From Tubulanus polymorphus (lineage: Eukaryota; Nemertea; Palaeonemertea; Tubulaniformes; Tubulanidae): a stretch of 64,000 nucleotides of DNA. The stretch covers positions 13,249,951-13,313,950 of the forward strand of contig NC_134035.1 in assembly GCF_964204645.1 (NCBI RefSeq). The letters run 5' to 3'. Within the stretch, counting starts at the first letter, position 1, and every line of letters begins with the position of its first letter. The notes under the pieces were generated by a model. The model was not told where the DNA came from, searched no databases, and worked only from the letters and a program-made list of their open reading frames with translations. Of the stretch, positions 1 through 64,000 are shown piece after piece. The position numbers and the translations under genes were made by a program.

Positions 1-390
1 GTGGAACTGAGTACAGAACTGTGGAACTGAGTCCAGAACTGTGGAACTGAGTCCAGAACTGTGGAACTGAGTCCAGAACTGTGGAACTGAGTACAGAACT
101 GTGGAACTGAGTCCAGAACTGTGGAACTGAGTACAGAACTGTGGAACTGAGTCCAGAACTGTGAAACTGGAACCTGAACTGTGGATCTGGGTTCAGGACT
201 GTGGATCTGAGTCCAGAACTGTGGAACTGGAACCTGAACTGTGGATCTGGGTTCAGGACTGTGGATCTGAGTCCAGAACTGTGGAACTGAGTCCAGAACT
301 GTGGAACTGGAACCTGAACTGTGGATCTGGGTTCAGGACTGTAGATCTGAGTCCAGAACTGTGGAACTGAGTCCACAACAGTGGAACTGG
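1..390. repeat. 20-bp minisatellite
   Basis: About 19 head-to-tail copies of a 20-bp unit of the type gtggaactgagtccagaact, with variants (gtggatctgggttcaggact, gtggaactggaacctgaact) in the right half. The array runs off the left edge. The unit equals the terminal sequence of the MITE seen at 40819-40928, and related short arrays occur at 5093-5440, 10345-10655, 15632-15942 and 51340-51480. Because 20 is not a multiple of three, several frames stay open through it by chance; I do not regard these as coding. Confidence 0.95.
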
Positions 391-1038
391 ATTTCTTATT
401 TTGTATGATGTATGTAGTCTAGTACAACACCCACTTAAAAATACCACTGATAAACAAATATCATTGGGAACTAAATATGATTAGAACATTTGGAGACAAA
501 ATTGATAAAAACCTAATCCAAATTTTGTATCTAAGGCGGCCAGCCTTGCAAGGATTCGATCTCGGACCTCTAGTCTATAATGCAGTGGTCTCAACCATTC
601 GGCCAAGCTGACCGGTGTGATTGCTGACGTGCTCGACTGGAATTCATAGAGTGGAATCTCCAGTGACGTCATTATTCATTTGAATGGGAATCTCCTCATG
701 TATGTCCCACAACTATCCATCCAGAACAGAACAACCAATCAATTCTAGAATCACAGTCCCCTTTATTAAAACAAATAAAACAACTAATCTAATCTCGAAA
801 TCGTATCGAATACTTGTTGTTTGCGACAAAGTCACATGCAGACAAATATTGACCGTATTGAAAATGTTGTGTGGAAATCTTGAGTACTCGCGGTACTCAA
901 GATCCGCCAATCTGGTAAAAAACTATGGACCTCGGTCCAAATTTACGGGATAAATGGTTTAAACATTGTGATTATTTTTCTTGTAGAACCTTACAGAACT
1001 TTATACAGATATTGTTTAAATTTATTTCTATATAACAG
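391..1038. other. gap upstream of GULO copy 1; SINE fragment inside
   Basis: There is no convincing gene here. A tRNA-derived SINE head lies on the minus strand at about 531-615: read in reverse it carries an A-box-like ggccgaatggttgag and a B-box-like gagatcgaatcc. From about 963 the sequence becomes homologous to the intron that follows exon 1 in GULO copies 2 and 3; left of that point homology stops, so exon 1 of copy 1 is either outside the window or lost. Confidence 0.6.
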
Positions 1039-4000
1039 ATATTAAGGTTAGCAGTTGACGAAGGCAGGACTGTTAAAGTGGTCGGACTGGGTCGATCGCC
1101 CTCCGATATCGCTTGTACCAATGAATACATGATATCTCTACAAAAATTCGATCGAGTCGTTGAAGTAAGTTAGAAAATCTGTGAACTGTAGACATTTCAA
1201 GCCTTTAAAACCTGGAGAAAATAAATAATCTGGTCTCGAGGGAAGATTTCTGAGAATCCAGTAAGAACTCCATCCCCGAATAACAGTTTCATTAGTGATA
1301 TAAACACGAGCACATAAACGCCTATATCATCACAAAACTGATGAAACTTTAATGAAATGTTAATTCACTCCCTGAAACGACTTTACTTATATATTTCAGT
1401 TCATCAGTATTTGATCGTGCCAAAATATGAAATACTCGATTTTCTTTTTCATTTTAAGGGATAAATATCCTTCTCATTTATTTCATTGAATTATTTTTGT
1501 GTTTTGATTTATCCTGATTTGGTGAGTTCCTTCAGAAATTCACCAGTCACACACCTACCGCTAACGAAACAGAATATTTCATTTTCTAAATCGGAAATCG
1601 AAGTACAGATAATATTAGAACTTGTAGATACATCTGACACGTGATAAATAAGACAGTGTCAGACATCTTATCGTTTACAGTTTGAGTACATATTAACAAC
1701 ATGAATGTGTCTAGTCATGTGACAAACACTATCATATTTAAATACTATCACGTATGACATGTTTTTATTTTTCTCTTATAACAGATTGATAATGAGAAGT
1801 TCACTTGTACCGCAATGGCCGGTATTTCAATTGAGCAACTCAATCACATCCTGAAAGATAGTGGTTTATCTCTCAGTCAGTAAGTATACCCCCTCGGCCC
1901 ACGTGTCCAGTCACCCAGTCACCTAGTCACCCAGTCACCCAGTCACCCAGTCATCCAGTCACCCAGTCACCCAGTCACCCAGTCGTCCAGTCATCCAGTC
2001 GTCCAGTCACCCAGTCACCCAGTCACCCGGTCATCCAGTCATCCAGTCACCCAGTCACCCAGTCACCCAGTCGTCCAGTCATCCAGTCATCCAGTCACCC
2101 AGTCAACCAGTCACCCAGTCAACCAGTCACCCGGTCACCCAGTCATCCAGTCACCCAGTCACCCAGTCACCCAGTCACCCGGTCACCCAGTCAACCAGTC
2201 ATGAAATGTTTTTTTTTTTATTTACAATTCAATGACTATTATATACGTATTAGCATTATTATTATCTGTAGATTACCAGCGATATCGGATATTTCATTAG
2301 CCGGGTTTATATCAACTGCAGTTCACGGTACCGGAGCTAAATTCGGTGTCTGTTCGACAAACGTGAGTTTAATCTGTGAATTATCATCAATCAACCAAAC
2401 TCTAGAAAGCAATCTCAAACACATTCTGTCCGATGTTCAATTGATCTGTGGTGAAGTAAAGGAAATGCACCCACCCCTTTACCACCCGATACGCACTTTC
2501 TACGATAAAAGATCCAGAACTAAAACAAGCACCTAATTTCACAGTTGCTGGTTCAGTTTGACCGGAATGGAATTAGTTGAAGCAATTTCCAATCGCGTTG
2601 TGTTTATTCGATATCATTTCTAAGGCTACAAAATGATACCTCGTTTCTCCGCAGCGGCCGGCTGATTTTCCAAAAATTTGATAAAATTTGTAATCAGTTC
2701 ATTTCATGGTTAGTTTGATTATGATTTAAAACAAACGTATGTATACAGGGGTAGAGATAGGCCGGGTCAACTTCTAAGCTCAGCAGGCGGAGAATAAGAT
2801 ATCAGCATTATATTGCCTTAACCTATAAGATCTTTAGAACCTGTCCCTTGCATGAAGAGTAATACATCTGTTATTATTGTTTTGGAAATATCAAATTGGA
2901 AATTTGCCACATAGATTGCTGTTTCTATATTTAATAAACCGATGTCACCGAAAATTTAATCTTAGGTAGATAACACAACAGTCACTTTTAAATCTATAAT
3001 TGACATTATATAAATTTGAGAGTAAAATCGTGATGTATCATTTTTTCAGGTTTTAGAAATTGATTTGATGACGAGCGACGGTGAAATTATCCACTGTTCA
3101 CGAGACGAGAATAAAGACGTATTTCTAGCGGCTTGTTGCAGTTTAGGATCGTTAGGTGTCATCATCCGAGCTAAAATACAGTGCGAACCTATATTTAACC
3201 TACAGAGAATCACCTACCCGGTCAAACTGGACGATGTATGTGTGCCATATTTTATGTTCAGTTATATGTGAGAATTGTGATGAAGATTTTTCAAGATTAA
3301 AAGAATATTGAAGAGCCGTAGAATAGTGGCACCTCTGTAACGCGGAGAACGGATAATAAGTTTAAACCCACTTTAAATAGGTCACTAGAGATCATTGTCA
3401 GTCACCTGATGATATTTTACAGTTAATCTAATATCTGAAAGGGAGACATCTATCTAAATCCCATTAATTCATAGCTATTTTACTGGATATGGGGCTTAGA
3501 TAAATCTTGAAATAGTCGGGATAGCCCCCCCCCCCATCCCGGTAGACTCTGGCGTGAAGAATAGAAAATCCGTTTATAACCCACAATATACAGATATATA
3601 GAGTCTTTTGATTCTATTTCTTGAAAAATGAAATTAGTTTTTAATCTTTTAAATTCTGTATATGATCGGTTATAAACTTATTGAATATTGAGGATCTATG
3701 CGTATTTCGACTTCAGTTAGAAATTACCAATGATTTTCACAGTAAGTTGGCATCATTTTCAATATATTTTCAAGGTGCTTGAGAATTTAGACGCTCATTT
3801 GAACGCATCGGATCATTTCGAGTTTTTCTGGTATCCATACACCGAATATTGTATCGCCTTTCACAACAAACGGACTGATGCTGAAAAGGTATATACATCG
3901 TTACATCTCCTCTAGAAATATTCATCTTTGAATAATGTCTCCATTCTAATATCTTTGACACGTGTTTTAACAGACAAAAACTAAAGCAAGTTGGTTCAGA

Positions 4001-5958
4001 CGGATTTTCATCGGATACTATCTACTGGAGCTTTTATATTGGTTCAGGTAAATTAATCAGTCTGGAGCCCGGGCCGTTATAACCCTCAGCCTGGGCTGCG
4101 TGAGAGCCCCGTCTTCACATGTGGTGTTCAGAACTTAACCTGAGACATTTTTGATTAGAAATGAACGAACACCAGATTGACGAGGATTCCAGACTGTAAC
4201 ACCTTTATAACGCCATAAGCCTAGAAAGGTTGCGTGGAAGAATCGTTTACACGTTCTTCTTTAGATAACCATTTTCTAAATGCACAATACCAAACAAAAG
4301 GTGCAACGTTGACAATATTGTCAACTGTTGTTTTATATATTTCCAGTTCATTTGTGCCGAGTTTAACTAGATACATCAATAGGCTGTATCTGTGGTTGAA
4401 TTCTGGTCACACGCGGACGGTAGACTGGTCGCCAAATATCTTCAACTTTGATTGTTTGATGAAACAATACGTGTTGGAATACTCGTTCCCGAGGTACGGC
4501 TCATTTCCCAAATAATCGATTATCTTACTGTAAGTTATCTTTCAATTTCAGGGAAAAGTTTAAGCGTTAAACGACTGAATTGTTGACCTCTCTGAAAACA
4601 CCAGGGGCTGCAGTTACTCACCTGTTGGTTTATAAGATAAATAGAATAAAAAGCTGGACCCGGGGTCCATTTCCAGGTTAATCTCATCTCATCTACTCGA
4701 TGATTATATCTACTAAACAAGTTTAAACGTCCGTGTCCATACACAGCTCACAGCTGAGCTGGTAGTTGACCAAATTATAACGCTAACGATTCCAGACCGT
4801 ATTTTAAAATGCTCCTCGAATCCGATAAAGCTGTGTAACTAGTCACTTTTGTAAAATGATTCTATAATTTTGTTTCTCGGTTTTTACAGAGATAAAACGG
4901 CGCTAGTTTTGAAAGAGTTACAAACTCGAATCATTCAGAATCATCACCAGGCGCATTTACCGATTGAAGTTCGGTTTGTGAAATCAGATGATATTTATCT
5001 GAGTCCGGCTTACGGCCGTGATTCTACATATATCAATATCATCAGCTACAGGTGACTACACAACTACTCATCTGCAGTTCAACTCTCCTCGCATCACTCA
5101 GTTCCTTTATGGACCCAGTTCCACAGGTCTGGAGCTAGTTCCAAAGTTCAGGGCCCACAGTTTGGCTCGACAGTTCTGGACCCAGTTCCACAGTTACTGG
5201 ACCCAATTCCACAGTTCTGGACCCAGTTCCACAGCTCATGACTTGCACAATTCCTTTATGGACCCAGTTCCACATCCCACTTCTAAAGTTCCACAGTTCT
5301 GGATGCAGTTCGACAGTTCTGTATTCAGTTCCGCTGGTCAGGATCCAGTTATATACCCGGGACCCCACAGTTCTACATTTCTTGGGCCTACTCCCAATCG
5401 GACCCAGGTCCATAGTCCATAATTCGGTTCAACGGTTCTGAGTCCTGCTAAACAATCATAGACCTTATTACGTGCACAGTTCTAAAAGCTTTCCTCAAAT
5501 TCTGCTCAGAACTGTGGAAGGAACTGAATGCAAACTGTTTAATTGTTTTAATTGACCGCGATCGTTACAGACCATATGGTAAAGCTATTCCACATTCTGA
5601 ATATTGGGCCGATTATGAGAAAATTGTACAAGAAATCGCTGGTAGACCGCACTGGGCGAAGGTAAGTTGAGGTCAGCAGACATTGCTGTATCATCGGAGT
5701 TCACTTAAAGCCACTATCTTACGCATTGAACCTGTGACACCAGTCATCAGGGAACCTCGATAACATTTGATATTCATGAAGTTTGATGTAGCTTTTCTTC
5801 CTTTTTGTTTATTGTAAATTGTCAAGGCGCACAGTATGGATTGTCATCAGCTGAAGCAACTCTACCCAATGTGGAATCAGTTCCACCGAGTTCGTGAGCG
5901 TTTAGATCCACGTGGAATATTCATGAATCGTTACCTGAGACAAGTGTTCGACAGTTAG
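1039..5958 (+). CDS. L-gulonolactone oxidase-like, copy 1 (exon 1 not in window)
   Basis: FAD-dependent aldonolactone oxidoreductase, the family making the last step of ascorbate synthesis in animals (microsomal in vertebrates). Coding exons read: 1039-1164, 1785-1879, 2272-2362, 3050-3235, 3775-3888, 3974-4047, 4347-4493, 4890-5051, 5571-5661, 5827-5958; phases join without a stop. It lines up with vertebrate GULO throughout: the FAD-domain segment VVGLGRSPSDIACT, then [24 protein letters not shown] and the C-terminal GRPHWAK before the stop. The flavin-attachment His of rat GULO (GHSPSD) is Arg here; the active-site Glu of PIEVRF is present. Exon 1 (N-terminal 42 residues in copies 2 and 3) is not found in the window, so this is partial or 5'-truncated. 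A poly(A) signal aataaa lies at 6413-6418. Intron 3 holds a minisatellite (1905-2200), intron 4 a MITE (about 2626-2812) and intron 9 a 20-bp-type repeat. Confidence 0.88.
1905..2200. repeat. 10-bp minisatellite in GULO copy 1 intron 3
   Basis: Tandem decamers of the form ccagtcaccc, with gtccagtcat and aaccagtcac variants, fill most of intron 3 from about 25 bp after the donor. Equivalent arrays sit in the same intron of copies 2 and 3 but differ in length and order. Confidence 0.9.
2626..2812. mobile_element. MITE-like repeat, gatacctcgtttctc family
   Basis: The left part reads aaaatgatacctcgtttctc and the right part ends with a roughly inverted gagaataagatatca. Related sequence occurs at about 41952-42035 (inside the TYW4 gene) and 54048-54255. 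It is a short inverted-repeat element with no coding capacity; superfamily not assigned. Confidence 0.5.
5093..5440. repeat. cagttccac repeat array in GULO copy 1 intron 9
   Basis: Degenerate 20-bp units such as cagttctggacccagttcca fill intron 9. They are the reverse complement of the left-edge minisatellite unit. Matching, more diverged arrays occupy intron 9 of copies 2 (10345-10655) and 3 (15632-15942), so the array predates the triplication. Confidence 0.85.
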
Positions 5959-6580
5959 AGAGGGAGAGAGAGAGCAATTCATTACTAAAGTCTATCTATT
6001 TTTGTCTGGGATCGATTTTTCTGAAATCTTTTAATCTATTAAACACGACCAGTGAAACTGTGCAGTCTAATCATTAACACTATTGTTTTTTTATTCAATT
6101 TACACTGTATTAAATGATCGCTAAAAAATCTTCTTTATTTCTCTCGTGTTGAAAGAGAAATGATCAACCATTTTTGAATTATTAACTGTTTTCATGGCTA
6201 AAAACGATGATTTTTAAAATGATTTGAAAATTATTCTAAAATGTTTGGCATGAAATCAATATTGTTAAGATTGATTAAGTTCGTAAAATGGAGTCTGATG
6301 CAAATGAGTTGAAGAAGACTTCTTTGGAAATGCTTCAATATCATATTCACTCATAACAGCGATGTATATTAACATTGATTGCTTAATTGATACTATCAGA
6401 TTATATAAACTAAATAAAATGCAAATATAGACAATATATGGTTAGTTGTTAGTCGTATGTGTGGTTTTAGGGGTCCAGACTCCTGCCTCCGTATCGAAAC
6501 ACTCTTTAAAACAGCGCCGACAGATTGGCGCGACCAGTGGAACTTTTCACCAACGAGGGCTGTTAGGCGAAGCTCATATA

Positions 6581-6757
6581 CAGTGGAACCTCGTTACTGC
6601 GAACTTCACGGGAACAGAAAATCTGTTCGTTATAACCGATAGTTCATTATGTCCAGTATGAAATCAATCGAATTGTCTTTCAACGGACAAAATGCTATAT
6701 TTGGTTTATCCGATGAAGAACCGTTGTATCCGAGTTGGTTGTTACGAGGTTCCACTG
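6581..6757. mobile_element. Tigger/pogo-type MITE, copy A
   Basis: Terminal inverted repeats cagtggaacctcgtta at the left and taacga-type ggttccactg at the right flank a 177-bp body with internal palindromic sequence (gttcgttataaccgatagtt). The flanks are TA-rich (tata on the left, tgta on the right), consistent with a TA target duplication. The CAGTG..ACCTCGTTA terminus is of the kind seen in pogo/Tigger elements. No transposase is present. Confidence 0.8.
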
Positions 6758-7216
6758 TGTACGCATTTTCCCGGCATTTGAACCATATGAAATTTCGTTG
6801 GAAAGTGTGCAAACAACCCGGTATCTATGATAGAGCAGTAACCGCGGGTGTGATTGCTTTAGAGGCTGATGTTCCGAAGAGTCTCTTCTCTTGTCGCTGA
6901 TGTATTACAGCAACAACTCAAACTCTTGTCGATTGAAGAAAGAAAAAACGTATTTTCTTTTGTTCAAATGTCAACCGTCAAACCGCTTTATATTCCTGTT
7001 AATATCGAAACTAGATTTACTCGCTGAACTACGTCGGAAAAGTGTTAAAAGTTCTCTCGCGACTGTCTGAGTTTGGCTGAGAGACACAGCGACAAAAATT
7101 CGAAATTCAATTCTTCGTTTTAGAAGTGCATAGTTTATGTAACATTTTTATGTAACCGGATTTCATATTGAGGCCGTCGTATTTGTATTCTATCCGTCGG
7201 TGGGAACTAACACTGG

Positions 7217-7225
7217 TATAATATA
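7217..7225 (+). promoter_or_regulatory. possible TATA element of GULO copy 2
   Basis: The sequence tataatata lies 91 bp before the ATG. The same motif stands at the same distance (12523-12531) before copy 3. No other promoter support was seen. Confidence 0.3.
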
Positions 7226-7307
7226 TTGTGTGTGCACGAAATTGAAATAAATCATCGGATAAAAAATCGGATTATTCAATGACGTGTTTCTAGCGACTAA
7301 CGATAAA

Positions 7308-10300
7308 ATGGCGGCGATGGTCGAAATGACAGGCGAAAAACGCGATGACTTCTATTTTGAGAACTGGTCGCGAACGTTTTCGTGTCGTCCTGAATTATAT
7401 TTCACACCAGAAAATGAAGACCAACTCAAACAGGTATATGTAATGAAGGCTCAACATTGTGATTATTTTTCTTGTAGAACCTTACAGAACTTTACACAGA
7501 TTATGTTAACAGATATTAAGATTAGCGGTTGACGAAGGCAAGACTGTTAAAGTGGTCGGACTGGGTCGATCGCTTACCGACATCGCTTGTACCAATGAAT
7601 ACATGATATCTCTACAAAAATTCGATCGAATCGTTGAAGTAAGTTAGAAAATCTGTGAACTGTAGACATTTCAAGCCTTTAAAACCTGGAGAAAATAAAT
7701 AATCTGGTCTCGAGGGAAGATTTCTGAGAATCCAGTGAGAACCCCCTCCCCGAATAACAGTTTCATTAGTGATATTAACACGAGCACATAAACGCCTATA
7801 TCATCACAAAACTGATGAAGCTTTATTGAAATGTTAAGTCACTCCCTGAAACGACTTTACTCTTACTTTCTCTGATAACAGATTGATAATGAGAAGTTCA
7901 CTTGTACCGCAATGGCCGGTATTTCAATTGAGCAACTCAATCACATCCTGAAAGATAGTGGTTTATCTCTCAGTCAGTAAGTATACCCCCTCGGCCTGTG
8001 TCCAGTAACCCAGTCGTCCAGTCATCCAGTCACCCAGTCATTCAGTCACCCATTTATCCAGTCACCCAGTCGTCCAGTCGTCAAGTCATCCAATCGCCCA
8101 GTCGTCCAGTCACCCAGTCGTCCAGTCACCCAGTCGTCCAGTCATCCAGTCGTCCAGTCATCCAGTCACCCAGTCGTCCAGTCACCCAGTCATCCAATCA
8201 CCCAGTCGACCAGTCGTCAAGTCATCCAGTCACCCAGTCGACCAGTCACCCAATCGTCCAGTCAACCAGTCGACCAGTCGACCAGTAGCCCAGCCATGAA
8301 ATATATTTTCTTCTTTACAATTCTAATGATTATTATACATGTATTATTACTATTGTCTGTAGATTACCAGTGATATCGGATATTTCATTAGCCGGGTTTA
8401 TATCAACTGCGGTTCACGGTACCGGAGCTAAATTCGGTGTCTGTTCGACAAACGTGAGTTTAATCTGTGAATTATCATCTATCAACTTCTGTCCAATGTC
8501 CAATATTGAACAATTTACCATATATAGATTGCTGTTTCCATATTTAATAAACCGATGTCACAAAATACATATATATATAACTTAATAAATAACAGGGACT
8601 TGAAAGTCTGTAATTATGATATAAATCTGAGAGTAAAATCGCGATGTTTCATTTTTTCAGGTATTAGAAATTGATTTGATGACGAGCGACGGTGAAATTA
8701 TCCACTGTTCACGAGAGGAGAATAAAGACGTATTTCTAGCGGCTTGTTGCAGTTTAGGATCGTTAGGTGTCATCATCCGAGCTAAAATACAGTGCGAACC
8801 TATATTCAACCTACAGAGAGTCACCTACCCGGTCAAACTGGACGATGTATGTGTGCCATCTTTTATGTTCAGTTATATGTGAGAGTAAAATCGAAAATGA
8901 ACTGATTTTCACAGTAAGTTGGCATCATTTTCAATATATTTTCAAGGTGCTTGAGAATTTAGACGCTCATTTGAACGCATCGGATCATTTCGAGTTGCTC
9001 TGGTATCCGTACACCGGATATTGTATCGCCTTTCATAGGAAACGCACTGACGCTGAAAAGGTATATACATCGTTACATCTCCAGAAATATTCATTTTTGA
9101 ATCGTCTCCATTCTAATATCTCTGACACATTTGTTTTAACAGACGAATACTAATGCAAGTTGGTTCAGACGGTTTTTCATTGGATATTATCTGCTGGAAT
9201 TTCTATATTGGTTCAGGTAAATTATCAATCTGCAACCAGAGCCGTTACCGCCCTCAACCTGGGCTCCGTGAGAGACCTCCGCCTTCATATAAGTGTTCAG
9301 AATTTTACCTAAGATATTTTGAAAATGAACTGAAAATACCAGACAAAACATTTTATCAGCATACTTTCAAAAACTGATCGTCCACACTTCACATGTGTTC
9401 AGTGCTTCACCTGAGACATTTTTAATTGAAAATGAACTACAAACATCAGACATTAGACATTTTATCAGCACACTTTCACAAACTGATTGTCCACACGTCA
9501 CATGTGTTCAGTGCTTCACCAGAGACATTTCAATTGAAAATGAACTAACGCCAGATTGACGTGGATTCCAAATTGCAGATTGACACCTTCATAACGCCAT
9601 AAGCCTAGAAAGATTGCTTGGACAGTGGCGTTGGAAGTGCAGTTTTTCAACTGGAAAAATTGTTTATAGTAATACTTTCTTCTTTAGATAACCATTTTCT
9701 AAATGCGCAAAACCAACTAAAATCGTACAACGTTGATAACATTGACAACTGATATTTTATATATTTCCAGTACATTTGTACCGAGTTTAACTAGATACAT
9801 CAATAGGCTGTATTTATGGTTGAATTTTGGTCACACGCGGACGGTAGACTGGTCGCCGAATATCTTCAACTTTGAAGTTTTGATAAAACCAGACGTGATG
9901 GAATACTCGTTCCCGAGGTACGGCTCATTTCCCAAATAATCGATAACCTCTTACTTGGGATCAATTTCAGGGAAAAGTTTAAGCTTAAAACGGCTAAGTC
10001 TGAATTTGTTGACTTCATTGAAAACATCCAGGCCAACTATTTGTTGACCAAATTTTGACGCCAAGATTCCAGACCGTATTTCAAATCTCCTCGAATCCGA
10101 CGGTGCTGTGTAACTAGTCACTTTTGTAAAATGATTCTATAATTTTGTTTCTCGGTTTTTACAGAGATAAAACGGCGCTAGTTTTGAAAGAGTTACAAAC
10201 TCGAATCATTCAGAATCATCACCAGGCGCACTTCCCGATTCAAGTTCGGTTTGTGAAATCAGATGATATTTATCTGAGTCCGGCTTACGGCCGTGATTCT

Positions 10301-11203
10301 ACATATATCAATATCATCAGCTACAGGTGACTACACAACTACTCATCCACAGTTCCCCTGCCCAGTTCCATAGTTCCTTTACGGACCCAGTTCCACAGGT
10401 CTGGAGCTAATACCAAAGTTCAGGGCCTACAGTTTGGCTCAAAGGTTCTGTGGATCCTGTTCCACAGCTCATGACTTGCACAGTTTCTTTATGGACCCAG
10501 TTTCAAAGGCCCACTTCGAAAGTTCGACAGTTCTGTATTCAGCTCGGCAAGTCTGAATATTCAGTTCTATACCCGGGACCCCACAGTTCTACAGTTCTAG
10601 ACCTACTTCCAGGACCCAGGTCCACAGTCGATCTGATTCAACGGTTCTGAGTCCTGCTAAACAATCATAGACCTTATTACGTACACAGTTCTAAAAGCTA
10701 TCCTCAAATTCTGCTCAGAACTGTGGAAGGAACTGAATGTGTACAGCGGGTAAAATATTCATTGTTCCCAAGCGCGATCGAGATAAAGCGACATTTAATT
10801 TGTTCACTGTTACAGACCATATGGTAAAGCTATTCCACATTCTGAATATTGGGCCGATTATGAGAAAATTGTACAAGAATTCGCAGGTAGACCGCACTGG
10901 GCGAAGGTAAGTTGAGGTCAGCAGACATTGCTGTATCATCGGAGTTCTCATAAAGTCAGTATCTTACGCATTGAACCTGTGACACCAGTCATCAGGGAAC
11001 CTCGATAACATTTGATATTCATGAAGTTTGATGTAGCTTTTCTTCCTTTTTGTTTATTGTAAATTGTCAAGGCGCACAGTATGGATTGTCATCAGCTGAA
11101 GCAACTCTACCCAATGTGGAATCAGTTCCACCGAGTTCGTGAGCGTTTAGATCCACGTGGAATATTCATGAATCGTTACCTGAGACAAGTGTTCGACAGT
11201 TAG
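7308..11203 (+). CDS. L-gulonolactone oxidase-like, copy 2
   Basis: Complete 11-exon gene, 447 aa (rat GULO is 440). Exons: 7308-7433, 7513-7638, 7882-7976, 8363-8453, 8661-8846, 8947-9060, 9143-9216, 9771-9917, 10165-10326, 10816-10906, 11072-11203. The start is the ATG in ataaaatgg; the upstream in-frame GTG has no support. An N-terminal FAD-binding (PCMH-type) domain covers about residues 15-195 and the aldonolactone-oxidase C domain the rest, ending with GRPHWAK at 398-404. Position 61 is Arg where rat GULO has the His that binds FAD covalently. Position 118 (SQLPVI) is Pro where GULO has Gly. Position 346 (PIQVRF) is Gln where GULO family members have Glu; Arg348 is kept. The frame is intact, so it may be a working but altered enzyme. 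Poly(A) signal at 11656-11661. Confidence 0.9.
7998..8296. repeat. 10-bp minisatellite in GULO copy 2 intron 3
   Basis: Same decamer family as 1905-2200, rich in ccagtcgtcc variants. It gives a long Ser/Pro/Gln-rich open frame that starts after the splice donor and is not coding. Confidence 0.9.
10345..10655. repeat. cagttccac repeat in GULO copy 2 intron 9
   Basis: Degenerate counterpart of the array at 5093-5440, with units such as gacccagttccacaggtctg. Confidence 0.75.
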
Positions 11204-12613
11204 AGAGGGAGAGAGAGAGCAATTCATTACTAAAGTCTATCTATTTTTGTCTGGGATCGATTTTTCTGAAATCTTTAAATATTTTAAACACGACCAGTGA
11301 AACTGTGCAGTCTAATCATTAACACTATTGTTTTTTTATTCAATTTACACTGTATTAAATGATCGCTAAAAAATCTTCTTTATTTCTCTCGTGTTGAAAG
11401 AGAAATGATCAACCATTTTTGAATTATTAACTGTTTTCATGGCTAAAAACGATAATTTTTAATGATTTGAAAATAATTCTAAAATGTTTGGCATGAAATC
11501 AATATTGTTAAGATTGATTAAGTTCGTAAAATGGAGTCTGATGCAAATGAGTTGAAGAAGACTTCTTTGGAAATGCTTCAATATCATATTCACTCATAAC
11601 AGCGATGTATATTAACATTGATTGCTTAATTGATACTATAAGATTATATAAACTAAATAAAATGCAAATATAGACAATATATGGTTAGTTGTTAGTCGTA
11701 TGTATGGTTTTAGGGATCCAGACTCCGGCCTCCGTATCGAAACACTCTTTAAAACAGCGCCGACAGATTGGCGCGACCAGTGGAACTTTTCACCAACGAG
11801 GGCTGTTAGGCGAAGCTCATATACAGTGGAACCTCGTTACAGCAAACATCGCGGGAACAGAAAATCTGTTCGTTATAACCGATAGTTCATTATGTCCAGT
11901 ATGAAATCAATCGAATTGTCTTTCAACGGACAAAATGCTATATTTGGTTTATCCGATGAAGAACCGTTGTATCCGAGTTGGTTGTTACGAGGTTCCACTG
12001 TGTACGCATTTTCCCGGCATTTGAACCATATGAAATTCCGTTGGAAAGTGTGCAAACAACCCGGTATCTATGATAGAGCAGTAACCGCGGGTGTGATTGC
12101 TTTAGAGGCTGATGTTCCGAAGAGTCTCTTCTCTTGTCGCTCATGTATTACAGTAACCACTCAAACTCTTGTCGATTGTAGATAGAAAAAACATTTTTTG
12201 TTTCAACCACTCAAACTCTTGTCGATTGAAGAAAGAAAAAACTTCTTTTCTTTTGTTCAAATGTTAACCGTCAAACCGCTTTATATTCCTGTTAATATCG
12301 AAACTAGATTTACTCGCTGAACGACGTCGGAAAAGTGTTAAAAGTTATGGCGCATGTTCTCTCGCGACTGTCTGAGTTTGGCTGAGAGACACAGCGACAA
12401 AAATTCGAAATTCAATTCTTCGTTTTAGAAGTGCATAGTTTATGTAAAATTTTTATGTAACCGGATTTCATATTGAGGCCGTCGTATTTGTATTCTATTC
12501 CGTCGGTGGGAACTAACACTGGTATAATATATTGTGTGTGCACGAAATTGAAATAAATCATCGGATAAAAGATCGGATTATTCAATGACGTGTATCTAGC
12601 GACTGACGATAAA
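11204..12613. other. GULO 2-3 intergenic spacer
   Basis: Near copy of the 5959-7307 spacer with the poly(A) signal at 11656-11661 and MITE copy B at 11824-12000. A short local duplication (caaccactcaaactcttgtcgattg, about 12155-12240) is extra relative to the first spacer. No gene. Confidence 0.8.
11824..12000. mobile_element. Tigger/pogo-type MITE, copy B
   Basis: Same 177-bp element at the orthologous position of the second spacer, differing by a few bases (ttacagcaaacatcgcggg for ttactgcgaacttcacggg). It was copied with the gene unit rather than inserted independently. Confidence 0.8.
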
Positions 12614-15600
12614 ATGGCGGCGATGGTCGAAATGACGGGCGAAAAACGCGATGACTTCTATTTTGAGAACTGGTCGCGAACGTTTTCCTGTCGTCCTGAA
12701 TTATATTTCACACCAGAAAATGAAGACCAGCTCAAACAGGTATATGTAATGTAGGCTCAACATTGTGATTATTTTTCTTGTAGAACCTTACAGAACTTTA
12801 CACAGATTATGTTAACAGATATTAAGATTAGCGGTTGACGAAGGCAGGACTGTTAAAGTGGTCGGACTGGGTCGATCGCTTACCGATATCGCTTGTACCA
12901 ATGAATACATGATATCTCTACAAAAATTCGATCGAATCGTTGAAGTAAGTTAGAAAATCTGTGAACTGTACACATTTCAAGCCTTTAAACCTGGAGAAAA
13001 TAAATAATCTGGTCTCGAGGGAAGATTTCTGAGAATCCAGTAAGAACCCCCTCCCCGAATAACAGTTTCATTAGTGATATTAACACGAGCACATAAACGC
13101 CTATATCATCACAAAACTGATGAAACTTTATTGAAATGTTAAGTCACTCCCTGAAACGACTTTACTCTTACTTTCTCTGATAACAGATTGATAATGAGAA
13201 GTTCACTTGTACCGCAATGGCCGGTATTTCAATTGAGCAACTCAATCGTATCCTGAAAGATAGTGGTTTATCTCTCAGTCAGTAAGTATATTTACCCCCT
13301 CGGCCTGTGTCCAGTAACCCAGTCGTCCAGTCATCCAATCGCCCAGTCGTCCAGTCACCCAGTCATTCAGTCACCCATTCACCCAGTCACCCAGTCGTCC
13401 AGTCATCAAGTCATCCAATCGCCCAGTCGTCCAGTCGACCAGTCGACCAGTCATCCAGTCACCCAGTCACCCAGTCACCCAGTCACCCAGTCATCCAATC
13501 ATCCAGTCACCCAGTCGTCCAGTCACCCAGTCATCCAATCACCCAGTCGACCAGTCGTCAAGTCATCCAGTCATCCAGCCATGAAATGTATTTTCTTATT
13601 TACAATTCTAATGATTATTATACATGTATTATCATTATCTGTAGATTACCAGTGATATCGGATATTTCATTAGCCGGGTTTATATCAACTGCAGTTCACG
13701 GTACTGGAGCTAAATTCGGTGTCTGTTCGACAAACGTGAGTTTATTCTGCGAATTATCATCAATCAACTTCTGTCCAATGTCCAATATTGAACAATTTAC
13801 CATATATAGATTGCTGTTTATTAAGTAATATATATGTATTTTGTGTGACATCGGTCTTTCAAATATGGAAATAACAGTCACTTTTAAATCTATAATTGAT
13901 TATATAAATCTGAGGGTAAAATTGTGATGTATCATTTTTTTCAGGTATTAGAAATTGATTTGATGACGAGCGACGGTGAAATTATCCACTGTTCACGAGA
14001 CGAGAATAAAGACGTATTTCTAGCGGCTTGTTGCAGTTTAGGATCGTTAGGTGTCATCATCCGAGCTAAAATACAGTGCGAACCTATATTCAACCTACAG
14101 AGAGTCACCTACCCGGTCAAACTGGACGATGTACGTCGGCCATCTTTTATGTTCAGTTATATGTGAGAGTAAAATCGAAAATGAAATGATTTTCACAGTA
14201 AGTTGGCATCATTTTCAATATATTTTCAAGGTGCTTGAGAATTTAGACGCTCATTTGAACGCATCGGATCATTTCGAGTTGCTCTGGTATCCGTACACCG
14301 AATATTGTATCGCCTTTCATAGGAAACGCACTGATGCTGAAAAGGTATATACATCGTTACATCTCCTCTAGAAATATTCATCTTTGAATAATGTCTCCAT
14401 TCTTATATCTCTGACACGTGTTTTAACAGACAAAAACTAAAGCAAGTTGGTTCAGACGGTTTTTCATTGGATATTATCTGCTGGAATTTCTATATTGGTT
14501 CAGGTAAATTATCAATCTGCAACCAGAGCCGTTACCGCCCTCAACCTGGGCTCCGTGAGAGACCTCCGCCTTCATATAAGTGTTCAGAATTTTACCTAAG
14601 ATATTTTGAAAATGAACTAAAAATACCAGACAAAACATTTTATCAGCATACTTTCAAAAACTGATCGTCCACACTTCACATGTGTTCAGAACTTCACCTG
14701 AGACATTTTTAATTGAAAATGAACTACAAACATCAGACATTAGACATTTTATCAGCACACTTTCACAAACTGATTGTCCACACTTCACATGTGTTCAGTG
14801 CTTCACCAGAGACATTTCAATTGAAAATGAACTAACGCCAGATTGACGTGGATTCCAAATTGCAGATTGACACCTTCATAACGCCATAAGCCTAGAAAAA
14901 TTGCTTGGACAGTGGTGTCTGAAGTGCAGTTTTTCAACTGGAAAAATTGTTTATAGTAATACTTTCTTCTTTAGATAACCATTTTCTAAATGCGCAAAAC
15001 CAACTAAAATCGTACAACGTTGATAACATTGACAACTGATATTTTATATATTTCCAGTACATTTGTACCGAGTTTAACTAGATACATCAATAGGCTGTAT
15101 TTATGGTTGAATTTTGGTCACACGCGGACGGTAGACTGGTCGCCGAATATCTTCAACTTTGAAGTTTTGATAAAACCAGACGTGATGGAATACTCGTTCC
15201 CGAGGTACGGCTCATTTCCCAAATAATCGATAACTTCTTACTTGGGATCAATTTCAGGGAAAAGTTTAAGCTTAAAACGGCTAACTTTGAATTTGTTGAC
15301 TTCATTGAATACATCCGGGCCAACTATTTGTTGACCAAATTTTGACGCCAAGATTCCAGACCGTATTTCAAATCTCCTCGAATCCGACGGTGCTGTGTAA
15401 CTAGTCACTTTTGTAAAATGATTCTATAATTTTGTTTCTCGGTTTTTACAGAGATAAAACGGCGCTAGTTTTGAAAGAGTTACAAACTCGAATCATTCAG
15501 AATCATCACCAGGCGCACTTCCCGATTCAAGTTCGGTTTGTGAAATCAGATGATATTTATCTGAGTCCGGCTTACGGCCGTGATTCTACATATATCAATA

Positions 15601-16490
15601 TCATCAGCTACAGGTGACTACACAACTACTCATCCACAGTTCCACTGCCCGGTTCCATAGTTCCTTTACGGACCCAGTTCCACAGGTCTGGAGCTAATAC
15701 CAAAGTTCAGGGCCTACAGTTTGGCTCAAAGGTTCTGTGGATCCTGTTCCACAGCTCATGACTTGCACAGTTTCTTTATGGACCCAGTTCCAAAGGCCCA
15801 CTTCGAAAGTTCGACAGTTCTGTATTCAGCTCGGCAAGTCTGAATATTCAGTTCTATACCCGGGACCCCACAATTCTACAGTTCTAGACCTACTTCCAGG
15901 ACCCAGGTCCACAGTCGATCTGATTCAACGGTTCTGAGTCCTGCTAAACAATCATAGACCTTATTACGTGCACAGTTCCAAAAGCTATCCTCAAATTCTG
16001 CTCAGAACTGTGGAAGGAACTGAATGTGTACAGCAGGTAAAATACTCATTGTTCCCAAGCGCGATCGAGATAAAGCGACATTTAATTTGTTCACTGTTAC
16101 AGACCATATGGTAAAGCTATTCCACATTCTGAATATTGGGCCGATTTTGAGAAAATTGTTCAAGAAATCGCTGGTAGACCGCACTGGGCGAAGGTAAGTT
16201 GAGGTCAGCAGACATTGCTGTATCATCGGAGTTCACTTAAAGTCAGTATCTTACGCATTGAACCTGTGACACCAGTCATCAGGGAACCTCGATAACATTT
16301 GATATTCATGAAGTTTGATGTAGTTTTTCTTCCTTTTTGTTTATTCTAAATTGTCAAGGCGCACAGTATGGATTGTCATCAGCTGAAGCAACTCTACCCA
16401 ATGTGGAATCAGTTCCACCGAGTTCGTGAGCGTTTAGATCCACGTGGAATATTCATGAATCGTTACCTGAGACAAGTTTTCGACAGTTAG
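12614..16490 (+). CDS. L-gulonolactone oxidase-like, copy 3
   Basis: Complete 11-exon, 447-aa copy. Exons: 12614-12739, 12819-12944, 13187-13281, 13645-13735, 13945-14130, 14231-14344, 14430-14503, 15058-15204, 15452-15613, 16103-16193, 16359-16490. All splice sites and phases match copy 2. It shares Arg at the flavin-linking position (GLGRSLTD), Pro at the gatekeeper position and Gln in PIQVRF with copy 2; like copy 1 it encodes AEKTKTKAS where copy 2 has AEKTNTNAS, so the three copies are a mosaic, as gene conversion would produce. The exon 5 donor is gtacgt, against gtatgt in the other two. Poly(A) signal at 16838-16843. Expected role: aldonolactone oxidation; activity is uncertain because of the active-site changes. 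Confidence 0.9.
13309..13582. repeat. 10-bp minisatellite in GULO copy 3 intron 3
   Basis: Third instance of the ccagtcaccc array. Unit order differs from the other two, showing that the arrays evolve faster than the surrounding gene. Confidence 0.9.
15632..15942. repeat. cagttccac repeat in GULO copy 3 intron 9
   Basis: Almost identical to the array at 10345-10655. Confidence 0.75.
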
Positions 16491-17858
16491 AGGGAGAGAG
16501 AGAGCAATTCATTACTAAAGTCTATCTATTTTTGTCTGGGATTGTATTATGTATTTCTCTCGTGTTGAAAAGAGAAATGAACAACCATTTTTGAATTATT
16601 AACTGTTTTCATGGCTAAAAACGATAATTTTTAATGATTTGAAAATAATTCTAATTGTTTGGCATGAAATCAATATTGTTAAGATTGATTAAGTTCGTAA
16701 AATGGAGTCTGATGCAAATGAGTTGAAGAAGACGTCTTTGGAAATGCTTCAATATCATATTCACTCATAACAGCAATGTATATAAACTTTGATTGCTTAA
16801 TAAAACTAAATTGATACTATACAAATTATGTAAACTAAATAAAATGCAAATATATATAAACAATCAATGATTAGTTAATAGTCGTATGTGTGGTTTTATG
16901 GATCCAGACTCCGGCCTCCGCATGGGAACTCTCTTTAAAACAGCGCCGATAGATTGGTGCGACTTGTGGAACTTTCATAAACGAGGGTTGTGAGGCGAAG
17001 CTCATATTAATACGCATTTTAAAACCATTAACGTTAAAATGGGGAATCTAATTGGCTAATAAAAGCATCATCCTGAACCCGCGCACCCGGTCTGGTGTGG
17101 CAGGGTTTCGTGCCGTGGGTGAGTGTAACGATGTCATCGGTTTCGAATCCCAGCGGGGAACCCTGGCATCGGTCGAGGAGAGGAGGACAACAACCTGCAG
17201 CAGCTCTGACCAATCACAAACCGTAAACCGTAATATACGGGATTCGAACCTGATTCGAATACGCGTCGCGCAATTCGTCTCCCGCTTGTTCCGATGAAAA
17301 CTGTTACGTAATAAATCCTAAATCGGTTCCAAAATTCACTTTTAATTACAATTTTTAAATGTACTACAGGAATTACTCACCTTCAACACGTGCATGACCG
17401 ATAAAGAACCGTGAAAGTTTTAAATTTCATGCCCCACGTGACGGATCGACCCTAGTGAACCTGAGATGTACATTATATTTCGAACATGAAACCAATCAAA
17501 GAAATACGAACCACAAATATGTGACCCATCTGAAATACGTGAACACTGCATTGACATTGACATAGGTAGTTTAGTAGTGATGTTTCATTAGCGGAATAGA
17601 TGTACTCATCGGAGAATTTGTGATGAACCAAAATCATTAAAATCCTTAAAACTGAAATATTGTTTTGACGAATGGCTCTGAATTAATTCTGTGTTAAGTT
17701 TTTTTGGTGACATTCTGGATCTAGTTCCGCACAGTTGTGAGCAAGAGTTAACAACTCCGAGTTGAAATTAGTTCATTTTCAATGAGTTAAACTCTGAATC
17801 CGTGTCAACAATTTTCTTTTCTGTGTCGAGTCGTGTGGAGGTATTTATTTGTTTGACA
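16491..17858. other. gap after the GULO array; SINE-like sequence
   Basis: 16491 to about 17010 repeats the 3' flank of the GULO unit, without the MITE. About 17080-17290 has a tRNA-like B box (cggtttcgaatcccagc at 17138-17154) and is a probable tRNA-derived SINE on +. About 17720-17805 is a diverged copy of the MITE family typified at 40819-40928. No gene seen. Confidence 0.6.
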
Positions 17859-20269
17859 ATGCGATTTTTCATAAAGTTTGGATTTATCTTCACTGTTTGT
17901 TACTGTTTCTTGTTGATACAATGTCAGACTACGACAGGATTCTCCTCCGCTACAAGTGCAGGAAATGGTAGGTGGTAGCACAAAATCAAAATGGCAGGCA
18001 ATATTTTAAAAGGGCACTATCCCCTTCAGATGCAATTGTGAAGCACTTGGGATTCTTTCCACCAAATAAAAACAGAGTAATAATTTTCGGGGGCACTTAG
18101 AAAATCTAGAGGGTAGCACGTGCCCCGTGCGCTACCCCCTAGATCCGCGCCTGGGATCTCATCTAGTAGGCCTACTGAACTGAGCCGGGTGAAACTGGAA
18201 CTATCTGGTCTCTCACTCAGAGGCAAGGCATAGCCACTCCTGCCTGTTGGATAGTCCACGCACAGCCAACGACAGACGATCAACATCAGCTAGAAAATCT
18301 TAAATTCAGTTTCTTTTCTTCAGGGACTGCGAATTGTACGGCTTATTGTAGCATGTACGACACTTGGCATGAAACGACTACTTGTAATACAACTTACTGT
18401 TGCGGGAATGCAACCATGAAATTCTGCTGCGGAGAATTAGAATTCAATATCACAGCTATAGATAATAAAGCTGGTAATGTGATGGGAGATTGTGGAGATT
18501 CGACGTAAGTAAAATATCAAAAGATCAGGGTGGATCCATAGCACTATACTAAACAAGGGGATACCTTTTTCAAAATTCCGATATGTTTCTCACCATCGCC
18601 CGGGTTCTTCTCAGTTCACAGGAAATACTTTTAGAAGGACTCCACATCCACTGGCTTTTTATCATTTACTAGTAATTGCCTTTCAGCTCAAGGGTGTCCT
18701 ATAAGATGGCCAAATACTGGCTGACTGTGTTGGATCCGCCCCAGAAACGGTACATTAAAACATGTTCAAGTTTAAATAGACTCATTTTTAGAATAATAGT
18801 GTGTTTTGTCAAAACCTCTCGTCCAGACTGTGGCAGATTTGTTCAGAATGCACGTTTCAGTGACTCCAACTCGACCCTGTTCGAATCCCACAGATATTCA
18901 TATATTCCCGCGCGGAGTTTGGTGGCAGCACTGTATGGTCCCCTAGCGGAATTTCAGCGAACAATGCCGCGGGTTGTCACGGTCCAGACCGAAGTCCGTT
19001 TCCACTTTTAGAAAATTGATTTTTACGGTAACACTAGTGCATCGACTTCTACATCAACATCTACCCGAGAAAAAACAGTGCATCGTACCATCGTGTCATA
19101 AAATCAGATTCTTCCCAACGATAGATTGATGGATTAGGAGAGTCATAACGGAACTGCTGACCCTAACCCTAATAATCTTCACTGTAACCAACACCGGTCC
19201 GGCGCCCGCCCGCATATTACGTTAGTTCGCGGAAATTCTGCAAGGCGACCGTATGGTGCTGCCTCCATGTCATGTCCTTGATGTAGTAATGAGGGTTCGG
19301 TGATTGGTTAACGATGGCCACTTGGCACACCCCGCGGAATATAGAATTTTGACAGATATGACGTAGAGGTGCCAAAAATTAAAAGGAAACTAGTTGCTCC
19401 GATTCAAATCCAAATGAACCTTTCTAAAACAGATTTGTTTAATGTTAACTATGAAATGGGATCGGAACCTTGCTAATAAATATTGAAGTTTTTACTGGGT
19501 TGTTTATTTGTATTTTTTAAGGGATACAACTTCAGTGGTTTGGACGATAATACCGGTGATAGTGGCAGCGATTTTAGTCGTGATCGTTGTAATAGTTCTA
19601 ATATATCTCACCTATAAAGAGGCCATGAAACGAGGTAAATAGATCTAAAATACACTATCACCCATCCCTGGTTATCTGTGATATCCCCCGCACCCTCGTC
19701 TCTATCAGATTACCCCCACTACACGAGTTCACAATGTCATCTACTGGATTGTTTAGATGATCGGCTCTCTCTCTCTCATTGATCGACAATATGTCAATAT
19801 CTAGAGAAAAATAAAATGGTACCAGTAACCTAATATCAGCATAATCACCTACATCGGGAATCTCAGGATTAGAAAGAACATAGAACTCAATCATTTGATT
19901 TGAGTTCTATGGAAAGAAGTATTTAAGGACGGCCTGGGGTCCCTTGGGTGTGCTGTAGCTGGACACTGATGGTGCCAAGTCCCTGTAGATCTGCTATAGG
20001 ACACTGATGGTGCTAGGTTAGTGTGCTAGGACAGGTCTCTGCAAAGGTGCTTAGAGGATACTGCTGCTGGTACTAAACATAACTATTTTGCTTTTTTTGA
20101 TTCCCAAGTGGAGAAGAAATCACTGGCAGTACTAGGGGCGTACACTGGTGGATCGCTGGATACTCTAGATACCGACTTAGACGGCGGATCCACGGATCAG
20201 GACGCACAGAATCTGCCTCTCGCTAAAAACAAACGACCAACTCCTTCATACGAATCATTTGACAATTAA
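17859..20269 (+). CDS. Shisa-like single-pass membrane protein
   Basis: Four exons: 17859-17967, 18324-18504, 19522-19634, 20109-20269; 187 aa. The start ATG opens a hydrophobic signal peptide (about residues 1-22, FGFIFTVCYCFLLIQC). The ectodomain has the cysteine pattern of Shisa/WBP1-type proteins: C-x3-C-SMYDTW, then YCCG and KFCC, with NCT and CNTT glycosylation-type sites. A transmembrane helix follows (about residues 103-126, IIPVIVAAILVVIVVIVLIYL) and then a short cytoplasmic tail with acidic DTDLDGGSTDQD and C-terminal PSYESFDN. Shisa proteins are ER/plasma-membrane adaptors that modulate Wnt, FGF or glutamate receptors; the partner here is unknown. Poly(A) signal at 20299-20304. Intron 3, of about 1 kb, contains a diverged inverted repeat (18920-19280). 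Confidence 0.75.
18920..19280. mobile_element. degenerate inverted-repeat element in Shisa-like intron
   Basis: ggcagcactgtatggtc near 18932 is mirrored by gaccgtatggtgctgcc near 19248, and gcggaatttcagcgaac by gttagttcgcggaaattc. It is probably an old MITE; no coding potential. Confidence 0.45.
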
Positions 20270-22642
20270 ACCACGATTTATAAAATACCGACTACAAAAA
20301 TAAAGTTAAGTTTAGTAAAAGACAATGTTTGTAGTCATTTGTCTTGTATCAACCAATTTATTTCGTTTGTGATAACAACCCATAGCAATTGGTAAAACCC
20401 TTCTAAAGATGATTTCAATCCCGGGAAAAATAAGTGCCCTTTGGTTTATGATAAAGATTACGTAATACGTTCTATAATTCATGTCAAATATTAGATAAAC
20501 GCCTACAGAACTGAAAACAAAGACTCGTGATGGGGAGTTCCATGCTGTACGATATTTCACCGCTATCAGGTCAGATATCTGTGCGAGGTAATCAAACCCT
20601 GGCAAGCGAGGGTATTGGGGTGAACTTCCTCGGGAGGAATTCAAACTCTGGTATTTTCTCTCCAGCATTTCTGAACTCCACGTAGAGTTTGTTCAACCTT
20701 TCACGATTGGATATTTTCACAACCCACAAATACATCCGACAATAAAAGCTAACCACCAACGATTAGGTAACGAATTAGTTCAACCTCTATCGAGTCTGTG
20801 AATCACGATTAAAGTTTTGACTACAAGAAAAACTAAAACGATACTATTTCTGAGAATGATGCAATCATTATTTTATTTTTATCACTTTTCGTCGACGAAA
20901 AAAAAAAACCATTAAGAATTTCTTTCTGTTTCATATAATCATGAATGAACGTACTTTTATATCTAATAACTAAGACATCGTTAATCCTCTGATCAAGGAT
21001 TAACTAATCCTGTTAATCTTCAATGATGATCCTCGGATTTGGGTGACAAAACAACAAAATGTATTCGATCGATTTTCTACACAGCGAGTTAATTAAATAT
21101 ATACAGAATCATTATAGAACAGTCATCACAGATGATGTCATCGAGTCCAGCTACAAAATACATGAATCAACAAGACATTTAAAGTGTTTCAGGGATCGAT
21201 CCAGTTTCAAAGTACCGAGTTTTGACTCGTTGTTGAGAAGAGATATCGAAAAAGATCTTAAGCCTTTCTTTCAACTAGGACTTAAACCGTAACTCACAAC
21301 TGTGAAACTGTACCATGAAGTTAAGTCACTTAACCATCTCCATTAGAACATAAGAATGGGCACCATTGCGGGTCCCACGTGTTACCCCTGCTCGTCCCAT
21401 GTATTATTTATGGGTATCATACCCCGTAAAATCTCTGCAGTTAAGTGAAGAACACATAAAGATGTATTTTGAATATCATCGTTTTTAGCTACAAAAATAA
21501 TTCGTATTTTTTTCGATGTACGGGATGTTTTTATAACAATAATCTGTGACGAGTTATTAATGATTTAACAATTCCTCGTTCATTTCTTCGATTTTCCGCG
21601 TTTTTAAATATTTACAATATTTATAAATTCATAAACAAGAAGCAGTTTTGTCATCATCATCGTCATCACCGAAATAATCATTAAACTTTCAACAATATCT
21701 CCACGCTGCCTCAAACCGCGGGCCTACAAGTGACTAAATAAAATTCCGCAAGCGTGCTTTAGTGTTAACTGGCGGTGAAAAACAATTCAATCATAAATCA
21801 ACAATTTTCATCCTTGTTTTCATTCGATTCATTGAATTATTATTTTTACCAGTAATTTCTTCCATTTTTTTAAATAAAATGCAATAATTCCATTTTATCA
21901 TTATTTTCGATCATTTGAAGATAATTCACAATTGAAGCAAAAAGAATATTTTCAACGCATGTTCTCTTAAATACATTTCAACCGCGAGTATAATAATGCA
22001 GCAATCAAACGTCATTACATTGAACCTTTATCAATGTGCGAGCATTTTTTTTTAATTTAAAATGTTTACCTTGTATCCTTGTAGATAACACAGGCGTTAC
22101 TAATTTGTCATTTCATTGACTAGAATATTGTGATGAGATGTGAAGCTAAGTTAACAGTATCTGAGAGAGACATAAATAGTGATTGAGCTGAGATCGAAGC
22201 AAAGTAATCTATATGTGATGTTACCTCGTTACAACAAACTTCAAGGCATCAGAAAATCTGTTCGTTATAACTGATAGTTCTATTTATAGAGTGGAACCTC
22301 GTTACGGAGACCAGAAAATCTGTTAATTACAACTAATAGTTCGCTGTATCCAGTATGAGACAAATTCTGTATCAAACTTGATGCGAAATCTTTATTTTGT
22401 TTTAAATGATAAATCTTCATATCTGTGTTTGTAAGTTTAAGGACCCACTGTATAAAAAAGCAAGCAATCCATTTAATATATCTACGGTAGCTGTTGATTC
22501 TAAGTAGAAGCGTAGTCTTTCAGTAAACCGCCAGTCTCCTCCCTCTCTCTCTCTCTCGCTCACTCCTCTCTTAACCTCCGTAGTTGGTCTTCAGTTGAAA
22601 TGCGAATTGGTGACGAATAATGTGTCGAATGGATCATATTAA
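20270..22642. other. gap between the Shisa-like and NAP1-like genes
   Basis: Convergent 3' ends face each other here. No reliable gene: the 77-codon frame at 21059-21292 (+) and the 118-codon frame at 20312-20668 (-) have no recognisable domain and no splice context. A diverged Tigger-type MITE remnant (gtggaacctcgttac, cagaaaatctgtt) lies at 22222-22335. A reverse-strand poly(A) signal (tttatt on +, 22391-22396) fits the NAP1-like gene. An arginine-codon-free CT run at 22540-22570 is simple sequence. Confidence 0.55.
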
Positions 22643-25600
22643 TTACTGATTTTTGCATTCGCCCGGGTTGCCTTCGGTTGGCGCCTGTAAAAAATTAAAC
22701 ATCGAAAACGACGTTGGTTAAAAAGAGATCAAAAGCTGTAAGAAGTATCTCGGACAATAATAGTGTCATCATACAAACAACATGCATAATACATGCTTCG
22801 GATAAACTTGAAATGTTTCTTTTTTTTGTAGTGAAATTTACACCATCGATATCAACTACCGCAGACTAGGTAAATAACTCATCAACCGATCAAAATAGCG
22901 GGGATATACAAGATACAACCACCAGGTGGCGCTACCAACATCTTTCTAAATAAGCGATACATGAATCGGTGAGAAGAGTTGAACAATTTTGTCGCAAAAT
23001 CGTTGGAGGAAAAATGTGGCCTCGCTTTTATCGGCAATCAAGATCATCCTTAGTTTTACTCGTGTATTATTGTTTAAATAGCATGAACAATGTCATCAGG
23101 CTCCCTACAGATCTTGGATAAGGAGTTTTAACAAGGAGAAAATTAAAAAATTTGAGGAATTAGTAGCAGATCTGCGCCGCTATCTGAGTGAACAATCTGC
23201 TAGTTATGAAATTCGGAGGAACTTAAGGGCTATTTAGCAATTTAACTCAGGAACCTATGTAGTAGCCAGACCCCGTTCTGAATCCCTGACTAATCACATA
23301 TACACTAATCATGCACAATACTATAACTTATAAGAGACGGACACTGAAGTGAATTCTAGAATCCGAAGAATCCCAGGATTTTAAGCACAACAACTCAATA
23401 ATCAGCAGCCAGTGGTAATTAAAATTGAACTGAAATACTACCTAGAGTTTCCAACTGTTTGGCCCTATATCGAAAAACATGAATGAATTTCAATAGTAGC
23501 TACCAATAGTAGTTGACTCTAATAGAGAATCATTTACACAGCTATCGACCTGCAACCTGAATCACAGTCCCACAGTGAACATCTGAAGGGTAAGGGTACT
23601 TACAGATCAACAAACTCAAAATTGACCGATGTATTTTCTGGATGGACTGTTTTTTATCAAAAGGTTCTTTGTGTCAGTCAGCGCCAGCAATAGCAAGACA
23701 CCAAAAATTCCAAATTCTCTGACCTCAAGTAGAGTCAGAATTCCCAGATTTTCACAACAGAAAAAAAAAACAAATGCAGATTTTCCCCAATTCGTAAGAA
23801 CCCTGTAAGGGGGGAGGGGGCAAGGTTCCAAGCTAAGGGGGGTTCGACATCACGTTGCAGATTGATACCTGTGTATCACCGTGTATCACTAGTCAACAGT
23901 GTTCATTGTAATACCGATAACGAAGAGAAGACAAATGATCTCTTACCGGAACGTAATCTGGATCTTGGTCCTCATCTTCATCTTCATCATCTCCCTGAAT
24001 TTAGAAACAGATAGTTATAGAAAATTATCTGTCCCCAGTAAAATGTGAATTGTTCTACTCATATTTGCGTCGGATTCAAAAACTCCAGTAAGCCTGATAG
24101 ACTAATTCAGACAAGGCCAACTCAAGACTTTGACTAATTCATACAAAAACTAAATCATTTTCTGATTTTAACATATTTTGTCTCAACTCGACCGAGGTTC
24201 AACTTTGTACTAATGGCATCAAGTTATTTTACTGGTCGTAACAGTGGCGATATAATGAAGACAGAATTACTGAATTTATAAAATAATCTAAACTTACATC
24301 ATCTTCCTCATCATCATACTGAAAAACACAGAATAAAACAAATATACAATCAAATCAATTATCAACGAGGACAGTTGGAGAGGGCTGGATAACTGAACAC
24401 TGAACTAAATCGTTTCATCAGGGCCCCAACAGATCAGTCATTCCTGATATACAACATCTCCACAGATCGGTCATCATTAGATATAAGATCTCAGAGTAAG
24501 AAAGGAGAAAATATCAACGAAGGATGATAAATTAAACTGACCTCATCATCGTCATCTTCTAACGCTTCACCAGTAAAATATAACACAGCACGAGGTACAA
24601 TACGTTCTCTGATAAAATGTCCGATTTCAAAATCAGCGGCTAACAATGTCTCGGTCTCTTCATCTAATTCTTCATCTTCATCACCGCCTTCAGGAGCTAC
24701 AACAATTACAAACACCATCAATTCATTTAATCATCATTTACATCCAGGGGAACAGACAAGGTACAGCAGGCGGCAGATTGTCTGAAGGGGTAGGGTCCAG
24801 ACTGCCGAAGCTCTGATCTAAGGGTACAGACTCTAGGGTTCAGTAGGCTGCAGATTGAGGGGGTAGGGTCCAGACTGCTGATGCTCTGATCTAAGGGTAC
24901 AGACTGAGTCCGGTAAGCTGCTGCAGATTGAGGGGGTAGGGTCCAGACTGCTGATGCTCTGATCTAAGGGTACAGACTGAGTCCGGTAAGCTGCTGCAGA
25001 TTGAGGGGGTAGGGTCCAGACTGCTGATGCTCTGATCTAAGGGTACAGACTGAGTCCGGTAAGCTGCTGCAGATTGAGGGGGTAGGGTCCAGACTGCTGA
25101 TGCTCTGATCTAAGGGTACAGACTGAGTCCGGTAAGCTGCTGCAGATTGAGGGGGTAGGGTCCAGACTGCTGATGCTCTGGTCCGAGAGGGTACAGACTC
25201 TAGGGTTCAGTAGGCTGCAGATTGAGGGGGTAGGGTCCAGACTGCTGATGCTCTGATCTAAGGGTACAGACTGAGTCCGGTAAGCTGCTGCAGATTGAGG
25301 GGGTAGGGTCCAGACTGCTGATGCTCTGGTCCGAGAGGGTACAGACTCTAGGGTTCAGCAGGCTGCAGATTGATAGTTTACCTGTTGGTGGATTGAAGAA
25401 ATTAAAGAATGAATCATTTTGCACTTGTTTCGTCACTTGTCGAATTGTTCCTTTGTTTTTATGTTTTTGAGTTTTTTTCACAGTTTTCTTCGTGACGTTT
25501 TTGCCCTTTTTCCAGTCGATTGTGCACCTGAAGAAACATTAAATAACAACAATGAATCAGTAATAAATGACTTTAAAGTGGGACTTTTCTTTTTAAAATC

Positions 25601-28600
25601 GGAAATCAAAGTTTAGATATAGCTGGATGGTCAGTAGAATAAAGATGTCCGAATTGATGAGTCAAATCAGAGCAGATGATCCGACTTGCAAAGAAAATTA
25701 TTCGAACTGGACTAAGCTCATCTCGAGCTCATCACAGGGTGAATACGGTAACGTACCCGGTGCATTTAATAATTTCCGGTCCTTCGTAAATAAACGGATC
25801 ATCGTCATCCGGTCCGACGCGTAGTGTGTACTGTTTCGTGAGGATTTTATTTGTAAAGTAATCGTTCGCACTGAAAACGAATTCTAACGTAAAACCCTGA
25901 AAACGAAAAACAGACGAACGACATTTAATCGACATTTTATAAATAATGACAGGCTCGTATTTTCATGATCTATCAGTTCACAGTCTCTACTGAAAGTGCT
26001 GGTTTGCGATACAGGGTGGCGCTTATTTCCGCCCATCTACAAATTCCCCAAGTTTTTCCAGATTTTTCCATGTGATTACAGAAAATTCCCTCAGAATCAG
26101 AGAAATTTCTAGGTTTTAAATGTTAAGCCTAGCGCACATCGACACTGCGATTGGAGACAACTAGTTGCAAGGCAGTTTTCAGCGCATGAGAGGAACTGGC
26201 TGGATACGATCAGTTGCTCGAATGTGTCGATGTGAGCGAGCTTACGATTGGTAAGCGTCGATCTATCTCCAGTTCCAGCCAGTTGCCCATGTTCTACTTT
26301 TGAGCAACTAGTTGTACTCGATCGCAGTCATATCCGTCGATGTGCGCACTCTGGATCTCGACGATCGACACGCGCCATGCAGTTGCTGCAACTGACCGGT
26401 TGTAACTAGATTTCGATGGGGTAATCGTTCGGTAGCAACTAGTTGCCTCCAATCGCAGTGTCGATGTGCGCTAGGCTTTACAATTCATTCATTTTTCATC
26501 GAAGCATGAACTGATAAAGAAACACGTGGTCAATTATCCGAATTAGTGTCCAGGACAGTAGCGCCACCCAGTGTGACCGGTTCGCGATAAGACTTACGAT
26601 CGGTTCTTTATCTTGATGTTTAACTCTAATATCCTGTAGATGATTGATGATTGGTCGATCATGCTCCTGAACCATATCGGCCAACATCTCCACGTTATTG
26701 AATACGGTTAACCAGAAATATGGAATGCCATTCGGATTCTCTGAAATAGAAACAGGAGCAATTAAAAAACAGAATTCAAACTGACTGCTTCTCCCTCGAG
26801 GGACTGAGTGCCATTCTCCTTTACTCTCTTTCCGGGGGGATCATAGAAATATTGTTTGACCTTCCTCCTTCTTCTCTTCACTTTCTTCTTCTTTTTTCTT
26901 ATCACCCTCGCCCTCATCCTCAATGGCGGCTTTAGTTTTCATTTCTTCCTGTAAGACATCAGGAGCTTTCGTCTAGAATGTTAAACGAACAATTTATTCA
27001 TAAAGCCTTCGATAATGAATTGGGCAGTTTCTCGTGTCACTCGTCACCAGCAAGAGCAATTACTCTATGAATCCCAAAATCACTTTAATCTGTTCCTTGT
27101 CATCAGCAATGTAAAACAAGTCACCAAAAAATTCAAATTCCCTGATTGAATTAAGATATCTTCAGCAGGGGCTGTTTGTTATCAAGAGGTTCCTTGTGCC
27201 ACTCATCACCAGCAAGAACAACAAGACACCAAAAATTCAAATTCCCTGATTAAATTATAAGATATCCTCAGTGAGGGCTGTTTGTTATCAAGAGGTTCCT
27301 CGTGTCACTCATCACCGGCAATCACAACAAGACACCAAAAATTCAAATTCCCTGATTAAATTATAAGATATCCTCAGTGAGGGCTGTTTGTTATCAAGAG
27401 GTTCCTCGTGTCACTCATCACCGGCAATCACAACAAGACACCAAAAATTCAAATTCCCTGATTGAATTATAAGATATCCTCAGTGAGGGCTGTTTGTTAT
27501 CAAGAGGTTCCTTGTGCCACTCATCACCAGCAAGAACAACAAGACACCAAAAATTCAAATTCCCTGATTAAATTATAAGATATCCTCAGTGAGGGCTGTT
27601 TGTTATCAAGAGGTTCCTCGTGTCACTCATCACCGGCAATCACAACAAGACACCAAAAATTCAAATTCCCTGATTAAATTATAAGATATCCTCAGTGAGG
27701 GCTGTTTGTTATCAAGAGGTTCCTCGTGTCACTCATCACCGGCAATCACAACAAGACACCAAAAATTCAAATTCCCTGATTGAATTATAAGATATCCTCA
27801 GTGAGGGCCGTTTCTTATCAAGAGGTTCCTTGTGCCTCTCATCACCGGCAATCACAACAAGACACGAAAAACTAAAATTCAAGATATCCTCGGTTTCTAA
27901 TCTATCAAGAGGTTTCGTGTGGCAACAAAGATACCAAATTTCGAAGATTTTTCCCCGACGATTCGGACATTTTACTTACAGCTAATTCATCCTCATCTTC
28001 TTCCTCTTCATCAGACGGCCAATCACAATCTGAATCGGTCGGCTCGACGGCACCAGTCACTACTTCCTTCCTCTGTACAAATATACAAATAACTCATTAT
28101 GTTATAATTCATTCATTTTACAGTAAAATCAAACCGTATTAAGAAACCATGTGGACAACAATAGAATCCAAATTCCCCGAGTTTCCAAGGTTTTTGGTGG
28201 AATTTTTCGACGTCTCTAATTTCATCTGATTACCCAAGTTTTCCGAGTCAGTAGATACCCGGCTAAATTGTGCCACAACGTGATACAGGGAACGGTGAGG
28301 ATCATCAATTCTTACCTTCAAGAAATAAGGATCGTACAACGCTGCGTATTTACATTCCAGTTGGTGAACTTCCTCATAAAACTGAGCTTCCAACTTCATC
28401 GTTTCAAACTGCATTTTCTTCAAAGCTTTAACTCTTCGTTTCACCGGCTTCGGAAGGCTGTGAAAAATACATATATATATATAAACATTGATTGAAATAC
28501 ACAAGACTCTACACTCCAACCAGGGCCCAGTTTCACGAAAAAGTGTAAGCTTAAAACAGTTAAGTTTGAATTGTTGTCCTCATTGAAAACATGAAGTAAC

Positions 28601-30894
28601 CAATGGCAATTAATCAAAAAATTTTAGTTAAACTTTCTCGTGAAACTGGCCCCAGGAGATAATATAAAGCTGATTATCTCCAGGGCCTGCAGTTGCTCCA
28701 ACCGGTGGATAGTTGACGTGGTGACAATTAAAGTACACTGTTACTCTCGGTATTTATTCACCGCTTATCGTTAACCATCTTTTGAGCAACCGACCGCAGG
28801 AGAGAACTGAATAACAGGATGCGTGTTAAAATATTCCATCCCCTCTGGACAAATCAGTCTCAAGTCGAACAAATCTCGTCCAAACAGATCTCTAATCCAA
28901 CCAGGAGATATTAAGCTGATTATCTCCAGGATAGAACTGATAAGAGCAGGATGTGTCGAAATATTCCATTCCCTGTAGATATAATATCAATCTCAATGAA
29001 TTGTATCATCAGAAACAAAGAAAGCTTCCAAACTCGAGAAATAAACTGACACTTCACAGTAAGAGACGATGATCTCTTAGAGACCAACCTCAAATATTTG
29101 GCTCGAGCCTCATTGGAGTCGGTCCAATCATCGTCCTGATCGGCGCGACGAGAAGAACGAGGATGATAAGAATGATTTGGACAGCAAGACTTCCGATGAC
29201 AAGACGACATATTTCGAAAACGTTCTTATTTCTTCAAGTGCGAGATAGAAAGTGAAGACGACACTGCACCAGGAGCAGCTGCCCGTGCAGGAGCAGCTGC
29301 CTATGCACGTTTGATGGTGCAATATATTACTTGGTAACTTATTTTTGACCGACACAATTTTTTGAATTTGTACAATATCTCAATTATACTATCAACTCAA
29401 TATCAAACAACATCGTAACAGATTAAAACTGAAATCACATTCGAGAGGCGCATTTGAAGGAGGCACAGTATATTTGGGGGGGGGGGGGTAATTTGTCACA
29501 CACAAAAATAAATAGCTATGAATATTAGAATGTTAATTAGTAATGAGCAAAACAGATGTTACTGATAAGAGACACATGTGTGGCTAATATTCAATAATTA
29601 ACAGCTGTTTATAACATAACAACTGTTTATAGAACATTCCACGGGTGACTAATCAACATTTCTTATTCATATATAACAACCACTCGAGAAGACTCTCTCT
29701 ATCTCTCAACACATGTCACACACATCATCTATCAGACACAGACTTTCAATATTACAAATCCACCTGGAGCCACCCACTTGAGACGGATGCACTAAATAGA
29801 TTTGAATATTACTGGAGCCATCCACTTGAGAAAGGGGAAAACGTCAATGATCTACACATTAAACATTGATCTTAGAAATAACTATTTTCGAGTCGTCCAA
29901 ATGAGAAAACATCCATAGTTCAGCGCTTAAATAATTCTAGATTTTAAAGTTCCACTTTAATAATAATAATTAATATATGGCTTATACAGCGCTAAATCCA
30001 GCCAGGCTGCTCAGAGCGCTTTACATTTTTCGGTATTATTACCCCGGCCAATTTTCTACTCTAACATGTATCAGTCATCTCTCTTTGGGGAGAAGTAACA
30101 CCGAGCTGCTAACAAACGCTCAGGAGTCATCTATCAGGCCAGGTACCCATTTACTCCTGGGTGGAGTGAGGCAATGAGGATAAGTGTCTTGTCCGAGGAC
30201 ACTACAGCAATGTACGGGGTTCGAACCCGCGACCTGGCTTCCCAGAACCGAACGCTCTAACCACTAGGCCACAACACTCCACAGAGTTCTGGGTTCAGTT
30301 CCACACACAGATGTTGAGCCAGTTCTAATATATCTAAAATCAGTTCAATCATTAATACTGTATCCAGTAACTGATAAATAACATACCTCTGTATATAACC
30401 TCCTGACAGCCCGACGAGACCTTGTAAACGACCCTGAATTGCGTTGAGTACATTCGGATCTCTCATGAACCTGCCGGCTAAATCGTTAGCAGTAATGGCG
30501 CCGTCTCCAGCTGAAACTATGATTTCACCAGATTCAACATCTTTCGTAGAATCGTCCGCTGTCTTCGCGTCGGTCTCCGCTCTGAGTAAATAAACATAAA
30601 TTCCTCAATTAAATACTCCGAAATCATGGGCGAAATCATGGGCGGACCCCGGAGCAATATAAGAGTTCATAGTGGTCTTATAAACTAAAACAGACTGGGA
30701 CTTTGAGGGACGCAAGGGCTCTCCCTCCCATCCGCTCAAACTTTTTTGCAAGAATCAAAATTTATCTATCGATCAGTCAGTCAGACAACAATGTCTTTCC
30801 TTACACTACACAGGACCTACCAGTACAAATGGTACGCCTAAATCTAAATAAAAATCAGCAAAATTTAAAATACTTACTTGTTTTGATCTGCCAT
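22643..30894 (-). CDS. NAP1L: nucleosome assembly protein 1-like
   Basis: Histone H2A-H2B chaperone of the NAP family. Twelve coding exons (listed 5' to 3' on the minus strand): 30878-30894, 30387-30581, 28316-28457, 27980-28072, 26861-26972, 26598-26740, 25757-25896, 25382-25527, 24542-24696, 24298-24318, 23947-23994, 22643-22684; 417 aa, the usual length. Recognisable blocks: LQGLVGLSGGYI, the long dimerisation helix VKRRVKALKKMQ..FYEEVHQLECKYAALY, PYFWLTVFNNVEMLADMVQ, ANDYFTNKILTKQY, CTIDWKKGKN, NDSFFNFFNPPT, DFEIGHFIRERIVPRAVLYFTGEA, an Asp/Glu-rich tail in two tiny exons, and C-terminal GECKNQ resembling the vertebrate NPAECKQQ end (prenylation-like Cys). A 5'UTR exon probably ends at 31120 (gtaagt donor) and joins an acceptor at about 30914. 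Introns carry a 106-bp and a 73-bp tandem array, a PIF-type MITE and a SINE. Confidence 0.93.
23635..23775. repeat. single diverged copy of the 106-bp repeat
   Basis: ttatcaaaaggttctttgtg and caagacaccaaaaattccaa match the unit amplified at 27073-27885, in another intron of the same gene. The unit is therefore a dispersed sequence, of which only one copy became an array. Confidence 0.65.
24763..25378. repeat. 73-bp tandem array in NAP1-like intron
   Basis: About eight copies of a 73-bp unit starting gcagattgagggggtagggt and including gtccagactgctgatgctct. The 73-bp period is exact between 24923 and 24996 and beyond. Two variant units (ggtccgagagggtacagact, gactctagggttcag) interrupt the otherwise homogeneous run. 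The array fills nearly all of the 685-bp intron between exons 8 and 9. Confidence 0.95.
26126..26477. mobile_element. 352-bp PIF/Harbinger-type MITE
   Basis: Perfect 31-bp terminal inverted repeats, left 26126-26156 beginning agcctagcgcacatcgacac and right 26447-26477, are flanked by TTA on both sides (26123-26125, 26478-26480). The 3-bp TTA duplication is typical of PIF/Harbinger elements. The interior contains several gcaactagttgc palindromes. It lies in the NAP1-like intron between exons 6 and 7. No transposase. Confidence 0.85.
27073..27885. repeat. 106-bp tandem array with higher-order structure
   Basis: Seven full units plus partial ends, with period exactly 106 bp (unit starts atcaagaggttcct at 27181, 27287, 27393, 27499, 27605, 27711, 27817). 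Two variants alternate: A (ccttgtgccactcatcaccagcaagaaca) shortened to its key difference ttgtgcc, and B with tcgtgtc and ggcaatca. The order is A-B-B-A-B-B-A', and the second B of each trio is followed by gattgaatt instead of gattaaatt, so a 318-bp trimer has itself been duplicated. It lies in the NAP1-like intron between exons 4 and 5. Confidence 0.93.
28523..28654. mobile_element. MITE, cccagtttcacgaaaaag family
   Basis: Inverted ends gggcccagtttcacgaaaaa and tttctcgtgaaactggcccc enclose about 130 bp. A shorter copy is at 37711-37772. Pieces also occur in GULO intron 8 (4548-4600, 9968-10020, 15255-15310). Superfamily not assigned. Confidence 0.7.
29089..29210 (-). CDS. NAP1L: possible alternative first coding exon of the NAP1-like gene
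   Basis: The minus-strand ATG at 29208-29210 opens a 40-codon stretch beginning MSSCHRKSCCPNHSYH and including RADQDDDWTDSNEA, ending ..KYL plus two bases (AG) at a GT donor (gttggt). The phase and the split AG|C serine codon are identical to those of the constitutive exon 30387-30581, so it could splice in frame to 28457 and give an isoform with a Cys/His-rich N terminus replacing the acidic one. It sits in the intron just upstream of the exon it would join. The donor is weak, and the reading rests only on the open frame and phase. Confidence 0.45.
29950..30282 (-). mobile_element. tRNA-derived SINE
   Basis: On the minus strand the head (30213-30277) resembles a tRNA: ggcctagtggttagagcg (A box) and gcgggttcgaacccc (B box). 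The body ends in aaagcgctctgagcagcctg and a tail with gcgctgtataagcc followed by an att-rich run. The gcgcTnTATAA(g)-att tail is a common 3' end of invertebrate SINEs. A body fragment recurs at about 49316-49385. It lies in a NAP1-like intron. Confidence 0.8.
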
Positions 30895-31119
30895 TTTTCA
30901 CCAGTGATTCTAAAAACAAAGATCAAAATGTTTTATCAATTTGCACGGGAGAGGCAGCTGCAGCAGGCTGTGGCAAGCGAATAATGCGTAGAGAAAGCTG
31001 AATTTCTCATCTATTCGGCAACCGCAAACATCGATCAGATATTCTCCGAATACGGAGATGGATATAGAACCGGATTAACATGATTTAAACCGGTTTCAAT
31101 AAAATCAAACTCGACTTAC

Positions 31120-31759
31120 CGTCAAATTACTGAACTATTAAAATCTCTATACAAAACACATGTGAGACGCAATGGCGGTAAAAGGACTGAGAATTCCGTA
31201 ACGCGATCGGTGATTGGTTCACAGCCGTCATCGACAAATATCTCGACCAATAGCTAGCTAGCTTACATAGTGACGTGTGCGGCCTAAAATACGGTTTAGG
31301 TTCTGTGTAGTAGGATCGAAAAACACGGTTTTGGCAATAGATGATTATTTATTTCTATCGGGCCGGACAGATTTCTTTAGTAGGTGTTCAACGTAAGTTC
31401 CTCGGTCGTTGCATGTGTTTAAAACGACATTCTCTTGGTAAAGATGAATTGGATAGAATTCAACTGCGACAGTTTTAGGAAGAAGTAGAATCAAAACCAG
31501 CGTCCGCTGACTCATAACTCCAAAAGAGGGACCCGTTCTGACCTCAAATCTGGCTCAATCCTATTGATGACATAGCCCTTTCCTGGCCTCATTAAATGAT
31601 CATTTCTCACAAAAAATGTCTAATTTCTTCTTTTCTAAACATACACAACGTGGTGTATGACAACAATTTATTATTTACAAGAAAACTAAATGAAATGAAA
31701 AACATGTAGAAAATAAAGTTCTCTAATTTAATTCAACAAACTGTTAATTAATTATAATT
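31120..31759. other. NAP1-like 5' end and UVSSA 3' flank
   Basis: 31120 is the probable minus-strand donor of a NAP1-like 5'UTR exon; its start is not visible but lies before about 31300. A reverse-strand poly(A) signal (tttatt on + at 31667-31672) suits UVSSA. No separate gene seen. Confidence 0.5.
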
Positions 31760-34700
31760 CTAAGGTTTAAATGCGTAGTTAAACTGATTTGAAAATCGAT
31801 CATTAACCCGTTTAGAATCAATTGAATCCATAGCTGAATTGACTCTCTTTTGAACGGCCCTGAAAAACAATATACCGGTTACATTAGAAATTGCATTCGA
31901 AATCTAATTGAGAAACAATGTAGACTGATGGCGCCTCTAAGATGATCTTTACTTGGATTTCCAAATTTCAAAATTAAATCCCAATGTTTACAATACTCAG
32001 TATTCGCCAGCGTTTACGAGCAAAATCCACAGTTGATGATTTAACAGTTTATTCTGATAGTTTCGAAGTTTTGACTAAACTCCAGAAACAATTGAGTTAT
32101 AAGTCAAAATTTTGAAACCGTCAGAATACATTGTTAAACTGTCTATTTGCTCATTAGAACAATCAATGTTCAGTTTTCCTTCGATTTTAACTTACTTATT
32201 AAATATTCTCGTTGCCAATCGAGTTCTAGTTGTATTTTGTCGTTTTTTGATATCCGTCAAACCCGAATGATCTTCATGTTTGCCTTTTTTCTTTTTGCCC
32301 TTTTTCTTCGTCGGAAATAGTTTTAAGCCTTTCGCCGCCTCAATGTCTCTCAGTAGTTCGGGGTCCTCCCAAGCCGGTAATTCTTCTCTATCTATAACAA
32401 TAAATAGAGGATTTAATAGCAGTACATAAAATTATACAGTTAACCTCAGACATTGTCAACACGGCCTTTTGACCAACTTGAACAAGGGATCATTCATTTA
32501 TTACGTACGCATAAAATTTGAACTTTTCAACCCCCCTCCCCCTCTGTACGCAAAATCGGCCAATTTTGCATATACATTAAGCATTACAGTACGCAATTGC
32601 ACTGACCCCTCCCCCTCCACTAATGCAGTAAAGTACGTAATAAATGAATGATCCCTTACTCAATTCATTTTCTGATTTCCGGAAATAATTTTCAATCCTC
32701 AACTCAGACCAATTTTGCCAGTCCGAGTAAATTCATTTGATAATATTATTTCATATTCAGTGAAAGTCAGCAGTGGAACATTGTTAATCTAGGTATATTT
32801 TCACCTTTCTGTTTGCCCTTAGTTTTAGTCGGTAGTTGTTTAGGGTCAGCAGGTTTTCCTTGTTCGTCGCGAGGAATTATCTTACCATGAAACGGACACT
32901 GAAACAAATAAAACATCAGATTTACTACATAGCATAAGTTGTTGCTCCATCATTGAGATAAGATTCGACTCAGATTTATCTCAATGAAAATGAACTGATT
33001 TTTAATAACAGATTTAACTCTTACTCATATGTAACTGTGGAACTGGATCCAGGGCTGAAGACATTGAAAATATACTAATTTTGACTCTATAGTTGAGCTA
33101 GGTTCAGTTCCACAGTTCTAAGTTAAGATTTGACTTTTTGGTTTTTAAAACATTTGAAATTAACAAGATGAACTGAGAAGGAGAGAATCCCACAATGATA
33201 ATAAAAAGTCCGAAAATGAAACTTCGAGATAGTAGTTTATTTCAACGTTTCAACTATATCCTAATAGTCATCTTCAGGAATAATTATAAGTAATTAATAA
33301 TCATTAGTATTAGGATATAGTCGAAACGTTGAAATAAACTACTATCTCGAAGTTTCATTTTCGGACTTTTTATTATCATTGTGGGATTCTCTCCTCATCG
33401 CGTCAACACGGATATTGTGTTCTACCTATCGTGATGAACTGAGAACTGTGTAGAGGTTAAGTTACCTTTACTCTGTCCATGCGTTCACATAGTTTACCAT
33501 TTGGCATCGGTGCACGACATTTCCATTTAATCGGTTCAATCGGACAAAAATGCATTTTACGACTGGTCAAAGATTCCATTGTTTGCTGCAATAGAAACAA
33601 ACAAAACCAATCAATCAACAACAGACGGTGATTACGTTGCTAAGACCATAGGTGTGTGAGAGCGCAGTTGTCGCAATGTGACTCTAATCTGAAGACTGAT
33701 CACAAGTTGTTAGATTGGCTATAGAACTAATTAAGAAGGTCTTAGACTGGTCAGTCACGACTGTACAACTGGCACCAAGGCTCACAGCTTTGAATCCTGA
33801 TGGCCTATCCGAGGTGAACTAAGAAGGTCTAGCTTCTCTTGGAGTCAGACGATATTTCACTTACAGGAGAGACAAATTCTTCATTTTCGATCGGGGTCCA
33901 AAAACGATGAAGAGAATCATATCTGAAAATATTCAAGTTGAGAATATGAGTTGATGGATTAATTATAGAACTAGATGGTCATGAATTGCTCCTGAATCTA
34001 AGGCACTGACTGCGTGAATATAGTCAGAGTCTTTTCTTCAATTCCTCGCGCATAAATTATTGTTACACTGACTATATATTATGTAATAACTATTATGTCC
34101 TGTAATAATCTCTGTACCAACTTATTTATGCAAAATAAATAAATCAAATAAATGACTTTTACTGTACATGCATATAAATAGCGAACATGAATTGTTAGAT
34201 CGAATAAAGAACTATGTTGGTCTTAAAACAACTTTGAAACTTTGTCCTTGTAAATGTCTTACTTGATCAGTGACGGAGGAGCAACGTCTTCTCCCCAATA
34301 ATGTAAATCCATATCGAACGGAACGACCGGAGCTATTTTCAGTAACTCGTCTCGACGCGAACTCGTTGCCGGGTCAGTGGTGGAATTCATCGGTGGATCG
34401 CTGCACGAGGTGGATGTGGATGGTTGTGGAGCAACGCGGGAGGAAGATGTGGATGGTTGAGGACTAGTTGTTTTACCGACAGGAGCTGGTGATGTCGCGG
34501 TTTTAGTTGAGCTTGTAGAAGGACTGCAAATGAAATTCAATTTTTAAAGTGAATATTAACAAGTTGAAGATTTGATTGTGAGCGTAAAATAAATCAATGA
34601 AATCCTATAGTTAAATTCCTGTATTCATTTACAAGATTATGATGCATTCCACCAGATTCAGTCAGTGAAATCGAACTTTAGCTAATGTACTACAGAAACA

Positions 34701-37700
34701 TTTACGGGTCTTGTATCTTAACTTTAGAGTTTAAAGTCATCGGAAGAAATTGGTTGGTTGTTTTTTGCGTTATGCCATTTGGATCTTGGTTTCCCAAGAC
34801 TAATAACCCTCTTGGATTATTCATTTAACCTCACGACGGAACCACAGCCTTTGAAGTGTTACCCGCGCACGGTAAGCAGCCAGCAGGACTCGAACCCACT
34901 TATCACTCAGCACTGATAATGGACGCAACAGCATCACGCCTTATCTCACTGAACTACTGAAGCCGCTTGTGAAATGAACAAATCTCTCTGATTTTAACTC
35001 TAGAGTGCGCTAGCTGCGTAGGTGACTGTATCCGACGCTCTACTCTAACACTGTAATACCTGTTTGAAGATTTATTCCGATCTAGTATCGCCCGTATGTT
35101 CGGCACGGCGCTCGTCGGATCCTGTAATTCTTCATCGATTCGTTTCGAATTATTATTGATCGTCCATTCCGACGACGATTTACCGTTCGATGATTCAGTC
35201 ACCAGGGGGCGTTTTACTCGTTCAGCTCCTAACAACGACAAGATTCGAACGTTAATCTAAAACTGATTTCTCTTAAGCTAACGATAAAGCTATGAATACT
35301 GATAATCTCACCGGAACCGGTTTGATGCGGAGTTAAAACAATTTTTCCAGTTATTTTCTCGATTTTCTTTTGATTAATCTCGAATTTATACTTCAAATCA
35401 ATAATCTCCTTGACGACGGTCTGAGAAGCTCCGATTTTAGACAATCTCTGAAAAATGAACGATCGATAATTTTACAAACTAACGTTAATTCACAGAAACA
35501 AGTTACAACGACGAAACCTTAGAGATTGAAATCCGGCGCCAAACTGTGTCTAGTGATACCGTGAAACTCATACTTAAGTCATCAGAGTTTAGGCAACTTA
35601 TCCTAATGATGACTTATACTTAGTAAATACGAATCGGGATTCAACAATAGAGCGAGTACGAGTTACCCCTAGATCAACCCTAAACTAACCTCCAACCATT
35701 TAGAACAAACTGTAACGTAACGCGCCGATATTTTAAAGAAATCTTTCAGATTATCGATCAGCACTTTATTATCGTTCGTTTCGGCAATCTGTCGCGATAC
35801 GTGAATATCTAACGAGTATCGCCACGAGCCGAGTCCATGAGTGCGTAAATACTCCGAGTCTGACCGACTTATCTCGCTAGCGCCATCTACTGACAGATCG
35901 GGAACCGATTCTAGATCGCTATGATCCGAGTCGCTGTCTTCGTCGTCGTCGGCAATCCGAGGAACTCCAATTCGCGATTCCGGGTGATCGATATCGAACG
36001 GTTTTTTAAAACCATCATTGTCACCGTTGGTTACAGTCGTCGTCTGTTGCGCGGCGGGGAATTCCTCTCCCTCTCCGGGAAGTAAAAGATTATCCAAGCT
36101 TAATTTACACCGAGATGACGATGTTGCCGCGGCGACCCATGAATTCACGTCCTGATGTTTGTTCGATTCAGGAATATTTCGCGTTATCGATTCGGCGTTT
36201 TTCGAATTATTCTCGTCGTCGTCGGTTACTGACGTTGTTTGTTGCTGCGTCGTCGGGCGTAGGATTTTGTCCCAATCGATTTGAAAATCGGGATCCGGTG
36301 AAATGAGTTCGATGCAGCCATCCGTCTGCTTTAGACAATCCAACATATCGGTCTTCTGTTCTACAAAACACAATCAATAATCTCCAACTACAATATGAAA
36401 CACATCTCAGTTATGTATTGGACAATATTGACTTAAGTCAAGAATTGGTCTCAAATTTTTAAAGACTTGTCTTAAGTTGTTAGATTGGTTATAGAACCAA
36501 AATGAGCTTAGATTGGTCTTAAGTTATTAGATTGGTTATAGAACCAAAATGAGCTTAGATTGGTCTTAAGTTATTAGATTGGTTATAGAAGCAAAATGAG
36601 CTCAAGACTGGTCTTAAGTTGTTAGATTGGTTATACAACCAAAATGAGCTTAGACTGGTCTTAAGTTGTTAGATTGGTTATAGAACCAAAATGAACTTAA
36701 GACTGGTCTTTTTAAGTTGTTAGATTGGTTATACAACCAAAATGAGCTTAGATTGATCTTAAGTTGTTAGATTGGTTATAGAACCAAAATGAACTTAAGA
36801 CTGGTCTTTTTAAGTTGTTAGATTGGTTATAGAACCGAAATGAGCTTAGACTGGTCTTAAGTTATTAGATTGGTTATAGAAGCAAAATGAGCTTAGACTG
36901 GTCTTTTTAAGTGGTTAGATTGCTTATAGAAGCAAAATGAGCTTAGATTGGTGTTACTCTGTGAGGCATATAGATAGACTATGAGATACATCGATACTCT
37001 TCTGCAATATGTACGAATCTTTTTTTATATCAAACAATAGATATCAAAGAAAATCATAATCTATAGAATTTTACAAATCAGAGCACCGTAATTACTTAGT
37101 AATAGATAGAAACAAACGAACCTTGAATTTCATTTTCAATTTTTTCTAACAGTAAAGTTTGAACTCTTAGACGTTTTATCTGATCGGCCTCTTCTCGAAT
37201 CCGTTCTGCGTTCGTTCGGACTCGAATCGCTTCGAACTCAACCTGAAAATCAAAACATAACATTCAAGTTGAACTCATTATTCACACCGGGTTTTAGAGG
37301 GACGGCCACAACCCTTTTATTATCATATCCATCCCTCTGAAAATCAGCCACCACTTATAAGATATCTGCAGCTCCTGTTAGAGATATTTGGGGGATTGAA
37401 AGCCTTGATAATTCAGCAGCCACAATGTCATACACTTAACAATAAATGCAGCACCTATAAATCCCAATATACGGAACACTGGAACTATGTAGAATTGTTA
37501 CTCACCTTTTTACAGTTGCGTAGATAATTATATCCTAGTTTTAATCGTTTATAAGTCGAGCCAAACGTATCTTGCCATTTTTGTATTGCTTGAATGGCTT
37601 TCTGTTTGAGAGATCGTGCGACTGGTTTTGGAGGAGGCAGCGGATTGTCATTGTTTATTTCTATAGAATTCAAAAATGATGATCAAACCATTGATCAATT

Positions 37701-38385
37701 GAAAGTTACAGGACCCAGTTTCACGAAAAAGTTCAAGCCTTAAACGGTTAACTTTGAAGTGAAACTAGGTCCAGTTGATATGCACTTTACTGGAACAAGA
37801 TTCTATTCTAGAACTAGATTCAGTCCTAATGATTGATTACCTGCCGTTAATTCTAAGAATTCATTGAAATCTGTGAGTAATAATTCTCTAAAACAATGAG
37901 ATCGTTCGAACAATTCGCTGATCATCTGAAACGCTGACAGTCGAATTTCACTATGATCTTTCTGTAATTCGGTCAGACACAGATAGTAAGCATGTTTTAC
38001 GTAGACATCTCCTTTCCTAAAAATAGATAATAAAACATTAGTAGTGAACAGAGGCCGCAGAGTGACCTCGATATGAGGGGGGAGGGGGGGGGGCTACGGT
38101 GGGCTACTGGAAGGGCATCTGGGATCACAAGCGCACTAAAATGATGAATGGGAAAACTGTCTCATTCATTGACTGATAAATACATTTGCAATCGAGTGTC
38201 AATAAATCTTTTTTGAATTTTTGAATTGAATTGAATATCAAATCACTTTCTTCTTACCTGCAAATTCTCTTGAAACTTTTCATCAGACCTTCGTCGAGTT
38301 TCATTTGTCCAGAATGCGTCAGCTCCTCGACATATTTAGCCATTTCCTGACACAGTCCATGATCCAGAGCTTCACTACTAGTCAT
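31760..38385 (-). CDS. UVSSA: UV-stimulated scaffold protein A
   Basis: Transcription-coupled repair factor that binds stalled RNA polymerase II and brings in TFIIH. Thirteen exons, 5' to 3': 38258-38385, 37841-38016, 37506-37660, 37122-37242, 35690-36360, 35312-35447, 35060-35228, 34263-34523, 33865-33922, 33466-33585, 32805-32898, 32196-32391, 31760-31859; 794 aa against 709 in human. The N-terminal VHS/ENTH-like domain shows YVKHAYYLCLTELQKDHSEI, ISELFERSHCFRELLL and LPPPKPVARSLKQKAIQAIQKW. A long acidic linker in the 671-bp exon includes DSDSDHSDLESVPDLS. The conserved C-terminal DUF2043 region has MHFCPIEP, KWKCRAPMPNGKLCERMDR and CPFHGKIIPRDEQG, whose Cys/His residues suggest metal binding, then a Lys-rich tail. 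The start codon begins the conserved helix and lies 272 bp from the divergent TYW4 start. Confidence 0.93.
31995..32165. mobile_element. MITE-like inverted repeat, aacagtttattctgacag family
   Basis: gatttaacagtttattctga at 32038 onward is mirrored by cagaatacattgttaaactg near 32122. The same family is at 43910-44030. It lies in the last UVSSA intron. Confidence 0.55.
32484..32657. mobile_element. 174-bp MITE, aagggatcattcatttatta family
   Basis: Inverted ends aagggatcattcatttatta (left) and taataaatgaatgatccctt (right) of about 25 bp enclose two C-rich blocks (cccccctccccctc and cccctccccctcc). No target duplication is obvious. It lies in a UVSSA intron. Confidence 0.8.
33180..33432. mobile_element. 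palindromic retroelement-like insertion with 13-bp flanking repeats
   Basis: Two arms of about 87 bp (33180-33270 and about 33305-33395) are nearly perfect reverse complements round a spacer of about 40 bp. The whole insertion, plus about 37 bp, is bounded by the direct repeat gatgaactgagaa (33167-33179 and 33433-33445), a length expected of an endonuclease-made target duplication. The arm on the minus strand reads cctgaagatgactattagga followed by tatagttgaaacgttgaaat. Diverged single copies are at 51214-51290 and 53040-53105. The organisation recalls Penelope-like terminal repeats; no reverse transcriptase is in the window. Confidence 0.65.
33655..33782. mobile_element. MITE, cagttgcacagtcgtgactt family
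   Basis: The ends gcgcagttgtcgcaatgtgac and gtcacgactgtacaactggc are inverted; the interior has ttgttagattggctatagaa and agactggtc. Same family as 55139-55272, about 45775-46000 and about 59528-59665. Confidence 0.7.
34885..34966 (-). mobile_element. tRNA-derived SINE head
   Basis: On the minus strand: ggcttcagtagttcagtgag (A-box-like) and gtgggttcgagtcctgc (B box) 60 bp apart. It does not fold as an intact tRNA gene by eye and lies in a UVSSA intron. Confidence 0.6.
36425..36960. repeat. about 48-bp tandem array in UVSSA intron 4
   Basis: About eleven copies of a 45-52-bp unit, ttgttagattggttatagaa followed by ccaaaatgagcttagactgg and tcttaag, with small length variants (ggtctttttaag). The unit is the interior of the cagttgcacagtcgtgactt MITE family, so the array looks like an amplified MITE core. 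Confidence 0.9.
37711..37772. mobile_element. short MITE remnant, cccagtttcacg family
   Basis: ggacccagtttcacgaaaaa and agtgaaactaggtcc lie about 60 bp apart in inverted orientation, in a UVSSA intron. Confidence 0.55.
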
Positions 38386-38657
38386 ATTTCTACCAATAAA
38401 ATAATATTCTTAATTCTTTATTTCCGGGTTTGGTTTTCCCGTAAACCTACTTCCGGGTTTCCCAATCAATTCAATTTGAAATTTATTGCTTCAATATGAA
38501 ATTGCCTTTGAAAAGTAATACTAGTAAAACAGAGCAGTAATGAACCATACTCGAGTAAAATATCCAGAAATATTTCCAGTTCTCAAACAAAAGAAATCAT
38601 AGAAATTGAAGCGTTCTAACGAGGGAATCCCTGGACGGCAGGTCATGTGATCACAAA
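38386..38657. promoter_or_regulatory. bidirectional UVSSA / TYW4 promoter
   Basis: 272 bp separates the two divergent start codons, so both genes must be promoted from here. Two ETS-type cores are visible: tttccggg at 38421-38428 and acttccgg at 38449-38456, the latter a full CCGGAAGT site in reverse. No TATA box is obvious. Confidence 0.6.
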
Positions 38658-41600
38658 ATGTCTGCGCCCATGGATGACACTAATTTCAACTCGAATATCG
38701 ACAGTTCGACGAATTCTGAGGTTCTTTCATCGAGAAAATCTGCAAATAAATGTAAAACACCTAAAACTAGAAATGACACTGCGGTATGTTACATTGATTT
38801 TAGTTTCCCGTCAATCTGGTGGCCCAACAGACAAGTCTTCAATTTATTACTAACTATTGCGTCTTACACTATTTATTCAGCAGAGCGGCTTACCTCTACT
38901 TACTAACCTTTTTAGTCTAAATTCCAGTTGTTACGGGTTCCTTCTTAAACAGCCCTATTTCTGTACAGTGATACTACTTGTCTGAATATGAATACACGAA
39001 ATGGGTTACCCTAGCCTAGTGACGAAGGTCCCTGCGCCTAATCGTTGGTCGTAAGCTTTTATTACGTCATTGCTCATTTTCTCATAATGATAGGTTCGCG
39101 GTACGAATGATAACAGTATTTTGAGTAAATGTTCGATGGCGAATCTCGGATATTTCGACGATGAATTCTTGCAGTATTTCGTGTGTAAAAAAGTGCGACG
39201 TGCGCCACTTATAAACAGGTTCGTATCACATCCTAGCAACTCGCTTAATTATCTTCTGACATAAGGCTAAAATAAATTTTTTGTTTCAGATGTTATTTCA
39301 TCCGCTCGTCGGCCATTGATTACTCGCTGAAAACCTTCGTGAAAGAAATATCCGGAAAAAAACAGGTATCAAAATCAAAGTTATCTTTTAAATTTATTCA
39401 TCATATCAGGGTTCTAACAGAGCGGGGAAAATTCTCTCAACCCACGCAGGGCATTACTAGCCGGCTCTCTGTTTCTTTTTTCCACAATTTGGGAGAGAGA
39501 CCACCTTCGACCGAGAAAATCTGTCGCCGGGTTCAAACCCATACAGTAAACCCTGGATTGACGTGACCAGTGACCGGCAGCTAAAACCACTCGGCCACTG
39601 TGGCTCACATCTTATAATTTGTCAGGGTCTAGAGAAATATTGGAATTTTGGGTTCCCTGATTTGTAAGAACCCTATGATATTTGATGACAATGATTTCGT
39701 TGATGTTAATTATGATTATTGTTTATATCTATATAGATAATTTCACTCGGTGCTGGATTTGACTCTTCTTACTTCCGTCTAAAAAATCAAGGTCTTCTAA
39801 AAGATGTGATATTTTATGAGGTAAAATAATTGATCGCGAAACACAATTTCTAGCGTATTTGACCACTCTATAAATTCACTGTCTCTCCTGAAATGATTTA
39901 ATTATAGATAGATTTTATTGAAAACGCTCAGAGGAAAGCGAATCTCATTCGTAACTGTGAATCATTAAACGGTTTGATTCAGGAATCAGAAATACCAGTC
40001 GCACTCCAGCCTTACACAGGTAATTCATAGAAATTCTAGTTTGATTTATGGAGTTCTAAAATTCCTCTTTATTCGGTGCCGGTCAATTCAGTAACCAGCT
40101 CGAGTCTGTCCGAATTTGTTCGAGTTTATTTGGAATAATTTGCCAGGATTCAACTCCTTCTTCATGGGTAAAATAATGAATCTGATAGACTTCAAACATT
40201 GAAAACAAACTCAGGTTTAACCTTACTTAAAACTGTGGAACTGGATCCTGATTCTATACTTGCTCGAGTCTGTTCAATTTGTTCGAATTTATTTGGAATA
40301 ATTTTCCATCCTCATGGGGGTAAAATTATGAAAGTGATAGAGTTCAAACATTGACAACAATCTCAGGGTTAAACCTTACTTAAAACTGTGGAACTGAGTC
40401 CTGATTTATATACTTGCTCAAGTCGTTCAAATTAATTGGGCATAATTTTCTTGTTTCCCTGGATCCACCCTCGACCTGTTACTCCGAACTTGATCCTGAT
40501 TCTCAACTGGCTCAGATATTTAAGGCAGGGTTTACTGTAGGTAAAATATCTCTTGTTTATTTCAGGTATTTACTGCGATGATTACCGATTACTAGGTATA
40601 GATCTAACGCAGTTACCTCTACTGACCAGTTGTCTAACTGAATGCGGTATCAATCTATCTATTCCTACATTACTACTATCAGAATGTGTGATGACTTATA
40701 TGGGACACAAAAGGTACGATCGAAAATAATCAATTTCATTATTCTGCGTGAAAATATGCAGATGTATGAAGTATGGGTAGATGATGTACGGGTTCCCCTG
40801 AACAACGGCTAGCTACCAGGACCCAGTTCCACAGTTGTGAGTTAGAGTTAACTCAGAGTTAAAGTTAGTTCATTTTCAATGAGTTAACTCGGAGCTAAAT
40901 CTTAACTCGCAACTGTGGAACTGGACCCTGACTATCATCATCTGTGTGGTTTGTGTTGTAGGGCTTCCTCATTGATACAGTGGGCCAGTGATATGTTTCC
41001 TGATGCAGTATTTGTAACATATGAACAGATCTTTCCTTACGACACTTTCAGCAACATAATGTATGTATTCAACACCTCTACTCCAAAACTCTCAAACAGA
41101 CTGTGTCAAACTCACTCAATCTTATCATCTCTTATTCTTTCTATTATATACTACAGGTGTAATCATTTTAAAAAGTTCGGATCTCCGTTAAGAAGTATAA
41201 CCGTCTATCCAAATCCACAAGATCAGATTCAACGCTATAAAAAACTTGTAAGTAATCAATTTCAATCGTGTCTTGATAATGTAAAATCTCACACTCAGAA
41301 AGAAACTAGAGTAACAAAAAAAGAGTTTGATACTCGTGGACCCAGTTCCACAGTTCTGAGTTAGATTTGACTCTGTGGAACTGGCTCCTGAAGCTGACTA
41401 TGAGGATATAGTCGATACATTGACAATAAAACATTAAGAAAACCTTTCTGACTCTGATATTTAATTTTCATTTGTATTGCGAGATTTTATGTTATCGTTA
41501 CAACATCGACTCATGGACTCTATGATTCTTTTATGAAACAGAATTCATCAAAAAACCGATGATAAGTCGGATGTTTTAAGTATGCGTTTCTATTCAGGGA

Positions 41601-44600
41601 TGGAACGAAGCCGTTTCTATCGATATGAATCAATTTTACCATTGTTTCGTCTCCGATGACGACAAACGACGAACGAAATCGCTAGAAATATTCGACGAAT
41701 TCGAGGAATGGCATTTAACCAATAATCATTATTCGATATTGTTCGCTTCGAGAGGCTCGGCGTGCGATATCAGGGGTTTATTTAAAATAGGTCGGTATCA
41801 ACTAACATCTATTTCAACTTGTTTTCAAAGACGTTGGGCATCCTCCCCAGAGGTGGATCTAGAAATTCAGCTTGGGGCTCACACTAATCATTCTATGGCA
41901 GTTGGCTGCTGGATCTGCCCCTGGGATTGGCAAAAAATCATCTCTTAGGCAAAAAGATGATACCTTGTTTCTCATAATCAGCCAGGTTCGAACTTGTCAT
42001 CTTTTGAGCTCAGCAGAAATGAGAGATGAGGTATCAATTTTTGAAATGAATTAAGTCTGAAATTAGTCTTCTTAGATACGTAAATCATCCATAGATTTAT
42101 CACTACAACTTTACATGTCGCCGATTCTTTAACAGGTTGTCAACCGGTCGAACCAATGAAGTTTCCGGAAAGCGTTCCTCGTATTGAAATAAAACCGGGC
42201 AGTTTTAGCGCGGATGCCGTGCTACGTTTCGGTCACGCGACGGTAACCCTCGGCAACGACGCGGTCATGGTAACGGGTGGTTTCGGAGATGTACGCGGGA
42301 AACATCAGAAGATTCGAGATACGGTCGTATTCGATGTGAAAGGGTTAAACAACATTACAGTGGAATCAACTACTGCTGATATACTGGGTGAGTTTACTAT
42401 CACATTTAATGATCTCATAGGAGGATTTATGGAGGCAGCCATAGTGGTTTATAGTTGTATTAAACCTCTCTTTTAATGAGCTAAAGTTTGAAATTTTTTT
42501 GGGTTAGGCTACTCCTGTAACCAGGGATTTCAAAGCTACAGACAAGACCCTATACTGAACATTATGTCTGCCTTGTTGTACTTAGAATAACTCCCTCAGA
42601 AGTTACAATTTCAGGATAACCACCTACCGATAATCAATTTCTGAGCTTGCCAGTAAAAATTGTTTGCTCCATAAAATCCCTTTATGGCATCAACTGACAT
42701 GTCTGATATTATAGTTAATTTGATGATGTCATACGGATGGTTAATGGATACGGCCATATTGGAAAGTTATAAATACGTAGTTTACACTATTTCCAGTCTT
42801 GATGAGTAACATTAAGAGAAACCCGCAATATATCAATTTAAACAACTGCTATTGTATTCTCATGTTTCGAGGGAAATCCTTTCACCGATCTTCAGAGTTT
42901 ATCTGAAAAATTATTTTTGAAAAACTATTCTTGAAAAAAACTTGTTGTACGTATATATATATATATATATATATTTCACAGGTGTTCGGTTGTTTCATAC
43001 GATGAACTCGATCGATGAGAATCAGTTGATTATATTCGGAGGACGAACTTCACCGACTCATCCACTCGACGATCTCATTATCTGTGAACACTCAACGTCG
43101 CGCGATAGAACAACCGTTCATTTAAACTATACATCGATCAGTTCCTCGACCACTACAGGAGAAACGTGTACCGCCAGGTGGCGCCATACTTCAAATATTG
43201 TTCGAATAGAAGGTAAAACCAGGGGCTGAAATTTCTCACACTTTGTTTAGAGACGAATGGTGGATAAATGCAGTAGTGACAATTGAAATCGCATTACCAT
43301 GGTATTATCAACCTGTTAACTGCGACCAACTTTTTGTAACTAGGCCCTGTAGGTAGGAGCAGACAGATAACGAGGGGTGCTTACAGGGTCACTCATCCTG
43401 TTCAAAATTGCATCTTTTTGGATGAATTCCTCAAAAATATCTTTAATCTAAGTCCAATGATGGATTGCTGCTCGTAGCCTTCTGCGTCGCTGCTTTATCA
43501 GTGAGGAACTTCCTTCCCCTTCTTTTGAACCCCGACCTCCCAATTTTCCTAGATGCGTCCCTGCTGGCTCCAGGTGTGCTCACAGACCTCATTATTTCTT
43601 GCACAATATCTGCATAGAACCTTCTATGATTTGTAGACAAACCCCAGCTACAAGTCAATGGTTGAAGCGCGATCATCGTAATAATTAAATAGATTATCAT
43701 ATTAGTTATTATTACCCCCATGATTTACAGCAGATAATGAAATATAGAATGAACTATTTATAGGTGAAATTTGTCTATTGATTTACGGAGGGTGTGGCGA
43801 AAAACAAAGTGTACTGAACACGTGTTATTTATTCAACATTTCAACTTCTCATTGGAAAAAGGTAATGAAGATTATCATTCGCAAACTGAACATTTTATCA
43901 ATGGTTATTGGGCTAAACCCACAGTCGATGATATTATAGTTTATTGTGACAGTTCCCCAAATGATGAGGTTTAGTTAAAAATTCAAAACAGTCAGAATAA
44001 ACTGTTAAATCATTAACTGTGGGTTTTGTTCAACTCTGAAATACTGCGATCAGTCTCGACAGGTCATCAATTATACACAGTACCAGTATATTTTGTTAAC
44101 TATTTCTAGATTGAGTTGAAATGTGCTGATGCTGCTGATGAAGATGTCCATCTCCCCGGTCTCCACTCTCACACCAGTTCTCTGTATAACGATGATAAAC
44201 TGATTATAGTCGGAGGTCTCAATTCCGATTTACGACCTACAAATGCTATATATACGTTACAAACAACATCGTGGATCTGGTCGAAACTATCAACTAACGG
44301 TCATCTTATACCTAGGTAATATCTCGTACGGACCCGTAGAGACCCGTAGGTACAGATTTAGGGGGTGGTCTCGGAGCCTTCCCATCGTGGTTGCCCAGTT
44401 CATCTCAAGACAGATCGTTAAGATGTGGAAATCCGACACATATCCTCCCAAAAATTGCAACCTTTTCAATGTATTTCTTGAAAAATATCTTATACCTAGG
44501 TAATATCCCGTAGAGACCCATAGAGACCCGTATGGACAGATTTAGGTGGTGGTCTCGGGGCCTTCCCATCGGTGTGGTTGCCCTGTTCGTCAACACAGAT

Positions 44601-45718
44601 CGTTTAGACCTGGAAATCCGACACACATCCTCCCAAAAATTGCAACCTTTCAAAAAAATATCTAAAAACCAACATCGAAGCCATTTGGAACCCTAAAAAG
44701 AGGCATTTGACTTGCTGCTGACAAATATCTTTTCTTTTCTCAACCCCAGCCTTCCAATTTTCCTCGATCAACCCCTGAATATAGCAGTGACTGCTGGGCA
44801 GTTGAATTCGAATTTATTCATAAATTTCTTGTAACGAAAAGTAAATGTTGATATATTTTCCAGGTACTCGCATTCAACTCATGTTTACGAAGATAAACTA
44901 TTGATTGTGGGAGGTGTGACCGTTGAACATTATCCACCACCAGGTGTCGCTATTGTAGATCTGAAATCAGGGTTCGTCCATGAATTCCCACTTCCGGTAA
45001 GTGTAGAAGGAGCTGAACTATTTTAATTTTAGACTTTCATGATCTCTGGTTCTACTGTCGAAAATTTCGATTTGAAAAGTTTAAGGAGGTTGAAAAATGA
45101 ACTGATTTCGACCTGTGGAAACTTTGTTATGATATATTCTAGAACATGAAGTGTAGCTCCATTCAAAGTAAATAAGGGCTTATTATCAATAATCATCGAC
45201 AAAGTTTCTTTTTCAAATATCTTGTATTAAGGCATTGGAATCTTATTTTTCAAGACCGTTTTCTGTTTTCCCATACCTTTTTGATTTGCATTGAAAAGGA
45301 CTTTCTAAAACTTGTAAGAACCATGTAAATTGTAATTAAATAAGCGTGTTCATATTTTCTTGGTTTGTATTTGTAGTCATATTCTCCTGAACATCCGTTG
45401 CTGTTACACAACCATCGCAGTCTGATTCTCACCGGCGCTGATGGAAACAATTCGACCACCACCGCAGCAGCAGCAACAAGAGCACCAGTACCACCAGCAG
45501 GAGCAGCAGCACCAGTACCACCAGCAGGAGCAGCAGCACCAGTACCACCAGCAGGACCACCAGCAGGAGCACCACCAACAGCAGCAGCAGATCAATTAAA
45601 ACTTCTAGTCATCGGCGGTGGTGGAAACTGTTTTACTTTCGGAACGCACTTTAATCAAACTCCTGTTTATTTGGACGTTACTCGGTGTTGGCAGTTTTAT
45701 GGAAATCACGGCTCATAG
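38658..45718 (+). CDS. LCMT2: tRNA wybutosine-synthesizing protein 4 (LCMT2)
   Basis: Last enzyme of wybutosine synthesis at position 37 of tRNA-Phe: an SAM-dependent carboxymethyl/methoxycarbonyl transferase fused to a Kelch propeller. Fifteen exons: 38658-38783, 39094-39218, 39290-39365, 39737-39820, 39908-40019, 40566-40713, 40962-41060, 41157-41247, 41598-41790, 42136-42387, 42982-43212, 43764-43861, 44110-44315, 44864-44996, 45377-45718; 771 aa (human 686). The methyltransferase part has RGTNDNSILSK, the motif I loop ISLGAGFDSSYFRL and FYHCFVSDDDKRR..FDEFEEWH. The propeller repeats include MVTGGFGD, LIIFGGRTS, LLIYGGCG, LIIVGGLNS, LLIVGGV and VIGGGGNCFTFGTHFN. The exon 9 donor is weak (gtcggt at 41791; gtttat at 41776 would also keep frame). 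The last exon has an expanded Ala/Pro/Gly insertion. Confidence 0.93.
39410..39607 (-). mobile_element. tRNA-derived SINE, family 2
   Basis: On the minus strand: gccacagtggccgagtggtt (A-box region) and tgggtttgaacccggcgaca (B box), then a body with ctcggtcgaaggtggtctct and a tail matching gggcattactagccggctct in reverse. A clear second copy lies at 57674-57805. It sits in a TYW4 intron. Confidence 0.75.
40819..40928. mobile_element. 110-bp MITE, acccagttccacagtt family
   Basis: The left end ggacccagttccacagttgt and right end caactgtggaactggaccc are inverted; the interior is a pair of inverted gagttaactc-type blocks round agttcattttcaatgagtta. It ends 33 bp before TYW4 exon 7. Fragments of the family are at 17720-17805, 33020-33122, 41338-41390 and 63825-63970. 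Its terminus is the unit of the 20-bp minisatellites. Confidence 0.8.
43443..43721 (-). CDS. doubtful 92-codon ORF with signal-peptide-like N terminus
   Basis: Lies antisense inside the TYW4 intron 43213-43763. The product begins MGVIITNMIIYLIITMIALQ, then PLTCSWGLS, and has Arg/Lys clusters (SGFKRRGRKF). It would be a secreted basic peptide if real. Against it: no introns, no recognised family, and part of the sequence (gacctcccaattttcctaga) resembles a repeat in the next TYW4 intron (44748-44780). Listed only because of the leader. Confidence 0.15.
   Translation of the reverse strand: MGVIITNMIIYLIITMIALQPLTCSWGLSTNHRRFYADIVQEIMRSVSTPGASRDASRKIGRSGFKRRGRKFLTDKAATQKATSSNPSLDLD
43910..44030. 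mobile_element. MITE-like inverted repeat in TYW4 intron
   Basis: gggctaaacccacagtcgat and attaactgtgggttttgttc are inverted about 120 bp apart, with inner agtttattgtgacag and cagtcagaataaactg. Same family as 31995-32165. Confidence 0.7.
44303..44664. repeat. 184-bp tandem duplication spanning the TYW4 exon 13 donor
   Basis: 44303-44486 and 44487 to about 44664 are two diverged copies in direct orientation. Each begins atcttatacctaggtaatat, that is, the last 13 bases of exon 13 with its gtaata donor, and continues with cagatttaggggtggtctcg-like and cctcccaaaaattgcaacct blocks. The second donor copy has no exon in front of it. Confidence 0.9.
45471..45595 (+). repeat. 27-bp coding repeat in TYW4 (APVPPAGAA)
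   Basis: In-frame 27-bp units agcaccagtaccaccagcag plus gagcagc encode APVPPAGAA about three times, followed by a shorter PPAGPPAGAPP stretch. The tract interrupts the last Kelch blade between HRSLILTGADG and LKLLVIGGGGN. Confidence 0.9.
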
Positions 45719-47986
45719 CAGAGCATCAGCTTACAAAGTGTTTGATTTAATGTTGAACTATATGATCACTGGATTCAGTTGCACAGTCGCTAGAAAGTTG
45801 TCTAAAAAATCTTAATTCTGGTCTTAAGTTGTTAGAAAGGCTATAAACAAAATGAGTTTTACTGGTCTTTAAGTTGTTAGATTGGTTATAGAAACAAAAT
45901 GAGCTAAGTCTGGTCTTAAGTTGTTAAAATTGGCTATAGAACCGAAATCAGAATTGTCTTTGTTGAAGACTGGTCTTAAATCTAAGACGTGATTACGCGT
46001 AGCAAGCCTCTAAATAAGAAACACTGTATTGAAGTTAACAATTGTGCATTAGTTCTCAATCTCAATAAATGGAGTGTCCCGGATTCGAATTTTATAGTTA
46101 CTCATGCTGATTCTGAGTGGATTCTCATTCATACCCAGTCCATGTTTCCCCGCGATCCAGCCCATCGTCGATATTCGACCGTCGACTTTATTCGGATCAT
46201 TTGGAACCAACAAAATTCACCCGGTTTGCTGGAAATCCGGATTATTGGTCATTTCTTGTATATTAATGAGCAATAAATGGACTGCAAATATTGTCTGGAT
46301 TAGACCAAAATATGGATTCAGGCGATCTGAATTTATAGCGGGTTTTACTGTATTTGAAAGTTTATCGATGATACAGTAGACTCCGCTTAATTCGGTCATT
46401 TGGAAGCAACAAATTTAATCCGGTTTACGAGAAATCTGGATTATTGGTCATTTCCTTGTATATTGATGATCATGGACTACAATTATTGTCTGGATTAGAC
46501 CAAAATATGGATTAAGCCGATCCTGGTTGGCCGATTTGGATTAAGCCGATTTGGTGTTTTGACAAGTAGAAAAACGTCTCGGATCTATAGACGACGAAAC
46601 GCGTCGACCAAAACAGAATCGATTTACATATAATCACGTTGCGAATATTCGAGATCCATTGATTTCAAAAGTAGCCCAAATTACCGTTATTATTATCACG
46701 AAATTATTACTGAATTGTCAATTTATGTTCGATACAGATTGTTAGGTCATAAGCTATTTTATGGTCAGCACGTTTCTTTATTGCACCATCAATGCAGTCG
46801 TACCGGAGGGTCGGGTAGCGACGAACCCCTAAAAATCATCAAAGTGGCGTTTCGGTTGGGCCAGTCAATACATTTGGGGCAAGACTTTTCGAAATTTGGA
46901 TACTATTTTCAAGTTTTACAGTAGATTGCCTGAAATTATAGGATCTGGTCGCACCCTATTAAGGTCTGGTTTTTGGGTCGACTTTTTGGAATATCTTTCC
47001 TGCCATATGATTTTTATAGTCCTCTATAGTCGAACCCGTACGTCGCTTTGTCCTTGCGACGTGGCAGTGTATTTCCCAGTACAGATGCGAAAATATTAAT
47101 GAAACCTGTTTGAATAAATGTCATCCAAGAACATAAGGATTCCACCAAAACCTTTTGTTACTTTAAGATATTCTTGATTCGCTGAAAAAACAATGGAGAA
47201 ATTGAGATGAGAACTGGGCGATCACCGGGACGCGTCTCCAGTCGCCACCGTCACTTCAACTCAGATATATGTGAAATTAAACAACTTCCCATGAAAATAT
47301 TTACAAAATTGATATAAAGATTATCGGAAATATAAATAGTAATCATGTAATAAAGTTTGTTAGGTGTAAATTATTGTTTGATTTCGCCAGGGGTCGATTT
47401 AGAAAAAGGACCCGAGTTCGGCGTCATACCGCGTCTGACGAAACTGCTCTGGTAGGGTCAAAATAAATCGTCAAATTCCACCAGTTTTACCGCTCCAAAT
47501 TTCACAAAACTTCGTCAGTTGATAGAAAACAACATTATCTTTCATCTGAAATAATAGTTAGATGGATTTCGAGATGCGAAACGTATTAATTTTTAGCTTT
47601 AGAACAAAGTTTTATTTTATTGTCCGCGATTGTCTTCAAACAACTGAGATTTCGATACCGTTAATGAATATGAAATATCGATTTGATCACATAGATTGAT
47701 AGAGTCAGATCTTGGCTTTCAGAATATGTTAGTTATGTTTGGGTTTGAGCGGTGATAATTCGAGAAATTAACCGTTTATGAAAATCATCCAGCACAAAAT
47801 CCGCGTCGGTGAATTCAGCTGAATAGAATCGAGCGCTCTGCGCGTAGCAGCGGTACGTGCGCGTCGGCAATAGTTGAACATATACAAGCGCGTATCGGCT
47901 GAACGGACATCACTCGAACTGTAGAAACCGTTCATTCAACACGTCGCGTTCTGATCTACGAGATTATCAACTCAACTACTACAACC
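45719..47986. other. gap between TYW4 and histone H1; MITEs
   Basis: 45775-46000 is a MITE of the cagttgcacagtcgtgactt family with two or three tandem cores. 46180-46560 holds two tandem pogo/Tigger-type elements with the terminus acagtagactccgcttaatt (46373-46392) and body ggattattggtcattt. Short frames at 46715-47099 have no recognisable domain. 47100-47860 shows nothing I can name; 47820-47986 is the H1 promoter region. Confidence 0.6.
46180..46560. mobile_element. tandem pogo/Tigger-type MITEs
   Basis: Two related blocks of about 190 bp share ttcggatcatttggaa/ttcggtcatttggaag, ggattattggtcatttctt and attgtctggattagaccaaa. The element end tacagtagactccgcttaat with inverted ggattaagccgat pieces is typical of TA-inserting pogo-like MITEs. 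Confidence 0.65.
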
Positions 47987-48589
47987 ATGTCTGACGCCGT
48001 AGCCGCCGCTCCAGCCTCGCCCGCTAAAAAGGCCGTTGCAAAGAAGACCGCGAAACCGAAAGCTCCGGCCGCTCATCCCCCGTTCAACGTCATGGTGAAA
48101 GCCGCTATCACCGCCTTGGGAGACAAAACCGGATCGTCTCTGGTCGCCATAAAGAAGTACATCGCCGGACACTACAAGGTCGACATCGAACGTCAAGGCA
48201 CCTTCATCCGTAAAGAACTGAAATCCGGACTCGAGAAGGGAACTTACGTTCGTTACATGAACAAAGGTCAAGGCGCTTCTGGACGTTTCAGATTGAGTCA
48301 GGGAGCGAAGAAAGAAGAGAAAGATGCCGCCAAACCGAAGAAAGTCGTAAAGAAACCAGCCGCCAAGAAGGTCACCAAACCTAAAGCAGCTAAACCGACG
48401 AAAGCGAAGAAGCCTGCCGCTAAGAAAACAACCGCCAAGAAAGCGACGAAAGCTTCGCCGAAAAAGAAAGCTGCGGCCAAGCCTGCCAAGAAAACCAAAA
48501 CTCCAACCAAGAAGGCAGCAGCCAAACCGGCCAAGAAAAAGACTCCAGCGAAGAAAACCGCCGCTAAGAAAACTGCAGCAAAGAAATAA
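47987..48589 (+). CDS. H1: linker histone H1
   Basis: Intronless 200-aa linker histone. An Ala/Lys/Pro N-terminal tail (residues 1-31) is followed by the winged-helix globular domain (about 32-105), with [50 protein letters not shown] and GASGRFRLS. The C-terminal tail is Lys/Ala/Pro-rich with KKPAAKK and [11 protein letters not shown] repeats. It binds nucleosomal dyad and linker DNA and compacts chromatin. The lack of introns and the 3' stem-loop at 48622-48637 mark it as replication-dependent. No core histone gene lies within the window. Base composition is more GC-rich than the flanks. An ACATATACAAG element about 110 bp upstream (47877) could be the TATA region. Confidence 0.97.
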
Positions 48590-48621
48590 ATGAATTCGAC
48601 GGTCTTTTGAACTCTTGAATC

Positions 48622-48658
48622 GGTCCTTGTCAGGACCACCTAAAACTCCCAGAAAGGG
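48622..48658 (+). terminator. histone mRNA 3' stem-loop and downstream element
   Basis: ggtcct-tgtc-aggacc (48622-48637) forms the 6-bp stem and 4-base loop bound by SLBP, followed by acc. A purine-rich ccagaaaggg (48649-48658) is a candidate U7 snRNA target (histone downstream element). It lies 33 bp after the H1 stop. Confidence 0.9.
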
Positions 48659-49042
48659 CCGGTGTTATGACTCCTGCCTCGCTGTTAATGCTTCCTCCTA
48701 GTTATAACTTGTTGTTTATTGAAAGTAAATCTTTTATTATCATGAAAATTCCCGCAACAGTAATTTTTTTGCCCATACCCTTAAGTTTATACAACACGTT
48801 CTGTATTCTAAGGCTGGGTTCAACCTTGGGAGTAAACATTTTTGACTAATGGGAACATCCGAAGTTCTTTCAATAATCTATTGTTCCCTGCCCTTTAGTT
48901 ACAAGGTGGTAGTTGTGGGTACCAATTCGGGTTGTCTTTGTCAGATGGGCAGCTCAGTCTATATGGGCCAATAGCGGATTAACAAGCTTCGAGTGTTTGT
49001 TGAGTTTAATTCACTCAAACACTAGGGTAAGCAGGTTTCGAC
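48659..49042. other. gap between H1 and the peptide-precursor gene
   Basis: No gene. A reverse-strand poly(A) signal (tttatt on + at 48715-48720) is suitable for the minus-strand gene at 49043-49813. Confidence 0.5.
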
Positions 49043-49813
49043 CTAGCGCGCTGCTAGGTTCAGTATGTCTCCTAGTGTTGCGCTCTGATGGTGGACAGTT
49101 CGTTTTCTTTCTAGTTTAGCGATCATCATAGCGACGTAATTGTCGAAACATCGAATATCGTCCTCGATATCTCCGGCTGGTGGGCAGATTCTCAGGTCGG
49201 TGAGCTGCGGTGCAGATTCGAATCGTTTCTGCGCCGCCGGCAATAGACCCAGTTTAGCCAATAGTCGATCTGTCAAAAATAAAAACACAATGTCATGATA
49301 ATTCATATTCTAATAGCGCACTCCTATAGAGCGCTTTATATCGGTCGGTATAGAATAATTATCACCCGATAAAATGCTCAGAGAACTAGAAGACAATGAC
49401 AGTAAACCGTTTACTGGTCACTGCTTGTTTGTACATGGAATTACGATAGATGGCGCATTAGTCAAACGGTGCACTTCAAGTACGTTGGATTCCCTAACTC
49501 CATGATTTCCTGGTGCCATTTGCTCAAAAGTTGGTTAGAGTTTAACTAGTCGATAGTTGACCTAGTGACACATATACAATCAAATGTTTACTCCGGTATT
49601 TATCCACCGGTTATCTTTAACCAACTTTTGAGCAACTGCAGCCCCTGATTTGTAATTTGTATAATCATTTCTAGCAATAAATTACAATAGATTCACGATC
49701 GATCACTGTAGATGTCTCTTACGTTTATCAAAAGAAGCTGTTGAGAATTGAACGCAGATCAGTAAAACTGCGACCACCATTAAACACTTCTGACGACGAC
49801 TAACGAGAGACAT
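49043..49813 (-). CDS. secreted peptide precursor, family unknown
   Basis: Two coding exons on the minus strand, 49723-49813 and 49043-49269, give a 105-aa product; a 5'UTR acceptor appears at 49829. Residues 1-26 are a signal peptide (CLMVVAVLLICVQF core, likely cut after STA). The rest has processing-type basic sites, Lys45-Arg46 and Arg85-Lys86-Arg87, which would release a 38-residue peptide (47-84) with just two cysteines (59 and 71, spacing C-x11-C) that could form one disulfide loop. An intron right after the signal peptide is common in neuropeptide and hormone genes. I do not recognise the family. A small secreted non-hormonal protein is the alternative; only the signal peptide, Cys pair and dibasic sites are visible. 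Confidence 0.65.
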
Positions 49814-52377
49814 GATTTTCAAAATTCACCTGAAATTAAAAACTTCGAATTATCTTCAAACTCACGATTTATGACAACATAGATATAAAGTGGTCTTGTA
49901 TTGTGGATTTCGTAGGTACAGGCCGATAGGCAAATTAAACGATTGAAACCCAGTCACACCAGCCCCACTGACCCTCAGACACAATCTCCAGCCCCACTGA
50001 GACTGAGACACAAACTCCATTATAAGCCCAGTCCAACCACCCCTATGAGACAAATCCCAGTCCCATGGATTCGTGAGACCAACTCGTTTGCCTATGCCGG
50101 AGTTGTATTACTGGCACTGAAGTTCACACTCTTTCTCAGATCGAACTTGTTCAAACGCTCAAAGGACATCTATAGTAAATCATAAAACGCGCATACACGA
50201 CTATTGACCCCCGTGTCGCCATATCTGTTGTCAAACATCAAACTGCAGGTCATGGACCTTAATCGCATTCTCAAAATTAGTGAATCCTACGCACGCCCGC
50301 TGTCCTTACAAACTGACCCCTCGCCCAAGATGACCCCTGGCCTTGGTGCGTTACTCAAAGGTTGGTTTGAGGGAACCAGTAGATAAATGAGACTGAGACA
50401 ATTAAAAGTTCATCGTTACTTTTGGTCGACGGTCCCAGTGAGCCTGTTTCTGATTAAGGGGTGTGAGAGGTGCCGGGTGAAGGGGTACCGGGACACGAAC
50501 GAGAATTGCGCAGGATTTCAAAACTGAAATCAAACGTACGAAATTATGAATGATATTTCAAGTCGAGATTAATAAGATCTGTGAGATTATCGAAAAATCT
50601 CAAGAATGGATTAAGCCGATGTGATATACGTCGCGACAGGATTAAAACCACGCAATAATAAAACTACCGCATATATAGCGCGCACTGTAATCAATAATAC
50701 TAGACCGGAACACTTTTAACTGTCACGTTAAGAACACTCACTGGCGACGAATAGACCCTCAGATCACTACAGGATATTAATCATTTCACCGTTAAGCAAA
50801 TTAAACATGTATTACTAAGAGTATACAGAATTCGCTGAGTTCTCGATCAGTGCATTCTATAGTTATATTGCAATAGACTGAAATATTGTCAAGTATTTCG
50901 TCTAATTTATATCAATTGTTCATTAAATTAAAAGTCAAATGGTCCGTTAAGGGCTGGTGCCACTTTGAGGAGCGTATTCAAATATCCAAGTATATTACAA
51001 GAAAATCTTACTCAAATACCATTACCAGGGGGTAGGGGGTAGGGGCGGTTTAAACATCATAGCGTCGGCCCCCCTGCCTTTCTGGTGGATTAAGAAGCAA
51101 TATAAAGATCACGGGGGCCGATCATAGACAACTGCGCGAAATTATGTTGTAAAACGGCTCTTAATTAATAATATCAGGACAGATAATTCCACAGTTGACG
51201 AATAGTTTTGTTAGAAAACAACTATTCCTGGAGATGATTATTAGGACGTAGTCGAAATGTCGAAATAACTATACAAGCTTGAGGAAAGGTTCAATTTTGT
51301 TGAGGTTTTGAGGGAAGGCCGTATAAGGTCAAGGTCTGCCTGGATCCAGAACTGTGGAACTGGGTCCAGAACTGTGGAAGTGGGTTGTTTACTGTGGAAC
51401 TGTATTCAGAACTGCGGAACTGGATCCAGAACTGTGGAACTGTGTCCAGAACTGTGAAACTAAATCCAGACTTTGTGGTACTGGGTTCAACTGTGCCCAG
51501 ATGGAACATTACAAATTGTCCTTGAACGAACTTTCGTTACATAAATTCTTACAGTACATAATTTATAATTTGAATAGTCAAATGTTGGCAGCGATCGTAG
51601 TAATCTATTATCACAATTACAAGTCGTTATTATCGGCGCTTTTATCTGATATCAAACAAAGCCGAACTATATCGTGTACTTAAGTCGACAGTTTGAGAAT
51701 GTTTATTTCAGCATTTTCAATCGACGAATTTAAATCACCGAAAACTACTTAGAATCGAATCGAATTTATACAATTGAACACCACGCATTTATCAAAACCT
51801 TATCTATATAAAATCTTTGAAAGTTATGTCTCTCTTTTTCTAGCCTACGATCTTTATTCATATGATAATTATTTGACGTTTTCTCGCGGTCTCGTTTGTC
51901 ATTGAATTTGTTTTACCCAACTGTTCTATCTATTTTTGCAGAAATCCTTACAATGTGGGAAACTTGATAATCGGTTCAAAGAAGTAGAATAGAACCCCCC
52001 CCCCCCCCCCATAGACTCAGACATAGAGAACATAGAGATGTTGCTCCCCATTGATCGGACAGACAGTGACTGTCTGATATCAATACAGTTAAAACCTAAA
52101 ATATCACGTAAGAAAAAAAAAGAAAAATATTGTGGGTTTTCACTTCATTGTAAATTTAATAATATAATTTCAGATAAAAGATTCAAAAACGAAATTTATT
52201 GCTCAATAATTCGACTAAAACGACGTTTCACCTGACGATCGTCCCCAAATAAAGATCGTAGCGTAGTGGTTTTTCAATTTTTGATTTAAATGAATTAATT
52301 TCGTTTTTAATTATTTGAATTCGTATATATTGGGATTTGATGTTAATATCCTAACAAATCATGAACATGTAACTAAC
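49814..52377. other. gap; SINE fragment, repeats
   Basis: 49316-49385 (in the peptide-gene intron) matches the 3' body of the SINE at 29950-30282. 51214-51290 is a single copy of the palindromic-element arm. 51340-51480 is a short 20-bp-type array. 51996-52010 is a poly-C run. No gene was recognised; the frames at 49943-50185 and 51354-51683 lack any domain, and the second lies in repeats. Confidence 0.5.
51340..51480. repeat. short 20-bp repeat array
   Basis: About seven diverged units of ccagaactgtggaactgggt. Same family as 1-390. Confidence 0.85.
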
Positions 52378-52450
52378 CTTTTGACTCCGTCAACGGCGTG
52401 GAAATCGTAGACTTATCCTGCGGTTTATCTGAATTATGTGACTCTGACAT
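52378..52450 (-). CDS. possible first coding exon of an unidentified gene
   Basis: A minus-strand ATG opens 24 codons (MSESHNSDKPQDKSTI, then STPLTESK) ending in a good donor (aaaag|gttagt), phase 1. No matching next exon was found between here and 49829: joining to the 49829 acceptor would hit a stop at once, so this could also be a 5'UTR exon with a short upstream frame for the peptide gene. Low confidence. Confidence 0.3.
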
Positions 52451-55400
52451 TTGGTTTTAATACCCGCTGCAACTGCTGCTGAAGGTGTAGTGTTCATATG
52501 CGGCGCTTGGTGGCGCTTCACGTCGAATCACGTGGGCGTATGATGGAGATGACGATTAAAATGAAACATTTCACAAACACCTGACGACGTCACGAATTCA
52601 TATTTCAGTCGTGACCGAAAAATGATACGACGTTTGCAGAATTAGATACACGACAATTAATTTTGAATAATTTCGGATCATAATAACGATATATATATGT
52701 ACATGTACATGTAGTCATCTTTCGTAACCGAGTCGTAGTTTTCGACTCTTTTCTCACGATAAACTCTGCTTTGATTTTTGTGTTTTGATAAATGACCTAC
52801 ATATATGCCTAAATGTATCGTATAACAAAATGATATCTAACGAATTGTATTAAATTCATGCATTATATCAACGACAAAATCTATACGCTTACGAGTAAAT
52901 CAAAATATAACCATATATAACTTTAAATGTTTTAAGTTTATAGCTGATTTGGTGCTGTATATTTCCCTTAGTTTGTATCACATATTTCTTAATCGTGTCT
53001 GCATTGTTCTGGATTGTATCTCATAACTTTGTAATAACTTGATTATTCCTGAAGATGACAGGATTAAGTCGAACTTTCGAATAAACTACACTAGCTCAAG
53101 GGGACATTTTCAAACTATTTTTTTTCACTCTTAAAGTGCCGGGATTCTATGTAACGCTTAACTATTCTCTAAGATAAACAAAAAAATAATTTAGTGGATA
53201 TTTTTTGTAATTGATCGCTCCACCACGGAACGCGATGATTAATTGCTGTTATCAAAAGAAGTTCATGAACCTCTAAAAATACACACGCGAAAAATACGAA
53301 CGAGTCTTTTTGAACTTTTCACGACTTCACGAATCGTTGCGCGGTGACTTTCGTCTCTATTCGACGCACGGCGTGGTTTTTCTCTCGATTGAAGTTTTAA
53401 AATGATTGAAGCGGCGCCGCTCACGTGACTGAAGAGTAGATAGATCATTAGCCGAACTTCCGTTCAGATCACACCCGATCTAAATGATATCTTCAATCAT
53501 CACATCACACGCTACTGCTGCTAAATATCACCTTAAAAAATTACACCGAATCTTTGTAAATTACTCCCTCTCGATTGAGAGAGGAGATATAGATAGAGAG
53601 GAGAGAGAGAGAGAGAGTCAGTCTCTTCTTTCTCCGCGTCGATATGATTAGATAGTTTCCTCTCAATTCAAGTGCCACCGGAAACTACGTATTCCAAACC
53701 CTGGGGAAAGAGATATATCAATGTTGGCGGCAGTTCAGACTCAAAAGTTGGTTGACAACTCGGAGATTGTGACGATAATCAAAACTCTATTATCAATATG
53801 GTATTTCACTCGGCGGATCATACAACTTTTGGACCCGGTTCCATATTCTTGTTGACGTTCGATTCTAAAGCCCCGGTTTCGTTCCCGGCAGGCGTGATGG
53901 GTTTGTAGTGGACGCACCAAAAATGGGCATTGTATCTATAGCAGCAGGTCATGCAATGAGTTCTCATATAGCGAATCTTTGTACCCAATCACCGCCAGCA
54001 GGTGTAATGGATTTGTGGTGTGGTGGGCAAAACATCAAGTCATTAGGCTAAAATGATACCTAGTTTCTCTGCTCTGCTGATCTTAAAAGTTGACCCGGCC
54101 GGCCGCCTATCTACCCTATACATTACTTTTTTTTAAATCGTGATCAATTTCACCATAACAGACCCGGCCGCTATAGAAATGAACTGTTTATAAATTTTAT
54201 CGTATTTAACAAAAATGACCCGACCGCTGCGGAAAAACAAGGTGTCATTTTTGTTAAGCCTTTATCAATTTAATCAAATCAAAACGCCACAAATAAACAT
54301 TGAAATTTGGTTAAAAATTCAACTCAAATCAAATAAAAATGGCTCAATCATTTCTATTTCCATATAGAAAAACTGTTACAATTTATTGTAACATTTTTAA
54401 GTACTAAGCATGATAAATAATACACAAGCATATCCTTACAGAAGACCATTTCCAGTCCAGGGATCAAACTGTTAGAAACACGTCGCGTGAAAGCGATTCT
54501 TTTATTTGTGGAACGTTTAAAGAAATAATAGCTATATCTATTCGACTATTCAACTTCTTGTAGCGACGTGTTTTTTAACTTCTGCTGAAAAAAGGGTCCG
54601 TATGCACACAAAAAAACACAAAAAGGTCTCTATCTAAATCTATGAATTATTTGTGTATGAAAGAGCTCTGAATAAAGTTCATATATTCCTTACATTCACA
54701 ACATGTGACTGATTCTATTATAGGACAACCTGTAGAAATTGAATTCACTTTATAAAAAAAACCAGAGATATATTTTCTTATTATATCTATGCGAAGAGTC
54801 GTGTTAACGTGGTATCTCGACAAGAAAACAGGTAGTTATTGTGTAGATTTAACTGATTTTGAGATTACCAGCTACGAGCTTTCGCTAGTAATGCTGCTAC
54901 AGCTCCATCGGGTATATGAGTTGAAATCAATGTTAATGCAATAGTATAAACCTACAGGACACTAATTAGAAAATAGCGTCATTCTCCTTATGAATCTCTA
55001 CTGTTTATAATCGAGTCATAACTATATCGAAATTCATTACTGAATATTTGAAATCGTTATGAGTATTTTCATTGTAATACCAATATACCAATTTTTCTGA
55101 TGATGAAGCTGCTCTATGCTCTAAGTAGCGAAAGCTAGCCCAGTTGCACAGTCGTGACTTAAGTCCGAAAGTGGTCTTAAATCTTAAGACTGGTCTTAAG
55201 TTGTTAGATTGGCTATAGAACTTAGTTGGTCTTAGACTGGTCTTAAGTCTGAGCCACGACTATGCAACCGACCCCTGCTGGTGATTAAAATCAGTTAACC
55301 TACACAAAGTGCTACCTCTGTTTTCTAGTTTAATTCATTATGTCTATGAATAACGGCTATCTGTGAGACAGGGATTACCAACAGTGACCAGTATCGTCAG

Positions 55401-55895
55401 GGATAACCGTTTATTGACTCGCAGAGAAAAATTGTGACTGAAGAATTGATCACCGGAGGACTTAAATTTTCAACCGAGGGACTGCGTATGGTGAATGAAG
55501 GCTACACCCTGAAATCGAGCCGATGCTAAAAATAGGATTTTTCGCGTGGAACATAACGAACTCTAAAGACTAACCCGAGTTTATCTAGACGCCGTGTGAT
55601 TTGCCTTTTTGGATTGGAAGATGCTGAAAGTTATCGTTAATTGAGAAAATGAACTAATTTTGATTGAGTCTGTCTGATATCTAAGTGGCGACATCTGTCG
55701 GGATAGTTGATGTGCCGGTACACCATTTTCCCACTGGGTGCTAGGAATTTTTTATGGGCGTTTTTATACTTTGGGTTCACCAAGAACCTTAGTGTCTGTT
55801 TTACCACAGATTGTTTACACTAGGAACGTAGATCACTGCGGAGACAACCACCACCAGGACTGGATGAAACTTTGGGAACATACTATAATTTATTC
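52451..55895. other. gap; SINE-like and MITE sequence
   Basis: 53040-53105 is a diverged copy of the palindromic-element arm (cctgaagatgacaggattaa). 53580-53620 is a GA-rich simple repeat. 53870-54060 contains SINE-like gttcccggcaggcgtgatgg and gccagcaggtgtaatggatt. 54048-54255 is a MITE of the gatacctcgtttctc family, with two inner copies of gacccggcc. 55139-55272 is another MITE. No gene recognised. Confidence 0.5.
55139..55272. mobile_element. 134-bp MITE, cagttgcacagtcgtgactt family
   Basis: The left end cccagttgcacagtcgtgac and right end gagccacgactatgcaaccg are inverted. The interior ggtcttaagttgttagattg is the unit amplified in UVSSA intron 4. Confidence 0.8.
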
Positions 55896-56462
55896 ATGAT
55901 GGCCGATAGCGAATCGTCACCGCGAACTAAACGCGTCATCAAACGGAATACAACCTGTAATTCTATGCCCAGCAGACATTGTCAGTTCATTCCCGACGAA
56001 GTGTCCAATAACTCGTCGAATTATTATTCTGCTCGTAAGAATTTCTTGTTGAATTTCATGGACGACGACGAATGGCGTAAATCTGACGACACTCAGTTCT
56101 ACGTGTTACCGTCGGCGAGGATTTCAGCGCGGCGTCGAGTCTGGACGTCGCCGACACCTGTCCGTCAGTCGGCAGAGTTAGTACGTCAACTTAGTGACGA
56201 TACTGGAGATCACCAGACACCGGCATCATCATCACCGACATCACCTCCTCCATCTCGTCACAAATCAACCGTATCCACCCATCAGGATGCGACAACAATC
56301 GCGGCAGCGGCGGCGAAACCGTTAGAATTTAACAATTCGAAATTTATCTATAAACTCGATGACGCCGATCAGATCGTTAGAAATGGCGCTCATATCGATA
56401 AAACAGTCGAACATCAACTTTATCTCAAACTCAAAATGGATATCGATAAACATACCGAATGA
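55896..56462 (+). CDS. 188-aa protein of unknown function
   Basis: Single open frame from ATG 55896 (a second ATG follows at once) to TGA 56460-56462. A possible acceptor, ttgtttacactag, at 55832 keeps the frame open upstream, so a 5' exon may exist. Poly(A) signal at 56637-56642. The product is hydrophilic: a basic start (RTKRVIKRN), KNFLLNFMDDDEWRKSDDTQ, SARISARRRVW, a low-complexity Ser/Pro/Thr stretch (SSSPTSPPPSRH), then FNNSKFIYKLDDADQIVRNG and HQLYLKLKMDI, which look like ordered segments. No signal peptide, membrane helix or family recognised. Codon use and GC content (TCG, GAC, GCG rich) resemble the confident exons and favour a real gene. Confidence 0.6.
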   Translation: MMADSESSPRTKRVIKRNTTCNSMPSRHCQFIPDEVSNNSSNYYSARKNFLLNFMDDDEWRKSDDTQFYVLPSARISARRRVWTSPTPVRQSAELVRQLSDDTGDHQTPASSSPTSPPPSRHKSTVSTHQDATTIAAAAAKPLEFNNSKFIYKLDDADQIVRNGAHIDKTVEHQLYLKLKMDIDKHTE

Positions 56463-57673
56463 AGAAATAATCCATCAATTCATATTAATCTCTTCTGATT
56501 AAAGGGGATTATATATTAATCCGATAATCCGTTAATCCGCATTAATCTCAATCTCAGTATATGTAAGATTTTTATCTTACATATTACATCTGACAGGTGT
56601 CCATCCGTCCGTCCGTATGTTATTATTGGACGTCGAAATAAACTCTACCCTGAAAATCAAATATCTAGTTGTTGTTTTTTTCTCGTTTTTCTCCTGTCGT
56701 TCATTTTGTTTTAATCTAAATCCTCCCCTTGACTCGGAGTTGAACCAATGATTATTGGTTCCACCTCAGTTATTTCAACTCACTACTGCGGTACAGGGGC
56801 CTCGAACACAATTCCAAGTGTTCAAATGTAGAATTATTCTGACTCTAAAAAGAGCCAAACTTCTAGAAATAGGCGTCGGTTCGAATCCCACCACTGCCAT
56901 GTTACTCTTACCCCAATCAGTCACTTGCCGAATTTCCCAATTATGTAGGCCTACCTCGAAAAATCCGTAAATTCGACCGCCGATCACACAACTATAAATG
57001 TATACTTCGATTTGCGATTCCAAAGTCGAACCCCCTGTTTTGCCCACGGCAGGTGTGGTGGATTTGTAAGTTCGCCAAATCACACGAAATGGACCAATAA
57101 AAAAAAATAACAAGATTAAAACCATTGACAATGAACTGATCGATGTATTTGATTAATTTGCAATTGAAGTTTATTCTGGATTGTTGCGATGAATGCAGAT
57201 GGATGCATAGACTTTGTGAATATAGAAATAGACTATACCTCGATTGTTTCACGCTGTTCCGGCGAGTGCAACATTTTTAATTAATGTTATCTGAAGGAGG
57301 TAAACTATACCTATCGACCTTCCAGGCAAGCGTTTAAGCAGTTCGTACTGTCAGCGAATTCTAGGGCTTTATACGCACATCTCTACTGAATGGATGAACA
57401 GGCAAAGAGCTTTTGTTTGAGTTTGTTTGCGATGCGAATTTTCCGTTCTGAAAAACAGCATTATCAGTACCAGAAAAAAATGTGAGTATGGGTAAATGGT
57501 TCATTCGAGTTACTGAAATTGAGTAGGTCGTCAATAATAACTAATAATAATTCTACTGAATTAGAATCATTGGGAATGAAATAACTAATCATTTTTTACC
57601 ATATTATTAAAGCCATTGGGAATGAGAATATCATCATTGAGAGCGAGAAAGTCGTCATTAGTTACTTTTTTAA

Positions 57674-57805
57674 TTACACTCTCAACCCGCTAAGCGCCAC
57701 GCAGGGCATTATAAGCGAGTTCGGTGTTTCTTTTTCCCAGGGGGTGAGACCTTCGACCAAAAGACTCTGTCGCCACCAGGGTTTGAATTCGGCCACTGCG
57801 CCTCT
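57674..57805 (-). mobile_element. tRNA-derived SINE, family 2, second copy
   Basis: Shares with 39410-39607 the blocks ctctcaaccc, cgcagggcattat, gtgtttctttttcc, gagaccttcgacc and ctctgtcgcc, in the same order. Confidence 0.75.
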
Positions 57806-59527
57806 CAAATTAGTAACTAATCATAATTTTACTGAATCGGCACAAAGTCAGTGAAAATAAGAAGGTGGTTATTGAACTTAATTCGTATGATTTACATGTA
57901 AACTGGCACAAACTCATAACACCTCACTCAATGTTCATACTCACAACTATGTTTACTTCGAATTATAAATTACTGAATGTTTGATTGTTTGCTGGTAGCA
58001 GCTAGCAAACTCTATGTCAAAAGTTGGTCATAAAAGAAGCTATCTGGTCCGAGAGATCGCAATAGAAAACACCGACTGCAAAGACATCGAACTTCAATGA
58101 TTTATATCTGAAATATAGTTTTGAGAAAGGTACAAGTACAAGACAGTTTACGTAAGAAACAGGAATTGTACGGAACGGCTGTTTTACAAGAATAGTTGAT
58201 TTTGAAGTGTTTGATTTGGCCACTACGGTCGAGTTCAGCTGAATGAAGAAATTACAAGTTAATCCTTGTCGACAAATATCACTGTATATGTTTAATATTT
58301 GTACAAACTTCAACTGTTACTGTGTGTAAAATGTCAAGGGTCTATGTGTTCTCTTATCAATATCAATGAATAGAAGGATTAATTATCAAAACCTCTACAC
58401 TACTAATGAAGTGGTTTGCTAGTTTCTACCTCCCGCCTGCGATAGTTAATCGAATTTCTGTTAATATATAACTCGACTTGACCAATAGAACGTCATTCGA
58501 GAACGATCTTTGACCCGGGTCAAAAACAGTCGTCGAGCCATTCCCGCGTGAATAACTGACTAATTAGGATCACAGTAAGACGCTACTGTTACCTGAACTA
58601 ATAAAGGCTCTTTAATTCGTAGATTCCTTAGTTCGCCGTACCCTGTCGACGAAGACGGACCCTCGAACAATTCAAGGTAACATCGTAATAAAAATCTAAC
58701 TATCTTTAGCATCAATGTCATCAGTTTTATGTAACAAAATTTCACGGATTTTTATTTGTTTTTAATATCTTACTTCGAATTTGTTTCAATAATTTCAAAG
58801 AAATAAAAACGCGGAATGAAATATCATTAAAAGCTAGAGATTGGTACATTTAGATTAGTGGGCAACATTAAAGATGCAAGGAAGAACTAGATTGGTCGTA
58901 ATATAGAACTAAATAATGATTTTTTTTCTTAAAATCCATTTATCACGTGTATAAAAAACAAAATTTAGGAATTTTATTTTCCTTTGAAAATTTTCTCGAA
59001 GCTTTCTTATCAGAGGAAATTAATTCGTCGGTTACATGAAAGGTCTAATTTACTGTATTTTGTATTATGCTTTGTACACTATGCTGTAAATTATATTTGA
59101 AAAATAAAGTGTTCAAATCAAATCAAATCAAAAATTATAACGTGCATCTTCTCGAAATAATCAATTTTCTATTTATGATTAAGATAGATTAATTCTGAAC
59201 AAGAAACTAATGATTTTGATAAACAGATAATCATAAATGCATATGTACATTTCATAAGATAGATTTAGTCAGAACCAGAAGTTAATGATTGTGACGAATG
59301 GACAATTTCCTTACCAGGGTCAAATGATACTTTCACAAAGTTGATTTCAATCAATTACAATATTATCGTTGAGTTCATCGAAAATGAGAAGCTCGTCAAA
59401 AGCAACTCTGATGTAATCATAATTTTGCTTTGTGCAACTGAACCCGGTTCCATTGTTGCCGGTTTAGTTCGATTCATCGGAGTTAAAATCAGTTTATTTA
59501 CAACTATTCAACTCTTAATCAAATATC

Positions 59528-59665
59528 AATTCACAACTTTGCAACTGGGCATGGGCCCAGGAGCGTGGTGCATAGTCATGAGCTTAGATTTCAGACCAGT
59601 CTTAGACCATTTTATTTCCACAGCCAATCTAACAACTTAAGATCAGTCTTGAGACTCAAGGCACT
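59528..59665. mobile_element. MITE, cagttgcacagtcgtgactt family, diverged copy
   Basis: The interior matches in reverse orientation: cttagaccattttatttcca, cagccaatctaacaacttaa, gatcagtcttgag, with gtgcatagtcatgagctta at the left end. It retains little of the right terminal repeat. Confidence 0.55.
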
Positions 59666-59910
59666 TTTTGGATTTAGATTCAAGTCTCGAATATTCTTCC
59701 AATCCCAGGTTTTGTCCAGATTTAAACTTGTAAGTCATTATTAAACTGCACTTCACTATCAATGAATATAATCAGACATTTATGTAGATAACAGTCATGT
59801 ATTTATGCATTTAAATCCGTATTTCACAAAACGTTCTTTTGTAATTAAAAGTATGCACGACTTTGTACATTATCGATCGTCTCTTTACAGTCCCCGCAAA
59901 CCGTGAAGAC

Positions 59911-62900
59911 ATGTATAAGCTGACGGCTTTATTGCGGAACGGACCGCGACCTGTCCGGCGTATTGTCTCCGGTCGTTGTTTCGGAACGATGACGTCACCG
60001 CTCGACGAACAGTTGAAACAATCGTCGCAAACGAACGAAACAGAAGTAAAACCTCAATTAAACCTGATTTATAAAACGCTACCTTACACCAACGACCTGC
60101 GTAGCATAATCGACACCACCCAACACAATATATACTTACATAATATTCTAAAAGGAATGAAAGTTTTGTTCCTATGCAACCATTACAATACTCTTACGCA
60201 ACGCGTCGAAACGGAACTGAAAGAATACGACGTTACGGTGACGTCACAAGCGGTACGCGGTAAAAAGGATATCCTGAAAGCGGTTTCGGAAATCGAACAC
60301 GATATAATCGTCTGCCCGTTCCTAACGCGACGAATTCCCGAGGAGGTTTGGGCGAACGATCAGAAACCGTGTTTGATCGTACATCCGGGTATTACCGGCG
60401 ATCGAGGCGCCTCGTCGATCGACTGGGCGTTGAAGATGCAAGCGGCCGAATGGGGCGTTACGGTGATGCAAGCAGCCGAAGAGATGGACGCCGGTGATAT
60501 CTGGGCGAGTAAAACATTCCCTATACACCAGGTTACCACCACCAAAACAGAACTGTACGTCGGTGACGTCACAGACTCGGCCGTCGAGACGGTCCTGCTG
60601 GCTCTAGTGCGCTTCAAACTCGGGATAGAACCGATACCGCTGGATTACGATAATCCGCAGGTGAAAGGGACGCTGATGCCGCTTATGAAAGATAAAGATC
60701 GAATGATCGATTGGAATTCGTCGGCGTTCGATGTAGCGGAGACGATTCGTATGGCTGATACTCAACCTGGAGGAATCGGTACATTACAGGTAAGCCCGAG
60801 ATACAAGCCGCTTACTGTGGCTAGTGAGGATCCGCAAGGTGTCGCACTAGTCGTTACTACCATGTGTGCTTCAGTTTCTTCTACATTGCAATTAAAATGT
60901 GGGGATCCACCAGGTGTCACCAGTGAACACACCAGATGGCGCAACTAACAGTCGGTTTAACGTTCTTTAAGCTACGTACGCGTACATCGTTTGACATAAC
61001 TGAGAGTTGGTGGGTTCGAACCCCAGTTAACCTGCTCTATTTGGTCAAGTCGATAAATGGTACCAGAATATTGGTATGAATGTATATATGTAAATTTTTT
61101 ACACTAGGGTGATGACAGACCGTTGAGATTTTTCGGCGCGAAATACACGGAAAATTTGATGTTTAACGGGAAACATATCCGTAATTTTATGCTGGACGCG
61201 AGACCTGGCGACGTTCTGGGGCACAAAGACGAGGCGATACTCGTGAAATGTGGAGATAACAACGGCGTCTGGATTTCACATCTTAAAGTGAGTATTTTGA
61301 GGTTCGAATCCCGATTTACACGTCTTGAGTTGCAGATTTAAAGTTGTTAAAAATGATTTGCAAAGTGACATTGTTACTGAGCATGCGAAAGGATGTAAGG
61401 TCTCAAAAGTGGGTTGTTTTTTGGATCTGGTCCGATGCCAGGGCCCGATAATGACAAGTCAAAAACAGCGCAATATCATCCAAAAAGATTTGTCAAGATT
61501 TTGAAAATATTCTAGATATGTTTTTATCAGGATTTTATCATAAATCACCGTATTTTCTAAGAGATAAGCGCATTTATGGTGAATCTATTTTTTATTCTTA
61601 TTTTCCGCAGTGTCCATCGTCTGATAAACCGTTAAAACTACCGGCAACATCGGTATTCAAAGGAACCGACACTTTACACGACTTGTCGTTCTTATCTTCC
61701 TATCGTGAAATCTGGGTCGACGAAATCGATAACGTAGCTTACGTCAATTTCGATTTTTACAACGGAGCGATGAGCGTTACGCAATGCCGTAAACTAAAAT
61801 CCGTTCTCGATAGACTTTCGTTTCGACCGGATATCACGTGCGTTGTACTGAAAGGCGGATTCAGGTTCTTCTCAACAGGTTGGTGATTTTATTCGTATCA
61901 CAGTGTCTTATTCCGTTGTAATGGAATCACGCGCTGTAGTTGCTCAGAATTCGGTAGATTTAAATGTGGGATCAATAGGTAGAATGATTGTAATGGCATT
62001 CTAACCATGCTGTTGGTTTTTAGCAGTTTAAACCTACCAACTTTTGAGCAGCGGTAGTTTTAGTCCAAAGGGCTTCACAATTTTCTACAAGTTATTTCAA
62101 AATAACCAGTGGAGAACTGAAAATTGACTTCTTAAACTTGCAACTATTTCCATTATCCACTGAACCACTTTTGAACAAATAGTAATTGGGTTTAAGTTAA
62201 AACTATTCAAAACCTGGACCAATTGCTAAGGCAAGGTTTGGAGTCTATTTTGGTTCAATAACCGGCCTAACGAGTTAAAGCGAGTAAAGTTCATGACAGC
62301 GAATCTGTTTATTTAGAAAAATCATGTTTATATTTTCTCTATTTCCTTGTAGGAATTCATTTGAATGTAATCGAAGGAAGCGATGACCCGGAACGCGAAT
62401 CTTATGACAACATCGTTGCAATCGATGACGTCATCAGAACGGTGTTCTCAATGAAACATAAGACGACCGTGTCGTGTTTGATTGGTAACGCCGGAGCCGG
62501 TGGGGCGATGATGGCCGCCGCTACCGATTTCGTTTTTGCTCATAAGGTACGAGTCTTCCTAAGAGGGTTATATGTGCCCCTAGCCCGGGTTCAAACTCTC
62601 TCGGTTAAGATTTGAGTCTTCTATTCAAAACGTTGACTAATTTAACCAAGTATGTTGACCAAGTTGTATAACCTGGTTATACCTGTTATCCTCGACCTAG
62701 TTATTCGTGACCTAGTTATTTACGACCTAATTATACGTGACCTCGTTGTCTATAACCTAATTATTTATTCATTGCATCGATAGCAAACTCCATGAATGAA
62801 TGATTTATTTACTTGTACAAGATTATAAACAATCAATTCTTTGGATATAATTTCATAGATAAATAGGTACATGTATAAGAAGGACAACCCCAAGCCCTAG

Positions 62901-63725
62901 GGGCTGAGCCACCATCATCAATGATTCATTGAAATACTGTTTATGCTTCTCTTATTTCAGGGAGTTGTTTTGACGCCTACGTATAAAGCGATGTACCTTT
63001 ACGGATCGGAATACTGGACGTACTTCCTGCCGCAGAGGGTCGGTTACGACACGGCGCTGTCTTTGACAAACGACACGAAATCGATGATGGCTTCAACTGC
63101 TCAACGTATTGGACTAGTCGATCAGATCATCGGACGGTATGAGTACCCCCAACCAACTCATCTCTTACTCTCTCCGTCTTCTTTACCTTTCCCATTCTCC
63201 CCTCCTCAGCTGAATCTGCCTCTCACTCCATCTTCCCCAGCCTCCCACCCTATCCCATTCCCCTCCCCACTCTCAACCCTCCCGATCCATCCACTCGCTG
63301 TCGCTACCAATTGCTTTCGTCGCTTCTCTTTTAGCACTTGCTTTATATTCATCCAGGTCCACTTTCCAATATACCCCCCCCCATCCTTAATTTCATCCAC
63401 ACAATTTTCTTTTTATGCATTCTGATGACTTTCATGAAAGAAATGATAACCGCAAGCAGGTACTGAAAATGTATTCCACAAAATTCACGCCCGTATTTTT
63501 GTTTTTAACAGGAATCGACCGGAAGCGTTGGGAAATTTACACGATCGAGTCCTGAATTTGTTACAATCGGAAAAATGTCAAACGAAACGTGAAGAGAAAC
63601 GCAATAGAACTCACGAATGGTATCAGATGTTAGAGGAACATCGAACCGAAGAATTGAGCAAAATGCAGAAATGTTTCAGTAGCGAGGATTATCACGAGGC
63701 CAGGAGAAAATTCGTCTATCACTGA
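59911..63725 (+). CDS. HypX/HoxX-like formyltransferase-crotonase fusion protein
   Basis: Six exons: 59911-60789, 61108-61287, 61611-61878, 62353-62546, 62961-63136, 63512-63725; 636 aa. The start chosen is ATG 59911, 20 bp after an acceptor; earlier in-frame codons lie in the intron. Residues 1-27 are Arg-rich without acids (MYKLTALLRNGPRPVRR), a likely mitochondrial leader. Residues 83-260 form a formyltransferase N domain with IVHPGITGDRGASS (His158) and EMDAGDIWAS (Asp193); a second formyltransferase-type segment follows to about 350. Residues 370-590 are a crotonase fold with GIHLNVIE (443-450), oxyanion-loop GNAGAGG (487-493) and YGSEYWTYFLPQRVG (521 on). The tail ends SEDYHEARRKFVY. 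This order and these motifs are those of bacterial HypX, which makes CO from a formyl group for [NiFe]-hydrogenase assembly. The substrate and product in an animal are unknown. Confidence 0.88.
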
Positions 63726-64000
63726 ACGGCATAGACACAGACTGTTCACCTAATACCACGAGGCCTGAACGACGTTTACACAGACTGTTAAACCCACTAC
63801 CACGTCCGGCTTTAACTCTCTAGGACTCGATCCACAGTTCTGAGTTAACTCGGAGCCGAATCTTAACTCACCGTGGATCTGGGTCCCGGTGGAACAGGGT
63901 TCGTAACTGTGGTGGAACTTGAACCAGCGTGCACTGAATCCTGAACTGTGGAACTGGGTCCAGAGTGTTATTGAACTAAGTCGGGAACCAACGAGAACCG
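63726..64000. other. right-edge flank with MITE remnant
   Basis: 63825-63970 contains ccacagttctgagttaactc and aactgtggaactgggtccag, a diverged copy of the 40819-40928 MITE family. No poly(A) signal for the HypX-like gene was seen before the edge. Confidence 0.6.

Follow-up and report, generated by a model that had tools for sequence, protein, structure and literature searches.

An intron-containing HypX/HoxX-family gene of the nemertean Tubulanus polymorphus as a candidate for CO formation outside of hydrogenase maturation

The gene at positions 59911-63725 of the analyzed DNA raises the question of what an animal would do with a relative of HypX/HoxX, the best-studied members of which serve the maturation of [NiFe]-hydrogenases. 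The analyzed DNA, called the window in the following, comprises 64,000 nucleotides of the forward strand of contig NC_134035.1 (13249951-13313950). The gene is present in one copy in the 268-Mb nuclear genome. The reading that is preferred here, to which we assign a probability of roughly 0.6, is that it encodes a HypX/HoxX-family enzyme outside of hydrogenase maturation, probably a mitochondrial or cytosolic 10-formyl-tetrahydrofolate (10-formyl-THF) decarbonylase that makes CO. It is the homology to the bacterial proteins that suggests CO as the product in the animal; a use for it and the mitochondrial location are putative. The literature searched, the coverage of which was partial, contained no report of a HypX in an animal, and sequence databases may already hold automatic annotations; the HypX papers that were checked mention neither eukaryotes nor animals.

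Gene structure and family membership

The gene consists of six exons on the plus strand, as are all further features of the gene given below. The exons are spliced into one unbroken frame of 636 amino acids (aa), in agreement with the first-pass annotation, and all five introns have GT-AG borders and keep the frame. Exon 1 (59911-60789, aa 1-293) encodes the leader, a helical extension, and most of the formyltransferase domain, and exon 2 (61108-61287, aa 294-353) encodes the end of the C-terminal (OB) subdomain of the formyltransferase. The linker and the start of the crotonase domain are found on exon 3 (61611-61878, aa 354 to the first base of codon 443), the motifs GIHLNVIE and GNAGAGG on exon 4 (62353-62546, aa 443-507), the motif YGSEYW on exon 5 (62961-63136, from aa 508), and the C-terminal helical tail with YHEARRKFV on exon 6 (63512-63725, to aa 636 and the stop codon). 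All four motifs had also been named in the first-pass annotation.

Pfam detected the domains Formyl_trans_N, Formyl_trans_C, and ECH_1 on the 636-aa protein, and NCBIfam yielded weak, generic matches far below the cut-offs. In a phmmer search against solved structures the best match was Aquifex HypX (6J0P/6J1F), which covered aa 82-634 with an E-value of 1.3e-98, and the next-best family was 10-formyl-THF dehydrogenase with 5e-10. A profile that was built from bacterial HypX proteins alone, with the animal sequence left out, scored the animal protein from end to end with 592 bits (profile positions 1-550 of 573), compared to 26 bits for the top-matching crotonase exon of the same animal among the tested loci. 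When 194 bacterial genomes were scored with the A1 model, in which the animal sequence is one of the rows, the distribution was bimodal, i.e., full HypX genes had at least 625 bits, and everything else had at most 92. The structure of the exon 1 product was predicted with AlphaFold from an alignment of 25 rows (pLDDT 82), and a single-sequence prediction (pLDDT 41) was set aside. The top eight Foldseek matches of this model were Aquifex HypX (1.7-1.8 Å), and the distances to other formyltransferases among the matches listed were 3.3-5.7 Å.

As had been claimed before, formyltransferase domain, linker, crotonase domain, and C-terminal tail are collinear with bacterial HypX over the full length, and neither phmmer nor the profiles nor Foldseek placed the protein closer to another formyltransferase or crotonase family. 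The assignment of the animal protein to HypX/HoxX is thus strongly supported. No relative of it was found on viral contigs. It shares with HypX of Cupriavidus necator and Aquifex aeolicus (PDB 6J0P) the domain order, the length, the His/Asp/Asp triad, the Tyr/Glu pair, the motifs GNAGAGG and GSE(Y/F)W, and the C-terminal tail, and the identity is about 37% over 550 aa. In contrast to these, the animal gene is nuclear and has five introns, and its product has an N-terminal addition of 82 aa with a presequence-like start and reads TPTYK around the catalytic Tyr, where the bacterial proteins have NPHYK.

The start of bacterial HypX aligns with M83. The addition in front of it begins with a basic, arginine-rich leader (aa 1-26, 59911-59988), a possible mitochondrial presequence, which is followed by M27 as a possible second start. 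The first 30 residues have a net charge of +6 and lack acidic side chains, and their helical moment of 0.75 is rarely reached by shuffled sequences (p 0.0012). In the exon 1 model aa 1-26 are disordered and aa 27-82 are mostly helical. A cleavable mitochondrial presequence is plausible from these features, and initiation at M27 could give a cytosolic form. Mitochondria produce 10-formyl-THF from serine. The start codon is not certain, because a putative acceptor site near 59890 shortly precedes the in-frame ATG at 59911, and translation could instead begin at M27.

Catalytic residues and the proposed reaction

In Aquifex HypX His74, Asp80, and Asp109 were assigned to formyl transfer, and Tyr416 and Glu426 to decarbonylation (PMC6802093). 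In the alignment all five are kept in the animal protein, namely as H158 (codon 60382-60384), D164 (60400-60402), D193 (60487-60489), Y515 (62982-62984), and E524 (63009-63011), and so none of the HypX catalytic residues is lost. The N-terminal triad of HypX has Asp in place of Ser, which fits the animal triad. The equivalents of H158, D164, D193, and E524 are invariant in 91 of 91 aligned bacterial homologues, and the equivalent of Y515 is Tyr in 86 of them. In five Bacteroidota HypX proteins that are linked to hyp/hydrogenase genes (loci L053, L060, L067, L081, L101) the position of Tyr416, the proposed base of the decarbonylation, is occupied by Thr (NPHTK), and thus Tyr416 is less strictly conserved than the sample in PMC6802093 had suggested.

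The CoA-contact residues Q97 and N404 are kept and match well-conserved bacterial residues. The contacts to the 3'-phosphate of CoA, Ser194, Gln195, and Asn306, correspond to T284, Q285, and N404; two are identical, the third is a conservative exchange, and the first two positions vary also in bacterial HypX. Arg131, which contacts the diphosphate, corresponds to Val217 in the animal protein; the diphosphate contacts were found not to be crucial by the authors of the structural study (PMC6802093). From 88 near-invariant bacterial positions 79 are kept. Among the nine that differ, three surround Y515 (N512T, H514T, G519Y) and one is found in the FSNG motif (N442T), so that the second step could follow a changed chemistry.

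The two-step chemistry is known from the literature on bacterial HypX. Transferred to the animal enzyme, H158, D164, and D193 of the N-terminal domain would catalyze the formyl transfer, with 10-formyl-THF as donor and a bound CoA as acceptor. The arm of this CoA would then reach the crotonase domain by swinging through the cavity inside the protein, and there Y515 and E524 would split formyl-CoA into CO and CoA. Rather than binding to a metal, this CO would serve as a signal or as a gaseous product. A passage in a review (PMC12134894, citing Schulz 2020) states that bacterial HypX turns 10-formyl-THF into CO in vitro. The harm that CO in quantity would do beside cytochrome oxidase counts against the formation of CO in mitochondria.

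The four exchanges named above speak for an enzyme without CO formation, the main alternative, which we regard as unlikely. It would have kept the N-terminal step, but the crotonase domain would release formyl-CoA or hydrolyze it to formate, and in this way the enzyme would drain surplus one-carbon units from mitochondria. Animals already have enzymes that hydrolyze 10-formyl-THF (ALDH1L), which is in line with such a function. However, the residues linked to CO, Y515 and E524, are retained, and at four of the five catalytic positions no aligned bacterial relative deviates. The hydrolase domain of ALDH1L1/FDH shares with the animal protein the formyltransferase fold acting on 10-formyl-THF and the presence in animals, but it has a His/Ser/Asp triad, an ACP-type acceptor, and an ALDH domain instead of a crotonase domain, and its match to the animal protein has an E-value of about 1e-10, compared to 1e-98 for HypX.

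The family name and the role of the best-studied relatives would suggest that the protein serves [NiFe]-hydrogenase maturation, be it for the animal itself or for a symbiont. However, an exon-wise search of the animal genome, a method that limits the weight of an absence, gave no match for the large subunit of [NiFe]-hydrogenase (PF00374) and none for HypD (PF01924), while the control bacteria were positive for both. In this respect the animal genome differs from C. necator and Aquifex, and the result is in line with the earlier remark that animals are not known to have [NiFe]-hydrogenases. A maturation role is therefore very unlikely and largely refuted, and in the case of a symbiont the host-encoded protein would also have to reach it.

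Animal CO is attributed to the breakdown of haem, with haem oxygenase as the established source. Haem oxygenase would yield the same gas as the proposed decarbonylase, but it is an unrelated protein with haem as substrate; the exon-wise search, with the same limit on the weight of an absence, gave no match for it (PF01126) in the animal genome. If the animal HypX is indeed a 10-formyl-THF decarbonylase, it would represent a second animal route to CO, which is fed directly by serine/folate metabolism. CO is likewise made by animal tissue in the gas glands of siphonophores (Physalia, Nanomia). Wittenberg reportedly found in 1960 that the CO of the siphonophore float is formed from serine via folate, and to our knowledge no enzyme has been identified for this CO formation. 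The siphonophore gas gland has been studied for folic acid derivatives, as indicated by a reference in PMC6820529. HypX performs the missing step from folate to CO, and by analogy we hypothesize that it is a candidate for the siphonophore enzyme, so that the animal gene puts a concrete name to a possible CO source of the floats.

Chromosomal setting and origin

The gene is located about 13.3 Mb into the contig, and neighboring exons in the window match the NAP, UVSSA, Shisa_N, Kelch, and linker histone families, showing that the locus is part of an animal chromosome. Together with the five in-frame introns this position excludes, for practical purposes, a bacterial contamination, for which nothing speaks except the bacterial relationships of the family. 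A dead insertion is equally improbable, because the 636 codons contain no stop and all catalytic residues are intact. The first-pass annotation had argued against contamination with the introns and with repeat DNA in them. The part on the introns stands, but the repeat DNA is scarcer than it claimed. The sequence of intron 3 (61879-62352) is single-copy, the sole intronic repeat found across the gene is a small tandem array at 62681-62764 within intron 4, and another tandem array (60425-60480) falls within exon 1. The case against contamination is thus made by introns and chromosomal neighbors, and the repeats contribute nothing. A separate fusion event in animals, in which both folds are common, might have joined a formyltransferase and a crotonase of the ordinary type. 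This origin has a negligible probability and is refuted by the profile scores, because the single collinear match of 592 bits spans also the linker and the tail, and because the HypX-specific equivalents of Asp80 and of the Tyr/Glu pair are present.

The animal sequence forms a branch with a length of about 2 changes per column, and its identity to any bacterial homologue is at most 44%. Two groupings passed the AU tests without rejection, one with the proteobacterial clade that is linked to hydrogenases (p 0.47) and one with the orphan clade of cyanobacteria (p 0.56). Because the branch is long and these two quite different placements are both compatible with the data, no claim is made on a donor, the age of a transfer, or membership in the orphan branch.

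Two further features of the window were observed. A linker histone H1 domain is encoded by an open reading frame at 47903-48586. Long, coding-like minisatellites with SHPVTQSP and PQFWTQFHSS repeats are found at 1-8400 and 13257-13825, and they contain no recognized gene.

HypX genes of bacteria and their neighbors

Scans of plasmids and genomes yielded 91 bacterial HypX loci. Hyp or hydrogenase genes were found nearby in 35 of them, e.g., on C. necator pHG1, and no match to such genes was detected near the other 56 (orphan loci), a number that is an upper bound, because several of these are short contigs. Ten of the 20 orphan-HypX genomes that were tested had no match to the [NiFe] large subunit. 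Hydrogenase-independent HypX is thus widespread in bacteria, and in orphan-HypX genomes without [NiFe]-hydrogenase the annotation "hydrogenase maturation protein" is misleading. The orphan proteins (Acaryochloris, Mycetohabitans, Pseudomonas, Lysobacter, Marinimicrobium, Peribacillus, Nocardia) are the same enzyme as the animal protein, and the lack of a detected [NiFe]-hydrogenase is shared by several of the host genomes. They differ from the animal gene in that they have no introns and no leader, and some of them adjoin genes for MHYT sensors.

Blind clustering of the neighbors at orphan loci revealed one leading recurrent family after HypX itself. The clustering was single-linkage and merged this family with kinases and GGDEF/EAL proteins at some loci. 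Pfam identified the recurrent neighbors as MHYT membrane sensors, which occur as stand-alone, MHYT-PAS-GGDEF-EAL, and MHYT-histidine-kinase forms. An MHYT gene adjoins HypX in nine orphan loci (L027:11736-14159, L032:3234-6029, L037:8625-9407, L042:167-925, L047:9194-9979, L052:11863-12702, L054:11727-12467, L057:11983-12633, L084:11809-12684), compared to none of the 35 hyp-linked loci (Fisher p 0.011). The arrangement was found in Peribacillus, Methylococcaceae, Pseudomonadales, Cellvibrionaceae, Marinimicrobium, Nocardia, and Streptomyces, i.e., in Bacillota, Gammaproteobacteria, and Actinomycetota. Such genomes contain roughly zero to five MHYT genes, and in one genome the sole MHYT gene found is the one that adjoins HypX. 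The probability of MHYT adjacency by chance in four independent lineages was roughly estimated to be about 1e-7, before correction for the number of families examined.

MHYT is said to have been proposed as a sensor of O2, CO, or NO by Galperin et al. in 2001. The adjacency together with the proposed gas sensing fits the view that the CO made by orphan HypX is a signal, and supports it without proving it; HypX and MHYT are possibly a pair of CO-maker and CO-sensor. The link covers only a part of the orphan loci and says nothing directly about animals. The results point to a hydrogenase-independent branch of bacterial HypX with a proposed gas sensor as recurrent neighbor. The widest version of the decarbonylase reading, which is tentative and for which we see somewhat less than even chances, is that a mitochondrial enzyme of the HypX family is a second, haem-independent CO synthase in at least one animal lineage, that it may be the enzyme of the siphonophore float, and that in hydrogenase-less bacteria HypX forms a CO-signaling pair with MHYT.

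Further neighbors were seen at other orphan loci. Genes for regulators of the DJ-1/PfpI-AraC type (GlxA-like) were found repeatedly a short distance upstream of the orphan HypX gene, namely in methanotrophs and in one Pseudomonas (L044, L075, L086, L088, L091). The orphan HypX gene of Mycetohabitans (L019:12001-18428) adjoins a set of genes for an acyl carrier protein, an acyl-CoA dehydrogenase, and an amino acid-[carrier protein] ligase.
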